Source: Egibacter rhizosphaerae
Lineage (GTDB): Bacteria > Actinomycetota > Nitriliruptoria > Euzebyales > Egibacteraceae
DNA: 64,000 bases
Direction: 5' to 3'
NCBI RefSeq assembly: GCF_004322855.1
Contig: NZ_CP036402.1
Span: 62,001-126,000 of the forward strand
In this document: in pieces, positions 1 through 64,000 of the stretch
Layout of the letters: the number at the start of each line of letters is the position of its first letter
How positions within the stretch are numbered: the first letter of the stretch is position 1
Translations under genes and position numbers: made by a program
Notes under the pieces: generated by a model
Seen by the model: only the letters and a program-made list of their open reading frames with translations
Database searches by the model: none
Told to the model about the DNA's origin: nothing

Positions 1-1089
1 CGGCGCGTCACCGGCCGCCCAGGCGGTCACCGCCTCCGACGTGATCGGAGCCAGCAACAGCCCGTTGCGCCAGTGACCGGTCGCGACGATGAGGCCGTCG
101 GGACCGCTCGGCCCCAGTGCGGGGGCGTTGTCGGGCGTCGCGGGACGCAACCCGGTCGCGGTCTCGAGGAGTTCGTGCTCGAGCAGGCCCGGCAGCAGCT
201 CCGTCGCGTCGCGCAGCAGGTCGTGGACCGCGCCGGCCGTGGCCCGCCGGTCCCAGCCCCGTTCCTCCGCGGTGGCGCCGACGACGACGTGCCCGTCCGG
301 GAACGGGACGATGTAGACGAGCAGCCCGCGGATCAGCCGCTCGGCGATCGGGGGCTCGCCGGGCTCGGCGTGCAGGTGCAGCAGCTGCCCCTTGACCGGG
401 CGCACCGGCGGGAGGGCCTGTGCGACGGCCTCGTCGGGCTCCGTGCGCCCGGCCAGCGCCGCGGTGCCGGCCCCGGCCGTCACGACGACGGTGGGCGCGT
501 CGATCGAGCCCCCATCGGCGAGGCGCACCCCGAGCACGCGCGAGCCGTCGGAGCGCACCCGCTCGACCTCGACGGGGGGCAGCGTCGCCCCGGCATCGCG
601 CGCGGCCTGTGAGAGCGCCTCGATCAGCTCGCGGTTGTCCACGTGCGCGTCCTGGGGGCAGTCGATCGCACCACGCACACCGGGGGCAAGGGCGGGCTCG
701 AGCCGACGTGCCTCACGGCTGCGCAGCAACGTCACGTCGAGCCCGAGTTGGTGCTGGAACTCGGTCAGCTGTTCGAGCTCGGCGCGGTCGCCCGCGTCGC
801 GCGCGACCTTCAGCGCGCCGCACTCGCGGAAACCGACGTCGTTGCCCGTGACCCGGGTGAGCGACTCCGCGAACGCGGGCCAACGCTCCCGGCTCGCGAG
901 ATTCAGGCGGAGGTGCGCCGCCTCGCTGTAGGTGACCTCGGTGACCGGCGCGAGCATGCCGGCGGCCGCCCACGAGGCGCCCCGGCCGTGCGACGGGTCG
1001 CAGCACACGACCTCCGCTCCCTGCTGGGCCAGTCGCCAAGCGCTGGAGAGACCGATCACGCCCCCGCCGACGACGATCGCGTCGGCCAT
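1..1089 (-). CDS. thiO: glycine oxidase ThiO-like FAD enzyme (partial, 3' end off window)
   Basis: A D-amino-acid-oxidase-fold flavoenzyme. ThiO oxidises glycine to the imine used for thiazole assembly in thiamine synthesis. Translating the minus strand from ATG 1089 gives MADAIVVGGGVIGLSSAWRL, a Rossmann FAD site (GGGVIG, residues 8-13). A GASWAAAGMLAP segment follows at about residue 40, and a TGHWRNGLLLAP segment near the visible end is typical of ThiO C-termini. About 363 residues are present; the family usually has about 360-380, so only the last residues are missing. GAGGAGG at 1097-1103 lies 7 nt before the ATG. No other thiamine gene is visible, so a general D-amino-acid or sarcosine-type oxidase remains possible. 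Confidence 0.85.
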   Translation of the reverse strand, partial: MADAIVVGGGVIGLSSAWRLAQQGAEVVCCDPSHGRGASWAAAGMLAPVTEVTYSEAAHLRLNLASRERWPAFAESLTRVTGNDVGFRECGALKVARDAGDRAELEQLTEFQHQLGLDVTLLRSREARRLEPALAPGVRGAIDCPQDAHVDNRELIEALSQAARDAGATLPPVEVERVRSDGSRVLGVRLADGGSIDAPTVVVTAGAGTAALAGRTEPDEAVAQALPPVRPVKGQLLHLHAEPGEPPIAERLIRGLLVYIVPFPDGHVVVGATAEERGWDRRATAGAVHDLLRDATELLPGLLEHELLETATGLRPATPDNAPALGPSGPDGLIVATGHWRNGLLLAPITSEAVTAWAAGDAP

Positions 1090-1240
1090 GGCGGCACCTC
1101 CTCACGTCGCGGGTGCCGGGGCCGAGGAGGCTCCCTGCGCCCGCGTGACCGGGGTTCAGGTTCGGACGGTCGGCGCGCCGCGTGGCGCCCTCTCAGCCCG
1201 CCGCGCGCGGGCTCCCGTGCCGTGCCCGACCGTATCGCAG

Positions 1241-1669
1241 TCAGAGCGCCGGATCCGAGAGGTCGAGGTGGGCGAGGTGGCTCTCGAGGCGCTGGATCTC
1301 GGCGGCCACCGCTTCGATGTCGCGCTCGAGCCGCGCATCGTGGCTGGGGAACAGGAGCTGCGACGAGGTGTCGGCGGCGCCGATCTGCCACTCCTGCGAT
1401 CGCGCCCACTCGCCCAGGGAGAACTCCCAGGTGAACAGTGCCTCGCGTCCGTCGTCGTGAACCCACTCGGTGAGGTAGCGGTTCGGGGTGCGCGCGAACT
1501 GCCGCGTGCCGTGGCGGTCCTCCTGGACGAACGCGAAGCCCAACGCGTCCAGGCCCTCCAGGAACTCACCGCCGGGGTCGGCCGGCTCGGGCGGAGGTGG
1601 CTCGGGCGGAGGTGGCTCGGGCGGAGGTGGCTCGGGCGGAGGTGGCTCGGGCGGAGGTGGCTCGACCAT
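1241..1669 (-). CDS. hypothetical protein with N-terminal (PPPPE)5 repeat
   Basis: Not a recognised family. From ATG 1669 the 142-residue product begins MVEPPPPEPPPP and continues with five PPPPE units. The rest (about 110 residues) is a compact acidic domain with the segment YLTEWVHDDGREALFTWEFS and a C-terminal helix, IEAVAAEIQRLESHLAHLD, that looks like a short coiled coil. The proline tract comes from five exact 15-bp repeats. No signal peptide or membrane segment is seen. It lies downstream of and divergent from the PASTA kinase and ends 151 bp before thiO. The folded part could be small-molecule or nucleic-acid binding, but nothing in the sequence decides this. Confidence 0.6.
   Translation of the reverse strand: MVEPPPPEPPPPEPPPPEPPPPEPPPPEPADPGGEFLEGLDALGFAFVQEDRHGTRQFARTPNRYLTEWVHDDGREALFTWEFSLGEWARSQEWQIGAADTSSQLLFPSHDARLERDIEAVAAEIQRLESHLAHLDLSDPAL
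1584..1658. repeat. five exact 15-bp tandem repeats
   Basis: The unit GGCTCGGGCGGAGGT occurs five times without a mismatch, followed by a 6-nt partial unit. On the minus strand it encodes (PPPPE)5 of the adjacent gene. The plus strand would read (GGGGS)5, which is coincidence. Exact identity over 75 bp implies recent expansion, so the copy number may vary between strains. Confidence 0.95.
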
Positions 1670-1771
1670 GGCCGCAACGTACCCTCGGGCGTCCCGAGCG
1701 ACAGCCCTTCGGGTCCGCTGCGGGCGCACCGCGCTCCCCCGTGAGACCGATCCGGTCGGTCCCGAGCCGTC

Positions 1772-1853
1772 CTCGGCCGCGCGGGCGGGGCGCTGGCCCC
1801 GCGCAGGCGCTGTCTGCAGCGAGCCTCGCCTCTCGGTCGCGCGGGCGGGGCGC
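1772..1853. repeat. direct repeat pair upstream of the PASTA kinase
   Basis: A 22-bp sequence starting CTCGGYCGCGCGGGCGGGGC is present at 1772-1793 and again at 1832-1853, 60 bp apart, in the region between the PPPPE gene and the kinase. One base differs. It could be a regulator site or a simple duplication. Confidence 0.6.
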
Positions 1854-1880
1854 CTACCGCGCTGCGCACGCTCGCCGGCC

Positions 1881-1886
1881 TACACT
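1881..1886 (+). promoter_or_regulatory. TACACT -10 box, probable leaderless start of the kinase gene
   Basis: TACACT lies 9 nt before the ATG at 1896 and no purine-rich ribosome binding site is present. Transcription would begin at or next to the start codon. The box also sits in a small inverted repeat, GCCTAC-ACTTG-GTAGGC (1879-1895). Confidence 0.5.
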
Positions 1887-1895
1887 TGGTAGGCG

Positions 1896-4145
1896 ATGCG
1901 CAGCGCCGACGATCCTTCCCCCGCGCCGCCGGACTCCGAGCTGCGCAGCTCGCCCCTGCTGTTCGACCGTCAGCACGAGTGGCACGAGCAGGAATGGGAG
2001 GCGCACTCCGAGGCCGGCGTGTGGCCCGATCCCCATCGCGATGCCGTCGTGCGGCCGGGTGAGCTGCTCGACGGCCGGTACCGGGTGGGAGCCCGCATCG
2101 GCGCCGGGGGCATGGGCACGATCCACCGCGGGCGGGACGAGCGGCTGCAGCGCGCGGTCGCGATCAAGGTCCTGCACGCTCATCTGGCAGACGATTCCGA
2201 CCTGCTCGCCCGCTTCGCCCGCGAGGGTCGACGAGCAGCCGCGTTGAGTCACCCCCACATCGTCGCCGTGCACGACGAGGGAGTCGCGGGCCTCCCCTAC
2301 ATCGTGATGGAGCTCGTCGACGGTCCGTCGCTGCGTGACGTCCTCCGGGAGCGTGGCCGCCTGTCCCCGGCCGAGGCGATGGCCGCGCTGGCGCCGGTCG
2401 CTCGGGCGCTCGGGCGCGCGCACGAGGCCGGGGTCGTGCACCGGGACGTGAAACCCGAGAACGTGCTCATCGACCCCGAGGGCACCCCGAAGATCGCGGA
2501 CTTCGGGATCGCGCGGCTCCTGGCCGGGACGAACCACACCCAGACGGGCGCGCTCATCGGCAGCGTGCACTACATGGCACCCGAGCTCGTCGATGGCGCC
2601 CGTGCGAACAGCGCGACCGACCAGTACGCGCTCGGGATCGTGCTCTTCGAGCTGCTCACCGGAGCGCGCCCGTTCTCCGGCGACACGCCGATGGCCGTTG
2701 CCTTGCGACACGTGCGGGAGCCGGTCCCTCCGCCCAGCGAGAGCGTCCCCGAGATCCCCACCGAGGTCGACGAGGTCGTCGGGCGCGCCACGGCCCAGGA
2801 CGCCGCCGACCGGTTCACCGATGTCGACGCGTTCGCGGACGCCCTCGGGGCGGCCGTGCCCGATGGTCCCCAGCCCGTGGTGCTGACCGCGCCCGACGAT
2901 CCCGACGGGGTCACGCTCGTGATCGGGGCGGCGACCACGCCCCCGGCGGGTCTCGTCCACACCCCGCCCGACCCGGGGGTCGAGGGCGCCCCTCATGGTC
3001 CGCCCGCACCCGGCGGTTTCGGACCGCCCGCGCCCGACCCGGGCATGCCGTCCCACCACGGCACCGAGGGACCCGACGGGATCGATGGCGACGGGGCCCA
3101 CGGCATCGACGGCGACGGGCCCGACGGGGGCGATGCGGTGGACGGCCGGGGCGCCGGCGTCGAGGCGGATGCCGAGTCGAGCGCCGCGACGGCCCGTCCG
3201 CGGCGTCGCGGCCGCCGAGTGCTGGTCGTCGGCCTGCTCGCCCTCGGGCTGCTGGTGGGCGCGGCCGGTGGCGGGTTGGCCTGGTGGCACTGGGTGCACG
3301 CACCGTTGACGGCGGTGCCGTCGGTGGTCGGCATCGAGCAGGAGGCGGCGCTCGCCGAGTTGCGGGACACCGGGTTCAACCACGTGATCGCCGACGAGCA
3401 GCACCACCCCGACGTGGCCGAGGGCCACGTGATCGAGCAGGCGCCCAGCCCCGAGCAGGAGCTGCGCCCGGGCGAGGACGTCGCGATCACCGTGTCGCTC
3501 GGGCGGCGGTTCGCCGACGTTCCCGACGTCACGGGCCTACCGGAGTCCGAGGCGCTGGACGAGATCGAGGCCGCGGAGCTGGAGCCGGTCCGCGAGGAGC
3601 GTCACGACGACGAGGTGCCCTCGGGTCACGTGATCGAGCAGACGCCCGCGCCGACCGCCACGTCCGAGGAGCAGCTGCGCCAGGGGGACGAGGTCGAGGT
3701 GGTGGTCTCGCTCGGCATCGAGCAGGTCGAGGTGCCCGACGTCGTCGGCGAGGACGAGGGCGCGGCGACCGCCGCGCTGGACGACGCGGACCTGACCCTC
3801 GGAGAGATCGCGACGACCTGGAGCGACGAGCATCCCACCGCAGGCACGGTGATCGGTCAGAGCATGGATCCCGGCGCGACCGTCGACCGGGACAGCACGG
3901 TCGATCTCACCGTCTCGCTCGGTCCCGAGACGATCGAGATGCCGAACGTGCGTGGCGACGGGGTCGAGTCAGCCGAGGCCGAGCTCGAGGACCGGCACCT
4001 CGAGGTGGTCGTCGAGGGCATCCCGCGTCCGACGTTCGGACCGTTCACCCGCGGGGAGATCGGGCTCGTCGAGGAACAACTGCCCACACCGGGCGATGCC
4101 GTCGTCCGCGGCGAGACCGTGACCCTGTACACCTACCAGGAGTAG
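1896..4145 (+). CDS. pknB: PASTA-domain Ser/Thr protein kinase (PknB/StkP type)
   Basis: A membrane Ser/Thr kinase that senses peptidoglycan or lipid II through external PASTA repeats and phosphorylates division and envelope proteins. The 749-residue product has a Hanks kinase domain at about 60-330: glycine loop GAGGMG (69-74), ATP lysine K91, catalytic HRDVKPEN (182-189), DFG (202-204), and activation-loop Thr/Ser before YMAPE (226-230). A Gly/Pro/Asp-rich linker follows (about 345-440), then one membrane helix VLVVGLLALGLLVGAAGG (about 444-461) and four PASTA repeats to the C-terminus. The PASTA part is strikingly acidic. The usual partners (FtsW, PBP, PstP, FHA proteins) are not beside it, so this is not the standard division-cluster locus. 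The start has no ribosome binding site. Confidence 0.95.
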   Translation: MRSADDPSPAPPDSELRSSPLLFDRQHEWHEQEWEAHSEAGVWPDPHRDAVVRPGELLDGRYRVGARIGAGGMGTIHRGRDERLQRAVAIKVLHAHLADDSDLLARFAREGRRAAALSHPHIVAVHDEGVAGLPYIVMELVDGPSLRDVLRERGRLSPAEAMAALAPVARALGRAHEAGVVHRDVKPENVLIDPEGTPKIADFGIARLLAGTNHTQTGALIGSVHYMAPELVDGARANSATDQYALGIVLFELLTGARPFSGDTPMAVALRHVREPVPPPSESVPEIPTEVDEVVGRATAQDAADRFTDVDAFADALGAAVPDGPQPVVLTAPDDPDGVTLVIGAATTPPAGLVHTPPDPGVEGAPHGPPAPGGFGPPAPDPGMPSHHGTEGPDGIDGDGAHGIDGDGPDGGDAVDGRGAGVEADAESSAATARPRRRGRRVLVVGLLALGLLVGAAGGGLAWWHWVHAPLTAVPSVVGIEQEAALAELRDTGFNHVIADEQHHPDVAEGHVIEQAPSPEQELRPGEDVAITVSLGRRFADVPDVTGLPESEALDEIEAAELEPVREERHDDEVPSGHVIEQTPAPTATSEEQLRQGDEVEVVVSLGIEQVEVPDVVGEDEGAATAALDDADLTLGEIATTWSDEHPTAGTVIGQSMDPGATVDRDSTVDLTVSLGPETIEMPNVRGDGVESAEAELEDRHLEVVVEGIPRPTFGPFTRGEIGLVEEQLPTPGDAVVRGETVTLYTYQE

Positions 4146-4173
4146 CGGACCCGTCCCGCCAGCCCCGACGCGC

Positions 4174-5199
4174 CTAACGAGCCACGTCGGCCAGCGCGTC
4201 CTTCAGGGCAGCCGCCGCGCGTCGGCAGTCGTCCTCGGTCACGTCGGGGTGGGTCACCAGCCGGGCGGTCGACGGTCCCAGAGCGCCAGCCCGCACGCCG
4301 CGATCGGCGAGCGCCTCGACGAGGGCGGCGGCATCGACGTTCTCGATGCAGACGATGTTCGTCTCCACCGTCCCGGCCTCGAGGCCCTCGGGATACACCT
4401 CGGCCACAGCGTCGGCGAGCAGGCGCGCGTGTGCGTGGTCCTCGACGAGCCGGTCGGTCATCTGCTCCAGCGCGACGAGAGAGGCCGCGGCGATCACGCC
4501 GGCCTGGCGCATCCCCCCGCCGTAGCGCCGCCGCCACCGGCGCGCCTCGACGATGGCGTCGGCGTCGCCGACCATCGCGGAGCCGACCGGCGCGGAGAGG
4601 GCCTTGGAGGTGCAGAACGACAGGCCGTCCACCAGGGCGGCGTAGTCCGCGACGTCGACCCCGGCAGCCACGGCGGCGTTGAACACGCGAGCCCCGTCGA
4701 GGTAGAGCGCGACCCCGGCCTCGTCGGTGAGCCGGCGCAGCCGGTCGAGCGTCTCCAGGGGCGTGACCGCCCCTCCACGGCGGTTGTGGGTCTGCTCGAC
4801 ACAGACGAGGGACGTCGGCGTCAGGGGGAACACGTCCGGGCGGATCGCCGCGGCGACCACCTCGGGGTCGAGAACCCCCCGGCTACCCGGCACGGTGCGG
4901 AACTGCACGTGCCCCAGGAGCGCGCCCGCGCCCGCTTCGTAGTTCACGACGTGGGCGTTGTCCTCGACGATCGCCTCGGTGCCCCCGGGCGCGAGCACCC
5001 GCAACCACAGCTGGTTGCACATCACCCCGCTGGGACAGTACAGGGCGGCCTGTCGCCCGAAGCGTGCCGCCGCGGCCTCCTCGAGGCGCCGAACGGTCGG
5101 ATCCTCACCGTAGACGTCGTCGCCGACCTCCGCGTCCGCCATCGCGGCACGCATCGCGGGGTTCGGCCGGGTCACGGTGTCGCTGCGGAGATCGATCAC
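4174..5199 (-). CDS. ltaE: low-specificity L-threonine aldolase
   Basis: A PLP fold-type I enzyme that cleaves L-threonine or allo-threonine to glycine and acetaldehyde. The N-terminus VIDLRSDTVTRPNPAMRAAM and the motif VGDDVYGEDPTVRRLE are diagnostic. The PLP lysine is in SFCTSKALSAPVGS (residue 199 from GTG 5199). YLDGARVFNAA carries the cofactor-ring Asp. I chose GTG 5199 (341 aa) because homology begins exactly there. An in-frame ATG at 5241 lies inside a short duplication of the pfkA 3' end and has no ribosome binding site. The gene is convergent with the kinase (28 bp between stops) and directly downstream of pfkA. Confidence 0.9.
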   Translation of the reverse strand: MIDLRSDTVTRPNPAMRAAMADAEVGDDVYGEDPTVRRLEEAAAARFGRQAALYCPSGVMCNQLWLRVLAPGGTEAIVEDNAHVVNYEAGAGALLGHVQFRTVPGSRGVLDPEVVAAAIRPDVFPLTPTSLVCVEQTHNRRGGAVTPLETLDRLRRLTDEAGVALYLDGARVFNAAVAAGVDVADYAALVDGLSFCTSKALSAPVGSAMVGDADAIVEARRWRRRYGGGMRQAGVIAAASLVALEQMTDRLVEDHAHARLLADAVAEVYPEGLEAGTVETNIVCIENVDAAALVEALADRGVRAGALGPSTARLVTHPDVTEDDCRRAAAALKDALADVAR

Positions 5200-5238
5200 G
5201 GGGCACTCACCAGTCGTCGGCGAACGGGGACCGGGAGA

Positions 5239-5278
5239 CATCGGCTACCCGAAGAAGGCATCGGCTACCCGAAGAAGA
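5239..5278. repeat. 20-bp tandem duplication across the pfkA stop codon
   Basis: CATCGGCTACCCGAAGAAGG (5239-5258) is followed directly by the same sequence with one change (5259-5278). The second copy contains the pfkA stop (CTA at 5265-5267 on the plus strand). The first copy supplies the upstream in-frame ATG of the aldolase reading frame. The 20-nt unit is not a multiple of three. Confidence 0.9.
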
Positions 5279-6302
5279 CCTCGGCGGCTCGATAGTGATC
5301 CTCCGGCACGCGGCGGAGGGAGCGCGTGGCCTCCGCGAGCGGCACGGGCTTCACCTCACCGCCGACGAGCCCGACCATCTGTCCCCACTCCCCCGCGACG
5401 GCCAGATCGACGGCGCGCACGCCCATGCGCGTCGCGAGCACCCGATCGAAGGGGTTGGGCGTACCACCGCGCTGCACGTGGCCCAGGATCGTCTCACGCG
5501 TCGCGAACCCTGTCTGCGCCTCGATGATCGGACGGAGGGACGAGGCGATCCCGCCCAGGACCGGGCGACCGAACTGGTCCAGCTCGTAGTCGGTGAGGTT
5601 CAGGGTGTCGTCGGCCGGCACCGCGCCCTCGGCGACGACGACGATCGAGAACGACCGCCCGGAGCCGTGGCGGCGCTTGAGGTGGCGGCACACCTGGTGG
5701 ACATCGAAGGGGTGCTCGGGGATGAGGATCGAGTCCGCACCCCCGGCGATGCCCGCGTGCGTGGCGATCCAGCCGGCGTTGCGTCCCATGACCTCGAGGA
5801 GCATCACCCGGTTGTGGCTCTCCGCGGTGGAGTGCAAGCGGTCCACCGCGTCCGTCGCGATGTCGAGCGCGGTGGCGAAACCGATCGTGTAGTCCGTGCC
5901 ACCGAGATCGTTGTCGATCGTCTTGGGAATACCGATGATCGGGACGCCGTGCTCGGCCGCCAGCGTGTTGGCGGCGGACAACGTCCCCTCGCCGCCGATC
6001 ACGATGAACCCGTCGAGCTCGTACACCTCGAGGGCCTCGTGGATCCGGGCGACCCCGTCGGGCTCGGCGATCGGATCCGTGCGGCTCGTGCCGAGGAACG
6101 TGCCACCGAGGTGCAGCAGCCCGCGAGTGCTCTCGAGGGTGAGGGTCTGCGCCGTCACGTCGAGCGGGCCCCTCCAGCCGTTGCGAAACCCGTGCACCCG
6201 CAGCTTGTGGCTCTCGAGGCCGTGACGGACGACGGCGCGGATGGCCGCGTTCAGGCCGGGACAGTCCCCTCCCCCGGTCAGCACCCCGATGCGTTCGGTC
6301 AC
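5265..6302 (-). CDS. pfkA: 6-phosphofructokinase, group III
   Basis: Phosphorylates fructose-6-phosphate in glycolysis. From GTG 6302 the 345-residue protein begins VTERIGVLTGGGDCPGLNAA, the phosphoryl-donor glycine loop. GGEGTL (103-108) keeps the Gly associated with ATP use, while PKTIDND (126-132) has the Lys shared with pyrophosphate-type enzymes. This combination defines the group III 'mixed' family, whose actinomycete members usually use ATP. Later motifs are MGRNAGWIA and LGHVQRGG. AGGAG lies 6 nt upstream of the GTG, and the coding-like extension further upstream has no family similarity. A ROK glucokinase is nearby. A 20-bp duplication crosses the stop codon. Confidence 0.95.
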   Translation of the reverse strand: MTERIGVLTGGGDCPGLNAAIRAVVRHGLESHKLRVHGFRNGWRGPLDVTAQTLTLESTRGLLHLGGTFLGTSRTDPIAEPDGVARIHEALEVYELDGFIVIGGEGTLSAANTLAAEHGVPIIGIPKTIDNDLGGTDYTIGFATALDIATDAVDRLHSTAESHNRVMLLEVMGRNAGWIATHAGIAGGADSILIPEHPFDVHQVCRHLKRRHGSGRSFSIVVVAEGAVPADDTLNLTDYELDQFGRPVLGGIASSLRPIIEAQTGFATRETILGHVQRGGTPNPFDRVLATRMGVRAVDLAVAGEWGQMVGLVGGEVKPVPLAEATRSLRRVPEDHYRAAEVFFG

Positions 6303-6384
6303 GACAAGCTCCTGATCGACGGCCCGTTCATGCACGGCGAGGACTCGGCCGTTGCTCCCGGCACCGGCCCACCGCCGGGGGAGC

Positions 6385-7200
6385 CTAGCTCGCCTCGGGC
6401 AGCGCGAACACGTCGTCGGGCAACTGTCCGAACGCATCGAGCTCGACGTCGGGTGGCACCCCACCGGCCTTCACCGCGGCGGCGTACTCGTCGACGTACT
6501 CCTGACCGGAGAGGAGCATCAGTTCGTACATCACCTCGTCGGTCGCGCTGCGCAAGGCGAACTTCTCGTCTCCGCGGTGCGCGTACCGCTGGACGTCGAT
6601 CGGCTCACCGAACCGCACCCCGACGCGCCCGAGCCGCGGCACCGGGGTCTTGCGGACGACCGCACGATTCGTGCCGAGCATCGCCACCGGCACGATGGGT
6701 GCACCCGTGCGCAGTGCGAGGCGGACCGGCCCCGTCTTGCCGCGATGCAGACGCCCGTCCGGCGACCGCGTGCCCTCGGGATAGATCCCGAGCAACTGGC
6801 CACACTCCAAGATCTCCTGCCCCTTGCGCAGGGAGGCCTCGGCCGCGTCCCCGCCGTGGCGGGCCACCGGGATCACCCCCACGTTGCGGAAGAACCAACG
6901 CGCCGGCCCGCGGAAGTACTCGCTCTTGCCCACGAAGAACAACGGTCGCTGCAGCACCGCGGGCATGAGCACCACGTCGAGGCCGGACAGGTGGTTCGAC
7001 GCCAGGATCGCCGGACCACGGTCCGGAACGTTCTCGATGCCCTCGACCGAGGGTCTGAACAGCGCGTTGAGTGCGGCAGGGACGACCTTGTGCAGCCCTC
7101 GGTACAACAGGGGTGCACGGTCGCGCGCGAGCGGGCGCGTCACCTGCGACACCACCTTCCCTCGTCGACACGGCGGACCGTCGAACGTGCGCGCGGGCAC
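6385..7200 (-). CDS. plsC: 1-acyl-sn-glycerol-3-phosphate acyltransferase family protein
   Basis: A PlsC-family enzyme acylating lysophosphatidate or a related acceptor at the inner membrane. The H-X4-D catalytic box is ASNHLSGLD (H70, D75). The acyl/phosphate box IYPEGTRSPDGRLHRGKTG places EGTR at 139-142, and VPVAMLGTNR is the fourth motif. Length 271 from GTG 7200. A GTG at residue 17 or 20 with GGAAGG just upstream may be the true start. The 5' region holds a TACACT box at 7238-7243 on the minus strand. It lies between pfkA and glk in the long minus-strand run. Actinobacterial genomes often carry several paralogues, so acceptor specificity cannot be given. Confidence 0.88.
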   Translation of the reverse strand: MPARTFDGPPCRRGKVVSQVTRPLARDRAPLLYRGLHKVVPAALNALFRPSVEGIENVPDRGPAILASNHLSGLDVVLMPAVLQRPLFFVGKSEYFRGPARWFFRNVGVIPVARHGGDAAEASLRKGQEILECGQLLGIYPEGTRSPDGRLHRGKTGPVRLALRTGAPIVPVAMLGTNRAVVRKTPVPRLGRVGVRFGEPIDVQRYAHRGDEKFALRSATDEVMYELMLLSGQEYVDEYAAAVKAGGVPPDVELDAFGQLPDDVFALPEAS

Positions 7201-7292
7201 GGGGGCTGCCTACCCGACAACGGCACGTTCGACGTGAAGTGTATGCGGTCACCGGATGCACGAGGATCGAGCCGGTTCGGCGGTGTCGCCGG

Positions 7293-8273
7293 TCAACCGT
7301 CGAGCAACAGCATCGCGGCACCGATGATCCCGGCGTCCTCCCCGAGCTCGGCGGGCACGACCGGCGGGACACGCCGGTAGTCACGGCCGACGAGCCGCTC
7401 CTCACACGCCGCACGCGCTGGCGCGAGCAGGGGCTCCCCTGCCTGCGCGCCGCCGCCGCCGACGACGACGACCTCGGGATCGAGCGCGTTGACGACGTTG
7501 GCGAGCCCCACGCCCAGCCACGAGCCGCACTCGGCGAGCACCGCCTGGGCCCCCTCGTCGCCGCGCTGCGACGCCCGGGTGACCGCGACGCCGGTCAACT
7601 CGTCGGGCTCGAGCGCGATGAGCTCCGAGTCGGGCGGCAACGACCCGTCCCGGACCCGGTCGCGCGCCGTCCGACCGATCGCCGTCCCGCTCGCGTAGGA
7701 CTCGAGACACCCGCGGTTCCCGCACTCGCACTTGACGCCCCCCTCGGCCACGATGAGATGCCCGAGTTCGGCGGCGAGCCCGTTCGCCCCCCGGATGAGG
7801 CGGCCGTCCTCGACGATCCCGCCGCCGACCCCCGTGCCGACGGTCAACAGCGCGGCGCTGCGTCCGGCTCCACGCGCCGCGCCGACGCGGAACTCGCCCC
7901 ACGCCGCCGCGTTCGCGTCGTTCTCGACCGCGACGGGTGCGTCGAGGCGCTCGGAGAGCTGTTCCTGCAACGGGTGATCGAGCCAGCCGGGCACGTTCGG
8001 CGAGAAGCGCACCCTGCCGTCGCGATCGACGATGCCCGCCGCTCCGACCCCGACCGGCAGCGCGGCCGGCCTGACCGCTCCCGTCGACGTCGCCGGCTCC
8101 GTCCATGCCGCGCCCAGGCTCTGCACGAGCTCGACGACCGCGTCCGCCATGCGCACGGGATCGCCGGACGGTGTGCCGACGCGGCTGTGCATCGAAACGG
8201 AGCCGTCAGGCGACACGATGCCAGCAGCGATCTTCGTCCCGCCGATGTCGACACCGACCGCGGTGCCGCTCAT
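7293..8273 (-). CDS. glk: ROK-family glucokinase
   Basis: Phosphorylates glucose with ATP. The 326 residues show the N-terminal phosphate motif VGVDIGGTKIAAG, the sugar-binding and catalytic ENDANAAAWGE (D119 the likely base), GTGVGGGIV (146-154), ELGHLIV with zinc-ligand His172, and the ROK zinc site CECGNRGCLE (Cys182, 184, 189). There is no N-terminal helix-turn-helix, so this is an enzyme and not a NagC-type repressor. In other actinobacteria a glucokinase of this type lies near an ArsA-like ATPase, SRPBCC proteins and an acyl-CoA synthetase, as here. In Streptomyces the orthologue mediates carbon repression. Confidence 0.93.
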   Translation of the reverse strand: MSGTAVGVDIGGTKIAAGIVSPDGSVSMHSRVGTPSGDPVRMADAVVELVQSLGAAWTEPATSTGAVRPAALPVGVGAAGIVDRDGRVRFSPNVPGWLDHPLQEQLSERLDAPVAVENDANAAAWGEFRVGAARGAGRSAALLTVGTGVGGGIVEDGRLIRGANGLAAELGHLIVAEGGVKCECGNRGCLESYASGTAIGRTARDRVRDGSLPPDSELIALEPDELTGVAVTRASQRGDEGAQAVLAECGSWLGVGLANVVNALDPEVVVVGGGGAQAGEPLLAPARAACEERLVGRDYRRVPPVVPAELGEDAGIIGAAMLLLDG

Positions 8274-8310
8274 CGCCGGTGACCTTCCCCGTTCACGAGG
8301 CCCGGCGACA

Positions 8311-9429
8311 TCAGAAGCGCAGGAGGGCAGCGACCGGATGCCCGTCCAGCCGCTCGTCGTCGCGGAAGAGCTCGATGTGCGAGCCGGAGCGCACGGCCTC
8401 CTCGATGATCTCGTCGACCACGTCGGTCACCGCCTCGACGGGCTCCCCGTACGCCGCCGCCTCGTCGGCGTGCAGGGCCAGCGCTCCGCTCGCGCTCCGA
8501 TAACCGGGCTCGCCGGCCCCCTCGACGACGAACAGCGTGTCGATGCGCTTGGCGTTCACGGCCTCGAGCACGTGACGGATCCCCCGGGCGGTGGCCCCGG
8601 CCTGGCCGGTGCCGGCGGCGAGGCGCTCGAGCAGCTTGCGGCGACGGGTGCTCACCAGGTCCTGTTCCACCTCCGCGAGCAACTCGCGAATCTCGTCGGG
8701 TGCGGCCTGGAACGGGAGGGCGTGGGGCGTCGGCCGGCGCACGGCCTGCAGATACGGGTGCAGGGAACGATCGAACTCGGCTGTCTCGGCCTCGCCCCCG
8801 GCGACGACGAGCGCGTCGACGGGCTCCTCCTCGTGCAGTGCCAGCAGCACCTCGGCCACGTCCTTGTAGTGGTGCAGGACGTCGTGCTCGATCCCGCGCT
8901 GGTAACGGGCCTGTGCCCAACCGCCCTGCTCGTGCTGTCCGTGGACCTCCGCCTCGATCGCGCGGTGCTCCTCGAGGACTCCGAGCCGGTAACGCAGGAC
9001 GCGGGCCCGGTCGCGACTGATCAGGGCCAGCGCGATGTGATGCTGGCGGCCGACGAGCGCCTCGAGCGGCACCACGTAGGGGCGGGGACCAAGGCGGGCG
9101 ACGTTGCGGACCCCCAGCGCGACCTGGACGGTCTCGAACACCTCTCCCCCGGTCGCGAACAAGCCGAGCCCGCGCGTGTCGCCCCGATCGAACACGTCCC
9201 GGACCCACTTCCGGACGGCGGCGGCATCGGCGCCGACCGACTCTCGGGCGCCGCTGTCCAGCGCCTCCGCCTGTTGCTGGACCTCCCGCAGGAGGCCGTC
9301 GAGGCGTGCCTCGTAGTCGGCCGGTCGCGGGTAGCGCGCACCGTCGGTGTTCAGGTAGACGGTGGTGACCGGCGAACCGCTGGCCGGGCGCTCCATGAGC
9401 TCGCGGATCTCCCTCGTCGTGACCTCCAC
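8311..9429 (-). CDS. Vms1/ANKZF1-like (bacterial eRF1 superfamily) peptidyl-tRNA hydrolase candidate
   Basis: A 372-residue protein of the archaeo-eukaryotic release-factor superfamily found in bacteria; Vms1 relatives release peptides from stalled-ribosome peptidyl-tRNA. It starts VEVTTREIRELMERPASGSP with TTVYLNTDG. The key loop EQGGWAQARYQR at about residue 175 is where eRF1 has its GGQ loop, here in the GGxxQ form seen in the family. KRIDTLFVVEG and a short C-terminal strand region follow, as in eRF1 domain 3. Start GTG 9429 has AGGAG 5 nt upstream. The extended reading frame before it is low-complexity. In vivo activity is inferred from the fold; other bacterial members have unknown roles. 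Confidence 0.75.
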   Translation of the reverse strand: MEVTTREIRELMERPASGSPVTTVYLNTDGARYPRPADYEARLDGLLREVQQQAEALDSGARESVGADAAAVRKWVRDVFDRGDTRGLGLFATGGEVFETVQVALGVRNVARLGPRPYVVPLEALVGRQHHIALALISRDRARVLRYRLGVLEEHRAIEAEVHGQHEQGGWAQARYQRGIEHDVLHHYKDVAEVLLALHEEEPVDALVVAGGEAETAEFDRSLHPYLQAVRRPTPHALPFQAAPDEIRELLAEVEQDLVSTRRRKLLERLAAGTGQAGATARGIRHVLEAVNAKRIDTLFVVEGAGEPGYRSASGALALHADEAAAYGEPVEAVTDVVDEIIEEAVRSGSHIELFRDDERLDGHPVAALLRF

Positions 9430-9481
9430 GAGTGCTCCTCTCCCTCGGCGGTCGGTTGGAGTCCTTCGTGGGCCGGCGCCC

Positions 9482-9940
9482 TCAGCCGGACTCGTCGAGT
9501 TCGACCCGCCGCAAGCGGGGCCGGTCTCCCGCGTCGCGCGACGCCTCGGCCGGCTCGGCCGCTCCGCTCCCGCCTCCGCGGGGCCGGCCGGGCGGGCGCG
9601 CCCAGCCGGTCGGGCCCGGGGACGCGGCCTCACCGGCATCCTCGCCATGAGGTGGGGAGGCGGCAGCGGGATCGTGGTCGCCCGCCGACGATGACGCGCC
9701 CGCGTGCTCGACGGCAGCGATCACCGCCCGCGCGAACTCCTGCCCGGCAGCCCGCAGGTGTGCCCGCACCTCGGGGGCCGCCGCCTCCCACGCGTCGAGG
9801 GCCGTACAGAGCGGGCACCTGCGGTCGCCACTCGGGGACTCCCGGGGATCGTCGTGAGCCCCGGACCCCGACTCGTCCTCGGGGTCGCACGTGTGCGACG
9901 CATCGCCGAAGGCGTCTCGCGCTCGCGGTGGCACGTCCAT
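9482..9940 (-). CDS. hypothetical protein with CPLC motif
   Basis: A 152-residue acidic protein. A disordered N-terminus leads to GDRRCPLCTALDAWEAAAPEVRAHLRAAGQEFARAVIAAVEHA (residues about 40-80), a CxxC plus amphipathic helix, and then a Gly/Pro/Ala-rich tail ending RPRLRRVELDESG. Small CPxC proteins with this helix-plus-basic-tail layout are common beside ArsA-like ATPases in actinobacteria, and this one starts 64 bp past the ArsA-like stop. It lacks a ribosome binding site; a TAGACT box at 9950-9955 (minus strand) is 9 nt upstream of the ATG. Function unknown. Confidence 0.6.
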   Translation of the reverse strand: MDVPPRARDAFGDASHTCDPEDESGSGAHDDPRESPSGDRRCPLCTALDAWEAAAPEVRAHLRAAGQEFARAVIAAVEHAGASSSAGDHDPAAASPPHGEDAGEAASPGPTGWARPPGRPRGGGSGAAEPAEASRDAGDRPRLRRVELDESG

Positions 9941-9949
9941 GGAGGGCGA

Positions 9950-9955
9950 AGTCTA
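9950..9955 (-). promoter_or_regulatory. TAGACT -10 box before the CPLC gene
   Basis: On the minus strand TAGACT is followed by 9 nt and the ATG at 9940. The intervening bases contain no ribosome binding site, so a leaderless transcript is likely. Confidence 0.45.
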
Positions 9956-10004
9956 GACCGTTCGCGGCCTGTCGGGGCACGTCCTCGCCACCCGACGGCG
10001 GCGT

Positions 10005-11216
10005 TCAGCTGGCCGCAGCGGGCTCGGCGGCGGCGAAGTCGACCTCGAGCGCCTCGTCCCGAACACGCGCGGCCGTGACCGGCCGGTCGATCAACGAGGG
10101 CGGCATCGCGACCCGTCCCGTCCGCCCGCCGACCGTGACGAACAACTCCGCGTCCGAGGTGTGCACGGTCACGTCCTCGGCGGCCGCGAACGGCAGCGCG
10201 AGGCGCATGCGCGTGACGCCTCCGCCGAGCGACGAGAACGAGAGCGGTTCTCCGTCGGCAAGAACGCCGGCGGGATCGAGGTCGGCGTACAGGGCGTCGC
10301 CCAGCCGGTCCAGCGCGGTGCCGCCCACGGCCTCCTCCTCGAGCAGCGGGGCCGTCAGCACGGGAACGCCGGCGAAACCGTCGTGGATCTCGTCGAGCGT
10401 CTCCGCCTGCCGACGCTTCCAGCCCTCGAGCCAGGGATCCGTGACCGCCTCGGGCAGCAGGCGATTCACCACCACCGCGTCGACGTGGTACCCGAACAGG
10501 TGCAGCGCCGTGTGCGTGCGGCGGGTCTCGGCCACCACCACCCGCTCGGCGTTGGTGACCAGACGCACCGTCGCGTGCCGGGTGTCCAGTAGGCGCGCAC
10601 GGACGTCGCGGAGGCGCCGCTGGAGTCGGTCGGCGGCCCGCAGCACGTCGTCACCCGGCAGGGGGACGCCACCGGTGCGCTCGAACACCGCACGAGCGAC
10701 GCGCCCTCCTCCCGCGAGGCCACGATCGATGTAGTTCGCGAGCGCATCCGGCAGCGCGAGCAGTCGCAGCGTCTCGGCGGTCGGCGCACAATCGACCACG
10801 ACCGCGTCGTAGTGCCCGTCCTCCGCGTGTCGCTGCACGTCGAGCAGCGCGAAGAGCTCCTCGAGGCCGGGCACGACCGTCAGCTCCTCGGCCTCGAGCG
10901 AGTCGAGGCCGCCGGCCGTGAGCAGCGTCGACAGGTAACCGCGGATCTCCGTCCACTGGGCCGCGAGGCGCTGTTGCGCGTCGAGCTGCTCGGCGTGCAG
11001 TCCGGGGGCGACCTCGGTCGGCTCGGGACCGATCCCGTGATCGAGGGCGTCGGCGAGCGAGTGCGCCGGATCGGTCGAGAGCACGAGCGTACGGGCCCCG
11101 TCGCGGGCGAGGCGCCGGGCGGTGGCGGCTGCCACCGAGGTCTTGCCGACGCCCCCCTTGCCGGTGACGAGCAGGACGCGCACGGGGCTGATATGACCTG
11201 CCGGTAGCGGTTCCAT
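10005..11216 (-). CDS. ArsA/GET3-family ATPase
   Basis: A SIMIBI-class P-loop ATPase related to ArsA and the tail-anchor factor Get3. The 403-residue product starts MEPLPAGHISPVRVLLVTGKGGVGKTSVAAATA: deviant Walker A GKGGVGKT at about 20-27, switch I LVLSTDPAHSLADALDH, switch II VVVDCAPTAETLRLL. The C-terminus is a small hsp20-like beta domain (VTRMRLALPFAAAEDVTVHTSDAELFVTVGG). No arsenic genes are present and the Cys triad of ArsA is absent, so an ars role is unlikely. ATG 11216 has GGAGG 8 nt upstream. An IS110 element separates it from the SRPBCC gene that should precede it in the operon. Client proteins are unknown. Confidence 0.85.
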   Translation of the reverse strand: MEPLPAGHISPVRVLLVTGKGGVGKTSVAAATARRLARDGARTLVLSTDPAHSLADALDHGIGPEPTEVAPGLHAEQLDAQQRLAAQWTEIRGYLSTLLTAGGLDSLEAEELTVVPGLEELFALLDVQRHAEDGHYDAVVVDCAPTAETLRLLALPDALANYIDRGLAGGGRVARAVFERTGGVPLPGDDVLRAADRLQRRLRDVRARLLDTRHATVRLVTNAERVVVAETRRTHTALHLFGYHVDAVVVNRLLPEAVTDPWLEGWKRRQAETLDEIHDGFAGVPVLTAPLLEEEAVGGTALDRLGDALYADLDPAGVLADGEPLSFSSLGGGVTRMRLALPFAAAEDVTVHTSDAELFVTVGGRTGRVAMPPSLIDRPVTAARVRDEALEVDFAAAEPAAAS

Positions 11217-11232
11217 GGGTTTCGCCTCCGGA

Positions 11233-11298
11233 GGTGTCAGAAGGGACCCGCACAGGTTCCGAGGGTCGGGCGTTGTCGCGCCTGGTTCTCCTGACACC
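11233..11298 (+). ncRNA. long hairpin in the left end of the IS110 element (bridge-RNA candidate)
   Basis: GGTGTCAGAAGGGACC at 11233-11248 pairs with GGTTCTCCTGACACC at 11284-11298 with few mismatches, enclosing 35 nt. IS110-group recombinases use a structured bridge RNA from the non-coding end upstream of the transposase. This stem ends 17 nt before the transposase ATG and is a possible part of such an RNA. It could also be only a translation-control hairpin. The longer right non-coding end (12582-12890) is the alternative location. Confidence 0.4.
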
Positions 11299-11315
11299 AC
11301 CGGGAGGTGGGCTTG

Positions 11316-12581
11316 ATGATGCACATGCATGGTATTCGAGCGCAGCAACTTTCGGCGCGGACGGTCGGCGTGGGGTTGGATCGGCTGGTGGCGGTGCCGG
11401 TGGATGTGGGCAAGTCGGCGGCGATGGCGATGGTGGTCGACTTCTCGGGTCGGCGGCTGGCCGCGCCGTTCGAGTTCGCTCTCGACCGGTCGGGGGTGGC
11501 GGGGTTCGTCGCTCGGGTCGAGCGGGTTCTGCCGGCGGAGACGGCGTTGGTGCGGGTGGGGGTGGAGGCGTGCGGGCACTATCATCGGCCGCTGGTCGCC
11601 TCGAGGGTGCTGCCCGGGCACTGGCAGCTGGTGGAGCACAACCCGGCGTGGGTGTCAGCCCAGCGGCGGGTCAACGGCACGGGTCGGACCAAGACCGACC
11701 CGATCGACTTGACCGCGATCGCGGATCTGCTGCTGGCCGGCCGCGGCTACGAGGTGGCCGTCGGTGATGAGCTGCTGGTCGAGCTGAGCGCGTGGGCGGC
11801 GCATCGCCGCCGGCGGGTGCAGGCCCGCTCGGCGGTCAAGAACCAGCTGACCGGTCAGCTGGACCGCTGCTTTCCCGGGCTGGGCGCGAGTCTGTCGAGC
11901 GTGCTGGGCACCAAGGTCGGCCGCCTTGTCGCGGCCGAGTTCTCAGACCCCGATCGGCTCGCCCGGCTCGGCGTGGCCCGCTTCCGGGCGTTCGCGGCGC
12001 GCCGCGACGTGCGCGTGAGCGTGGCGCTGGCCGAGCGCCTCGTGGCCGCGGCCCGCGACGCGCTGCCCACGCCCGACGCGGCGGTGGCCCGTCAGGTCCT
12101 GGCCGCCGATCTGGCGCTGCTCGACGGCCTGGACGGCCAACTCGCCGAGGTCGACGCGCGCATCGACGCGCTCGTGCCCGCCACCCGCTACCGCGTGCTG
12201 ACGTCGGGGCCGGGCTGGGGGGCGGTCCGCGCGGCCGGCTACGCCGCCGGCGTCGGCGACCCGGCACGCTGGCCCTCGCACCGGCAGGTGTACCGCGCCG
12301 CCGGGCTGAACCCCGCCCAGTACGAGTCCGCCGGACGACGGCGTGACAGCGGCATCAGCCGGGAGGGATCGGTGCCGCTGCGCCGGGCGATCCTCGACCT
12401 CGGCGTGGGCCTGTGGCACCAAGATCCCGCCGCCCGCCGCTACGCCGCCGGGCTGCGCGAGCGCGGCAAGCCCGGCGCGATCATCGCCACCGCCCTGGCC
12501 CGCCGGGCGAACAAGATCGCCTTCGCGATGGTCCGCGACCAGACGCTGTACGACCCCGCCTGCTGGGCCAGCAAGGAGTAG
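11316..12581 (+). CDS. IS110-family transposase (DEDD recombinase)
   Basis: A complete 421-residue RuvC-like DEDD transposase. Acidic residues sit in VPVDVGKSAAM (Asp30), RVGVEACGHYH (Glu84) and GRTKTDPIDL (Asp128/Asp131). The C-terminal transposase_20 domain starts at about residue 280 (YRVLTSGPGWGAV) and contains the conserved YRAAGLNPAQYESAGRRRDSGIS with candidate nucleophile serines. ATG 11316 is preceded by GGGAGG 8 nt upstream. There is no internal stop or frameshift, so the element may be active. It is transcribed opposite to the host genes and must reduce co-transcription of the ArsA-like gene with its upstream neighbours. Confidence 0.93.
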   Translation: MMHMHGIRAQQLSARTVGVGLDRLVAVPVDVGKSAAMAMVVDFSGRRLAAPFEFALDRSGVAGFVARVERVLPAETALVRVGVEACGHYHRPLVASRVLPGHWQLVEHNPAWVSAQRRVNGTGRTKTDPIDLTAIADLLLAGRGYEVAVGDELLVELSAWAAHRRRRVQARSAVKNQLTGQLDRCFPGLGASLSSVLGTKVGRLVAAEFSDPDRLARLGVARFRAFAARRDVRVSVALAERLVAAARDALPTPDAAVARQVLAADLALLDGLDGQLAEVDARIDALVPATRYRVLTSGPGWGAVRAAGYAAGVGDPARWPSHRQVYRAAGLNPAQYESAGRRRDSGISREGSVPLRRAILDLGVGLWHQDPAARRYAAGLRERGKPGAIIATALARRANKIAFAMVRDQTLYDPACWASKE

Positions 12582-12896
12582 GACACCGGACCCTTCCCAT
12601 CCGCGGTCGATCGTGCGAGGCTCGCGGACAGGAAGGCCGGATCAGACGTCGTACGGGCTATGGCGGACTCGTTCGCGGGTCACGCCGCTCCTAGCTTGAC
12701 GCCCGGCCTTCCACCCGTCTCAGAGCCCGAACGAAGCCAGCTGACCCCACCCTCAGTGGAGGTCGCATAGATCAGCGTGGGCCTACGGCCCCGCCGACCT
12801 CGCACCCCACCGCCACACAAGCATCCCGCCAGCCCCCGCGCACACCGGGGGCTGCCAAGGATGTCGTACACGATGCTTGACAAGACCTACGGCCAG
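12582..12896. other. non-coding tail of the IS110 element with a 9-bp hairpin
   Basis: 315 bp without a convincing gene. A perfect hairpin CAGCCCCCG-cgcacac-CGGGGGCTG lies at 12830-12854, and CTTGACA-type sequence at 12876-12884 sits close to the probable right end. IS1111-subgroup elements encode their bridge RNA on this side. A 67-residue minus-strand frame here shows no protein-like character. Confidence 0.5.
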
Positions 12897-13343
12897 CTAG
12901 GAGGCCTCGGCACGCTGCTTCACACCCTTGAGGGCCCCGTCGACGATCCGACGTGCCGCCTGCCGGCGGACCAGGCCGGGCAGTTTCACCCGAGGGGTGA
13001 CCGTCAGCTCGTAGGTGACCTCGGTCGACCCCGGATCACGCTCGGCGAGACGGTAGGACCCGTCTAGCTCGCTCACCTTGTCGCCCTCGACGAGATCCCA
13101 CGACATGACGCGCTCGCCGTCATCGTCGTGGTACTCGTACGCGAGGGTGTACGTGGTCTGGAACAGCCGCGCATCGATGCGGAACCACGCACGCAGCGGG
13201 CGTTGCCCCTCGTCGGTCTCGAGAACCTCGACGGCCTTGATCTCGTCCTGCCATTCCGGATATCGCTCCAGATCGGTGACGACATCGAAGACCTCCTCGA
13301 GCGCGGCAGCGACGAGGATCGAGTCGTGCACGGCGTTGCTCAC
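12897..13343 (-). CDS. SRPBCC (START-like, cyclase/dehydrase) family protein
   Basis: A 148-residue helix-grip protein. It opens SNAVHDSILVAAALEEVFDVVTDLERYPEWQDEIKAVEV, the standard first strand, helices and 'YPEW' turn of the polyketide-cyclase/Coq10 group, and continues with alternating strands to a C-terminal amphipathic helix (VRRQAARRIVDGALKGVKQRAEAS). Such proteins bind hydrophobic ligands. GTG 13343 has GGAGGA 7 nt upstream. It would be followed by the ArsA-like gene but for the IS110 insertion. The pairing of SRPBCC with an ArsA-like ATPase and FadD recurs in actinobacteria, which suggests a lipid-handling role. Confidence 0.85.
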   Translation of the reverse strand: MSNAVHDSILVAAALEEVFDVVTDLERYPEWQDEIKAVEVLETDEGQRPLRAWFRIDARLFQTTYTLAYEYHDDDGERVMSWDLVEGDKVSELDGSYRLAERDPGSTEVTYELTVTPRVKLPGLVRRQAARRIVDGALKGVKQRAEAS

Positions 13344-13423
13344 GGTGCCGTCCTCCGCGGGCAGGTGGCGGGTCGGCCGCCAAGCGGACCGAGCCGCATC
13401 CTACGTGCGGTATCGCGGCCGCG

Positions 13424-14158
13424 TCAGGCGGCGCTCCCGTCCGCGGCGCTCGTGACCGAACCGGCGGCCACGAAGCCGCCGAGCAGCGCGAGGATCACGA
13501 CCGCGACGACCACCCAGAGCAGCATCCGTCCGCCCAGCAACGGTCGCGCCCCGTAGGGCAGACCGAGCAGGTCGACGATGCTGCCGACCCAGAGCACGAA
13601 CGCGCCGAGGAGCAGGGGTGCGGCGGCCGGACCGGCCCCGGCCCCGGCCCCGAGCAGCAGCGCGCCACCGGCGGCCCACAGACAGAAGAGGACCGCCCTC
13701 GCCACGCCCGTGCCCGTCTGACCCACCGCGACGTGCCCCATCCCCGGGATGAGACAGCTGGCCAGGAGCGCCCCGATCGTGACGCGGGGCGGTCCCTCGC
13801 TGCCCCCTTTGAGGCTCTGGGCGAAGGACGCGGCGCATCCGGTGCAGCGGTCCTCGATGATCGGGTTCGCGAGACCGCAGGTGGGGCAGTCCCATTCCAG
13901 ACCCTGCCCACCCGATCGCACGATCGCGGCACTGGGGCCGGCGGCCTGAGCGGGGTTCGGGGCCGAGTCCTGGCGGGCGGAGGCCGGGGGGTCGGCCGCC
14001 GTGGGCTCCGTCGGCACGGGGTCCGCCGGCGTCGCACTCGCCCCCGCGACGCCGGTGGGTACCGCGGCGGCGCCGGGCGACGGCTGCATGCTGGCCAAGC
14101 AGAGGGTGCACCACGCTGCGTCCCCCCGGTTCGCGGCACCACAACTGGGACAGCGCAT
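13424..14158 (-). CDS. double zinc-ribbon membrane protein
   Basis: A 244-residue protein. An N-terminal ribbon MRCPSCGAANRGDAAWCTLC (CxxC-x12-CxxC) and a Pro/Ala-rich linker are followed by a second RanBP2-like ribbon DCPTCGLANPIIEDRCTGCAASF at about 93-115. Three or four hydrophobic helices fill the C-terminal half (VTIGALLASCLIPGMGHVAVGQ with the PGMGHV segment, AVLFCLWAAGGALLLGAGAG, LLLGAFVLWVGSIVDLLG, MLLWVVVAVVILALLGGFVAA). The Pro-Gly-x-Gly-x turn resembles the TM2/DUF5683 type of small membrane domain. Its ATG shares one base with the preceding SRPBCC stop (TGATG), so translation is coupled. Function unknown. Confidence 0.8.
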   Translation of the reverse strand: MRCPSCGAANRGDAAWCTLCLASMQPSPGAAAVPTGVAGASATPADPVPTEPTAADPPASARQDSAPNPAQAAGPSAAIVRSGGQGLEWDCPTCGLANPIIEDRCTGCAASFAQSLKGGSEGPPRVTIGALLASCLIPGMGHVAVGQTGTGVARAVLFCLWAAGGALLLGAGAGAGPAAAPLLLGAFVLWVGSIVDLLGLPYGARPLLGGRMLLWVVVAVVILALLGGFVAAGSVTSAADGSAA

Positions 14159-14769
14159 CAGTCACCCTCGTCGATCTCGGAGCTCATGGCCCGACCTGAC
14201 CCCGTGCGTGCAGGCTCGTTCGTGCGCGCTGCCCGGTGTGCCCGCACGCCCTCCTCGAACGCGGCGATGGCGTCCTGCTGGTCCTCGAGCAGCGCGGCGG
14301 ACGGCTCCTGCCCGGGATACCGACCCGACTCGAGCAGGTCCTTGAGGGCGTGCAGGCCGGCCCGTACGGCCGCCCGATGGGCGTCCTGCGTCCGCCCGGG
14401 CGAACCGTGCCGCACCACCGCGTGGAGCAGCCAGTGCACGGTGACACCGTCGGGCTCGTCCAGGTAGTACCACTCTGCCGTCCCGACCAGGTCACCGCGG
14501 ACGCTGAAGTCGATGCCGAGATCCGGGCGAACCTTCGTCGGCTGCAACCACACTCGCTGCACCCGCGCACGCCCCCACCGGAGCGGGTCGGTGAGCCGTG
14601 GGTGCCCGCCGGCGCGCAGCAGCAGCTGGGCGCCACCGGCAGCGGGCCGCGCACGGCACCCGGGCCACCAGGCCCCGTACCCGGCGACGTCGAGCAGGTA
14701 CGGGTGCACGTCGCGCCGCCGTGCCCGAACGAACACGTCGTCGCTGGTCTCGATCCGTCGGGACGACAT
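14158..14769 (-). CDS. second SRPBCC-family protein
   Basis: A 203-residue cyclase/dehydrase-like protein. MSSRRIETSDDVFVRARRRDVHPYLLDVAGYGAWWPGC corresponds to the start of a helix-grip fold. Later strands (VQRVWLQPTKVRPDLGIDFSVRGDLVGTAEWYYLDEP, DGVTVHWLLHAVV) and a terminal helix LHALKDLLESGRYPG complete it. An acidic tail follows. ATG 14769 is preceded by TATCCT at 7 nt spacing and no ribosome binding site. Longer starts would add a low-complexity Trp/Ala run. Its stop overlaps the zinc-ribbon gene. It probably binds a hydrophobic ligand; which one cannot be told. Confidence 0.8.
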   Translation of the reverse strand: MSSRRIETSDDVFVRARRRDVHPYLLDVAGYGAWWPGCRARPAAGGAQLLLRAGGHPRLTDPLRWGRARVQRVWLQPTKVRPDLGIDFSVRGDLVGTAEWYYLDEPDGVTVHWLLHAVVRHGSPGRTQDAHRAAVRAGLHALKDLLESGRYPGQEPSAALLEDQQDAIAAFEEGVRAHRAARTNEPARTGSGRAMSSEIDEGD

Positions 14770-14776
14770 CGTGGTC

Positions 14777-14782
14777 AGGATA
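14777..14782 (-). promoter_or_regulatory. TATCCT -10 box before the second SRPBCC gene
   Basis: TATCCT on the minus strand, 7 nt before the ATG at 14769, with no ribosome binding site between: a leaderless-type start. Confidence 0.5.
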
Positions 14783-14821
14783 TCGGCCGCACACGCGACC
14801 TCCTGTAGGCCATCCGAGGCA

Positions 14822-15682
14822 CTAGTACCCGGCCACGAGGGCGATCGCCAGGACGGCCACGCCCACGCCCACGGCCACGCGGGCACGCGGACGCGCGCGC
14901 AGCGCGGTGGTGGTCCAGAGGAGGGTGATGAGCGCTCCGGCGACGAGCCCGCCGAGGTGCGCCTCCCACGCGATGTTCGGGACGAACAGCGGGAGGGCGA
15001 GGTTGATGCCGAGCAACAACAGCAGCTGTTGGAGCCCTGCTCGGCCCTGCCGCGTGTGGCGGTTGCGGTACATGGCGACGATCCAGGCCCCGAACAGCCC
15101 GAAGATCGCGCCCGACGCCCCGACGGCCGGTGTGGGGCCGAGGGGGTCGAGGAGGAAGTAGAGCGCCCCGCCCGAGAGCCCGCTGGCCGCGTAGAGGGCG
15201 AGGAACGAGGGCGTCCCGACCTCGCGCTCGAGCTCGCCGCCGAAGATCCACAGGGCGAACATGTTGAAGAGGATGTGCGGGATGCCGGCGTGCAGGAACA
15301 TCGACGTGGGAAGGCGCCAGAGCTGTCCGTCGGCGACCCCGGGGTTCCACTGCGCGCCGAGCTCGAACAGCACCGTGCGGGGCTCTGGAAGGCCGATGAA
15401 CGGCAGCAGGAACGTGACCGCGAAGATCCCCACGCACACGCCGAGGATCGTCACCGTCGCGCGGGCGCTGCGGCGCCTGAGCTGGGCGAGGCTCTCACGC
15501 GTGTACGTCGCCTGGCGACCCCGCTCGGCCACGCAGTCGGGACACAACTGGCCGACCGAGGCCGGCTCCGTGCACTCCACGCAGATCGGTCGCCCGCACG
15601 AGGTGCACGACAGCCGCGTCTCACGGTCCGAATGGCGGTAGCAGACCGCCGGCGGCGGCGACGACGACGCGCTCTCGCTCAT
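14822..15682 (-). CDS. rhomboid intramembrane serine protease with N-terminal zinc finger
   Basis: A 286-residue rhomboid. The cytoplasmic N-terminus has a B-box-like zinc finger (CYRHSDRETRLSCTSCGRPI and CVECTEPASVGQLCPDC, residues 14-50), as in many actinobacterial rhomboids. Six hydrophobic helices follow. HAGIPHILFNMFALWIFG (131-148) is the oxyanion/His-Asn helix, GASGAIFG holds the catalytic Ser190, and IAWEAHLGGLVAG the catalytic His242. Members cut single-pass membrane proteins inside the bilayer; no substrate is evident. The start at 15682 has a TACCGT box 6 nt upstream and no ribosome binding site. Confidence 0.93.
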   Translation of the reverse strand: MSESASSSPPPAVCYRHSDRETRLSCTSCGRPICVECTEPASVGQLCPDCVAERGRQATYTRESLAQLRRRSARATVTILGVCVGIFAVTFLLPFIGLPEPRTVLFELGAQWNPGVADGQLWRLPTSMFLHAGIPHILFNMFALWIFGGELEREVGTPSFLALYAASGLSGGALYFLLDPLGPTPAVGASGAIFGLFGAWIVAMYRNRHTRQGRAGLQQLLLLLGINLALPLFVPNIAWEAHLGGLVAGALITLLWTTTALRARPRARVAVGVGVAVLAIALVAGY

Positions 15683-15688
15683 TCGGCC

Positions 15689-15694
15689 ACGGTA
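15689..15694 (-). promoter_or_regulatory. TACCGT -10 box before the rhomboid gene
   Basis: TACCGT on the minus strand ends 6 nt before ATG 15682. No ribosome binding site is present, which suits a leaderless mRNA. Confidence 0.45.
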
Positions 15695-15709
15695 GCGGCA
15701 CCGCGAGGC

Positions 15710-17503
15710 TCACTGCTCGTAGAGCCCCTCGATCTCGTCGGCGAAGTGCTGGACCACGTTGTTTCGTCGCAGCTTCAGCGTGGGGGTCAGCTCCTCGTTC
15801 TCCTGGGTGAAGTCGCGCTCGAGGATCCTCGTCTTGCGGATCGTCTCGGCCTTGCTGACCGCCGCATTCGCGTGCTCGACCGCCTTGTCGATCTCGGCAC
15901 GGACCGCCTCGTGCCCGGCGAGCTCCGCGGTGGAGCCCTCGAGCCCGCGCTCGCTCGCGAACGAGGCGAGCTCCTCGGCGTCGAGCGTGACGAGCGCGGC
16001 GACGAACGGCCGGTTGTCACCGACCACCATCGCCTGGGAGACGAGCGCGTGGGCCTTCAGGCGCTCCTCGAGGACCGCGGGCGCGACGTTCTTGCCCCCG
16101 GCGGTGACGATGATCTCCTTCTTGCGCCCGGTGATGGCGAGGAAGCCGTCCTCGTCCAGCTCGCCCAGGTCACCGCTGTGGAACCAGCCGTCCTCGTCGA
16201 GGACATCGCGGGTGGCCTCGTCATTGTTGAAGTAGCCGGGGAAGACGTTGCCCCCGCGGATCAGCACCTCGCCGTCGTCCGCGACCGACACCTCCACACC
16301 GGGCAACGGCACGCCGACGGTCCCGATCCGCATCTGGTCGGGGCTGTTGACCGTCGCCGGGGCGGTGGTCTCGGTGAGCCCGTACCCCTCCAGGATCGTG
16401 ATGCCCGCAGCGTTGAAGAAGTGCGCGAGATGCGGCGCCAGCGGTGCTCCGCCGGAGACGCAGTGGTTCACCTGACCGCCCATGGCGTCGCGCAGCTTGG
16501 AGTAGACGAGCTTGTCGGCGAAGCCGTGCTGCGCACTCGTGAGCAGGCCCGGACTGCGACCGGCATCCACGGCCTCGGACCACTTGTAGGCGACCTGCAC
16601 GGCCCAGTCGAAGATCTTGCGCTTGACGCCCGTCGCCTTGCGTTGCGCCCCGTTGAACACCTTCTCGAACACGCGGGGCACGGCGAGCAGGAACGTGGGC
16701 CGGAACGACGGCAGGTCCTCGATGAGCGTGTCGCTGCTGCGGGCGTACCCCATGGGGACATTGGCCTGTAGGAACAGGTACTGGACCAACCGCGCGAACA
16801 CGTGCGCGAGGGGCAGGAACAGCAGGGTGCTGTCTTCCTTCTTGAGCATCGACTGCAGCACCACACCCGATTGCTCCGCGGTCCACAGCATGTTGTGGTG
16901 CGTGAGCATGCAACCCTTGGGGTTGCCGGTGGTGCCCGACGTGTAGATCAGGCTGAACAGATCGTCGCCGGTGCGCGTGGCGGCGCGCTCGCGCACCCCG
17001 GCGCGCTCGGTGTCACCGGCGCGCTCGGCCAGGGCGTCGAGGCCGCCGTCGTCGAAGACGAACACCTCCCCGAGCCCGGGCGCCTGCGAGCGAGCCTGGT
17101 CGAGGACCTTGGCGAAGTCCGCGTTCGACGCGAAGGCCAGCTTCGCCCCCGAGTCCTCCAGGATCCACGCGGTCTGATCCACCGAACTCGTCTCGTAGAT
17201 CGGCACCGTGACGCCACCAGCGGCGAGGATGGCGAGGTCGGCGATCGTCCATTCGACGCGTGTCGGGCTGAGGAGCGCGACGCGGTCGCCGGGCTCGACG
17301 CCCGCGGCCATGAGGCCGGCGGCGATGGCCTCGACCCGCTCGGCGAGCTGCGGCCACGTGAGACCCTGCCAACCGCCGTCCTCGTAGAAGCGGAGAATCT
17401 GGCGCTGATCCCCGGCGTCAGCGCGCTCCCAGAGCGTCGAGACGAGGTTGCGCTCCTTGGGGACCTCCACGGGGGTGGGCCCGTTCGCGGTGCGCTGCAC
17501 CAT
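15710..17503 (-). CDS. long-chain fatty-acid-CoA ligase (AMP-binding, FadD15-like)
   Basis: Activates fatty acids to acyl-CoA through an acyl-adenylate. The 597-residue protein has the P-loop AMP motif LIYTSGTTGNPKGCMLTH (about 185-202), the linker LFLPLAHVFAR, the A5 motif LEGYGLTETTAP, YFNNDEATRDV and GWFHSGDLGELDEDGFLAITGRKKEIIVTAGGKNVAP with the hinge and ligase lysine region. It ends VQHFADEIEGLYEQ, typical of the FadD15/long-chain group. ATG 17503 follows GGAGGAG; the longer reading frame upstream is low-complexity. It is downstream of the alpha/beta hydrolase and upstream of the rhomboid, in a neighbourhood rich in lipid-handling proteins. Confidence 0.92.
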   Translation of the reverse strand: MVQRTANGPTPVEVPKERNLVSTLWERADAGDQRQILRFYEDGGWQGLTWPQLAERVEAIAAGLMAAGVEPGDRVALLSPTRVEWTIADLAILAAGGVTVPIYETSSVDQTAWILEDSGAKLAFASNADFAKVLDQARSQAPGLGEVFVFDDGGLDALAERAGDTERAGVRERAATRTGDDLFSLIYTSGTTGNPKGCMLTHHNMLWTAEQSGVVLQSMLKKEDSTLLFLPLAHVFARLVQYLFLQANVPMGYARSSDTLIEDLPSFRPTFLLAVPRVFEKVFNGAQRKATGVKRKIFDWAVQVAYKWSEAVDAGRSPGLLTSAQHGFADKLVYSKLRDAMGGQVNHCVSGGAPLAPHLAHFFNAAGITILEGYGLTETTAPATVNSPDQMRIGTVGVPLPGVEVSVADDGEVLIRGGNVFPGYFNNDEATRDVLDEDGWFHSGDLGELDEDGFLAITGRKKEIIVTAGGKNVAPAVLEERLKAHALVSQAMVVGDNRPFVAALVTLDAEELASFASERGLEGSTAELAGHEAVRAEIDKAVEHANAAVSKAETIRKTRILERDFTQENEELTPTLKLRRNNVVQHFADEIEGLYEQ

Positions 17504-17639
17504 GGCGACTCCTCCTCGGGTTTTCGGGCGGTGGGTCGGCTCGAACCTCCGGAGCCCTTCCACGCTGATACGGCCCCGTCGCGCCAGTTTACTGGGCGTG
17601 AGCGACCCGTGAACAGGGTGCGGCGTGTGCCTCCCACCG

Positions 17640-18482
17640 TTACCGGTCGGCCTCGGCGAGAAACGCCCGCACCGGCCCGAGCCACGCCTGCGGCGCGTCG
17701 AGCTGGGGTGTGTGTCCACCCGGCACGACGACCCGCCGTGCCCCCGGGATGAGCCCCGCGAGCAGGCGCTGATCGGGCTCCGGCCAGATGTCCTCGTGCT
17801 CGCCGTGCAGGATCAGGGTGGGGACCTCGAAACCACACAGCAACGCGCGCAGGGGGGTCGCGGTCACCAGGGCCCGTGCCTCGCCGATCACGGCTCCCGG
17901 CTCGAGTTCGTGGAACCGACGGCGGTCGAACGTCTCGCGGGCGGGGTCCGGCGCGCCTGCAGCCCGCGCCGCGGCGCGCCGGGACCGCTCGTGCCAGCCC
18001 GCGGCGAGACCGTCGCGCCGGACCGCTGTCGCGATCGCCTCGAGTCCCTCGATCGCCTCGTCGGCCGGCGCGCCGGCACCCGTGTCGGCGAGCACGAGCG
18101 CTCGCAAACGGGTACTGGCGATGTCGGCGACGCGTTGGGTGACGAGGCCTCCCAGTGAGTGCCCCAGCAAGTGGAACCGCTCCCAGCCCAGGGACCCGGC
18201 CGCACCGAGCACCCAGCCGGCCAGTGCGGGGAGATCGTAGGCCTCGGGACGTCGGGGCCCGGGCGAATCCCCGTGCCCCGGCAGATCGATCGCCACCACG
18301 ATGCGGTCCGCCGCGAGGCCGGGTAGGACCGCGTCGAAATCCTCCTTCGAGCCGGTGAAGCCGTGGACGAGCAGCAGGGGAGCGACGCGCCGTTGCCGAC
18401 CACCGGTTGGCCGGGCCGCGACGTACGCCAGCGGGCGGCCGTCGACCCACACGACGGACGGGGAGGCATCGGAGCGTGTCAC
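17640..18482 (-). CDS. alpha/beta-fold hydrolase
   Basis: 280 residues with the hydrolase core: oxyanion segment PLLLVHGFTGSKEDFDAVLPGLA, IVVAIDLPGHGDSPG, nucleophile elbow LLGHSLGG (Ser109), an acidic residue in LILHGEHEDIWPEPDQ, and the His in VVVPGGHTPQLDAPQ. The cap region (about 130-205) is helical and Arg/Ala-rich. It resembles the MenH/esterase group but lacks markers of a specific reaction. GTG 18482 is preceded by TAGGCT at 9 nt and no ribosome binding site. It is divergent from chdC across 96 bp and is probably first in the transcription unit that runs into fadD. Confidence 0.85.
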   Translation of the reverse strand: MTRSDASPSVVWVDGRPLAYVAARPTGGRQRRVAPLLLVHGFTGSKEDFDAVLPGLAADRIVVAIDLPGHGDSPGPRRPEAYDLPALAGWVLGAAGSLGWERFHLLGHSLGGLVTQRVADIASTRLRALVLADTGAGAPADEAIEGLEAIATAVRRDGLAAGWHERSRRAAARAAGAPDPARETFDRRRFHELEPGAVIGEARALVTATPLRALLCGFEVPTLILHGEHEDIWPEPDQRLLAGLIPGARRVVVPGGHTPQLDAPQAWLGPVRAFLAEADR

Positions 18483-18491
18483 CGAGGCCGG

Positions 18492-18497
18492 AGCCTA
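18492..18497 (-). promoter_or_regulatory. TAGGCT -10 box before the hydrolase gene
   Basis: TAGGCT on the minus strand ends 9 nt before GTG 18482, with no ribosome binding site in between. Confidence 0.4.
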
Positions 18498-18526
18498 GGG
18501 GTGCGCTCCGACCATCGCGACGATGA

Positions 18527-18532
18527 CTACGC
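18527..18532 (+). promoter_or_regulatory. candidate TACGCT -10 box for chdC
   Basis: The sequence GATGACTACGCTGGCG in the divergent promoter region carries a TANNNT box. A transcript starting about 7 nt downstream would have a leader of about 40 nt containing the chdC ribosome binding site. Confidence 0.4.
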
Positions 18533-18578
18533 TGGCGCGAGGTGCCCCGATCCACCCGACACCGTCAAGGAGACCGTC

Positions 18579-19373
18579 GTGCCGTCCGTCGTCCCGACCG
18601 AGGGCTGGGGAGTCCTGCACCTGTTCTTCCACGTGCGCCGCGAGCTGCTGGAGGGCGCCCAGGGGGCCGCGCGCGACTTCGCCGGGCGCCTGAAGGCGTT
18701 CGACGATCGTGACGGCTACCAGGTCCTCGCCTTCAGCGTGCTCGGTCAGAAAGCGGACTTCGGTGTGATGGCGCTCGGCCCGGACCTGGCGGCACTCGAC
18801 GGGCTGCACACCGAGCTCGCCGGCAGCCCGCTGGGCCAGGCGCTCCTCCCGGCCGCCAGCTACCTGTCGCTCACCGAACTCAGCGATTACGGCCAGACCG
18901 AGGAGGAGGAGGTCGAGCGCTTGCGCCGCGAGGGGATCGAGCCGGGCACGGACGCGCACGAGGAGCAGCTCGCCGCGTTCCGCGAGCGGATGGAGGCCTA
19001 TGCCCGCCACCGCCTCTACCCGGACCTCCCGCAGCGCCAGGTCATCGGGTTCTACCCGATGAGCAAGCGACGGGGTGGCGAGCACAACTGGTACCTGCTC
19101 GACTTCGAGCAGCGCCGTCGGCTGATGGGGGCACACGCGCAGACCGGTCGCCGCTTCAGCGATCGGATCACCCAGCTCATCACCGCTTCGACCGGGCTGG
19201 ACGACTGGGAGTGGGGGGTGACCCTGCTCGCCGACGATCCGAAGGCACTCAAGGACGTCGTCTACACGATGCGCTTCGACGAGGTGAGTGCCCGGTACTC
19301 CGACTTCGGCCCGTTCGTCACCGGGCTCGTCTGCGAGCCGGACGAACTCTTCCGCCACCTCCACCTCACGTAG
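18579..19373 (+). CDS. chdC: coproheme decarboxylase ChdC (HemQ)
   Basis: The last enzyme of the coproporphyrin-dependent haem pathway of monoderm bacteria: it oxidatively decarboxylates coproheme III to haem b. The 264-residue protein has the chlorite-dismutase-like fold. The diagnostic VIGFYPMSKRRGGEHNWYLL contains Tyr159, equivalent to the radical tyrosine of characterised ChdC, and MGAHAQTGR contains the proximal haem ligand His186. The two-domain length fits ChdC; the distal Arg of true chlorite dismutases is not seen. GTG 18579 has AAGGAG 6 nt upstream. No other haem genes are beside it. Confidence 0.93.
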   Translation: MPSVVPTEGWGVLHLFFHVRRELLEGAQGAARDFAGRLKAFDDRDGYQVLAFSVLGQKADFGVMALGPDLAALDGLHTELAGSPLGQALLPAASYLSLTELSDYGQTEEEEVERLRREGIEPGTDAHEEQLAAFRERMEAYARHRLYPDLPQRQVIGFYPMSKRRGGEHNWYLLDFEQRRRLMGAHAQTGRRFSDRITQLITASTGLDDWEWGVTLLADDPKALKDVVYTMRFDEVSARYSDFGPFVTGLVCEPDELFRHLHLT

Positions 19374-19467
19374 AGCCGCTCGACGACGACCCGCCCGACG
19401 AACCGTGGCGGGCCCGAGGCACACACGCGAGGCAGGGCACTGCGGCGGGCGCCGGCCAGCGGACGAC

Positions 19468-19484
19468 CCGACCCGACGGGTCGG
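19468..19484. terminator. hairpin between convergent chdC and hup
   Basis: CCGACCC-gac-GGGTCGG, a perfect 7-bp stem with a 3-nt loop, lies between the stops of the two convergent genes. No T-run follows, as usual in this GC-rich genome. It probably serves both strands. Confidence 0.55.
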
Positions 19485-19517
19485 ACCAACCGCCGGCCGA
19501 CGTGTGGTGAGCGGACG

Positions 19518-19790
19518 CTACGAAACGGCGTCCTTGAAGGCCTTGCCCGCCTTGAATGCCGGCGTCTTCGAGGCCTTCACCTTGATCTGCTCCCCGGTCT
19601 GCGGGTTGCGCCCGGTCCGAGCGGCACGCTCCCGCCGCTCGAAGGTCCCGAACCCGGTCAGCGCGACCTTCTCTCCACGGGCCACCTGCTCGGTGATCGT
19701 CTTGGTGATGGCGTCCAACGCGTCCGCCATGTCGCTCTTGCTCATGTTGGCCTCGTCGGCGGCCGCGTCGATCAGCTGGGACTTGTTCAC
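19518..19790 (-). CDS. hup: HU-family DNA-binding protein
   Basis: A 90-residue nucleoid protein that bends DNA as a dimer. It reads MNKSQLIDAAADEANMSKSD through the beta-arm signature GFGTFERRERAARTGRNPQTG and KASKTPAFKAGKAFKDAVS. The length is the short canonical HU form; the Lys/Ala-rich tail of mycobacterial HupB is absent. GTG 19790 has AAGGA 6 nt upstream. The GTG-initiated reading frame fits family length exactly, while longer frames upstream are low-complexity. Monocistronic, with hairpins on both sides. Confidence 0.95.
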   Translation of the reverse strand: MNKSQLIDAAADEANMSKSDMADALDAITKTITEQVARGEKVALTGFGTFERRERAARTGRNPQTGEQIKVKASKTPAFKAGKAFKDAVS

Positions 19791-19975
19791 GTCGCATCCT
19801 TCGTATCGGGGATGGTTCCACCGACCCTTCCGAGCGCGCCGGGGAGGCACGCGGTTGGCCGGCATCGCGGGATACCGTGCCGAACCGTGGGCGCGAGCGC
19901 AAGGAACCTCGACGGTCGAGAGGCCCGGCACGGCTGAGTCGCCACCCCACGAGTCCGGTAGGAGGACAAGCGCGG

Positions 19976-21004
19976 CTACGCACCACACCACCCCCGCGCC
20001 TGCGCGGCCATCTCCGGCACGGCGTGTTCCAGCACCCCGAACCACTCGCTGTCGGCGTGCCCGGCCAGGTAGCGCTTGTACAGGCCCTCGGTCAGGACGG
20101 CGAGCTTCCAGAGGGCCAGGGTCCGGTAGAAGGTCAGCTCCCGGGTGGCCAGCCCCGTGGCGGCCTCGTACCGCTCGACGAGCTCCTGCCGCGTGGGAAA
20201 CCCCGGTGCCGTGGTCGGCTGCGGCAGCCCGGCGAGGTGGCCCTCGCCGGGCTGCGGCCAGAACACGAGGAGGTAGCCGAGATCGGCGAGCGGATCCCCG
20301 AGCGTGGCCATCTCCCAGTCGAGGATCGCGACCACGTCGGGTTCGGGCGGGTCGGACACGACGACGTTGTCGAGCTTGAAGTCGCCGTGCACGATCGCCG
20401 ACGGGCCGTCGGCGGGGACGTTCGTCGCCAACCAGTCCCCCACGGCCTCGACATCCGGCAGTTCGCGTGTGGCCATGACCTCCCACTGCTTGCTCCACCT
20501 GCGGACCTGCCGCGCGGTGTAGCCGTCGGGACGACCGAGGTCGCCCAGCCCCGCCGCCCGGTAGTCCACCCGGTGCAGCTCCGCGAGCGCGTCGACCAGC
20601 CGCTCCCCCACCCGTCGTCGCGCGGGTTCGTCCAGCTCGTCGGGGGCCTCCTCCCGGATCACACGCCCGGGCACCTCCTCCATCACGTAGAACGGCACAC
20701 CGATCACCGCCGGGTCCTCGCACACCGCCAGCGGCCGTGGACAGCGCACCTCCGTGTCGGCCAGTGCCGCGAGTACACGGTGCTCGCGGAGCATGTCGTG
20801 GGCGGTCTCGGGGATCTCTCCCATCGGGGGGCGCCGAAGCACCGCGTGACCGGCCTCGCGCGTCAGGCGGAACGTCAGGTTGCTCCGCCCCCGACCGATC
20901 TTCTCGACCTCGAGCGAGCCACCCCCGAGCTCGGGCACGTGGCGGTCCAGCCAAGCCTGCACCGATTCCCGCGGCACGACCTCGTCGGTCTCCAGCACGT
21001 GCAT
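19976..21004 (-). CDS. aminoglycoside-phosphotransferase-like (ACAD10/APH) kinase
   Basis: A 342-residue protein-kinase-fold phosphotransferase of the APH/choline kinase group. Features are IGRGRSNLTFRLTR (glycine loop), HAVLRRPP (ATP-site region), catalytic AIVHGDFKLDNVVV (the Brenner motif) and metal-binding VAILDWEMATLGDPLADLGYLLVFW. This subfamily is best known as the kinase part of ACAD10 and as partners of acyl-CoA dehydrogenases such as FadE36, so phosphorylation of a hydroxyacyl compound is more likely than antibiotic resistance. The start is either ATG 21004 or GTG 20998, which has GAGGG upstream. It is divergent from a TetR gene that may control it. Confidence 0.82.
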   Translation of the reverse strand: MHVLETDEVVPRESVQAWLDRHVPELGGGSLEVEKIGRGRSNLTFRLTREAGHAVLRRPPMGEIPETAHDMLREHRVLAALADTEVRCPRPLAVCEDPAVIGVPFYVMEEVPGRVIREEAPDELDEPARRRVGERLVDALAELHRVDYRAAGLGDLGRPDGYTARQVRRWSKQWEVMATRELPDVEAVGDWLATNVPADGPSAIVHGDFKLDNVVVSDPPEPDVVAILDWEMATLGDPLADLGYLLVFWPQPGEGHLAGLPQPTTAPGFPTRQELVERYEAATGLATRELTFYRTLALWKLAVLTEGLYKRYLAGHADSEWFGVLEHAVPEMAAQARGWCGA

Positions 21005-21091
21005 CCCTCGCTCGACCGTGGGGCTAGGCTGACCGGGGTCATGGTCGCCGAGCGCGCTGCGGCAGGGCAAGCCGCGGGAGGAGGAGATCGC

Positions 21092-21736
21092 GTGTCGCAC
21101 GACGCCACGATGTCGGCACCCGAACCCGTCCCCCCGACGAGCCGGCGCGGAGACCGCACACGGGCAGCGCTCGTCGAGTCCGCGTTGACCCTGTTCGCCG
21201 CCCAGGGGGTCGAGGCGACGAGCGTGGACCAGGTCACCCAGGCCGCGAAGGTCGCCAAGGGAACGTTCTACGTGCACTTCGAGCGCAAGGAGGACGTGCT
21301 GCTCGAACACGCGGCCGCGCTCGTGGGGGACCTCGATGCACGGCCATTCCCCGACGAGCCGCGCGCCGCCCTGCACGCGCTCGCCCAGCGGTTCGTCGCT
21401 GCCCAGGCGGGGACGCCGCGCGCAGTGTCCGGTCGCATGGTCCGGGAGATCATCGGGCACCGCAGCGACTGGCTCCGCGTGCTCGGTCGGCGACGTGCCC
21501 TGTCCGCAGTGATCGAGCCGATCCTCGCGCGCGGCCAGGAGGTCGGGGCGATCCGCGACGATCAATCCCCGGTGCGCCTGGCACAAGCCCTGACGATCCT
21601 CTGGCTCGACAACGTGATCGGTTGGGCGGAGCGGCCGGAGCCACGCCCACTCGTCAACGACCTCGAGCGCGCCACGTCCCTCTTCCTGGACGGGGCGGCC
21701 GTCGGCGCGACCCCGGACGGGAAGCCGGCGCCATGA
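21092..21736 (+). CDS. TetR-family transcriptional regulator
   Basis: 214 residues. The N-terminal HTH is SRRGDRTRAALVESALTLFAAQGVEATSVDQVTQAAKVAKGTFYVHFERKEDVLLEHA, with the family signature KGTFYVHFERKEDVL at about 60-75. The ligand-binding half is helical and unassignable. GTG 21092 is preceded by GGGAGGAGGAG, a strong ribosome binding site; an ATG six codons later is less likely. It is divergent from the APH-like kinase across 87 bp, in which TAGGCT (21026-21031) could be its -10 box. Self-regulation and control of the kinase are inferred from this arrangement. Confidence 0.9.
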   Translation: MSHDATMSAPEPVPPTSRRGDRTRAALVESALTLFAAQGVEATSVDQVTQAAKVAKGTFYVHFERKEDVLLEHAAALVGDLDARPFPDEPRAALHALAQRFVAAQAGTPRAVSGRMVREIIGHRSDWLRVLGRRRALSAVIEPILARGQEVGAIRDDQSPVRLAQALTILWLDNVIGWAERPEPRPLVNDLERATSLFLDGAAVGATPDGKPAP

Positions 21737-21808
21737 CGGGTCGCACGGGTCCTCGCGAGACCCGCTGCGGGTCGCCCAGGCCGCTCGGACCGCACGGGCT
21801 GCACACCA

Positions 21809-22168
21809 TCACTCCGACCGGACCTCGTCCGCGATCCGCTGCCAGCCGTCGGGGTCGTGACCCGCGGTGACGATGTCGCCGTAGCGCACCAGCGGCAGGC
21901 GCAACAGCCCCGGATCCTCGGCGAGGCGCTCGAGCCACGCGTCCGTGTCGAGCGACAGGTAGGCCAACCCGTGGTCGACGTACGAACGCGACGTCTCGTC
22001 GAGCAACGACTCGATGCCCAGCCGGTCGGACCAGCGACGCAGTTCCTTGGGACTCGCGGACCGCTTGCGCAGATCCCGGTCGTGGACGGCCACGCGCCGT
22101 TCCGAGAAGAACCGCTGCGCGGCCTTCGTGGACTTCGACTTCGGATGACCGATCAGGATGACCTCCAC
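21809..22168 (-). CDS. ArsC/Spx-like thioredoxin-fold protein lacking the catalytic cysteine
   Basis: 119 residues with the ArsC layout: strand EVILIGHPKSKSTKAAQRFF, VAVHDRDLRKRSASPKELRR, then LLRLPLVRYGDIVTAGHDPDGW with the cis-Pro segment. Where arsenate reductases have NPRCS the protein has HPKSK, so the reactive Cys is replaced by Ser. The protein contains no Cys and cannot be a standard arsenate reductase. Cys-less relatives exist in actinobacteria and their function is unknown. GTG 22168 has GGGAG 5 nt upstream and lies 10 nt after the transporter stop, so it is the third gene of a glutaredoxin-transporter operon. Confidence 0.75.
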   Translation of the reverse strand: MEVILIGHPKSKSTKAAQRFFSERRVAVHDRDLRKRSASPKELRRWSDRLGIESLLDETSRSYVDHGLAYLSLDTDAWLERLAEDPGLLRLPLVRYGDIVTAGHDPDGWQRIADEVRSE

Positions 22169-22178
22169 GGGACTCTCC

Positions 22179-23090
22179 CTATCGCTCGGCGACCGGCTCG
22201 GCCCTCGACTCCCGGGTTCGCCGGTGCTCGACCACGCGGCTCCCCACGACCGCCGCCGCGACCAGCGAGATGCCGGCCACGTGGACGAGACCGAACGGCT
22301 CCCCGAAGAACAGGTGGCCCCACAGCGAGCCCAGAAGTGGGATCCCCGCCAGCGCGATCGACGCCAACGCCGCACTGACCCGCTGGTGCGCCCAGTTCAG
22401 GAGCAGGTGCCCGTTGCCGGGGATCAACGCCAGGATCACCAGCCAACTCACGTCGAACGCGGTGGCCGGCACCAGCGTCGGCGCGGCGAACGCGAACGGC
22501 GTCACAACGACGAGCCCCACGGCCAGGAACGAGGCCGTGAACGTCAGCGTCGGCGCGCCGGTCGTTCGTGCCCGTTTCGCGGCCAGGAAGTAGGCGGTGA
22601 AGGCGAAGAGGTTGACGACCGCGAGGACGTCTCCCAGCGGGTCGCGGCTGTCGTCCCCGGCGGTCCGCATCAGAACGAGGGCCACGCCCGCGAGCGCGAC
22701 CCCGGACCACGCGATCAGGCTCAACGGGACACGCTCGCCGACGGTCCGGCGACTCACGAGCGCGACGAGCAGGGGCTGCATCGCGGCGACCAGTGTCACG
22801 ACGGCGATCGACGTGAGCTTGGTCGCCTCGATGAAGATCAACTGGTGGGTCACGAAGGCGAGTCCGGTGCCCACCACGGGACCGAGACGCCGTGGCCACG
22901 GCGTCCGAAACGCGACCGCGAGCGCCCCCAGCACGGCGATACCGAGTCCCAAGCGCCAGAAGGCGATCGACGCCGCGGGCAGGTCGATCCCCTTGACGAT
23001 CGGGAACCCCGTCGAGAAGGCGACCATCGCCCCCAGCACCGCGGCGAAGCCCCCGCCGGGGCCGGCGAGCGTGCTGCGGATACGGCTCAT
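22179..23090 (-). CDS. DMT-superfamily (EamA) transporter
   Basis: 303 residues with ten hydrophobic helices in two EamA repeats (GGFAAVLGAMVAFSTGFPIV to GVALAGVALVLM, and LGDVLAVVNLFAFTAYFLAA to ISLVAAAVVGSRVVE). ATKLTSIAVVTLVAAMQPLLVALVSR and ALASIALAGIPLLGSLWGHLFFGEP are the paired conserved segments of drug/metabolite exporters. Substrates are unpredictable (amino acids or other metabolites). The start ATG 23090 lies 14 nt past the glutaredoxin stop. Confidence 0.88.
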   Translation of the reverse strand: MSRIRSTLAGPGGGFAAVLGAMVAFSTGFPIVKGIDLPAASIAFWRLGLGIAVLGALAVAFRTPWPRRLGPVVGTGLAFVTHQLIFIEATKLTSIAVVTLVAAMQPLLVALVSRRTVGERVPLSLIAWSGVALAGVALVLMRTAGDDSRDPLGDVLAVVNLFAFTAYFLAAKRARTTGAPTLTFTASFLAVGLVVVTPFAFAAPTLVPATAFDVSWLVILALIPGNGHLLLNWAHQRVSAALASIALAGIPLLGSLWGHLFFGEPFGLVHVAGISLVAAAVVGSRVVEHRRTRESRAEPVAER

Positions 23091-23103
23091 GCGCGCACCA
23101 CGC

Positions 23104-23343
23104 TCACTCCTCCAGCACCGCGAGGACCTCCTCCACACTCGGGTTGGGGAGGAACGTCTCACCCACGCGCACCGTCGGGACCAACTCGTCGCCCCCATTG
23201 GCCGCCCGTACGGTCTCCGCGGCCTCCCGATTGGTGAAGATGTTCACGTCCTCGAACGGGACCTCCCTGCGCGCGAGCTCACGTTTCAGCGTCGTGCAGT
23301 AGCCGCACATCGGGCGCCAATACACCGTGAGTCCCTGCGTCAC
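23104..23343 (-). CDS. mycoredoxin/glutaredoxin-like protein (CGYC)
   Basis: 79 residues: TQGLTVYWRPMCGYCTTLKR with the CxxC redox site at Cys13/Cys16, ELVPTVRVGETFLPNPSVEEVL with the cis-Pro (VPT) motif. Size and sequence match the mycoredoxin (Mrx1) group, which reduces mycothiol mixed disulfides; a NrdH-type role is the alternative. GTG 23343 is preceded by GGAGGAG 6 nt upstream. It is first gene of the operon with the EamA transporter and the Cys-less ArsC-like protein. Confidence 0.85.
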   Translation of the reverse strand: MTQGLTVYWRPMCGYCTTLKRELARREVPFEDVNIFTNREAAETVRAANGGDELVPTVRVGETFLPNPSVEEVLAVLEE

Positions 23344-23485
23344 CGTCCCACTCCTCCGTCGGGGGTTTGCACCACGACCCGCGCATCGAGCCGTCGCTCC
23401 CCAACGTGCCCCCGGAACCGAACCTTCCCAACGTTCGACACCGGGCCATCCGAATGGGGCCGGACCCGAACGGACGGGTGACCCA

Positions 23486-23535
23486 ACTACTCCCCGGGCC
23501 CACCAGGCCCACTACTCCCCGGGCCCACCAGGCCA
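23486..23535. repeat. 25-bp tandem duplication across a stop codon
   Basis: ACTACTCCCCGGGCCCACCA plus five bases occurs at 23486-23510 and again at 23511-23535, with one difference. The second copy contains the stop codon of the dehydrogenase gene (23512-23514). The unit is not a multiple of three, so the protein C-terminus is not repeated. Confidence 0.9.
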
Positions 23536-24432
23536 GGTAACCCCGGCGCGGCGGCAGAGCTCCAACACCAGCGCGTGGATCCCCCGGTCGCCGAAACCAC
23601 GCTCGTCGAGCGACTCGTAGAGCTCCGCGGCCTGCGCGGCAGCCCCGGCCGGGATCCCCAGCTCGTCCGCGGTGCTGCGAGCGATCCGCAGGTCCTTGGT
23701 GTAGTGCTCGATCGCGAACCCGGGGTCGAAGTCTCCCTCGAGCATCCGTGGCCCGTACGTGTCGAGCGACCACGAGCCCGCGGCCCCGCCCGCCACCGAC
23801 TCCATGACCCGCCCCGGGTCCAGTCCCGCCCGCACGGCATAGACGAGCCCCTCGCCGAGGCCCAGCATGATCCCCGCGATCAACAGCTGATTCACGATCT
23901 TCGTGTGCTGCCCCGCGCCGGGGGGCCCTTGGAGCACGACGCTGCGTCCGAGCCGCTCGAGCAGCGGTCGTGCGCGGGCGAACGTCTCGGCGTCCCCACC
24001 GACCATGATGGAGAGGCGAGCCTCCCGCGCGCCGACGTCGCCGCCGGAGACCGGCGCGTCGAGCGCCGCGACCCCCTGCTCGGCAGCCGCCGCGTGGACC
24101 TCCTGCGACAGACGGGGATCGCTGGTGGTGAAGTCGATCAGCACCGCACCCTGCGAGGCCCCGGCGAGCACGCCGTCGTCGCCGAGCACGACCTCCCTGA
24201 CATCCTGGGGCGAGCCGACCATCACCCCCACGACGTCCGCGTCGCGCGCCGCCTCCGCGGGGCTCGTCGCCCACGCGGCCCCGCCGTCCAGCAGGTCCTG
24301 CGCACGCTCTCGGGTCCGGGTGTGGACCGCGGTCGGGTGCCCCGCGTCGAGCAGGTGCCCGGCCATCGGGGCGCCCATCACCCCGGTGCCGACCCACCCG
24401 ACCCGATCACCGCGCCCGCTGTCGACGGCCAT
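23512..24432 (-). CDS. beta-hydroxyacid dehydrogenase (3-hydroxyisobutyrate / tartronate-semialdehyde reductase family)
   Basis: A 306-residue NAD(P)-dependent enzyme. Rossmann motif VGWVGTGVMGAPMAGHLLDAGH at about 10-30, substrate segment LDAPVSGGDVGA, catalytic lysine in HTKIVNQLLIAGIM and helix DLRIARSTADELGIP toward the end. Members include GarR, MmsB and GLYR succinic semialdehyde reductases; the sequence alone does not choose. ATG 24432 is preceded by GAGGAGGAGGG. The hydrophilic run before it is not family sequence. It is next to, but 99 bp from, the ABC exporter. A 25-bp duplication crosses its stop. Confidence 0.88.
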   Translation of the reverse strand: MAVDSGRGDRVGWVGTGVMGAPMAGHLLDAGHPTAVHTRTRERAQDLLDGGAAWATSPAEAARDADVVGVMVGSPQDVREVVLGDDGVLAGASQGAVLIDFTTSDPRLSQEVHAAAAEQGVAALDAPVSGGDVGAREARLSIMVGGDAETFARARPLLERLGRSVVLQGPPGAGQHTKIVNQLLIAGIMLGLGEGLVYAVRAGLDPGRVMESVAGGAAGSWSLDTYGPRMLEGDFDPGFAIEHYTKDLRIARSTADELGIPAGAAAQAAELYESLDERGFGDRGIHALVLELCRRAGVTWPGGPGE

Positions 24433-24531
24433 CACACCCTCCTCCTCGCTGGCGTCCGCCGGATCATCCTGACCGGGCACCGGGCACGCAAACGTCCTCC
24501 CCCGGGCCACGAGTGGAGGAAGCTGGGCTCG

Positions 24532-26457
24532 CTACGCGCCCGCGAGCTGGGTCCGGTAGAGCTGCGCGTACAGACCCCCGGCCGCGAGGAGCTCATCGTG
24601 GGTGCCACGCTGGACGATCTCACCGCCGTCGAGCACGAGGATCTCGTCGGCATCGACCACCGTGGACAGCCGATGGGCGATGACCAGCGAGGTCCGCCCC
24701 TCGAGCGCCGCGTCGAGCGCCCGTCGCACCGCGGCCTCCGACTCGGTGTCGAGGTGAGCGGTCGCCTCGTCCAACACCACGATCGCCGGATCCTTGAGCA
24801 GCACGCGGGCGATCGCGAGACGCTGCTTCTCGCCGCCCGAGAGGCGGTAGCCGCGCTCCCCCACGATCGTGTCGTACCCGTCGGGCAGTGCTGCCACGAC
24901 GTCATGGATCCGAGCCGCTCGGCAGGCCTCGACGAGCTGCTCGTCGGTCGCGTCCTCGCGGGCATAGCGCAGGTTCGCCGCCACCGAGTCGTGGAACAAG
25001 TGCGCGTCCTGCGTCACCACGCCGATGGCATCGGCGAGCGACCCCAGCGTCGTGTCCCGCACGTCCAACCCGTCGATCGACACGGACCCCTGCTCCACGT
25101 CGTAGAGGCGCGGGACGAGATGGCAGACCGTGGTCTTGCCGGCTCCGGACGGCCCGACCAGCGCCACCGTGCTCCCCGCGGGGGCGACGAAGGAGACATC
25201 GCGGAGCACGAGCGGACCCGGCTCCGCATCGAGGACCTCGGAGAACCCCCGCTCGAGCGACGCCAGCGACGAGTCGGCCGCCGAGGGATAGCGGAACCAC
25301 ACCCCGTCGAAGCGCACCTCCCCCTCGAGCGGCACGTCCCGACCCAACTCCACCGCGTCGTCCTTCTCGTCGATGGGGCGCTTCAGGTCGAGCACCTCGA
25401 AGACCCGGTCGAACGACACGAGCGCGGTCAGCACCTCCACCGGCGCGTTCGAGAGCGCGGCGAGCGGTTGGTAGGCCTGGGTCACGAGGATCCCGAACTC
25501 GACCACCTGTCCCGCAGTGAAGGTGCCCTCCAACACCCCGCGCCCGCCGACCCAGTAGACCAAGGCCGTCCCGAGCGCGCCGAGCAGCGTGAGGATCACG
25601 AAGAAGAGTCGCCCGACGACCGCCGTGCGCACCCCGACCTCCGCGACGGCGTCGGCGTCCTCCGCGAAGGCCGCGCTCTCGGTCGCGGGGCGTCCGAACA
25701 GCTTCACCAGCAACGCCCCGGCGACGTTGAGCCGTTCGGTCATCTGCGTGTTCATCTCGGCGTTCAGCGCCATCTGCCGACGCGTCAGCTGCTGCAGCTT
25801 CTCCCCGACTTTGCGTGCCAACAGCACGAAGATCGGCAGCACGGCGAGCACGAGGGCGGTGAGGACCGGGGAGATGCGGATCATCAGCGCGATCGCGACG
25901 AGGGCCTGCACGACGTTGGCTGCAAGGGTCCCGAACGTCCCGGTCAGGGCCCGCTGGGCACCGATCACGTCGTTGTTCAAACGGCTGACCAGCGCACCGG
26001 TCTGAGTGCGCGTGAAGAACGCCATCGGCAGGCGCTGGACGTGATCGAACACCGAACGGCGCAGGTCGGCGATGAGCCACTCGCCCACCTGCGCGGACAG
26101 GTAGCGCTGCCACAGGCTGAACACCGCAGCACCGATGGCGATCGCGACCAGCAGCCCCACGTAGAGGTTGAGGATGGCGAGCGCATCCGGTCCGGGTGAC
26201 TCGATGACGTCGACGATCTCACCGATGGCACGCGCCGGCAGGACCGTGAACGCCGAGGCGCCGGCGATCGCGACGAGCAGCAGCAGCAGCCGACCCCGGT
26301 ACGGGCGCGCGAACTCGCGCCACACGCGCGCGATGAGCCCTCTGGGCAGCTTCTTGCCCTCGAGGCCGTCCTGACCCCGGTGCACCCGTCCGACACCGGG
26401 GTTCAGGCCGCTCCCGCCACCGAGCCGTGGGGATCCCATCGACCAGCTCATCGACAC
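24532..26457 (-). CDS. ABC exporter, fused permease and ATPase
   Basis: 641 residues with the type IV exporter layout. Six-helix ABC membrane domain at about 50-340 (GRLLLLLVAIAGASAFTVLPARAIGE onward) with the LPMAFFTRTQTGALVSRLNND coupling segment. Nucleotide domain with Walker A GPSGAGKTT (about 433), Q-loop TQDAHLFHDSV, signature YRLSGGEKQRLAIARVLL (about 533), Walker B IVVLDEATAHLD and H-loop IAHRLST. The linker between domains is longer than usual. Probably acts as a homodimer exporting a lipid or drug. Start codons GTG 26457, ATG 26451 and ATG 26439 are all possible; none has a clear ribosome binding site. Confidence 0.9.
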   Translation of the reverse strand: MSMSWSMGSPRLGGGSGLNPGVGRVHRGQDGLEGKKLPRGLIARVWREFARPYRGRLLLLLVAIAGASAFTVLPARAIGEIVDVIESPGPDALAILNLYVGLLVAIAIGAAVFSLWQRYLSAQVGEWLIADLRRSVFDHVQRLPMAFFTRTQTGALVSRLNNDVIGAQRALTGTFGTLAANVVQALVAIALMIRISPVLTALVLAVLPIFVLLARKVGEKLQQLTRRQMALNAEMNTQMTERLNVAGALLVKLFGRPATESAAFAEDADAVAEVGVRTAVVGRLFFVILTLLGALGTALVYWVGGRGVLEGTFTAGQVVEFGILVTQAYQPLAALSNAPVEVLTALVSFDRVFEVLDLKRPIDEKDDAVELGRDVPLEGEVRFDGVWFRYPSAADSSLASLERGFSEVLDAEPGPLVLRDVSFVAPAGSTVALVGPSGAGKTTVCHLVPRLYDVEQGSVSIDGLDVRDTTLGSLADAIGVVTQDAHLFHDSVAANLRYAREDATDEQLVEACRAARIHDVVAALPDGYDTIVGERGYRLSGGEKQRLAIARVLLKDPAIVVLDEATAHLDTESEAAVRRALDAALEGRTSLVIAHRLSTVVDADEILVLDGGEIVQRGTHDELLAAGGLYAQLYRTQLAGA

Positions 26458-26614
26458 CCGCCCGCAGCGGAAGCCGCGACATCGGCGGCCCGCCGACGTC
26501 GCGAGATCGGGGCAGGGGTGTTCGTTCGCGCAACCATCGGGGGCCAGGATGCCACCCGAGCCGAACCGACCGGCCTCGCACGGACCGGCTGCGCACCGGT
26601 CCCACCGGGATCCC

Positions 26615-29605
26615 TCAGGGCCCGGTCGGTGCCGCGCGGGCCGGCGACGGGGTCTCGCCGCCCAGCACCTCGGCGCTGGCTGTCAGCGCCAGGTCGACGG
26701 CCTGTGGCCCGTCGAGCCCCGCTCCCTCCTCGGCGAGAGCCCGGAAGGCCTCCGCACCGAGCCGTTCGGACAACGACTCGCGCGCGTGTTCGACCCGCAC
26801 GGCATCGGCGCCGAAGGGTGGCGCCGGGGTTCCCGCTCCGTGCACCGCCCCGGAGAGTCGAGCCGCGGGTTCGTCCGCTCCGAGGCGGACCAACAACGGG
26901 ACGAGGTTGCGCAAGGTCGTCCACTGATGGATCCAGTCACCCGCGCGGCGCCAGTGGTGGATGACCTCGGGGAAGGCGGACAACGCCTCGTGGGGGGACT
27001 GGTGGCGCGCACGCAGGGCGATCAGGGCGACGCGCGACACCCCTTCCAGATAGCGGTCGTTCACGGGCCGGGCGAGCGTGATCGCGCGCTCGAGGAGCTC
27101 GAGGGCTCGATCGGGTTCGGCGTCGCCGCAGGCCTCGGCCTGCACGTAGAGGGCCCATCCCCGCATGTTGGGACTTTCCAGGGCCTCGGCGGCCTCCCAC
27201 TGCCGCGCGGCCGCTTCGAGCGCCGCCTCCCGGTGGCCTCCGTACACGAGCGACAGGACATCGTGCATGCCCATCCAGACGGCGGAGTAGGCGTCGCCGT
27301 CGCCCTCGGCCGCCGCCAGTGCCCGCTCGGTGAGCGCCCGGCACTCCTCGAGCCGTCCCTCGTACAGCGCGACGGAGCTGAGCACACGCAGCGGCACGAA
27401 GAGCCCGGGCACGCCGCTCGACGCCTCCTCGAGCGCGCGCTCGGCCAGCTCGCGCGCTCGGGTGAGGTCCCCCGCCTGGCTCAGACCGTGGGCGACGACC
27501 CCTCGGACCAGCGGCAGCAGGCGATGATCGCAGACGCCCGCGAGTTCCGCGGCCTCCGAGGCCCATGCGGACACCTCGTCGCGGAGCCGCCAGCGCGCGA
27601 AGACGTAGAGGGCAGCGGCGAGGCGCAGCGCCAGATCGGAGTCCTCGTGCTCGATGGCCCAGCGATGGGCTGCCCGCAGGTTCGCGAGCTCCGCTTCCAG
27701 CACCGCCACCGCCTCGGCCTCGCCGGGTCCGCGGACCTCGACGTCGGCCCGCTCGGCGAGGGCGACGAACCACACGGCGTGCCGCTCCCGAAGGACGTCC
27801 TCCTCCCCCCGGGCGGCCAGCCGCTGCACGGCGTACTGCCGCAGCGTCTCCAGAAGGCGGTAGCGAGCCGGGTGGGCGTCCCGGTCGACGGCGACCATCG
27901 AGCGGTTCACGAGACCGGTGAGCAGTCCCGCGATCCGTTCCGCGCTGAGCTCCTCGTCGGCGCACAGGCCTTCGGCCGTCGCGAGGGTGAACCCGCCCAC
28001 GAGCACCCCGAGCCGGTCGAAGAGGCGCTGTTCCGCCGGATCGAGGAGCTGGTACGACCACTCGACGACCGCGTCCAGGCTCCGGTGTCGCGGATCGGCA
28101 CGCGGTCCGTGGGTGAGGAGCCGGAACCGCTGCCCGAGGCGACGAGCGATCTCCGCGGGTTCGAGCGCAGGGACGAGGGCGGCGGCGAGCTCGATGGCCA
28201 GCGGCAGACCGTCGAGCTGTCGGCAGATGTCGGCCACGGCCGCCGCGGTCGCGTCGTCACCGCTGATGTCGGCCCAGTGGCTCGTCGCCCGGTCCCAGAA
28301 GAGCCGTGCGGCGGGCGCGTCCGTGTCTTCACCGCCCATCCGGTCCGCGGGCAGTGTCAGGGGAGGTACCAGCCACATTTGCTCCCCGTCGACGGCGAGC
28401 GGTTCCCGACCGGTCGCGAGGAGCGAGATCCCCGGCGCGTTGCGCAGCAGGTGCTCGGCGAGCCGCGCGGTCGCCTCGACGACGTGCTCGCAGTTGTCCA
28501 ACACGAGGAGGAGGCGCTTGCCCGCGAGCGCGGCCACGAGGCTGTCGGCCACGTCGCGGTGCGCCTGCTGATGCACCCCCAGCACCGTCGCGACGGTGTG
28601 TCCCACCGCGCCGGCATCCGCGGGAGCAAGGTCACACCACCACACCCCGTCGGGATAGCGGTCGGCGACGGTGGCCGCCGCCTGGAGGGCCAGGCGGGTC
28701 TTGCCGACCCCGCCCACCCCCGTGAGCGTCACGAGACGGCCCCTGTCGAGCAGGCGGCGGACGGCCTCGGTCTCGTGCTGCCGTCCGACGAAGCTGGTCA
28801 CCGGCCGAGGGAGGTTGCCCTGTGCTGATTCGGCATCCTCGCCGGTGCGCGCCGGGGTCGCCGGGGGCGTGACGCTCGGTGCCTGGCGCAGGATGTCGGC
28901 TTGCAGTTGTTGCAACGACGGGGACGGCTCGAGCCCGAGGTCGTCGGCCAGCCGACCGCGCAGCCGCTGGAACACCGACAGCGCCTCGGTCTGCCGTCCG
29001 GCCTGAGCGAGGGCGGTCATGAGCTGCGCGTGCGGCCGCTCTCGCAGCGGGTTCGCCCGTGCGAACGCGTCCAGGTCGGCGACCACCCCCGTGTCCCCGG
29101 TTGCCAGCCGCGCCGCGAACGCGTCCTCGATCGCGCCCAGGCGCAGCTCCTCGAGGCGCACCGCCTCGGGGCGCGCGAAGTCCTCGTCCGCGACCTCGGC
29201 GTACGCGCGTCCTCGCCAGAGGGCGAGGGCCTCGGCGAGGCCTGCGGCCGCCTCCGCCGGCGCCTGTTCGAGCTGGGTGCACGCGCGGGCCACGAGCCGC
29301 TCGAAGCGCCGGGCGTCGACCTGATCGTCGTGAGCGAGCAAGCGGTACCCCTGCGCGTCGTACTCCAACACCGTCGCGTCGCCGAGCACGCGTCGAAGTC
29401 GCGACACGTAGGTGTGCAGCCCCGCCGGCGCACTCGGCGGCGGCGCGCCGTCCCAGAGCACGTCCACCAGCCGCTCGGCGCTCACGTGGTACCCGCCCTG
29501 GACGAGCAGCACCGCGAGCAGGCGCCGCTGCATCCGGCTGCCGATGCGCAGTCGCCCGCCGTCATCGTGGGCGACCTCGATCGGACCGAGGACCCTGAAG
29601 TCCAT
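26615..29605 (-). CDS. AfsR/SARP-family transcriptional activator with NB-ARC and TPR domains
   Basis: A 996-residue regulator. The N-terminal OmpR-like winged helix (MDFRVLGPIEVAHDDGGRLRI to YDAQGYRLL, about 1-92) and bacterial transcriptional activator domain (about 98-240, ending GLEPSPSLQQLQADIL) form the SARP core. An STAND ATPase follows: SFVGRQHE, Walker A TGVGGVGKTRLA (295-306), LLVLDNCEHV, GLPLAIELAAAL. TPR-like helices fill the C-terminal 400 residues. ATG 29605 has GGGGAGG 4 nt upstream. It is divergent from a four-gene methyltransferase operon. SARPs bind 11-bp-period direct repeats, and such repeats occur at 29679-29711, so it probably activates that operon. Confidence 0.92.
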   Translation of the reverse strand: MDFRVLGPIEVAHDDGGRLRIGSRMQRRLLAVLLVQGGYHVSAERLVDVLWDGAPPPSAPAGLHTYVSRLRRVLGDATVLEYDAQGYRLLAHDDQVDARRFERLVARACTQLEQAPAEAAAGLAEALALWRGRAYAEVADEDFARPEAVRLEELRLGAIEDAFAARLATGDTGVVADLDAFARANPLRERPHAQLMTALAQAGRQTEALSVFQRLRGRLADDLGLEPSPSLQQLQADILRQAPSVTPPATPARTGEDAESAQGNLPRPVTSFVGRQHETEAVRRLLDRGRLVTLTGVGGVGKTRLALQAAATVADRYPDGVWWCDLAPADAGAVGHTVATVLGVHQQAHRDVADSLVAALAGKRLLLVLDNCEHVVEATARLAEHLLRNAPGISLLATGREPLAVDGEQMWLVPPLTLPADRMGGEDTDAPAARLFWDRATSHWADISGDDATAAAVADICRQLDGLPLAIELAAALVPALEPAEIARRLGQRFRLLTHGPRADPRHRSLDAVVEWSYQLLDPAEQRLFDRLGVLVGGFTLATAEGLCADEELSAERIAGLLTGLVNRSMVAVDRDAHPARYRLLETLRQYAVQRLAARGEEDVLRERHAVWFVALAERADVEVRGPGEAEAVAVLEAELANLRAAHRWAIEHEDSDLALRLAAALYVFARWRLRDEVSAWASEAAELAGVCDHRLLPLVRGVVAHGLSQAGDLTRARELAERALEEASSGVPGLFVPLRVLSSVALYEGRLEECRALTERALAAAEGDGDAYSAVWMGMHDVLSLVYGGHREAALEAAARQWEAAEALESPNMRGWALYVQAEACGDAEPDRALELLERAITLARPVNDRYLEGVSRVALIALRARHQSPHEALSAFPEVIHHWRRAGDWIHQWTTLRNLVPLLVRLGADEPAARLSGAVHGAGTPAPPFGADAVRVEHARESLSERLGAEAFRALAEEGAGLDGPQAVDLALTASAEVLGGETPSPARAAPTGP

Positions 29606-29678
29606 GACGCCTCCCCGCGTGGAACCGTGAACGTAGGGCGCCCGGTGGCCCGGAACAAGGGGGCCGGGAACGGCGCGA

Positions 29679-29711
29679 GCGGGCCGCAAGCGGGCCGCAA
29701 GCGACGCGCGA
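29679..29711. promoter_or_regulatory. 11-bp-period direct repeats, putative SARP operator
   Basis: GCGGGCCGCAA at 29679-29689 is repeated exactly at 29690-29700. A degenerate third unit (GCGACGCGCGA) runs to 29711 and a weaker fourth follows. SARP proteins bind heptamers spaced to an 11-bp period near the -35 region. A TGTCAT box at about 29729 would be the -10 of the divergent methyltransferase operon. Confidence 0.5.
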
Positions 29712-29789
29712 GCAGGCCCCGGGACGCTGTCATCGCCGCCGCCGGACAGGCGCGACGGCGATCGACCCATCGACGCGAAGGGGCACCTC

Positions 29790-30878
29790 ATGAGCATCGA
29801 GACAGTCGGCACCGGCCACACGCCCCTGGACGAGTCCAAGGTCGAGGCCTTCGCCGGACAGGTCATCAGTGACATCGGCACGGTCCTCGCCGGTGCCACG
29901 GTCTACATCGGACACCACGCCGGGCTCTACACGGCGATGGCGGACGGCCTCCCGGTCGACCCGCACGAGCTCGCCGAGCGTGCCGGGGCGCATCCGCGGT
30001 ACGTGCGGGAGTGGCTGGGCGCTCAGGCGGCGAGCGGCTACGTGGAGTACGACCCGCAGCGGGGGGCCTACCGGCTTCCGCTCGAACACGCGGCGGTCCT
30101 CGCCGAGCCGTCGAGCCCCGCGTACCTGAGCGGGGCGACAGACGCGATGGCGGGGATCTGGGCGGCCGCCGGGCCGGTCGCCGACGACTTCACCGCGGGC
30201 GAGGGTGTGCCGTGGCACGCACACGACGCGCGTCTCTTCTCGGGCACCGAGGAGCTGTTCCGGCCGGGCTACGAGACCTTCCTCGCCACCGAGTGGATCC
30301 CCTCGCTCGACGGCGCGGAGGCGAGGCTTCGGGCCGGTGGGCGGGTCGCCGACGTGGGCTGCGGCCACGGGGTGTCGACGGTCGAGATGGCCAAGGCGTT
30401 CCCGGCGTCCCGGGTGCACGGGTTCGACGCGCACGACGCCTCCGTCGCGACCGCGCGCGAGCGTGCCGCCACGGCGGGAGTGGCCGACCGCACGACCTTC
30501 GAGACGGTCCTGGCCACCGAGCTGCCCGGTGACGGGTACGACCTCGTGTGCTTCTTCGACGCACTCCACGACATGGGTGACCCCGTGGGGGCACTCGTAC
30601 GCGCTCGGGAGGCGCTCGGTCCCGACGGTGCGGTCATGCTGATCGAGCCGTTGGCAGGCGACCGCGTCGAGGAGAACCTCACGCCGGTCGGCCGTCTCTT
30701 CTACGCGGCCTCCACGCTGGTCTGCACCGCCAACGGGATCGCGCAGGGCAACCACCCGGTGCTCGGCGCGCAGGCCGGGGAGCAGGCCCTGCGGGACGTG
30801 CTCGCCCAGGCCGGGTTCACCCGTGTCCGCCGCACCGCGGACGCACCGGTCAACATGGTCCTGGAGGCGCGGCCATGA
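29790..30878 (+). CDS. class I SAM-dependent methyltransferase with N-terminal winged helix
   Basis: 362 residues. The N-terminal part (ISDIGTVLAGATVYIGHHAGLYTAMADGLPVDPHELAERAGAHPRYVREWLGAQAASGYVEYD) is the winged-helix dimerisation domain of O-methyltransferase-like proteins such as Rv2258c. The SAM site is VADVGCGHGVSTVEMAKAFPAS (about 187-208), with FDAHDASVATARERA and CFFDALHDMGDP. This group methylates small molecules; the acceptor is unknown. A GAAGGGG stretch precedes ATG 29790. It is first gene of a coupled operon, and its stop overlaps the next ATG (ATGA at 30875). Confidence 0.9.
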   Translation: MSIETVGTGHTPLDESKVEAFAGQVISDIGTVLAGATVYIGHHAGLYTAMADGLPVDPHELAERAGAHPRYVREWLGAQAASGYVEYDPQRGAYRLPLEHAAVLAEPSSPAYLSGATDAMAGIWAAAGPVADDFTAGEGVPWHAHDARLFSGTEELFRPGYETFLATEWIPSLDGAEARLRAGGRVADVGCGHGVSTVEMAKAFPASRVHGFDAHDASVATARERAATAGVADRTTFETVLATELPGDGYDLVCFFDALHDMGDPVGALVRAREALGPDGAVMLIEPLAGDRVEENLTPVGRLFYAASTLVCTANGIAQGNHPVLGAQAGEQALRDVLAQAGFTRVRRTADAPVNMVLEARP

Positions 30879-31285
30879 GCGGCACCCGAGCCACCGCCGA
30901 TCTCGCGGCCCGGTACCGAGTGGCCGTGGAAGCCGATGATCCCCGCGTCCTCATCCCGCTCTACGATCCGGGTGCCCTGCTGGACGTCCACGTGCCGCAC
31001 TGGCGTTTCCAGGTCGAGGGCCGGCGGCCGATCGCCGAACAGGTGTGCGTCCTGCCCCGGCCGGGACGGTTCACGACGTTCGACGGCGAGGCGACCCGCG
31101 ATGGCCTCCTCGTGCGCTTCGAGTGGCGCCAGAACGGGCCCACCGGCGACGCGCTCGTGCGCCAGCTCCACGCGTGGCGGCTGCGCGACGGCCGCATCAC
31201 CGAGCACCTCGTCTTCTGCGCCGGCGTGTGGGACCGGGAGCTGCAGCAGCGGATGGCCGTCGAGGCCCCACTGGTGCGCCCGTGA
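30875..31285 (+). CDS. NTF2-like / SnoaL-fold protein
   Basis: 136 residues in a cone-shaped alpha+beta pattern: helix TADLAARYRVAVEADDPRVLIPLYDPGALLDVHVPHWRFQVEGRRPI, then strands FTTFDGEATRDGLLVRFEW, DALVRQLHAWRLRDGRITEHLVFCAGVWD. The layout matches SnoaL-like NTF2 proteins that isomerise, hydroxylate or bind small molecules. The start overlaps the methyltransferase stop by 4 nt. Such proteins are frequent in polyketide and other tailoring clusters, which fits the SARP regulator, but no synthase is present here. Confidence 0.75.
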   Translation: MSGTRATADLAARYRVAVEADDPRVLIPLYDPGALLDVHVPHWRFQVEGRRPIAEQVCVLPRPGRFTTFDGEATRDGLLVRFEWRQNGPTGDALVRQLHAWRLRDGRITEHLVFCAGVWDRELQQRMAVEAPLVRP

Positions 31286-31352
31286 TGACCCCGAGCTTGA
31301 CGCCGTGGCTGCCGTCGGACGACGATCACGGAAACGAGCGAGGCGAGGGCCC

Positions 31353-32387
31353 GTGAGCGCGCAGCCGGACGGTCGGACCCACGTGCGCCGGGTCGCGGCG
31401 AGCATCGAGGAGATCCTGGGCCCGGGTGCGCACCGTGAGCCCTTCGTGCATGGCGACGGCAAGTCCGGGGTGCGGATGGAGCGCGTCGTGGTCGACGGGC
31501 AGCGCTACGTCCTCAAGCACCTTCACGTGGCCGACGACTGGATCATGCGGGCGACCGGCGACCTCGCCGGTCGCCCGATCACCCTTTGGCGCCGCGGGCT
31601 GCTCGACCGACTGCCTGACTGTTTCGACCACGCGACCGTCGGGGCCGCGTGGGACGACCGCCCCGAAGGACGCGGTGCGGTCGTGGTGATGCGCGACGTG
31701 GGCGAGTGGCTGCTGCCCGAGGGGGACGTCGAGATCCCCCTGGACGCACACCTCGCCTTCGTCGACCACATGGCCCGGCTGCACACGACGTTCTGGGGGT
31801 TCCGCGACACCGTCGGCCTGCTCCCCCTGTCCCAGCGGTACGTGTGGTTCGGGCCACACCTGGCCGACGTCGAACGCGCGCGTGGCAGCACCGCGGCCGT
31901 GCCCACGCGGCTCGTCCCCCAGGGGTGGGATCGCTTCGCCGAGCGCGCCCCCGACGCCGCACCGGTCGTCCTCGCGCTCCTCGAGGACGCCTCGCCGCTC
32001 GTGCGCGGGCTCGCGAGCACGCCGGCGACGCTCCTCCACGGCGACTGGAAGGCCGGCAACCTCGGTCGCGACCTCGATGGGCGGACGATCCTCCTGGACT
32101 GGGCGGTCACCGGGGCCGGTCCGCCGTGCGCGGAGATCGCCCACTACGTGTGCCTGAACCGGGCGCGCCTGCCCCAGTCCAAGGACGCCACCCTGCGCGC
32201 GTACCGGGAGGCACTCGAACGGCACGGGATGGACACGGGTCCGTGGTGGGATCGCCAGTGCGCCCTCTCCCTGCTCGGGACCCTGCTGATGTTCGGCTGG
32301 GAGAAGGCGTGGGGCGAGGACGAGGGGGCTCTCGAGGATCTCGCGTGGTGGAGGGCGCGAGCGCTCGACGGTGCCCGGGAGTTGTGA
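31353..32387 (+). CDS. aminoglycoside-phosphotransferase-like kinase
   Basis: 344 residues. KSGVRMERVVVDGQRYVLKHLHVADDW carries the ATP-site lysine, and ATLLHGDWKAGNLGRDLDGRTILLDWAVTGAGP is the catalytic and metal site of the APH fold. The substrate-binding half is unlike known resistance enzymes. GTG 31353 follows GAGGGCCC; an earlier start is not supported by family similarity. 67 bp separate it from the NTF2-like gene and its stop overlaps the next GTG. It could phosphorylate a metabolite of the cluster or confer self-resistance; both are inference. Confidence 0.8.
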   Translation: MSAQPDGRTHVRRVAASIEEILGPGAHREPFVHGDGKSGVRMERVVVDGQRYVLKHLHVADDWIMRATGDLAGRPITLWRRGLLDRLPDCFDHATVGAAWDDRPEGRGAVVVMRDVGEWLLPEGDVEIPLDAHLAFVDHMARLHTTFWGFRDTVGLLPLSQRYVWFGPHLADVERARGSTAAVPTRLVPQGWDRFAERAPDAAPVVLALLEDASPLVRGLASTPATLLHGDWKAGNLGRDLDGRTILLDWAVTGAGPPCAEIAHYVCLNRARLPQSKDATLRAYREALERHGMDTGPWWDRQCALSLLGTLLMFGWEKAWGEDEGALEDLAWWRARALDGAREL

Positions 32388-33202
32388 CGGTGCGCGAGGT
32401 CGGGCCGGACCAACGCCTCGCCGACGAGGTCCGTGCAGCCTATGAGGGCTCGGCCGAGGCCTGGGCGAACGGACCCGCCTCGATCTACCGGGGCATGGCC
32501 GCCGCTCTGTTGGCGACGACGCCGCGACCGCTGGCCGGGCGTCTCGTCCTGGATCTCGGGGCGGGTACGGGGGTGGCGTCGGACGCGCTGACCGAGGCGG
32601 GAGCGCACCCGGTCGGGGTCGATCTCGCGCACGCCATGCTGGCGCACCGGCGGGCACGGCGGCCTCCCGGCGTGGTCGCCGACGCCCTGGCGCTGCCGTT
32701 CGCCGAGGCGACTTTCGACGCCGTCGTCGCCGCGTTCTGCCTGAATCACGTGCCCGATCCCGCGACGGCGCTTGCCGAGTGCCGCCGGGTGACCCGTCCC
32801 GGCAGCCCCGTGCTCGCGAGCACGTTCCCGAACGACGTCGAGCACCCCGCCAAGCCGGTCGTCGAAGCCGTCCTCGAGCGGTTCGGGTACCGGCGTCCGG
32901 ACTGGTACCGGACGTTCAAGGACCACATCGCGGCGCTCACCGGCGAGGCCGAGGCCTTCGCCGGAGCCGCGGTCGCCGCGGGGCTCGCGGACCCCCGGGT
33001 CGAGCGCGTGGAGGTCGACGTGGGACTCGACGATCCGGAGCGGGCAGTCGAGTGGCGGCTCAACATGCCGCACACGTTGGGGTTCGTGGCGGGGCTCGAA
33101 GCCGGAGCCCGGCGGCGGCTCCGCGCCGAAGCCGTCGCGGCCCTCTCGTCCCGACTGCCCTCGTCGGTGGTCATGCTGGCGCTGCGAGCGCGCGCGCCCT
33201 GA
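32384..33202 (+). CDS. class I SAM-dependent methyltransferase (UbiE-like)
   Basis: 272 residues. LVLDLGAGTGVASDALTEAGAHPVGVDLAHAMLAHRRAR is the SAM site (motif I about 53-62), followed by GVVADALALPFAEATFDAVVAAFCLNHVPDPATALAECRRV, the pattern of UbiE/Coq5-like enzymes. GTG 32384 overlaps the kinase stop (GTGA), so the two genes are coupled. Last gene of the SARP-linked operon, facing the DinB gene. The acceptor is unknown. Confidence 0.87.
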   Translation: MTVREVGPDQRLADEVRAAYEGSAEAWANGPASIYRGMAAALLATTPRPLAGRLVLDLGAGTGVASDALTEAGAHPVGVDLAHAMLAHRRARRPPGVVADALALPFAEATFDAVVAAFCLNHVPDPATALAECRRVTRPGSPVLASTFPNDVEHPAKPVVEAVLERFGYRRPDWYRTFKDHIAALTGEAEAFAGAAVAAGLADPRVERVEVDVGLDDPERAVEWRLNMPHTLGFVAGLEAGARRRLRAEAVAALSSRLPSSVVMLALRARAP

Positions 33203-33216
33203 CGGCACCGGGCCGC

Positions 33217-33292
33217 GCGAGGCCTCACGGCCGTCGGCCCAGGAGCGCGATCAGGCGAGGTCTCACGGCCGTCGGCCCAGGAGCGCGATCAG
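33217..33292. repeat. 38-bp tandem duplication across the DinB stop codon
   Basis: Two 38-bp copies (33217-33254 and 33255-33292), one mismatch, starting GCGAGGYCTCACGGCCGTCG. The second copy holds the 3' end and stop codon of the minus-strand DinB gene. The duplication fills the space between convergent genes. Confidence 0.92.
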
Positions 33293-33829
33293 GCGGTCCG
33301 ACGCGCTCGCGTCCGGCCCGACCTCCACCGGCGGGGCGAAGAGGCCGCTGGCAGCGAGCCCCTCGGCATGCGGCGCCCACCGTTCGTACAAGTAGGTGGC
33401 GATGTCCTCGGGCACGGTCCCGTCGTGGCCGAGGGCCCGCGCGAGGTCCCAGCGGTGCACGACGAGGTCGGTTAGCCGTTGGGCGAGGTAGGTGGAGGCG
33501 TCGAGCTGGCCCATCGAGGTGTGCACGGTCCCGTCCAACGCCCCCTCCGCCCCGACCGCCCGTCGCTCGGCCTCACCGGCCTCCTTCCACGCCTCGTGCG
33601 GGCGCGGGCCGAGGACGTCGCCCTCGTAGCGCTGCCCCACCTCCTCGAGCGTCTCGCCCCTCAGCAGGTGCGGTGCCCACAGGGCCTCCGCGGTCAGGTG
33701 GTTCACGAGGCCGCGCACCGACCAGCTCTCGCAGGGGGTCGGCCGCGGCCAGTCCTCGGAGTCGACATGCTCGATCGACTCGTCGAGTGCGCCGAGCGCT
33801 CGGTGGTGGAACCGGACCAAATCAGCCAT
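33263..33829 (-). CDS. TIGR03086-type DinB / maleylpyruvate isomerase N-domain protein
   Basis: 188 residues of a four-helix metal-binding DinB-like fold. ADLVRFHHRALGALDESIEHVDSEDWPRPTPCESWSVRGLVNHLTAEALW carries the first metal-ligand His (VNHL), and LTDLVVHRWDLARALG the second His pair. In actinobacteria this group is linked to mycothiol-dependent reactions, but most members are uncharacterised. The ribosome binding site GGAGGA is 6 nt before ATG 33829. Divergent from the xylanase. A 38-bp duplication crosses its stop codon. Confidence 0.85.
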   Translation of the reverse strand: MADLVRFHHRALGALDESIEHVDSEDWPRPTPCESWSVRGLVNHLTAEALWAPHLLRGETLEEVGQRYEGDVLGPRPHEAWKEAGEAERRAVGAEGALDGTVHTSMGQLDASTYLAQRLTDLVVHRWDLARALGHDGTVPEDIATYLYERWAPHAEGLAASGLFAPPVEVGPDASASDRLIALLGRRP

Positions 33830-34012
33830 GACGAATCCTCCCGGTCGCGTCTCCCCTCCCGTTTCCGCGATCGCGACTCGTCACGCGTTCGCTCCGCCAC
33901 GCGGCCCGGGGTCGCCCGCCTTCGCGGACCTCTTGACGCCCGATCGGCGTCACCCGAGAATTCGCAGTGTTTTGTTGCTGACCGAAACATACTGCAAGCG
34001 AAAGGAGCCGAC

Positions 34013-35263
34013 ATGCAGCGACATCCGACGACACGGCGCCGTGCTCGCAGCCGCGCGGTATCGACACTCCTCGCGTTCGCGCTACTCACCTTCGCGGCCG
34101 CCCCGGCGTTCGCGCACGCGCCGGGCCCGGGGCATGGTCCCGGGGACGAGGGCGGCCCGCCCGGTCAGGGCGACGGCTTCGTCCCACCGGGGCTCGACAA
34201 GAAGGACTCGCTGAGCTGGGCCGCGCCCAAGGACTTCAACATCGGCAGCGCGGTGGCCGGAGGGGGCCATCACCAGGACACCGACGAGCCGGAGCCGTTC
34301 CGCACCGACCCGCAGTACCGGCGCATCCTGGCCAAGGAGTTCAACTCGGTCACTCCCGAGAACCAGCTGAAGTGGGAGATGGTCCAGCCCGAAGAGGGCG
34401 AGTTCGACTTCGAGAGGGCCGACGAGATCATCGCGTTCGCCGAGCGCCACGGACAGGACGTGCGCGGCCACACCCTGCTGTGGCACAGCCAGAACCCGGA
34501 ATGGCTCGAGGAGGGCGAGTTCACCGACGACGAGTTGCGTGACCATCTCCGCGACCACATCCACACCGTGGTGGGCCGTTACGCCGGCCAGATCGATCAG
34601 TGGGACGTGGCCAACGAGGTCTTCGACGACGGCGACCCGCCCCAGCTGCGCACCGACGAGTCGATCTGGCTGGAGCGCTTCGGCATCGAGATCGTGGCGG
34701 ATGCCTTCCGGTGGGCCCACGAGGCGGACCCCGAGGCGGAACTCTTCCTCAACGACTACAACGTCGAGGGCATCAACGCGAAGAGCGACGCCTACTACGA
34801 CCTCGTGCAGGACCTCCTCGCCGACGACGTGCCGATCCACGGCTTCGGCGCACAGGGGCACCTCGGGCTCCAGTACGACATCCCCGGTGACGTCGAGGAG
34901 AACCTGGAGCGATTCGACGACCTCGGACTCGCGACCGCGCTCACGGAGGTCGATGTCCGCATGGAGCTCGAGAACGACGAACCCACCGAGGAGCAGATCG
35001 CGACCCAGGCCGAGTGGTACGAACAGCTCCTCGACGCCTGCCTGGCCGTCGACGGCTGCGACTCGTTCACCGTGTGGGGCTTCAGCGACCAGCACTCATG
35101 GGTCCCGCACTCCTTCGAGGGCGAGGGCGCTCCCCTCATCATGGACGAGGACTACGAGCGCAAGCCTGCGTACTTCGCCCTGCGCGACCGCCTGCACGAG
35201 GCGCGGCCGGGACACTGGCCCCACCCCAGGCCTGGTCCTTGGTCATCTGACCACGGCGGCTAG
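34013..35263 (+). CDS. secreted endo-1,4-beta-xylanase (GH10)
   Basis: Hydrolyses internal xylan linkages outside the cell. The 416-residue product has a Sec signal peptide (RRRARSRAVSTLLAFALLTF then AAPAFA-HA, cleavage near residue 35). A Gly/Pro/His linker precedes a GH10 barrel: FNIGSAV, EFNSVTPENQLKWEMVQPEEG, RGHTLLWHSQNPEW, acid/base Glu202 in WDVANEVFDD, nucleophile Glu312 in TALTEVDVRME, and VWGFSDQHSWVP. There is no carbohydrate-binding module. The surface is very acidic. AAAGGAG lies 5 nt before ATG 34013, which follows the longest AT-richer stretch nearby (33960-34000, with CATACT at 33988-33993). It is the only plant-polymer enzyme in the window. Confidence 0.95.
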   Translation: MQRHPTTRRRARSRAVSTLLAFALLTFAAAPAFAHAPGPGHGPGDEGGPPGQGDGFVPPGLDKKDSLSWAAPKDFNIGSAVAGGGHHQDTDEPEPFRTDPQYRRILAKEFNSVTPENQLKWEMVQPEEGEFDFERADEIIAFAERHGQDVRGHTLLWHSQNPEWLEEGEFTDDELRDHLRDHIHTVVGRYAGQIDQWDVANEVFDDGDPPQLRTDESIWLERFGIEIVADAFRWAHEADPEAELFLNDYNVEGINAKSDAYYDLVQDLLADDVPIHGFGAQGHLGLQYDIPGDVEENLERFDDLGLATALTEVDVRMELENDEPTEEQIATQAEWYEQLLDACLAVDGCDSFTVWGFSDQHSWVPHSFEGEGAPLIMDEDYERKPAYFALRDRLHEARPGHWPHPRPGPWSSDHGG

Positions 35264-35307
35264 CACCGCCACGAGCAGCGCCTTCGAGGTGACGGCACCT
35301 CGAGGGC

Positions 35308-35338
35308 GGTCGCGCACGGCGGCGTGCCGTGCGCGACC
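35308..35338. terminator. strong hairpin between convergent xylanase and BI-1 genes
   Basis: GGTCGCGCACGGC-ggcgt-GCCGTGCGCGACC, a perfect 13-bp stem with a 5-nt loop, 45 nt after the xylanase stop and 43 nt beyond the BI-1 stop. It is placed to terminate both transcripts. Confidence 0.75.
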
Positions 35339-35380
35339 GGTCGACCGGCGACCGACTGAGCGACCGCCCGAACCGCCTGC

Positions 35381-36088
35381 TTAGTCGCGGCCCATCACCA
35401 GCAGGAGCACGTACCAGAAGAGGAGCGCGACCGACGAGAACAGGTGCATCGCCGCGGGCACGACCAGCTCGGGCGGGAACTGGTGGTAGATGCGTTGGGT
35501 GTCGTAGAGGATCGCCGCGCCGGCCAGGCCGACCATCGCCACGGCGAACCACGTGCCGAGTGCCGCGCCGAGGAACACGGACCCCACGATGAGCGCGATC
35601 GCGATGAAGAAGCCCCACATGAGGATGCCGCGCAGGAACGAGAAGTCCTTGCTGGTCTTAATGGCGATCGCCGAGAGGACGACGAAGGCGATGGCCGACA
35701 GCTGCGCGGCGGTGGTGACCGCTCCCGCGGCCTGCTCGATCGTGGTGACCAGGAAGAGCAACGGCGCGAAGATCGTCGCGTTCGCGGCGATCAGCAGCGC
35801 GTAGGCGCCGTACGCGGCACCGGTGCTGCGCGCCGAGTAGGACAGGCGCGTCGCGAGCCAGCTCACGATCATGAACCCACCCAGGATGATGAGCCAGCTC
35901 GTCCCCGCGACGAACTCGAAGAGCGCCTGCGCGACCCCCGTGTCGAACATCCACCACTGCAACACGATGAACGCCGCGATCCCGCCCACCAGGTGGGCGG
36001 GATCGCGGCTCATGAATCCGGTGCGGACCCCCGGGGCCGCCTCGGACACTGGCCGTGTTGCGGTGGCGCCGCCTCCCATGTCGCTCAT
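35381..36088 (-). CDS. Bax-inhibitor-1/YccA family membrane protein
   Basis: 235 residues with about seven hydrophobic helices after a short Gly/Ala-rich N-terminus. The family segment MVGLAGAAILYDTQRIYHQFP near residue 195 contains the conserved Asp pocket region, and LFSSVALLFWYVLLLVMGRD is the last helix. Bacterial BI-1 proteins are pH-sensitive calcium-leak or stress proteins of the inner membrane; the physiological role here is unknown. It is downstream of the ABC-F gene on the same strand, with an 82-bp gap that includes TATCAT (36153-36158, minus strand) as a possible -10. Confidence 0.88.
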   Translation of the reverse strand: MSDMGGGATATRPVSEAAPGVRTGFMSRDPAHLVGGIAAFIVLQWWMFDTGVAQALFEFVAGTSWLIILGGFMIVSWLATRLSYSARSTGAAYGAYALLIAANATIFAPLLFLVTTIEQAAGAVTTAAQLSAIAFVVLSAIAIKTSKDFSFLRGILMWGFFIAIALIVGSVFLGAALGTWFAVAMVGLAGAAILYDTQRIYHQFPPELVVPAAMHLFSSVALLFWYVLLLVMGRD

Positions 36089-36170
36089 CGTGCGATCCCC
36101 TCGTCTCGTTGACGGTGGTGCGCGCCCGAAGGCTCAACGGGCCTTAGGACGATGATACATGCCGCGCTGC

Positions 36171-38183
<2,013 letters not shown>

Positions 38184-38191
38184 CGTGGGCG

Positions 38192-38197
38192 AGGGTA
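38192..38197 (-). promoter_or_regulatory. TACCCT -10 box before the ABC-F gene
   Basis: TACCCT on the minus strand, 8 nt before ATG 38183. The same hexamer lies 7-8 nt before the divergent membrane-protein gene (38240) and the GNAT gene (62747). Confidence 0.5.
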
Positions 38198-38239
38198 GCG
38201 GTCCCCGTCGGCACGAACCGAGTGGCCGGACCCGAGCAG

Positions 38240-38245
38240 TACCCT
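38240..38245 (+). promoter_or_regulatory. TACCCT -10 box before the 38.25-kb membrane protein
   Basis: TACCCT is followed by 7 nt and ATG 38253, with no ribosome binding site. With the minus-strand box at 38192-38197 it forms a compact divergent promoter pair. Confidence 0.5.
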
Positions 38246-38252
38246 GGGCGCG

Positions 38253-38657
38253 ATGACGCTGGCGCTCCTGCACAACTGGGTCGGCTACGCGATCGTCGGC
38301 TCGTGGGCGATCGTCGCCGGTTGGGGATTCGCCCTGCGGCTGCTGCGCTACGAGGAGACGCCGACGTTCTGGCGGTTCGTGGCGCTGGCGCAGATCCTGC
38401 TGCTCGGTCAGCTGCTCGTGGGGCTCGTCCTCCTGCTGATCGGGCGAATCCCGGTCGGCGGCAGTTGGGGGGCGGCATGGTTCGACAACGTCTTCCACAT
38501 CCTCTACGGCCTCGTGTTTCCGATCGTGACGCTCGTGTTCGCGCACCGCTGGAGCCTCGAGGGGCGGCGCTCGCCGCACACGATCTTCGCGGTCGCGGGC
38601 CTCGTGCTGTTCGGCCTCACCGCACGCGCGTGGATGACGGGCGCCGGGATGGGATGA
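38253..38657 (+). CDS. small four-helix membrane protein, unrecognised
   Basis: 134 residues with four hydrophobic helices ([88 protein letters not shown]) and two histidines at helix ends (H7, H96-type positions) plus H84. The pattern resembles small haem- or quinone-associated membrane proteins, but no diagnostic motif is present. It probably has a leaderless start. It is divergent from ABC-F and followed after 268 bp by the HD phosphodiesterase. Confidence 0.75.
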
Positions 38658-38925
38658 ACGGGGCGCGCGGCCGCCGCGAACGATGTACTGTCGAGGTACG
38701 GTCTCGACCTCGACGTCCTGCCGGGCCGATCAGGCGCGTCTCGCAGCATGGCCTCCCTCGTGCGGGCTCGGCACCGTGCATCGTGGCCCTTCAACCGTCC
38801 CCCGTGGGCCGCGCGAACAACGGCAACGGCCGGGACGCGTCCGTCCACGGTCTCGCCGCAGGCACGCAACGCCGTCACGCATCGCCGTTCGCGTCATCGA
38901 TCCTCGTGTTCCGTGAAGGAGTGAT
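38658..38925 (+). promoter_or_regulatory. long leader and promoter region of the HD phosphodiesterase
   Basis: TACTGT (38686-38691) is a possible -10 box. It overlaps an 8-bp inverted repeat GTCGAGGT-acggtctcg-ACCTCGAC (38690-38714) that could be an operator or a leader hairpin. About 220 nt of transcribed leader would remain before GTG 38926. No known riboswitch class was recognised and no short reading frame is convincing. Confidence 0.4.
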
Positions 38926-41265
38926 GTGGCTCCGCTGACCGGACCGGAGTGGCTGCAGCGCATCGCGGCGCTGCTATTGGCCGCGCTCGTCGTCCCGGCG
39001 ATCATGAGCGTCTCCGCCTTCCTCGGGGACACCCCGATCCGTGAGGGCGAGCCGAGCCCGCGGACGGTCTTCGCCCCCGAAGGCGTCCAGATCGCCGATC
39101 CCGAGGCCACCGAGCGCGAGCAACGGGCCGCGGAGGAATCCGTCGAACCGGTGCTGGTCGACGACGAGGAGGCCCGCAGCGACTTCGTGCAGGACGTCCG
39201 CGACGTCTTCTCGCGTGTCGAGACCGCTCGCCAGGCCGGTCCGGACGACGAGGCTCCACCGGAGGAGGAGCAGGTCGAGAGCCTGGCCGAGCGCACGGAC
39301 TTGCTCGACGAGCGAGGACTCGCCGCCCTGGTCGACCTCAACGACGAGCAGCTCGCCGAGGCGCGGTCCGATGCCGTCGACATCGCGCAGCAGCTCGCCC
39401 GTCAGGAAATCGAGGAGGGCGAGGTCGACCAGGTCGTCGCCGACCAGCTGCGCGGAGAGCTCGCCGTGCGCTCGTTCCCTGGGGAGGTCGGCGAGGTCGC
39501 GGTCGCGCCACTGATCGAGGAAGCGGCCCGACCCACCGTCCGGGTCGACGAGCAGGCCACGGCGCAAGCTCGCCAGGAGGCCGCGAGCGAGGTCGACGAG
39601 GTGGTGCGCGCGTTCGTGGGGGGCGGCTCGATCGTCGAGGCGGGTGAGCCGGTCGACGAGATCCAGATGGAAGCGCTGCAGCGGCTCGGTCTGGAAGGTG
39701 CAGAGCCCTGGCAGTGGGTCCTGCGGGCCCTCGCGGTCTCGTTCGTGACCGGGGCGGCCGTCGCCTTCTATCTGCGGGCGTACCGGCGCAAGGTGTGGGC
39801 CTCGTCACGCAAGCTGCTGCTGTTCGCGGTGCTCGTGACCCTGTTCGCCGCCCTCGCCGAGACGGTGGCGCTGTTCGCGCCCGACCCGACCAGCGGCTGG
39901 CTGTACGTCCTCCCGGCCGGCGCGATCGCGATGCTCGCGACGATCCTGTTCGACCCACCGGTGGGAGTGCTGTCCACGATCCCGATGGCCGTGCTCGTGG
40001 CGTTCTCGATGCCGCAGGAGCCCGGTGTTCTGGTGTTCACCATCCTGGCCTCCCTCGCGAGCGTCCCGCTCGTCTCGCGACTGTCCGCTCGCGGGGACCT
40101 GCGGAAGGCGGCGTGGCAGTCGACGCTGGTCTACATCCTGCTCGCGGTCGTCTTGGCGGCCACGTTCGGTGGACCGATCGAGATCGCCGCACTGGCGGGG
40201 CTCCTCAACGGGGTCGCCACGGCGGTGATCGTGAACGGGAGCCTGCCCTTCCTCGAGTCACTGTTCGGGGTGCTCACCGCCACGAGCCTTCTCGACCTGC
40301 AGGATCGCAACCACCCGCTGCTGCGCGAGCTGGAGCAGAAGGCCCTGGGCAGCTACAACCACTCGATCATGGTCTCGACGATGGTCGAGCGGGCGTGCCG
40401 ACGGATCGGGGCCGACAGCCTCCTGGGCAGCGTCGCGGCCCTCTACCACGACATCGGCAAGGTGCGCAGACCGTACTTCTTCGTCGAGAACCAGTTCGGG
40501 ATCGCGAACCCGCACGACGAGCTCCCGCCGGAGGCGAGCGCGGAGATCATCCAGGCGCACGTCGACGACGGCATCGAGATGGCCCGCTCGTCCCGACTGC
40601 CGGCCGAGGTCGTCGAGGGCATCGCCAGCCATCACGGCACCACGCGCGTGGACTACTTCTACCGCCAGGCGGTCAACGCCCGCGGTCGGGAGGAGGTCGA
40701 CGAGGGCGCCTTCCGCTACCCCGGACGAAAGCCCGCGAGCAAGGAGATGGCGGTGCTCATGCTCGCGGACTGCTGCGAAGGCGCCAGCCGCGCCGCGGCG
40801 CTCGCGGACCGCAACCTCACCCGGGACGACCTCGAGGGCATCGTCCGGGGCCTGGTCACCGACCGGGTCGAGGACGGCCAGCTCGACGAGGCGAACCTCA
40901 CCTTCCGCGAGCTGGCGATCGTGCAGGACACCTTCGTCGAGACGCTGGTCGGTGTCTATCACCCCCGGATCGCCTACCCCAAGCTCGACGGCGATCCCCC
41001 GACGCCCGCGGGCGCCTCGCACGGGAGTACCGGCGGGACGCCCGCCGAGGAGAGGGACGCGGGAGACGCGGATGCCGGGCCGGAGTCGCCGGGGGTCGAG
41101 GCCACCCGGGATCCCCGGGCGACCAACGCGCCCGAACCGGCCGCCGACCCGCCCCGCGCGGCCGCGAACGGGCAGTCGGTCGGTGCTCGGGACGGCGATC
41201 CGGTGCGGGTCTCCGACGAGGACGCCACCGACAGCGAGCAGGACACCGACCGCGGGCGGGGCTGA
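38926..41265 (+). CDS. 7TM-HD family cyclic-di-AMP phosphodiesterase (PgpH-like)
   Basis: 779 residues. One N-terminal helix (IAALLLAALVVPAIMSVSAFL), a large acidic extracellular 7TMR-HDED domain (about 35-265), and about seven helices (265-460) are followed by a cytosolic HD hydrolase: LGSYNHSIMVSTMVERA, ALYHDIGKVRRPYFF (His508/Asp509), ASHHGTTRVDYFY, MLADCCEGASRA. PgpH-type proteins hydrolyse cyclic di-AMP to pApA. The C-terminal 90 residues are a disordered acidic tail not usual in PgpH. GTG 38926 has AAGGAG 4 nt upstream. Genes often next to it (phoH, ybeY) are absent. 20-bp repeats begin at its stop codon. Confidence 0.9.
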   Translation: MAPLTGPEWLQRIAALLLAALVVPAIMSVSAFLGDTPIREGEPSPRTVFAPEGVQIADPEATEREQRAAEESVEPVLVDDEEARSDFVQDVRDVFSRVETARQAGPDDEAPPEEEQVESLAERTDLLDERGLAALVDLNDEQLAEARSDAVDIAQQLARQEIEEGEVDQVVADQLRGELAVRSFPGEVGEVAVAPLIEEAARPTVRVDEQATAQARQEAASEVDEVVRAFVGGGSIVEAGEPVDEIQMEALQRLGLEGAEPWQWVLRALAVSFVTGAAVAFYLRAYRRKVWASSRKLLLFAVLVTLFAALAETVALFAPDPTSGWLYVLPAGAIAMLATILFDPPVGVLSTIPMAVLVAFSMPQEPGVLVFTILASLASVPLVSRLSARGDLRKAAWQSTLVYILLAVVLAATFGGPIEIAALAGLLNGVATAVIVNGSLPFLESLFGVLTATSLLDLQDRNHPLLRELEQKALGSYNHSIMVSTMVERACRRIGADSLLGSVAALYHDIGKVRRPYFFVENQFGIANPHDELPPEASAEIIQAHVDDGIEMARSSRLPAEVVEGIASHHGTTRVDYFYRQAVNARGREEVDEGAFRYPGRKPASKEMAVLMLADCCEGASRAAALADRNLTRDDLEGIVRGLVTDRVEDGQLDEANLTFRELAIVQDTFVETLVGVYHPRIAYPKLDGDPPTPAGASHGSTGGTPAEERDAGDADAGPESPGVEATRDPRATNAPEPAADPPRAAANGQSVGARDGDPVRVSDEDATDSEQDTDRGRG

Positions 41266-41318
41266 CGACCGGCAGCCGGGGCTGACGACTGGCGGCCGGG
41301 GCTGACGAGCCGACCGCC
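41261..41318. repeat. 20-bp tandem repeats starting at the HD-gene stop codon
   Basis: GCTGACGACCGGCAGCCGGG (41261-41280) contains the TGA stop, is repeated with two changes (41281-41300) and begins a third time (41301). It is the plus-strand example of the stop-codon duplications seen at other genes. Confidence 0.85.
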
Positions 41319-41320
41319 AG

Positions 41321-41343
41321 GTGTGGGCGCCAGCGCCCCCCAC
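41321..41343. terminator. hairpin between the convergent HD and membrane-protein genes
   Basis: GGGCGC-ca-GCGCCC (41325-41338) with further imperfect pairing on both sides (GTGTG/CCCAC). Placed between convergent stops. Confidence 0.45.
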
Positions 41344-41451
41344 GGGCAGCACAAGTGTCCACAGCGTGCGGGATATGCGGCCATCGCACACCTCGGAACC
41401 GAGGGCGTGGACGCCACGGGCACCTGAAGCCGATGGATGAGTCCACACCGG

Positions 41452-41889
41452 CTACGACCCGGGATCGCCCCGCAGTGGGCCGATGGGTGTGAGGAGCCCC
41501 GCGAGGAGCCCCACGGCGACCAGCGACAGCACCCGCCACCCGAACACGGGGACGCTCGCGGGATCCCCGAGGCTGGCCAGCAGCGCGTAGGCACCGGCGG
41601 CGACGAACCCGGCGAGGACCCCCGCGATCGCCGGGCGCGATGCGCGGCGCAGCACGGGCCGCGCGGCAGCGCCACCGGGCAGCAAGCCCGCGACCCACAC
41701 GACGACGTCCCAGCCGCCGCCCGCGGTCGCCGGCCCCGCAGTCAGCGCCGCCGAGAGCACACCGAGCACCACGACCCCGACCGTGTGGAGGAACGCCAGC
41801 ATCAGCCCGGCCAGCAGCGCGACGCCGATCGGGCGGCGTGCGAGCGGCGGTTCCTCGGCGGCACCGTCCTCCGTGGACTCGTCGGACAC
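41452..41889 (-). CDS. small membrane protein downstream of nuoF
   Basis: 145 residues. An acidic N-terminus (SDESTEDGAAEEPPLARR) leads to four hydrophobic helices (IGVALLAGLMLAFLHTVGVVVLGVLSAALTAG; WDVVVWVAGLLPGGAAA; AIAGVLAGFVAAGAYALLASLG; VLSLVAVGLLAGLLTPIGPL). No family was recognised. GTG 41889 lies 41 nt downstream of the nuoF stop, so the two are probably co-transcribed, although no clear ribosome binding site precedes it. Confidence 0.6.
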   Translation of the reverse strand: MSDESTEDGAAEEPPLARRPIGVALLAGLMLAFLHTVGVVVLGVLSAALTAGPATAGGGWDVVVWVAGLLPGGAAARPVLRRASRPAIAGVLAGFVAAGAYALLASLGDPASVPVFGWRVLSLVAVGLLAGLLTPIGPLRGDPGS

Positions 41890-41929
41890 GCTGATCAGGC
41901 CAGTCGACGGGTGCGCCGACGCTGGCGGC

Positions 41930-43312
41930 TCACGGGAGCAGCTCTCCCGGGACCTCGACCGCCTCGGGCGCGGCGTACGTCCAGTCCGGGCGCTTGCGGT
42001 AGTACTCGGGGTCGAACACGAGCACCCCCTCGTCCTCGTCCCAGTCGATGATCTTCGGCGCGAGCACCCGGATCTCCTCCGGCACCGGACCCGCACCGAC
42101 CCGGCCGTGGAACTCCTCGGGGAACGTCTCGATCGCGCTGCGGACGACGAACGCCGCTCCGACGGGCAGGTAGCACCGGTTCTGGTCCGTGACGATCTCG
42201 GTGCGGTGCATGAGCGCGTCGATGTCCGCACGCGTGCCTTCGCCCTGAACGAGCTGCCAGAGCCGCTCGGCCATGAAGATGTTGCCGGTCTTGCAGGCGT
42301 TGCACTGACCACAGGACTCGATTGCGAGGAACCGCTCGAGCTGCTGGGTGACCTGCACCATGTCACGGTGCTGGCCGTAGACGGCATAGCCCCCGCTGCC
42401 CAGACCGAACCCCGCCTCGGCCATCGAGTTGAAGTCCAGCGGCAGGTCGAGCAGGTCCGGCGTCATGACGGGGTTGGACACGCCAGACCAGATCGCCTTG
42501 ACGTCGTCGGGGTCCGCGCCGCCGATGTCGCAGACGAGGGTGCGCAGGGAGGTGCCCATGGGCAGTTCGTAGACCCCCTGATTCGGTACGTCCTGGCAGA
42601 TGGCGAACAGGAACGTCCCCGGCGTTTCCTCGGTGCCCTCGGTGCGGAACCAGTCGGCGCCCTTGGCGATGATCTGGGTGGCGTGGCTGAACGTCTCGGC
42701 GTTGTTGACCACCGCCGGGTTCGGCTGGGTCGTCGTCGCGAACAGACCGACCTGGAAGGGAGGCACGAGGCGCGGCATCGAGAGCTTGCCCTCGATCACC
42801 TCGAGCAACGCCTTCTCCTCACCGAAGAGGTAGGTGTCCGGGCCCGGAACCACCGTGAGGTGTTCGGCACCCTCCCACCCGGCGGCCATCATCTCGTCGC
42901 GGGCCTCGATCAGTCGCCGATAGGCCTCGGTGAAACGCTCCTTGGTGGCGATGTACGCGTGGGCGGCCGCCGTCGTGTAGAGGCAGATGAGCATCCCCTC
43001 GAGGATCTGGTACGGATTTCGCTCCATGAGCGGGCGATCCTTGTAGGTGCCCGGCTCGCCCTCCGCCGCGTTGCACACGACGTAGCAACGCCCGTCCGCC
43101 ATCCCGGCGTCGCGCACCCCGCGCCACTTGATGCCGGTCGGGAAGCCCGCGCCACCCCGGCCGCGCAGCCCCGCGGCACGGATCTCCGCAACGATGTCGT
43201 CGGGAGTCATCGCGAGCGCGTTCTCCAAGCCCTCGCCGCCCCCCTGGGCGACGTAGGCCTCGAGGGTCTCGACGGGCTTCTCGGGCAGGATCTGGTACAC
43301 GCCGTCCGCCAT
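41930..43312 (-). CDS. nuoF: NuoF-like NADH-binding flavoprotein (orphan)
   Basis: 460 residues of the complex I 51-kDa family, which takes electrons from NADH through FMN to a 4Fe-4S cluster. FMN/NADH segment AGLRGRGGAGFPTGIKW, VVCNAAEGEPGTYKDR, GAGEYLFGEE-type segment PGPDTYLFGEEKALLEVIEG, cluster ligands SCGQCNACKTG (about 333-340) and a fourth Cys in NRCYLPVGAA (about 379). ATG 43312 is preceded by GGAGG. The standard partners NuoE and NuoG are absent from both sides. It may serve a formate dehydrogenase, hydrogenase or ferredoxin:NAD reductase encoded elsewhere, or be a displaced duplicate. Confidence 0.88.
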   Translation of the reverse strand: MADGVYQILPEKPVETLEAYVAQGGGEGLENALAMTPDDIVAEIRAAGLRGRGGAGFPTGIKWRGVRDAGMADGRCYVVCNAAEGEPGTYKDRPLMERNPYQILEGMLICLYTTAAAHAYIATKERFTEAYRRLIEARDEMMAAGWEGAEHLTVVPGPDTYLFGEEKALLEVIEGKLSMPRLVPPFQVGLFATTTQPNPAVVNNAETFSHATQIIAKGADWFRTEGTEETPGTFLFAICQDVPNQGVYELPMGTSLRTLVCDIGGADPDDVKAIWSGVSNPVMTPDLLDLPLDFNSMAEAGFGLGSGGYAVYGQHRDMVQVTQQLERFLAIESCGQCNACKTGNIFMAERLWQLVQGEGTRADIDALMHRTEIVTDQNRCYLPVGAAFVVRSAIETFPEEFHGRVGAGPVPEEIRVLAPKIIDWDEDEGVLVFDPEYYRKRPDWTYAAPEAVEVPGELLP

Positions 43313-43622
43313 GCTCTTCCGGCCTCCTATCGGGCTCGTTCCGGGCACCGTCCCACGTTTTACATGCTCGTCACCGCTCCGCGACCTCGTCGCCACTGGA
43401 CGCGGCTACCTTCCTCCGCGGCTGGTCGTCCACCCTCGCTCGCAGGGTACGCCCTGCGTTTGCAACGACCGCCCCTCGGAGCCGGCCGCGACGGGTCTAT
43501 CGGCTCGGGCCCGCGCGGTCGGCTCCTTCTCGTGCCAACCAGCCTTGCCGGCAGCAACGGGCGCGACGCCGACAGCGGACCCACGCCCGCCGACACGGGA
43601 CCCACGCCCGCCGCCACCCCGG
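43313..43622. other. intergenic region upstream of nuoF with a tandem repeat
   Basis: 310 bp without a gene. It holds a 21-bp tandem pair (43571-43591 and 43592-43612, two differences, ending GGACCCACGCCCGCC) just beyond the glucosidase stop, a short palindrome CAGGG-tacg-CCCTG at 43443-43456, and the AT-richer ACGTTTTACATG near 43356 that may contain the nuoF promoter. Confidence 0.55.
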
Positions 43623-45326
43623 TCACGAGTGCTCATCCGACCGCAGCACCACCGCGTCGGCCGGCGCGAGCTCGAGCGGTCCGGTCAGTCGTTGCCCGTC
43701 ACCACGACCGGCCGCGTCGAAGGCCAGGACCCACGCGCTGGACTGGCCCGGCGGCGCCCACGTCTCCGCCACCGACCCCGCGTTCGCCACGGTGATCAAG
43801 GGCCCGCGTCGGAACGCGATGACCGGCCCCTCCTCGGTCAACCACTCCACGGGGGCCTCGACGAGAGCGGGCTCGCTGTGACGCAACGCGACGAGCGCGC
43901 GCCACCGGTGCAGCAGCGAGTCAGGGTCCTCGCGCTGGACACTCACGGTGTCGGTGTCGCGGCGCGGCCCCATCGGCAGCCACGGCTCGGGCGACGGGTC
44001 CGCCGCGCCGCTGAACCCCAGGCCCGGCCCGGGGGCCCACGGCATCGGCGTGCGGCACACGTCCCGACTGCGGGCGGTCACGCCGGCCCGAGTGACGATC
44101 GGATCATCGGCGCGCTCGGGGGGAACGGCGACATCCTCGAGCCCCAGCTCGTCCCCCTGGTACACGAAGGGCACCCCCGGCAGGCAGAACTGGAGGGTCG
44201 CGAGCGCGAGAGCACGTCGGCGACCGATGTCGCCCCCGCCGAATCGTGTCGGCGCACGGGACACGTCGTGGCTCCCGATGATCCACGCCACGTGCCCTGG
44301 CGCGACGTCCGCGCCGCGGCGCAACACCCCCCGCACGGCCGCGGCGTCCCACTCGGTGTGCACGGACCCGAACCAGAAGGCGAGGTGGAGCCCGTCCCCC
44401 GAGAGGTACGGGGACAGCTGCTCGGGATCGAGGAGGTAGACCTCGCCGAGCAGCAGAGCGCCGTGGCGGTCCGCGATCCGGCGCCATCGTCGGTACACGT
44501 CCCGGACGCCCTCCTGGTTCACGTCGTAGCGGTGGTCGAGCTGGTCGTGGGCATCCAAGGGGTCATCCGGGTCGATCGGGTTCGCCGCCTCGGCCGGGTC
44601 GACCGGGTTCGCCGCCTCGGCCGGGTCGACCCGGTCGGGGCCCGTGGCCGGCGGAAGGTCCGGAAGGTCCGGGTGCTTCACCAGCCCGTGCGCCACGTCG
44701 ATCCGGAATCCGTCCACGCCCCGCGCGAACCAGCTCTCCAGGATCTCCTCGAAGGCCGCGGACACCTCGGGATCGGACCAGTCCAGGTCGGGCTGCTCGG
44801 GCAGGAACAGGTGACACCACCACTGGTCCGTGACGCGATCGTAGGACCACGCGGGCCCCCCGAAATGGCTCACCCAGTTGTTCGGCGGCGTGCCGCCCTG
44901 CTCGGGTGGACCGGGAGTGGCGCCGTCGCGCCACAGGTACCGGGATCGCTCGGGCGCGTCACGCGAACGCCGCGCCCGCTGGAACCAGGGGTGCTCGCTG
45001 GAGGTGTGGTTGGGTACCAGGTCGAGCACGACCCGCATCCCCCGGTCGTGGGCGCCGCCGATGACACGGTCGAGCGCGGCGTCCCCGCCGAGATCGTCCG
45101 CGGCTCGCAGGTAATCGGCGACGTCGTACCCGCCGTCGTGACGGGGCGAGGGGTAGCACGGCGAGATCCAGACGATGTCGATCCCGAGCCACGCCAGGTG
45201 ATCGAGGCGGTCCGCGAGCCCGTGGAGGTCACCGACCCCGTCGCCGTCCCCGTCAGCGAAGGAGCGGATGTACACCTCGTAGCCGACGGCGTCCGACCAC
45301 CACGGCCGGTCGGCGGCCCCGGTCAC
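43623..45326 (-). CDS. GH13 alpha-glucosidase / oligo-1,6-glucosidase family
   Basis: Hydrolyses alpha-glucosidic bonds in short malto-oligosaccharides. The 567-residue protein has the GH13 regions VVLDLVPNHTS, GFRIDVAHG (nucleophile Asp210), LLGEVYL (acid/base Glu295) and IIGSHDVSR (Asp354), plus WWSDAVGYEVYIRSFADGDGDGVGDLHGL at the N-terminus, the hallmark of the GH13 alpha-glucosidase/dextran glucosidase groups. An insert after the nucleophile carries two 9-residue VDPAEAANP repeats. Its GTG overlaps the glgP stop (GTGA), so it is translationally coupled to glgP. Probably intracellular, trimming the glucan released by GlgP. Confidence 0.9.
   Translation of the reverse strand: MTGAADRPWWSDAVGYEVYIRSFADGDGDGVGDLHGLADRLDHLAWLGIDIVWISPCYPSPRHDGGYDVADYLRAADDLGGDAALDRVIGGAHDRGMRVVLDLVPNHTSSEHPWFQRARRSRDAPERSRYLWRDGATPGPPEQGGTPPNNWVSHFGGPAWSYDRVTDQWWCHLFLPEQPDLDWSDPEVSAAFEEILESWFARGVDGFRIDVAHGLVKHPDLPDLPPATGPDRVDPAEAANPVDPAEAANPIDPDDPLDAHDQLDHRYDVNQEGVRDVYRRWRRIADRHGALLLGEVYLLDPEQLSPYLSGDGLHLAFWFGSVHTEWDAAAVRGVLRRGADVAPGHVAWIIGSHDVSRAPTRFGGGDIGRRRALALATLQFCLPGVPFVYQGDELGLEDVAVPPERADDPIVTRAGVTARSRDVCRTPMPWAPGPGLGFSGAADPSPEPWLPMGPRRDTDTVSVQREDPDSLLHRWRALVALRHSEPALVEAPVEWLTEEGPVIAFRRGPLITVANAGSVAETWAPPGQSSAWVLAFDAAGRGDGQRLTGPLELAPADAVVLRSDEHS
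44581..44630. repeat. 27-bp in-frame tandem repeat inside the glucosidase gene
   Basis: A 27-bp unit beginning TTCGCCGCCTCGGCCGGGTC occurs almost twice. It encodes two copies of VDPAEAANP in a surface insert after the catalytic nucleophile. In frame and exact over the shared part, so probably recent. Confidence 0.8.
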
Positions 45327-47956
45327 GTCGACGCCTCCCACACCGGCTCGCCCGACTCCTCGGGCCCGACCTCGTCGCCGGCCGCCTCCGGGGCGGCGAA
45401 CCGGGCCAGGCCGAGCTCCGCGCGACTCGCGAGCCCGGTGTGGTCGGGCAGGGCACGGACCGCGTACCCGTACTCTCCGACGTCTCGCACGGCGAAGGAG
45501 CCGGCGAAGTCCGCGGTCCCGTCGTGCCGCTCGACGAGTTCGAGGGACTGCCGGGCGGGCGCGCTGATCGTCCCGTCGGCATCGACGGATCCGTGCAGCA
45601 GCTCGACGGCGATGTCGTCCGGGGACAACGGGCCCAGTTCGACCTGCACCCGCAGCTCCCGGCGATCGCCGAGATCCGCCTCCCCGGGATCGGTGCGCAC
45701 GTCGGTGACACGCACGGCCGGCCATGCCTCCTGCACCCGCTGCTTCCAGCGGGCGAGCTCGCGTGCGCCGCGGTACCCCTCGGCGATCAGCCCCTCCGCC
45801 CGTGCCGCCACCGGCGCGTACAGCTCGGTCACGTACTCGCGCACCATGCGGCTCGCCAGAACCCGTGGCCCGAGTGACGCGATCGAGTGGCGGATCATCC
45901 CCACCCACCGGCGCGGGATCGAGCCGTCGCGACGCTCGTAGAAGGTGGGCACGACGCCGTGCTCGAGGGTGTCGAACAGTGCCTCGGCGTCGAGCGCGTC
46001 CTGTTCCTCGGGCGGATGCGTCTCGCGGGTGCCGATCGAGAAGCCGTTCTCCGCGTCGGCCATCTCGTCCCACCATCCGTCGAGGATCGAGCAGTTCAGC
46101 ACCCCGTTCAGCGCCGCCTTCTCCCCGCTGGTGCCGCAGGCCTCGTAGGGCCGGCGCGGCGTGTTCAGCCACACGTCGACGCCGTGGTACAAGGCGGCCG
46201 CCAGGTCCATGTCGTAGTCCTCGAGGAACACGAAGCGGTCGCGGATGGCCGGGTCGGCACCGAAGTGAACGAGCTGGCGGATGAGGTCCTTCCCGCCGTC
46301 GTCACGAGGATGGGCCTTTCCGGCGAAGACGAGCTGGACGGGTCGCTCGGGCGACAACAGCAGCTCGCGCAGCCGCTCGGGCTGGCGCAGCAGCAACGTG
46401 CCGCGCTTGTATTGCGCAAACCGGCGCGCGAAGCCGATCGTAAGGGCGTCCGGGTCCAGGACCTCCTCGGTCCACCCGAGACCGTACGCGGGCTCGCCGC
46501 GGCGCTCCCGCTGATGGCGGACCCGCTCTCGCACGCTCGTGACGAGGCGCTCGCGCTCGCGCTGCCGTGCCTGCCAGATGACCTCGTCGTCGATCTTGGC
46601 CGCGACGGCGAACGCGTCGGGGTCACTCCGCCAGTCGGCCGGAAGATGGCGGTCGTAGACCGAGGTCATCTCGGGGCCGATCCACGTCGAGCCGTGCACG
46701 CCGTTCGTGACGCTCGTGATCGGGACCTCGGCGGCCGGCAGCTCGGGCCAAAGATCGTCGAAGAGGTCGCGCGCGACGTGGCCGTGCAGTCGGGACACCC
46801 CGTTCGCCGCGGACGACAGCCGCAGCGCGAGCACGGCCATGTTGAACTCGTCGCCGTGGTGTCGTCCCAGGGCGAGCATCCGGTCGGTGTCGACTCCGCA
46901 CGCATCGGCCATCGGGGCCAGGTAGCGGGCCGCGAGGTCGCGCTCGAACACATCGATCCCAGCCGGCACGGGCGTGTGCGTGGTGAACAGCACCGGGGCC
47001 CGAGCGGCCTGGACGGCCTCGTCGAACTCGAGGCCCTCCTCGACGACGAGCTCGCGGACGCGCTCCACTTGCAGCAGCGCCGCATGGCCCTCGTTCGAGT
47101 GGTAGACGATGGGCTCGAAGGGGACCTCGCCGAGCTCACGGGCTCGACGGAGCGCACGGACCCCGGCGACGCCGAGCACGATCTCCTGGCGTAAGCGGTG
47201 CTCCCGATCCCCGCCGTACAGCTTGTCGGTGATGGGGCGGTCAGACGGGTCGTTCTCCTCGAGATCGGTATCGAGCAGGAGCAGGGGGATCCGACCGACC
47301 TCGCCGCGCCAGATCGCGCACCCCACCGTGCGCTCGGCGAGTTCCACCTCGACGGTGACCGGCGCGCCGCCCCGCTCGAGACGCGTGAGCGGCAGGTCGT
47401 GCGGATTCAGATCGGGGTACTGCTCGTGCTGCCATCCGTCGTGATCGAGGTACTGGCGGAAGTACCCGTGCCGGTAGAGCAGGCCCACGCCGACGAGGTC
47501 GAGGCCGAGGTCGCTCGCCGCCTTCAGGTGGTCACCGGCGAGCACGCCCAACCCGCCCGAGTACACCTGCATGCCCGCCGTGAGGCCGAACTCGGGGGAG
47601 AAGTACGCCACGGCGGGCGGCGGCGGGTCCTCCTGCTGGGCCCACCGCTCCTCGGTCAGGTACCGCTGCAACGCCGCGCGCCGCCGTTCGAGGTCGGCGA
47701 GGAAGTCCGCATCGGACGCGAGCTCCTGCATGCGCTGGTGGCCGAGACGCGCGAGCACGGCGACGGGGTTGTGACCGGAGTCGAGCCACGCCTGGGGGTC
47801 CGCCCGCTGGAACAGCTCCCGCGTGGGCGCGTCCCACGCCCATCGGAGGTTGTACGCCAACCCGGTGAGCGGCTCGAGCTGCTCGGGCAGCGACGGGTTC
47901 ACCCGAAAGGTCGACAGAGCCTTCGTGGGTGGGACCTGCTCGTCCTGCTTCGTCAT
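45323..47956 (-). CDS. glgP: alpha-glucan phosphorylase (GT35, short type)
   Basis: Phosphorolyses alpha-1,4-glucan to glucose-1-phosphate. The 877-residue protein has the N-terminal DUF3417 domain (NPSLPEQLEPLTGLAYNLRWAWDAPTRELF) and the segments VAYFSPEFGLTAGMQVYSGGLGVLAGDHLK, TTHTPVPAGIDVF and ITSVTNGVHGSTWI. PLP/phosphate motif YEACGTSGEKAALNGVLN lies at about residue 600-620. This is the actinobacterial/archaeal 'glucan phosphorylase' form. Start ATG 47956 has AAAGGA 7 nt upstream, next to four 23-bp repeats. It is divergent from the glgE operon and coupled downstream to the GH13 glucosidase. Confidence 0.93.
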   Translation of the reverse strand: MTKQDEQVPPTKALSTFRVNPSLPEQLEPLTGLAYNLRWAWDAPTRELFQRADPQAWLDSGHNPVAVLARLGHQRMQELASDADFLADLERRRAALQRYLTEERWAQQEDPPPPAVAYFSPEFGLTAGMQVYSGGLGVLAGDHLKAASDLGLDLVGVGLLYRHGYFRQYLDHDGWQHEQYPDLNPHDLPLTRLERGGAPVTVEVELAERTVGCAIWRGEVGRIPLLLLDTDLEENDPSDRPITDKLYGGDREHRLRQEIVLGVAGVRALRRARELGEVPFEPIVYHSNEGHAALLQVERVRELVVEEGLEFDEAVQAARAPVLFTTHTPVPAGIDVFERDLAARYLAPMADACGVDTDRMLALGRHHGDEFNMAVLALRLSSAANGVSRLHGHVARDLFDDLWPELPAAEVPITSVTNGVHGSTWIGPEMTSVYDRHLPADWRSDPDAFAVAAKIDDEVIWQARQRERERLVTSVRERVRHQRERRGEPAYGLGWTEEVLDPDALTIGFARRFAQYKRGTLLLRQPERLRELLLSPERPVQLVFAGKAHPRDDGGKDLIRQLVHFGADPAIRDRFVFLEDYDMDLAAALYHGVDVWLNTPRRPYEACGTSGEKAALNGVLNCSILDGWWDEMADAENGFSIGTRETHPPEEQDALDAEALFDTLEHGVVPTFYERRDGSIPRRWVGMIRHSIASLGPRVLASRMVREYVTELYAPVAARAEGLIAEGYRGARELARWKQRVQEAWPAVRVTDVRTDPGEADLGDRRELRVQVELGPLSPDDIAVELLHGSVDADGTISAPARQSLELVERHDGTADFAGSFAVRDVGEYGYAVRALPDHTGLASRAELGLARFAAPEAAGDEVGPEESGEPVWEAST

Positions 47957-47965
47957 GGGCGTCCT

Positions 47966-48057
47966 TTTCCGGGATCGGCGGGACTCGGTTTCCGGGATCA
48001 GCGGGACTCGGTTTCCGGGATCAGCGGGACTCGGTTTCCGGGATCAGCGGGACTCGG
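47966..48057. repeat. four 23-bp tandem repeats in the glgP leader
   Basis: A 23-bp unit beginning TTTCCGGGATCAGCGGGACT occurs four times head to tail (47966, 47989, 48012, 48035). Copies 2-4 are identical; copy 1 has one change. The array ends 10 nt before the glgP start on the other strand, so it would lie in the 5' leader of the mRNA. There are no spacers, so it is not CRISPR. Confidence 0.95.
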
Positions 48058-48083
48058 TCTCACGAGAGCGCCGCGGGCGGCGC

Positions 48084-48124
48084 AGTCTACGTTTCAGGAT
48101 CCGCCCGAGGCGTCGCTCGGGCGG
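48084..48124 (-). promoter_or_regulatory. candidate glgP promoter with a 9-bp inverted repeat
   Basis: TAGACT on the minus strand (48084-48089) fits a -10 box. Immediately upstream, at the -35 position, lies the perfect inverted repeat CCGCCCGAG-gcgtcg-CTCGGGCGG (48101-48124). The position suits a repressor operator. The resulting leader of about 120 nt would include the four 23-bp repeats. Confidence 0.5.
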
Positions 48125-48217
48125 TCGCCACGATATTCGCGACGAGCATCGCGACGGTCCGGCGATCGACCGAGGCCCGCCCGACCCGACCCGGGCGCGC
48201 CGCGGCCGCTCAGAGCG

Positions 48218-48223
48218 TAGGCT
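48218..48223 (+). promoter_or_regulatory. candidate -10 box of the glgE operon
   Basis: TAGGCT on the plus strand, about 85 nt before ATG 48308. It is divergent from the glgP promoter with about 130 bp between the two boxes. Confidence 0.4.
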
Positions 48224-48307
48224 CGCGCACGTCGCGTCCGCCCGCGGGTGTGAAGGGGGCCGCGACGCGGTACGGCTCACGCCCGGCTGACGCCTGGAAG
48301 GTGTGGG

Positions 48308-50275
48308 ATGCGCGGACGGATCGAGATCGCCGAAGTCGAGCCCGTGGTCGACTGCGGTCGCTACGCCGCCAAGGCGGTGGTCGGCGACGAGGTCACGGTG
48401 GGCGCCGACCTGCTGCGGGAGGGCCACGACCATCTCGCGGCAGCGGTGGCCTACCGGGCCCCTGGGGAGCGCTCGTGGCGGGAGACGCCGATGCGCCTGG
48501 ACACCAACGACCGGTGGCTGGGGACGTTCGGCGTCGACCGTATGGGGCCGTGGTCGTTCGCGGTCGGGGGATGGACCGACCACTACGGCACGTGGGCCGA
48601 CGGCATCCGCAAGAAGCACGCGGCCGGGCAGACCGACCTCGACGTCGCGATCGAGGACGGGGCGCGCCTGCTGGAGCGGCGCACCGACCTCCCCGCCGCC
48701 GCGTCGGAGGTCATCGCCGAGGTGATCGCCGTGCTCCGCGGAACGGGGACGCTGTCCGACAAGGTCGCGGCAGCCACCGACGCGGACCTGCTGGCGCTCC
48801 TCGAACGGCACCCCGAGCGGCTCGACCTCACGTGGAGCGCCGAGTATCCGCTGTGGATCGACCGCGAGCGTGCCCGGTTCTCCGCCTGGTACGAGATGTT
48901 CCCGCGGTCCGAGGGTGCGTTCTGGCCCGCCGAGGGGGACGATCGCTCCCCCCGCAGCGGCACGTTCGAGACGGCGGCGAAGCGATTGCCGGCGATCGCC
49001 GAGATGGGCTTCGACGTCGTCTATCTCCCGCCCGTGCACCCGATCGGACGGACCTACCGAAAGGGCTCGGGCGGCCCCCACGACCTCGATCCGCAGCCGG
49101 GTGACCCCGGCGTGCCGTGGGCGATCGGGGGGCCCGAGGGCGGCCACACCGCGATCCATCCCGACCTCGGGACCCTCGAGGACTTCGACGCGTTCGTCGC
49201 CGAGGCACAGCGCCACGGCCTCGAGGTCGCGATGGACTACGCCATCCAGTGCTCGCCGGACCATCCGTGGGTGACCGAGCACCCCCAGTGGTTCCGCCAC
49301 CGCTCCGACGGCACGATCGCCTACGCCGAGAACCCGCCGAAGAAGTATCAGGACATCTACCCGCTCGACTTCGACACCTCGGATCGGGAGAACCTCTGGC
49401 AGGCGCTGCGGGAGGTGCTGGAGTTCTGGATCGCCCGGGGCATCCGCGTCTTCCGCGTCGACAACCCGCACACCAAGGCGCTGCCGTTCTGGGAGTGGGT
49501 GATCGCCGAGCTCCGACGCGAGCACCCCGAGCTCATCTTCCTGGCCGAGGCGTTCACCCGGCCGAAGATGATGGCGACCTTGGCGAAGCTCGGCTTCAAC
49601 CAGAGCTACACCTACTTCGCGTGGCGCAACACCAAGGAGGAGCTCACGGAGTACGCGACCCAGCTCGCCTACGGGGAGGTCGCGAAGTACTACCGGCCGA
49701 ACTTCTGGCCGAACACGCCGGACATCCTCACCGAGTTCCTCCAAACCGGGGGGCGGCCGGCGTTCAAGCTGCGCCTGGTCCTCGCGGCGCTGCTCTCCCC
49801 CTCGTACGGGATCTACGCTGGTTACGAGCTGTGCGAGAACGTCCCGCTCGAACCCGGCAGCGAGGAGTACCTCGGCAGCGAGAAGTACCGGTTCCGTCCC
49901 CGCGAGTGGGACCGGTCGGACTCCCTGGCCCCGTACATCGCGCGCATCAACTGGATCCGCCGTGAGCACCGCGCACTCCGTGACCTCTCGAACGTGTGGT
50001 TTCACGAGATCAGCGATCCGGCCATGCTGTGCTTCTCCAAGGTCGCCCCGGGCCGCACGGATCCGATCCTGGTGATCGTCAATCTCGATCCGCACCACCC
50101 GCGTGAGGCCACCACCGCGCTCGACCTCGGGCAGCTCGGCCTGGAGGGGATCGGCCCGTTCGAGGCCCACGACCTGCTGACCGACACGACCTACCTCTGG
50201 CACGGCCCCCACAACTACGTTCGGCTCGACCCGGACGTCGAGCCGAGCCACGTGCTGCACCTGCGCGCGCTGTAG
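48308..50275 (+). CDS. glgE: alpha-1,4-glucan:maltose-1-phosphate maltosyltransferase
   Basis: Transfers maltosyl units from maltose-1-phosphate to alpha-glucan chains (GH13_3). 655 residues. The N-terminal beta-sandwich ([28 protein letters not shown]) and the dimer-forming insert are present, with GlgE signatures [59 protein letters not shown] (nucleophile Asp385) and [14 protein letters not shown] (acid/base Glu414). The spacing matches the Streptomyces enzyme's Asp394/Glu423. A GGAAGG stretch precedes ATG 48308. First gene of the glgE-treS-mak-glgB operon, which contains every step from trehalose to branched glucan. Confidence 0.97.
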
Positions 50276-50310
50276 CCGCCGCACGCCGACGACACCCTGC
50301 GAGGACGCCG

Positions 50311-52026
50311 ATGACCGACGGAGCCCCCGCGCCCACCGGGAGTCCCCGCAACCTCGCTCTCAGCGACGACCCCCGCTGGTACCAGACCGCGGTGTTCTAC
50401 GAGGTGCTCGTCCGCGGCTTCTTCGACTCGAACAACGACGGGACCGGGGACCTGCGGGGCCTGATCGACCGGCTGGACTACCTGCAGTGGCTCGGGGTCG
50501 ACTGCCTCTGGCTGTTGCCCTTCTACCAGTCGCCCCTGCGGGACGGGGGCTACGACATCAGCGACTACTTCTCCGTCCTCCCCGAGTACGGCGACGTCGA
50601 GGACGTGCGCGACCTGCTCGAAGCGGCCCACGCCCGGGGGATCCGTGTGATCGCCGACCTCGTCATGAACCACACGAGCGACCAACACCCCTGGTTCCAG
50701 GAGTCGCGCGACCCCGAGAGCCCCAAGCGGGACTGGTACGTGTGGTCGGACACGCCCGAGCGCTACGAGGACGCGCGGATCATCTTCGTCGACACGGAAA
50801 CGTCGAACTGGACCTGGGACCCGCAGGCGGGCGCGTACTACTGGCACCGGTTCTTCGGCCACCAGCCGGACCTCAATTACGACCACCCCGAGGTCCAGGA
50901 ACGCATGCTCGACGTGATCCGGTTCTGGCTGGACCTCGGCCTCGACGGGTTCCGCCTCGATGCGGTCCCCTACCTCTTCCAGCGGGAGGGCACCGACTGC
51001 GAGAACCTGCCGGAGACGCACCAGTACCTGAAGCGGATCCGCAAGGTCGTCGACGCGGAGTTCGGCGACAAGGTCCTGCTCGCCGAGGCCAATCAGTGGC
51101 CCGAGGACGTCGTCGACTACTTCGGCGACGGGGACGAGTGCCACATGGCGTTCCACTTCCCGGTCATGCCGCGCATGTTCATGGCGGTCCGGCGGGAGGA
51201 GGCCCGCCCGATCGTCGAGATCATGGAGTCGACGCCGGAGATCCCCGACGGCTGCCAGTGGGGCGTGTTCCTGCGCAACCACGACGAGCTGACGCTCGAG
51301 ATGGTCACCGACGAGGAACGCGACTACATGTACCGCGAGTACGCAATCGACCCGCGCATGCGGATGAACGTCGGGATCCGCCGGCGCCTGGCCCCGCTGC
51401 TCGACAACTCGCGGGCGAAGATGGAGCTGTTCCACGCCCTGCTGTTCAGCCTGTCCGGCAGCCCGATCCTCTACTACGGCGACGAGATCGGGATGGGCGA
51501 CAACATCTTCCTCGGTGATCGGGACGGGGTCCGGACCCCGATGCAGTGGACCGCCGACCGCAACGGCGGCTTCAGCCGCGCGGAGTTCGCGGAGCTCTAC
51601 CTCCCACCGGTCCTCGATCAGGTCTACGGCTTCCCGGCGCTGAACGTCGAGGCGCAGCGCAAGAACCCCGGCTCGCTACTGCACTGGGTGCGCAGCCTCC
51701 TCCACATCCGCAAGGCGCACCCGGTCATGGGCACGGGCCAGTTCCATGCCCTCAAGCCCTCCAACGACCGGGTCCTCGCGTTCCTCCGCCGCTACGAGCA
51801 ACCGGAGACGACCGACGAGGCCGAGGACGACGTGGTCCTCGTGGTCGCCAACCTCGCCGCCACCGCCCAGCCGGTCGAGCTGGACCTCGCGGAGTTCGCC
51901 GGGAAGACCCCGGTCGAGCTGATCGGGGGTGCCTACTTCCCGGACATCGGTGAGCTGCCGTACCTGCTCACGCTCGGGGGGCACGGCTTCTACTGGTTCC
52001 GCCTCACCGAGGTCGAGCACCGCTGA
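50311..52026 (+). CDS. treS: trehalose synthase (maltose-trehalose isomerase)
   Basis: Interconverts trehalose and maltose by intramolecular transglucosylation (GH13_16). 571 residues. [66 protein letters not shown] (nucleophile Asp217), [20 protein letters not shown] (acid/base Glu259), [10 protein letters not shown] (Asp325) and DRNGGFS identify TreS and not an oligoglucosidase. The kinase domain fused to TreS in some actinobacteria is a separate gene here. It starts 35 nt after glgE, and its stop shares a base with the mak ATG (TGATG). Confidence 0.96.
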
Positions 52027-53537
52027 TGTCCCTTCCGACGCTCACCGACGACGCTGGCCTCGGCCGACTCGCGGCCGACCTGGCCGCGTGGCTGCCGCAC
52101 CAGCGCTGGTACCAGGACAAGGCCCGAGAGCTCGCGGCGGTCCAGGTCCGTGACGCGGCCCGTCTCAGCGATCGGCTGCTGGTCCTGCTGGTGGAGGCCC
52201 GATTCGCCGACGGCGGCACCGCGGACTACCACGTTCCCCTCGCCCCCGCCGAGGTCGGCGCCCTGTTCGAGCTCGAGGGGCAGGGCCTCGGGGACGCGCT
52301 CGCCGACCCCCGGGCCTGCCTCGACCTGGCCCGAGCCACCGTCGACGGCAGCACCGCCACCCTCGCGGGCGCGCGGCTGACCGCTCGCCCTATCACGGGC
52401 TCCCGCCCGGACGACACCGCGTCCGCCCGTGCCCTCGGGGCCGAGCAATCGAACTCCTCGGTGGTGATCGACGACGCGTTCGTCCTGAAGGTGCTTCGCC
52501 GCCTGGAGACCGGCATCCATCCCGATGTGGAGGTGACCGGCGCCCTCACGGCCGCGGGCTTCACCCACGTCCCGGCGCAGCACGGTGCCCTGGTGCGCGC
52601 TCCGACCACCGACGACGACGAGAACCAGACCGCCCTGGCGATCCTGTCCACGTTCCTCGCGGGCGGGCGCGAGGGCTGGGATCTCGCGCTCGCGCAGACC
52701 CGCGCGCTGGCGTCCGGTGAACGCACCATCGAGGAGGTGGCCTCGGAGCCGGACGGCCTGCTCGGCGACATCGATCGGCTCGGGGAGGTCACCGCCGACC
52801 TGCACCTCACGCTGGGCGAGGCCTTCGGGGTCGAGGAGGCCGACGCGCGGCACGGCGCCGCGTGGGCGACCGAGATGCGCGGGCAGCTCGACCGGGTCCT
52901 CGCCCTGGCCGAGGCGCGCGCGCCGGAAGCCGCCGCCTCGGTGCTCGCCGCGGCCGACGACCTGCGCGCCGTGTTCGACGAGCTCGCGAGCCTGCGCGAC
53001 GCCGGGCGACTGGTCCGCGTGCACGGCGACCTGCACCTGGGTCAGGTGCTCCGCATCCCGCCGCCCGAGTCGAGCTGGCAGCTCCTCGACTTCGAGGGCG
53101 AACCGTTGAAGTCGCTCGAGGAGCGCCGCGCGCGCACGTCCCCCCTGAGGGACGTGGCCGGCATGCTGCGGTCGTTCGACTACGCCGCGGCCGCCTCCGT
53201 CGAACGTGACGGCGCCAACGGGGCCGAGCCCCCGCTCGCCGCCGGCGCGTGGCGCGACGCGGCACGCCGAAGGTTCCTCGGTGGGTACGTTCGCCGCGCC
53301 GGGCCGCTGCTGCCCGGTGCCACGGCCTCCCAGGCGCTGCTGCACGCGTTCGAGCTCGACAAGGCCGTGTACGAGCTCGCGTACGAGATCGGCAACCGGC
53401 CGGGGTGGCTCGCCATCCCGGCCGGTGGGATCCTGAGGGTGCTGCGTGCCTCCCACAGCGCGCGCGACCCGGACCCGACAGACCCCGACGAACCATCCGG
53501 GCCCGACAACCCCAGCGGGGACGAGGAGGAGCCATGA
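52026..53537 (+). CDS. mak: maltokinase (Mak/Pep2)
   Basis: Phosphorylates maltose with ATP to give alpha-maltose-1-phosphate, the GlgE donor. 503 residues. N-terminal cap [21 protein letters not shown] is the Mak-specific domain. ATP-site [18 protein letters not shown], catalytic [16 protein letters not shown] (H333-D335) and metal site [38 protein letters not shown] follow. It overlaps treS (TGATG) and glgB (ATGA), so all three are coupled. The C-terminus carries a short acidic tail. Confidence 0.95.
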
Positions 53538-55738
53538 GCGCACCGACGAAGTGGCGCGCGCCGCGTGCCGAGGTGGACCGCTTGCTCGAGGGCGCGCACG
53601 GCGACCCGCACGCACTCCTCGGCATCCACGAACTGCCGGACGGCGGCGCGGTGGTGCGCGCGGTCCGGCCCGAGGCCTCCGAGGTGGCGGTCGTCACGGC
53701 GAACGGCGAGGAGTTCCCGGCCGAGCGCACTGACGAGAGCGGCTTCTTCGAGGCGGTGGCTCCGCGAACGCTCGCGCCCACCGAGTACTGGCTGCGGGTC
53801 GCCTATCCCGACGCCACCTACCACCTGCGCGACCCGTACGCGTTCTGGCCCACGCTGGGCGAGGTGGACCTCCATCTCGCCGGGGAGGGGCGACACGAGG
53901 AACTCTGGCGCCGGCTCGGCGCGCACGTCGTCGAGGTCGACGGCCAGCCGGGCGTCGCGTTCGCGGTCTGGGCCCCGAACGCGCGCAGTGTGCGGGTGGT
54001 CGGCGATTTCAACAGCTGGGACGGACGCTTGCACCCGATGCGCAGCCTCGGCTCCTCAGGTGTGTGGGAGCTCTTCGTCCCCGAGGTCGGGCCGGGCTCC
54101 CGCTACAAGTTCGAGATGGTGACCGCGGACGGGGAGCTCGCGCTGCGGGCGGACCCGTACGCGTTCCACACCGACGTGCCGCCGGGCAACGCGAGCGTCG
54201 TCTTCCACTCCACCCACGAATGGCAGGACGATGAGTGGCTGGCGCGACGCGCCGAGCGTGACCTGCTGCACGAGCCCTTCTCGATTTACGAGGTGCACCC
54301 CGGATCGTGGCTCCAGCCCGACCGTGAGGACCTCGAGCCCGTCGGGTACCGGGAGCTGGCGCACCGGCTGGCCGACCATTGCGAAGCACTCGGCTTCACC
54401 CACGTCGAGTTCCTGCCGGTGGCCGAGCATCCCTACGCGCCGTCGTGGGGGTACCAGGTCACGGGCCAGTTCGCGCCGACCGCCCGTCTCGGGAACCCGG
54501 ACGATTTCCGCTACCTCGTCGACCACCTGCACCAGCGCGGGATCGGCGTGATCGTCGACTGGGTGCCGGCGCACTTCCCCAAGGATTCCTGGGCGTTGGC
54601 CCGTTTCGACGGGACGGCCCTCTACGAGCACGCCGACCCGCGGCAGGCCGAGCATCCCGACTGGGGGACGCTGGTCTTCAACTACGCCCGCAACGAGGTC
54701 CGCAACTTCCTGCTCGCGAGCGCGCTGTACTGGATCGAGGAGCTGCACGTCGACGGCCTCCGAGTGGATGCGGTCGCCTCGATGCTCTACCTGGACTACT
54801 CGCGCGACGAGGGCGAGTGGGTGCCCAACGAGTACGGGGGCAACGAGAACCTCGCGGCGATCGAGTTCCTCAAGCAGCTGAACGCCGTCGTCTACGGCCG
54901 CAACCCCGGCGCCGTGACGATCGCCGAGGAGTCCACGGCGTGGCCGGGGGTGTCACGCCCGGTCCACCTCGACGGCCTGGGCTTCGGCTTCAAGTGGAAC
55001 ATGGGATGGATGCACGACACGCTGTCGTACTTCTCCCGCGACCCGATCCACCGCCAGCACCACCACGGAGAGCTGACCTTCGGTCTGCTCTACGCGTGGA
55101 GCGAGAACTACGTGCTGCCGTTGTCCCACGACGAGGTCGTCCACGGCAAGCGCAGCCTGCTCGACAAGATGCCCGGGGACCGGTGGCAGAAGTTCGCGAA
55201 CGTGCGCGCGCTCTACGCGTACATGTGGGCTCACCCTGGCAAGCAGCTCTTGTTCATGGGCGGCGAGTTCGGGCAGTGGAAGGAGTGGTCCGAGGAGCGC
55301 GGTCTCGACTGGCATCTCCTCGAGGAGCCCGACCACGCCGGACTCCAGCATCTCGTCGGTGACCTGAACGCGACCTACCGACGGCTGCCGCAGCTGCACG
55401 AGCGCGACTCGGAGCCGGACGGGTTCCAGTGGATCGAGGCGGATGCCGCCGACGAGAACGTGATCGGGTTCGCCCGGTTCGCCGCCGACGGCTCCCCGCT
55501 CGTGTGCCTCGCGAACCTCTCCCCCCAGCCGCGCGAGGGTCGCCGGTTCGGCCTGCCCGCAGCGGGCACGTGGCACGAGGTCCTCAACACTGACGCCGGG
55601 CTCTACGGCGGATCGGACGTCGGCAACGGCGGCCAGGTCGTCGCCGACTCCGAGCCGCTCGGTCAGCTGCCCGCCCGGGCCGAGGTCGTCCTACCGCCGC
55701 TCGGGGTGATCTGGCTTGTCCCCGACGACACCGCCTAA
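53534..55738 (+). CDS. glgB: 1,4-alpha-glucan branching enzyme
   Basis: Introduces alpha-1,6 branches into glucan (GH13_9). 734 residues. Two N-terminal beta-sandwich domains ([51 protein letters not shown]) precede the barrel: [38 protein letters not shown] (nucleophile Asp412), [15 protein letters not shown] (acid/base Glu465), [13 protein letters not shown] (Asp533). A C-terminal all-beta domain ends [20 protein letters not shown] 53534 overlaps mak (ATGA), with GAGGAGGAG upstream. Last gene of the operon; the mobile-element island begins at its stop. Confidence 0.97.
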
Positions 55739-55773
55739 CCTCGACTACTTGTGGGGGTGCTGACGGGTCCGCT
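55739..55773. repeat. left copy of the island-flanking direct repeat
   Basis: A 35-nt copy of the 3' end of the reductase gene at 60.6 kb. The last 16 nt, TGCTGACGGGTCCGCT, are identical in both copies and the first part differs at three bases and a 2-nt indel. It starts at the base after the glgB stop codon. Even the reductase stop codon is preserved in altered form (TAG for TAA). Confidence 0.8.
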
Positions 55774-56057
55774 CGGTAGCGACGTGCGGCCCTGAGGTCG
55801 GCGGGGTCCTCGAGGATGCCGGGGTCGGGCCGCGGTGATGCTTGCTGGGGCGGGTGTCGGGGCAGCCCGAGCCGGCCGGGTGACCGCTTGTCGTGCTGGG
55901 CTGGGTTGTCAAGGCGCGCCGGTCGGCGGGCTCAGGTGGGCCGGGGGGGCAGCGCGCGTAGTCTCGTGAACGCGGCCAGGAGCTCTGCGGTCCAGGGCCA
56001 GTCCCGGGGACAGCGGCCGTTCTACCCCCCAGGCTCGCCGTTACCGACGCGGGCTCC
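55774..56057. other. unassigned GC-rich sequence left of the IS630 element
   Basis: 284 bp with no convincing gene. Short frames exist on both strands but show no start signal or recognisable domain. It may be the remnant of an older insertion. Confidence 0.5.
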
Positions 56058-57148
56058 TAGTGTCCTGAGTCGGAGATTCGTTGGCAATATTCGGAGAGGG
56101 CGTGGAGGATCTCGTCGGCGGTCTTGTGCCACGCGTACGGGCGGGGGTTCTCGTTCCACGTGGCGATCCAGTCGCGGATGTCGGATTCGAGGGCTTGCAC
56201 CGAGGTGTGGGTGCTGCGCTGCAGCAGTTTGGTGGTCAGCTCGGCGAACCAGCGCTCGACGAGGTTGAGCCAGCTGGCGCCGGTGGGCGTGAAGTGCAGG
56301 TGGAAGCGCGGGTGGCGCAGCAGCCAGCGTTGGATCTCTGGGGTCTTGTGGGTGGCGTAGTTGTCCAGCACCAGGTGCACGTCGAGGTGGTCGGGCACCT
56401 CGGCGTCGATCTGGTTGAGGAACGTCTTGAACTCGGCGGCGCGGTGGCGGCGGCGGTGCTGGCCGATGACCTTGCCGGTGGCCAGGTCCAAGGCGGCGAA
56501 CAGGCTGGTGGTGCCGTGGCGGACGTAGTCGTGGGTGGCCCGCTGGGGGGTGCCCGGCAGCAGCGGGAACACCGGCTGGGTGCGGTCGAGCGCCTGGGTC
56601 TGGGACTTCTCGTCCACGCACAGCACGACCGCGCGCTCGGGCGGGTCGAGGTAGAGCCCGACGATGTCTCTGACCTTGTCGATGAAGTCGGGGTCGGTGG
56701 AGACCTTGAACGTCTCGGTCAGGTGCGGCTTGAGGCCGAACGCGCGCCAGATGCGGCTGACTGCCGTCTGCGACATGCCCGCCGCGGCGGCCATCGACCG
56801 CGTCGACCAGTGCGTGGCATCCGGCGGGGCCTCCTCCAAGGTCTTGGTGATCACCCGCTCGACGTCGGCGTCGGTGATCTGGCGGGGCGCGCCCGGCCGC
56901 GGCGCATCCGCCAACGCGTCCACACCGCCAGCGACGAACCGTCGCCGCCACTTGCCCACCGTCGCCTCGCTGACGCCCAGCTCGGCGGCGACCTCCCGGT
57001 TCGACGCGCCCCTCGCGCACGCCAGCACGATCCGCGAGCGCTGCGCCAACCGCTGCGACGTCTTGGGACGGCGCGCCCACCGCTCGAGCGTCGCCCGGTC
57101 CTCATCGGACAGCTCCAACGTGGCCTTTGGCCTGCCACGAGCCGCCAT
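56057..57148 (-). CDS. IS630-family transposase
   Basis: 363 residues from ATG 57148. HTH part [45 protein letters not shown], linker [15 protein letters not shown]-type region, second [31 protein letters not shown] catalytic triad: [19 protein letters not shown] (first Asp), [15 protein letters not shown] (second Asp) and [18 protein letters not shown] (Glu). The frame is intact, so the enzyme may be active. The stop codon TAG is made from the TA target and the flanking G (minus strand), just outside the inverted repeat. Confidence 0.93.
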
Positions 57149-57216
57149 CGCCCATCCTCTCATCGGAGGAAGGGATCGTACCACATTATGCAACGAACTT
57201 ACGATTCAGGACACTA
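56058..57216. mobile_element. IS630-family element, 1159 bp including TA duplications
   Basis: Terminal inverted repeats of about 26 bp begin TAGTGTCCTGA at both ends (56058 on the plus strand, 57216 on the minus strand) and share TCGnAnnTTCGTTG further in. The outermost TA pairs are the target duplication typical of the IS630/Tc1 group. The right TA is inside the CTAG that borders the IS1182 element. Confidence 0.92.
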
Positions 57217-57217
57217 G

Positions 57218-58988
57218 GGCGCTGCTGAAGTAGTCGCTTTGAACATCGTTGGTCAGTGGTCGTGGTTGGGTCCGCGACCGCTCTGGTGTGGTTTCGGTGG
57301 CGGTCGTTGCGGCCGCCGGTGCGCTTGACGGCCGATGGGAGGCGCCGTCGGCCCGGCGGCGTCGGCTTGTAGGCGTTCTCGAGGGGTATTGGGGTCCTCA
57401 TCAGGTGGTTGCGGGCATCTGCCAGCCGTGGTCGTAGTGCATGCCGAGGTTGAGCAGGCGTGTGAGGTTGACCGCCGCGACGCGGAGGCTCAAGCCGAGC
57501 TGGTTGCGTTTGACGCCGCGGTAGCGGCAGCGGCGGTGTCCGTCTTTCATGAGCCAGGAGATTGACCGCTCGGCCAACGACCGTCGCGGGTAGGTCTCGG
57601 CGAACTCGGGCGTGGCCGCTTGAGCGCGGGCGGCGACCAGCTCGCGGTCGTGGCGGCCGATGCGCAGGCTGCGTCCGGATCGGCTGGTGGTGCAACGGTC
57701 CCGCAGCGGACAGCCGTCGCAGCGGCGCCCGAAAGTCGCGTGGCCCTTGGCGCTGATCGCCACGGTGTGGCCGGCCGGGCAGGTGACCGTGCCCGCATCG
57801 TGGCAGACGGCGAAGTCGTCGCGGTCGAAGCCGCCGGGCACCGCGGGGCGCAGCGGCAGCGGCTTGATGACCGCGGTGTGCCCGGTGGCGTCGAGGTCGG
57901 AGCGGGTGGCCCCGCCGCCGTAGGCGGAGTCGGCCAGCACCTCGACGGGCTCGTCCTCACCCTCGAGCAGTTCGACCGCGACCTCGCCGTCGCCGGTGTT
58001 GCCGGGCGTGACGGTGTTGGCGGTCACCAGCCCGGTCTCGGGCTCGCAGGCGATGTGGCCCTTGTAGCCGTCGCGATACGAGGCCCGCGACTTGTGCGCG
58101 TGCCGCGACTCGTCATCGACCACCGACACCACGCGGTCCTTGGCCACCGCTCGGGCGATGCGCCACGTGCCGGGCTGCTCGCCAGGTTCGACGTCCTGGC
58201 CGGCGATCAGCGCCAGCAACGCCACCGCCCGCTCGGCCTCCTCGTCCAAACCGGTCACGGGCAGACAGTCGATGATCGCGATCGCATCCGCCACCAGCGC
58301 CGACACCAGCGCGTCACAAGCGACCTCGTCGTCCCACGCGATGTCAGGCTTGCCGCCATGATCGTAGTCATGCGCGCCGACCACGACCTGGCGGGCCTCG
58401 GGCACCAGCCTTCTGACCTTGCGGATCGCGGCCACCAGCTGGGTGACAGTGTCCTGAGTGGCCACCGCATCGTCGAGCACCGTGGAATCCAACGCCCGCC
58501 GCGCCTTGCCGGCCAACACCCCAGTCTGCGCAGCGACAGTCTTGACCGCCTCGTCGATGCGGTGCGGGCGCTCGGAGTCGTTCAGCCGACGCCGCCAGTA
58601 CACAAACACCGACGCGTCGAAGCTGTCCTCGTCCAGCCCCATGCCGCAGGCGGCCTTCCACGCGATGTCGCGCGACAGCGCCGCCGCAGCCTGACGGTCC
58701 GACAAGCCCTCCAACTCCTTGAGCACAAACGCCGCCGCGATCACGTCCGCCGGCACCGACGGGCGGCCCCGCCCCGACGGGAACAAGTCAGCGAACATCT
58801 CGTCGGGAAACACCCGCCGCCGATGCTCGGCGAGGAACGCATACACCGACCCCGCCGGCACCAGATGCCCGCACAACGCCGCCGTGTCCAACAACTCCCG
58901 GTCCGCCACGCTTGATCCCAGCATGAAGCGCATTCTCGCGCACCCCACCGCCAGAACCGCGGAACCTCGACGGATTCTTCAGCAGCGC
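57218..58988. mobile_element. IS1182-family element with CTAG target duplication
   Basis: Inverted ends GGCGCTGCTGAAG (57218-57230) and CTTCAGCAGCGCC (58976-58988) flank one transposase. CTAG is present directly outside both ends (57214-57217 and 58989-58992) and is the likely 4-bp target duplication. The element abuts the IS630 element; both use the same CTAG. Confidence 0.88.
57401..58933 (-). CDS. IS1182-family transposase
   Basis: 510 residues from ATG 58933 (the start that gives MRFMLGSSVADRELLDTAAL; GTG 58948 is possible). N-terminal transposase_InsH-like region with SVPADVIAAAFVLKELEGLSDRQAAAALSRDIAWKAACG. Catalytic parts KARRALDSTVLDDAVATQDT, VLADSAYGGGATRSDL and the DDE_Tnp_1 C-terminal region with CPAGHTVAISAKGHATFGRRCDGCPLRDRCTTS, a cysteine cluster typical of IS1182. 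SLAERSISWLMKDGHRRCRYRG holds the terminal Glu region. The frame is intact. Confidence 0.93.
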   Translation of the reverse strand: MRFMLGSSVADRELLDTAALCGHLVPAGSVYAFLAEHRRRVFPDEMFADLFPSGRGRPSVPADVIAAAFVLKELEGLSDRQAAAALSRDIAWKAACGMGLDEDSFDASVFVYWRRRLNDSERPHRIDEAVKTVAAQTGVLAGKARRALDSTVLDDAVATQDTVTQLVAAIRKVRRLVPEARQVVVGAHDYDHGGKPDIAWDDEVACDALVSALVADAIAIIDCLPVTGLDEEAERAVALLALIAGQDVEPGEQPGTWRIARAVAKDRVVSVVDDESRHAHKSRASYRDGYKGHIACEPETGLVTANTVTPGNTGDGEVAVELLEGEDEPVEVLADSAYGGGATRSDLDATGHTAVIKPLPLRPAVPGGFDRDDFAVCHDAGTVTCPAGHTVAISAKGHATFGRRCDGCPLRDRCTTSRSGRSLRIGRHDRELVAARAQAATPEFAETYPRRSLAERSISWLMKDGHRRCRYRGVKRNQLGLSLRVAAVNLTRLLNLGMHYDHGWQMPATT

Positions 58989-58992
58989 CCTA

Positions 58993-59111
58993 GCACTCCC
59001 ATGTGTAGCCGATGTTTCATTACCTCTTGACTACATCCGTGTCCACCGTCATGCTGAGCAGGTCTCGTTGCCTACTAGTAGCACTCACCGTCCATCTAGG
59101 GCGAAGGGTAC
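58993..59111 (+). promoter_or_regulatory. promoter region of the exported-protein pair
   Basis: A stretch of clearly lower GC than its surroundings. TTGACT (59026-59031) followed after 17 nt by CATGCT makes a possible -35/-10 pair. GAAGGG lies 4 nt before ATG 59112. Confidence 0.4.
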
Positions 59112-59756
59112 ATGTTGATACATCCAAAGCGGCTGCCACTCTCCCCCCTCGTCATGCTCACGATTGTCTTCGGCGTAATGGGCGCTGCTGTTCTCGCCAT
59201 AACCGGCGCTGCGTACGCCGATGGAGACGATGAGCCCGTCAAGAGTCCGGACACCCCGGAAGAACTCACGGACATGAAACTCCTCGACTCCGGCAGGACG
59301 CCATACTACGCGCCCGCGGGTCTAGCAAAATACTTTGGCACGGCAGTGTGGTGGGAAACCTACACCTCCCAAGGACGCCTCTACTACCACGTCGAGAGAG
59401 TGCATTTCCGGGGCGGCACAGCCGACTCCCCATGCGAAAGCAATCCATCCGGCATCGACCATTGGGTTGCCGCCTCAGCAGTTGTCACTCACGAGTATGA
59501 GGACCACACGGTCGAGTCCATTCCCGGGTCATCCTGGGAGCGCACCAACTGCTACCCGTACGGCTCTGAGTCGGGGGCTACCTATCAGCCGTGGACGAAC
59601 GCTGCCTATTCGGATAGAGTCCTTCGCTCGACATTCCATGTACACCACGCAGACGAGGACAACCCGAACTTCAGCTTCTCCTCCGACATGCACTGGATCG
59701 TGAACTCCAATGGCGCCGAGCCCGAAGACCTAGCGACGTGCGAACTGAACTGCTAA
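59112..59756 (+). CDS. exported protein of unknown function
   Basis: 214 residues, no family recognised. A signal peptide (LVMLTIVFGVMGAAVLAITG, cleavage after AYA near residue 36) leaves a mature part of about 178 residues. That part is rich in Tyr, Trp and His (YYAPAGLAKYFGTAVWWETY; GIDHWVAASAVVTHEYEDHT; STFHVHHADEDNPNFSFSSD) and contains four Cys (in SPCES, TNCYPYG, ATCELNC) that could form two disulfides. The pattern suggests a beta-rich extracellular domain. GC content and codon choice (AAA, ATA, AAT) are unlike the neighbours, a sign of transfer. It is followed after 10 bp by a lipoprotein gene. Confidence 0.75.
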   Translation: MLIHPKRLPLSPLVMLTIVFGVMGAAVLAITGAAYADGDDEPVKSPDTPEELTDMKLLDSGRTPYYAPAGLAKYFGTAVWWETYTSQGRLYYHVERVHFRGGTADSPCESNPSGIDHWVAASAVVTHEYEDHTVESIPGSSWERTNCYPYGSESGATYQPWTNAAYSDRVLRSTFHVHHADEDNPNFSFSSDMHWIVNSNGAEPEDLATCELNC

Positions 59757-59766
59757 AGGGAGCACT

Positions 59767-60588
59767 ATGAGCATGCAGCAACGCAGTCAACGTCGCCTGT
59801 CTCCGCACGCTGGGGGCACATTGATCCTCCGTGTGCTTCTCCTTTGTGGCACCGTCGTCGTGTTGCAAGGTTGCCTGCCAGCCGATGGGGAGGATGCCGC
59901 CCTTCTCTCGCCCGGCGAGGAAGGTTCCACGTCGACAGCGAAAAGCGCAGCCGCGGAAACGCTGGGACCTGAGGATTTGAACTGGCCAGTGGAGATTGAG
60001 TACATACTCGGTGGCACGGTGCAGCCCGGCACGGAAGGGCGAGTGGAAAGCGTAACCCACGTGTTCCGGGCCGCCGCCTGGAACGACTGGTTCGACGCCC
60101 GCTACGACCGGGACGGCGAGTTGGTCTCCTGCACGCAGCGGACCCCCGACACGCTTCGCACATCAATCCAGAGCTGCTCCGAAGGATGGCAGACAACGCG
60201 CGACCATCCGCCCGAGGAACGTATCGCTCCCAATCCGCATCTGCGCCCGGCAGATCTCGAGGCCGTTCGCGCCGCCCCCCACGACGCGGTCGAGGCGCAG
60301 GCGACAGTCGCAGAGCGCCTCGACATCAGCGAGGACGAACTGGTCTCCTCCGCGGAGGCGAGCATCATCGACTGCCGCCACGAGCAGTCGGCCTATTGCG
60401 GCGACAGCGATGGTGAGATCGACGTCGAGGTCGAGCAGGTCGCCCACGAAGGGAGCGGGATGATCCTCGAGTACCGCGAGACGGCCGACGGAGTGCCGGT
60501 CAGCTACCTCGAGGTCGAGGGTCTCAGAGCCCTGGACGAGGACGAATGGTCTGACAGCGCCGAGACGCTGACGCGCTCGGGGGGCTAG
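59767..60588 (+). CDS. putative lipoprotein of unknown function
   Basis: 273 residues, no family recognised. The N-terminus RLSPHAGGTLILRVLLLCGT followed by VVVLQGC gives a lipobox with the lipidated Cys at 36. A Ser/Ala/Glu linker leads to a domain with NWPVEIEYILGGTVQPGTEGRVESVTHVFRAAAWNDWFDARYDRDGELVSC. The remainder is acidic and contains CSEGW, IDCRHEQSAYCGD and a closing strand MILEYRETADGVPVSYLEVEGL. AAGGGAG lies 4 nt before ATG 59767. Its stop is only 6 bp from the stop of the convergent reductase gene, so the island joins the chromosome without spacer. It probably acts with the exported protein encoded upstream. Confidence 0.75.
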   Translation: MSMQQRSQRRLSPHAGGTLILRVLLLCGTVVVLQGCLPADGEDAALLSPGEEGSTSTAKSAAAETLGPEDLNWPVEIEYILGGTVQPGTEGRVESVTHVFRAAAWNDWFDARYDRDGELVSCTQRTPDTLRTSIQSCSEGWQTTRDHPPEERIAPNPHLRPADLEAVRAAPHDAVEAQATVAERLDISEDELVSSAEASIIDCRHEQSAYCGDSDGEIDVEVEQVAHEGSGMILEYRETADGVPVSYLEVEGLRALDEDEWSDSAETLTRSGG

Positions 60589-60621
60589 CCTCGATTATTC
60601 GTGGGTGCTGACGGGTCCGCT
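60589..60621. repeat. right copy of the island-flanking direct repeat
   Basis: 33 nt covering the native 3' end and TAA stop of the reductase gene. It matches 55739-55773 (see that entry) and marks the right limit of the island. Confidence 0.8.
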
Positions 60622-61776
60622 GCCGAACAGCACCGGATCGCGGGGCCCCGAGCGCCGACCGACGAGCAGGTGGCCCGCCGTCCCCACGGCGAGCCGAGGC
60701 GTGATGTGGCCGCCCCCCAGAGTGAGCTCACAGAGGTCGTCGAACGCGCCCTGTCGGCGTGCGGTGGCTGCGACACCCGCCTCGGCGACGGCCCTGGTGC
60801 GCACCAGGCGAGCCAGCGTGCCGGTGTGCCGCAGATGCCGTCCGAGTAGGGAATGCAGATCGGCTGGGTATCGACGGGCTGCGGTCCGGGGATCGCCGGC
60901 CGCCGCCCTGCCCGCGAGCTCACCGCTCGCGAGGGCGTAGTAGATCCCCTCGCCCGAGACGGGGTTGATGAGGCTCGCGGCATCGCCCACGAGCAGGATG
61001 CGGCCCACCGCAGCGGGCGGCCGATGACTGCTCACCGGCAGCGGATGGCCGAGCACGGTGTCGGGATCGAGACCCGTCGGGCCGAGCGCGTCCTCCAGCG
61101 CGCCGAGGAAGTCCTTGCGCTGGCCGGGGAAGTCCGCGCGGAAGGCGCCGTAGCCGACGTTGGCCCGCCCGTCTCCGATCGGGAACGTCCACGCGTACGA
61201 GGGCCAGTGCGCGGCCACAAGATGGATCCGTTGCACGGCGTCGTGCGCGGGCGCGTAGGCCCGGATCGCCACCGCCAGCGCGTGATCGGGATTGCGAGCC
61301 AGACCCAGCGCTCGGCGCACCACCGAGTGCGCGCCGTCGGCAGCGACGAGCGTCCGTGCGGCGATCTCGCCGTCGACGACCACGCGTCCCGGACGGGTGA
61401 CGAGGCTGCGCACGCGATGCTGCCGGTGGACCACACCGGCCCGTTCGGCAGCGACAACGAGCCGTGCGTCGAATACGGCGCGGGGCACGACCCGGTCCGG
61501 GCGAGACAGTGGGCGGGTCACGGTGCGACCGGACGGGGCGGCGAGCGAGAGCCTCGTGACCTGCTGGTAGTCGTCGACCACGTCACCGACACCGAGCCGG
61601 GCGAGGACGTCCATGGCGTGTGGAGCGATCCCGTCGCCGCAGGACTTGTCGCGGGGGAACTCGGCGCGGTCGAGCAACAGGACACTGGCCTCCGGGCGGG
61701 CCCGGCGAGCGGCCAGCGCGGCGGCCGACCCCGCAGGCCCCGCGCCCACCACGACCACGTCCCACGGCCCGTCCAT
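60595..61776 (-). CDS. geranylgeranyl-reductase family FAD oxidoreductase (menaquinone-reductase-like)
   Basis: 393 residues. FAD site DVVVVGAGPAGSAAALAARR (GxGxxG at 11-16), the family segment FPRDKSCGDGIAPHAMDVLARLG, RVVPRAVFDARLVVAAERAG, VAADGAHSVVRRALGL and LVGDAASLINPVSGEGIYYAL. This group saturates isoprenoid chains, as in geranylgeranyl reductases and MenJ, which reduces one menaquinone isoprene unit in actinobacteria. No men genes are nearby. An ATG with AGGAT at suitable distance starts at 61776. A copy of its 3' end lies 4.85 kb away beside glgB. Confidence 0.88.
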   Translation of the reverse strand: MDGPWDVVVVGAGPAGSAAALAARRARPEASVLLLDRAEFPRDKSCGDGIAPHAMDVLARLGVGDVVDDYQQVTRLSLAAPSGRTVTRPLSRPDRVVPRAVFDARLVVAAERAGVVHRQHRVRSLVTRPGRVVVDGEIAARTLVAADGAHSVVRRALGLARNPDHALAVAIRAYAPAHDAVQRIHLVAAHWPSYAWTFPIGDGRANVGYGAFRADFPGQRKDFLGALEDALGPTGLDPDTVLGHPLPVSSHRPPAAVGRILLVGDAASLINPVSGEGIYYALASGELAGRAAAGDPRTAARRYPADLHSLLGRHLRHTGTLARLVRTRAVAEAGVAATARRQGAFDDLCELTLGGGHITPRLAVGTAGHLLVGRRSGPRDPVLFGSGPVSTHE

Positions 61777-61830
61777 GAGCCGCCATCCTGCCGCCTCGGG
61801 GCCCCGCGCGCGCCGGCGGTGTCGGTGGCC

Positions 61831-62616
61831 TCAGCGGATCACCGCGATCCCGAGCCGCTTGGTGCGCGTCGCCCATCGCACGCGCTCGTCCGAGGCGATC
61901 GCAGTCCACGCCCGCTGCATGCCGTCGGACCATTCGATGTCGTCGAAGGTGAGCACCGCGCCCGGCTCGGACGCCTCGGCGAGTCGCGCGAAGAACTCGC
62001 GGGTGGAGTCCTCGCGGTGGTCGCCGTCGACGAAGGCCCAGCCGATCCCCTCGTCGCGGCGGTGCAGCTCGGAGAGGACACCGGGCAACTGCTCCTCGAA
62101 CGAGCCGACCACCACGTCGACATGACCGAGGCTGAGGCGGCGGTGATTGTGGCGGGCCAGCGTCGCGAGAGGTTCGGAACCCTCCAGGGTGATCAACCGG
62201 CCGCGCGCTCGAGGCTCCGGTTCGGCCAGCGCGAGCGCGGCCCCCTGATAGGCGCTGGACAGGCCGAGGGAGGTGCCGAGCTCGATCCCGACCCGCGGCG
62301 AGCGTGCCCGCACGAGGTGGAACAGCGCCGCGCAGTGGCGTTCCGGCATCGCCGCGGTGGCGAGGACGCCGGACACCGTCCGCGGTTCGCTCCTGCGCCC
62401 GGGGACGACCGCGTGCGTCACGGCGAGCTCGCGACGCAGCGCTCGGATCCGTGCGAACCAGGCGTGCTCGGCGGCGGTGAGCCTGCGCGCCCGCATCCGG
62501 GTCGAGGCGAGGGCAACCGCCGACATCCCGGGCTTCGCCAGCATGCGCACCGGGGGCCGGCGCACGGCCGGTGCCCTGGCGGTGCCGTCACCCGGGCGCG
62601 ACGAAACGGTCGGCAC
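61831..62616 (-). CDS. class I SAM-dependent O-methyltransferase-like protein
   Basis: 261 residues. VGIELGTSLGLSSAYQGAALALAE is the SAM loop, LITLEGSEPLATLARHNHRRL the acidic loop, and IGWAFVDGDHREDSTREFFARL the metal-site region of catechol-O-methyltransferase-like enzymes. VLTFDDIEWSDGMQRAW follows. GTG 62616 has AGAGG 7 nt upstream. The first 40 residues are basic and not part of the fold. Divergent from the GNAT gene. Methylates or only resembles enzymes that methylate small phenols or lipids; the acceptor is unknown. Confidence 0.82.
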   Translation of the reverse strand: MPTVSSRPGDGTARAPAVRRPPVRMLAKPGMSAVALASTRMRARRLTAAEHAWFARIRALRRELAVTHAVVPGRRSEPRTVSGVLATAAMPERHCAALFHLVRARSPRVGIELGTSLGLSSAYQGAALALAEPEPRARGRLITLEGSEPLATLARHNHRRLSLGHVDVVVGSFEEQLPGVLSELHRRDEGIGWAFVDGDHREDSTREFFARLAEASEPGAVLTFDDIEWSDGMQRAWTAIASDERVRWATRTKRLGIAVIR

Positions 62617-62746
62617 GTCGGATCCTCTCCCTCGGGCGCGTTGGTCGCGGCGATCGACGCCGACGGTGTGGACGCCGACGACGGTGGTGGCGTCACCATA
62701 TCCCCCCCGACCGCGGCAGCATGCGGTCGCCCGTGCCCCGGCGCAC

Positions 62747-62752
62747 TACCCT
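62747..62752 (+). promoter_or_regulatory. TACCCT -10 box before the GNAT gene
   Basis: TACCCT is followed by 8 nt and ATG 62761 without a ribosome binding site. Confidence 0.5.
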
Positions 62753-62760
62753 CCCGCGCG

Positions 62761-63186
62761 ATGCAGATCCGCAGCGCCGCCGAACCCGACCTGGAAGCGA
62801 TCGTTGGCCTGTGGGAGCAGGCGGGGATGCTCGCCTACACCCCACACCCCCACGACGAGCTACACGGTCTCCTGCGCCACGATCCGGGGCTGGCCCTCGT
62901 GGCCGATCTCGAGGGTGCGGTCGTCGGCACGGTCCTCGCGCCATTCGACGGCCGACGCGGCTGGCTCATGCGCCTGGCCGTCGCGTCGTCGGCCCGCCGG
63001 GCGGGCGTCGCCTCGGCGCTCGTGAGCGAGGCCGAGCGCCGGCTCTCCGAGCGGGGCTGTGCGCGCGTGAACCTCTTGGTCTTCGCCGACAACGAGGAGG
63101 CCCAGTCCTTCTGGGAGTCGGTGGGCTACCGCCGAGGCGCGCCCGTCGTGCTGATGAGCCGCCACCTCGACCCGACGGACCCCTGA
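62761..63186 (+). CDS. GNAT-family N-acetyltransferase
   Basis: 141 residues. IRSAAEPDLEAIVGLWEQAGM is the first strand-helix, GWLMRLAVASSARRAGVASALVSEAERRLSERG contains the acetyl-CoA pyrophosphate site (RRAGVA, the R/Q-x-x-G-x-G/A motif), and VNLLVFADNEEAQSFWESVGYRRG is motif B with the general-acid Tyr. Substrate unknown. ATG 62761 lies just after a TACCCT box, so the mRNA is probably leaderless. Confidence 0.9.
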   Translation: MQIRSAAEPDLEAIVGLWEQAGMLAYTPHPHDELHGLLRHDPGLALVADLEGAVVGTVLAPFDGRRGWLMRLAVASSARRAGVASALVSEAERRLSERGCARVNLLVFADNEEAQSFWESVGYRRGAPVVLMSRHLDPTDP

Positions 63187-63252
63187 GCCGTCTCAGACCT
63201 GCCCGCGGAGCGGTCCAGATCCGGACGAGCCGACACCGAACGCCGCGAGGAA

Positions 63253-63290
63253 CGGTACGCCGACCCGCGCCGGCGCGGGTCGGCGTACCG
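63253..63290. terminator. 38-bp perfect palindrome
   Basis: A perfect palindrome of 38 bp, starting CGGTACGCCGACCCGCGCC and reading the same on both strands. It lies between the convergent GNAT and proS genes and would form a very stable hairpin. The core ACCCGCGCCGGCGC is shared with the inverted repeat at 63344-63385. Confidence 0.75.
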
Positions 63291-63343
63291 CGAACGACCG
63301 GCTGGCGTCCGGACAGCGCGCGCGTCCCGCAGTCCGACCGGAT

Positions 63344-63385
63344 CGTGGTGCAGTTACCCGCGCCGGCGCAGGTAACTGCACCACG
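63344..63385. terminator. 15-bp-arm inverted repeat with shared core
   Basis: CGTGGTGCAGTTACC and GGTAACTGCACCACG, perfect 15-bp arms, enclose CGCGCCGGCGCA, itself self-complementary. It is 48 nt before the proS stop on the plus map. With the 38-bp palindrome it forms a double hairpin that probably ends transcription on both strands. Confidence 0.7.
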
Positions 63386-63432
63386 TTTCCGCGCCGCCCG
63401 CCGATGGGGTTGATCCCCTACCGCCTCATCCC

Positions 63433-64000
63433 CTACCCGGCGAGCAGCCCGACCGCGTCATCGAGCGGGAGCTCGTCCCGCTCACCCGAGCGGCGGTCCT
63501 TGCGCTCCACGACACCGCGCTCCAGCCCCTTGCCGCCCACCACGAGCTGGGTCGGCATGCCCAGGAGGTCGGCGTCGGCGAACTTCACGCCCGGACTGGT
63601 CTCACGGTCGTCGTAGAGGACCGCGATCCCGGCGCCGGCGAGCTCTCGGTAGAGCCGCTCCGCGGCCTCGGCGACCTGAGCGTTGCGGTGCCCACCGAGA
63701 GCCAGCAGGTGCACCGCGAACGGGGCCACCTCGATCGGCCAGGCGAGCCCCTCGTCGTCGTGGTGGGCCTCGGCGGCCACCGCGAGCGTCCGACCGATCC
63801 CGATGCCGTAGCAGCCCATCCACATGACCTGCTCGTGGCCGTGCTCGTCGACGTAGGTCGCCCCCGGGGGGGCCGCGGAGTAGGTCGTGCCCAGCTGGAA
63901 GGTGTGACCGGCCTCGACCGCCTGCTCCACCCGCAGCTCCCCGGTCTCGCACTCGGGACAGGGGTCGCCGTCGGCGACGGTCGCGCAGGGCCGCCAGGTG
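63433..64000 (-). CDS. proS: prolyl-tRNA synthetase, C-terminal part (partial)
   Basis: Charges tRNA-Pro. Only the last 188 codons are in the window. The visible part starts WRPCATVADGDPCPECETGEL, a zinc-ribbon-like segment of the bacterial-type insertion domain region. It continues VEAGHTFQLGTTYSA, VMWMGCYGIGIGRTLAVAAEAHHDDEGLAWP (class II motif 3 with the ATP Arg) and an anticodon-binding domain FAVHLLALGGHRNAQVAEAAERLYRELAGAGIAVLYDDRETSPGVKFADADLLGMPTQLVVGGKGLERG. Motif 1 and 2 lie outside the window. Confidence 0.95.
   Translation of the reverse strand, partial: TWRPCATVADGDPCPECETGELRVEQAVEAGHTFQLGTTYSAAPPGATYVDEHGHEQVMWMGCYGIGIGRTLAVAAEAHHDDEGLAWPIEVAPFAVHLLALGGHRNAQVAEAAERLYRELAGAGIAVLYDDRETSPGVKFADADLLGMPTQLVVGGKGLERGVVERKDRRSGERDELPLDDAVGLLAG

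Follow-up and report, generated by a model that had tools for sequence, protein, structure and literature searches.

Two probable passenger genes, for a putative surface lipoprotein and an orphan secreted protein, in an insertion-sequence-loaded insertion beside glgB of Egibacter rhizosphaerae

We analysed a window of 64,000 nucleotides (bases 62001-126000 of the single 4,637,169-base contig) from Egibacter rhizosphaerae, in which two adjacent open reading frames were called on the plus strand, both of them intact. Gene A (59112-59756) encodes a protein of 214 amino acids, and gene B (59767-60588) a predicted lipoprotein of 273 amino acids. Inspection of the sequence revealed a Shine-Dalgarno-like GAAGGG upstream of A (59099-59111, plus strand; GAAGGG-TAC-ATG), and a second such site before B (AAGGGAG-CACT-ATG), which overlaps the end of the stop codon of A and extends into the 10-bp gap between the genes (59757-59766, plus strand). 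The description of this locus in the initial annotation as two coupled genes, 10 bp apart and with good ribosome binding sites, was therefore borne out, and the spacing is as tight as that of a bicistronic system. In both genes the GC content of the codon positions followed the order GC3 > GC1 > GC2, a composition of coding type, and a simple estimate places the chance of an open frame of 214 codons at the base composition of A at roughly 1 in 1000. No promoter-like site was found upstream. Judging from their arrangement, A and B are probably co-transcribed, and the close spacing along with the strong Shine-Dalgarno sequence of B suggests translational coupling; such an arrangement could reflect a selected partnership in the lineage of E. 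rhizosphaerae.

Protein A begins with a hydrophobic segment ending in TGAAYA|DGDD, a Sec-type signal sequence from which export is predicted. The mature part (~177 residues, pI ~4.6) contains four cysteines, and Trp, Tyr, Phe and His make up 17.5% of it, in agreement with its earlier description as a secreted, four-cysteine protein rich in Tyr, Trp and His. Protein B has a Lys or Arg near its N-terminus and a cysteine following a hydrophobic stretch (VVVLQG|C), as in substrates of signal peptidase II, and fits the PROSITE PS00013-type lipobox pattern. It failed the stricter Gram-positive pattern because of the Gln at position -2, and the lipobox, which had been called clear, was thus supported by one pattern but not by the other. 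Translation of B may start either at the ATG at 59767 or at the TTG at 59821, since the latter aligns with the ATG of a paralogue (see below) and would place the cysteine at position 18 of a protein of 255 amino acids. The mature domain of B (~205 residues) is strongly acidic.

The stop codons of glgB and of the convergent gene of the geranylgeranyl-reductase family lie 4856 bp apart in the window. In four relatives the corresponding gap is 25 bp (L019), 4 bp (L020), 48 bp (L024) and 134 bp (L025), the first two being from the same family and the other two from the same order. This empty site identifies the 4.86-kb segment as an insertion (genomic island) at the junction, and agrees with the earlier proposal that A and B are the only cargo of an IS island. 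Directly 3' of the glgB stop is a 265-bp remnant of an IS1380-family right end (55739-56003, plus strand), 83% identical to L006:3623-3891. It is followed by an IS630-family element (56056-57218, minus strand) with 28-bp terminal inverted repeats and a transposase gene at 56057-57193 on the minus strand, and by an IS1182-family element (57214-58993, minus strand) with 17-bp perfect arms that include the CTAG target and a transposase gene at 57401-58948, also on the minus strand. The IS1182-family element is inserted at a CTAG adjoining the IS630 end, and both elements lie on one side of A and B. A second IS1380 right-end remnant of ~32 nt (60590-60621, plus strand) abuts the stop codon of B, has the same orientation as the copy at 55739, and extends into the convergent reductase gene at its 3' end. 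The IS families were assigned with curated models, by which the transposase at L006 belongs to the IS1380 family.

Neither an IS1380 transposase nor an inverted left end is left in the insertion, and the cargo is not bounded by inverted ends on which a transposase could act, as it would be in a composite transposon or an ISEcp1-type unit. Since the two IS1380 right ends are direct rather than inverted, and no IS1380 transposase is present, the insertion does not constitute a functional composite transposon. It resembles cargo mobilised by IS1380-family elements of the ISEcp1 type in that an IS1380 right end lies immediately next to one end of the cargo, at a CTAG-like site, but unlike in an ISEcp1-type unit, both remnants derive from right ends and face the same way, and no functional transposition unit is formed. 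Recombination between IS1380 copies is a possible origin of the insertion. The IS1182-family element is located in a CTAG site, and CTAG also adjoins both the remnant downstream of B and the IS1380-type element at L006, which suggests that these IS1182-family and IS1380-type elements share a target preference. The last codons of the reductase gene (60595-61776), encoding GSGPVSTHE, lie within IS1380 right-end sequence (60584-60621). Alignment with the relatives is lost beyond about residue 377 of the 393 in the reductase, so the original C-terminus was probably replaced by the insertion.

Both genes had been described as low in GC, different in codon use and of foreign character. The GC content of A is 0.591 (GC3 0.72) and that of B 0.657 (GC3 0.78), compared with a GC of 0.723 +/- 0.026 (minimum 0.678) and a GC3 of 0.891 +/- 0.037 (minimum 0.803) for the 35 other gene-like ORFs in the window, so that A lies ~5 standard deviations below these genes and B ~2.6-3. 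The deviation is therefore clear for A, which is compositionally alien, and mild for B. Equally low values were found for a paralogue of B at another chromosomal site (GC 0.659, GC3 0.795), and the low GC of B is thus neither a mark of the island nor proof of foreignness; the case for a foreign origin of B is further weakened by the occurrence of its family within the same bacterial family.

The paralogue of B (G000:C1:1602846-1603612) is 92% identical in nucleotide and 87% in protein sequence, and has the same lipobox. It differs from B in its neighbours, with an acyl-CoA ligase gene upstream and a convergent gene downstream, in the absence of an A gene, and in a longer C-terminal tail (on the scale of 30 amino acids) resulting from loss of the stop codon through a 1-nt length difference. 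Comparison of the two genes gave a Ka of 0.064 and a Ks of 0.156, and the Ka/Ks of 0.41 (bootstrap 95% interval 0.23-0.71) indicates that the protein sequence of B is under purifying selection. The match between the paralogue (L004:5846-6715; G000:C1:1602845-1603714) and the window (59821-60589) corresponds almost exactly to the reading frame, from the start codon to GGGGCTAG at the stop, so that the duplication is gene-exact and the flanks are unrelated. On the right, the match stops at the CTAG that adjoins the IS1380 end in the window. At the site of the paralogue, the acyl-CoA ligase neighbour was not conserved in the relatives, and no B-family member was found there.

A profile built from B detected two further relatives, a complete one (L017:5896-6564; genome G020, the same as L017; JACCTL010000136.1, metagenome-assembled genome 'Euzebyaceae bacterium' MGR_bin73) and a partial one (G004), both within the same bacterial family. 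The partial copy lies at a contig end that cuts its context, with no A gene nearby. The MGR_bin73 protein shares with B a mature domain that starts with WPVxxxY, the motifs VFRxxxWxDW, SCT/TCT, PNxxLR and SGxxLE that are conserved in the family, and a predicted export signal. Cysteines 122, 137 and 203 of B align in all three full-length members and the fourth lies nearby; all four cysteines beyond the lipobox align or nearly align in this distant relative. It differs from B in its low identity (26-28%), in having a signal peptide without a lipobox, and in its location between thiD and rpmB/recG, with no A gene nearby; the names thiD, rpmB, recG and acyl-CoA ligase were given from reading the sequences rather than from a family search. 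A match to B in G024 covered only the signal-peptide region, had no tblastn support and was discarded. No further members were found in the rest of the 66 genomes of the class, in a 396-genome sample of the phylum, or among phages, plasmids and viral contigs. B, its paralogue and the two relatives make up a small family of predicted lipoproteins and secreted proteins that has not been described before and has so far been seen only in one bacterial family of Euzebyaceae-like actinobacteria.

Protein A, which was searched as a single sequence with no alignment, had no relative in its own genome besides itself, in 61 relatives, the 66 class genomes and the 396-genome phylum sample (overlapping sets), or in the plasmids, phages and viral contigs searched. 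One match in G019 (E = 2e-4) was rejected as chance, as it ran antisense to a glycosyltransferase-like ORF and contained a stop codon. The absence of A applies to these collections only, because they include no second genome of the genus, many of the relatives are fragmented and incomplete metagenome-assembled genomes, and genome contigs were searched with short peptide patterns; it may therefore reflect sparse sampling.

Neither protein gave a significant match in Pfam, NCBIfam, PHROGs, PADLOC-DB or the PDB sequences, which upholds the earlier statement that they resemble no recognised family. Weak PDB matches (E = 0.65-0.97) were treated as chance. Structure prediction, which the initial annotation had proposed, yielded no confident model: AlphaFold2 reached a pLDDT of 35.7 for A from a single sequence and of 46.4 for B from a two-row alignment, too poor for use, and a Foldseek search with the low-confidence model of B returned nothing at E below 0.3. 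We considered whether B is a half-barrel lipoprotein like RseB/MucB or LolA, acting as a lipid sensor or carrier. The low-confidence model, which has hairpin strands at the N-terminus, helices, and a further hairpin at the C-terminus, would agree with such a fold, and the 'SG[MI]xLE...' ending of B recalls the TGLLL hairpin of RseB-like proteins. However, apart from export, the likeness to the MucB/RseB family (PF03888) is confined to this tentative hairpin-rich outline, and a profile comparison (hhalign) with nine RseB-like proteins of relatives gave a probability of only 0.3%. Together with the empty family, PDB and Foldseek searches, this makes a half-barrel lipoprotein of this kind quite improbable. 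LppX/LprG (PF07161) had no match anywhere, controls included, so that its silence carries no weight for B. A MucB/RseB-family protein (PF03888) is found in many genomes of the same family (L068, L070-L074 and L077), and the genome of E. rhizosphaerae has no match.

Do A and B form a conserved pair? Their coupled order, the export signals on both and the low GC that they have in common would be expected of surface partners, for example an adhesin or signal protein with its anchor, and with few close relatives sequenced, only one full example might have come to light. Nevertheless, A was found only here and has no relatives of any kind in the collections searched. None of the three other B-family members was found paired with A: the paralogue and the complete distant relative stand without it, and the third lies where its contig breaks off. 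The initial annotation had named a lack of co-occurrence in other genomes as evidence against a two-protein system, and within the searched set the pair indeed occurred nowhere else. A conserved surface pair is thus unlikely, though we give it better prospects than the other alternatives.

In a more specific form of partnership, A would be an antibacterial toxin that is exported, and B a lipoprotein, anchored in the membrane, that confers immunity to it. The two would travel as a self-contained mobile cassette of a secreted effector and its anchored partner, both from protein families without known relatives, and the copies of B that stand alone would be orphan immunity genes. Such a cassette could account for an exported protein encoded 10 bp from a lipoprotein on an IS-rich insertion, for the rarity and alien composition of A beside a B kept under purifying selection, and for the solitary copies of B; gene order is the one feature that speaks positively for it. 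Against this, neither protein matched a family of toxins or immunity proteins in Pfam, NCBIfam, PHROGs or PADLOC-DB, one solitary relative of B lacks a lipobox and sits in a housekeeping neighbourhood (thiD-rpmB-recG), and A accompanies B in no other genome searched, making the proposal quite improbable. We regard as equally improbable that the region is decaying DNA whose reading frames are functionless remnants. The IS-rich, rearranged surroundings, the lost stop and extended tail of the paralogue and the failure to find a promoter-like site would fit decay, but both frames are intact, with Shine-Dalgarno sites, signal sequences and coding-type codon positions, a frame as long as A would seldom stay open by chance, and the Ka/Ks of B and its paralogue is 0.41, with an upper bootstrap bound of 0.71.

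The reading that we favour, and consider somewhat better than an even bet, is that the IS-loaded insertion carries two passenger genes, for a solitary surface lipoprotein (B) and an orphan secreted protein (A), with no conserved partnership. Judged by where they occur, they look more like passengers restricted to their lineage than like a conserved system of two proteins. B would be exported, lipidated on its cysteine and held as an acidic domain at the outer face of the membrane, where its four further cysteines could form two disulfides, and it would work without A. Protein A would be a Sec-exported four-cysteine protein whose gene became, by chance or recently, the upstream cistron of a copy of B; the genes would share a transcript with no dedicated partnership being conserved. 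B would most likely bind a ligand or a component of the wall at the surface rather than act as an enzyme, although this is a guess, as any molecular role for A would be.

If the toxin-immunity proposal were true, the locus would represent a new type of such system, although the evidence now available tends the other way. The locus illustrates that adjacency and export signals are insufficient for calling a two-protein system. It also reveals an IS-loaded insertion site at glgB, and to what is known of a poorly studied group of actinobacteria it adds a lipoprotein family that is undescribed and restricted to one lineage, together with an orphan secreted protein.
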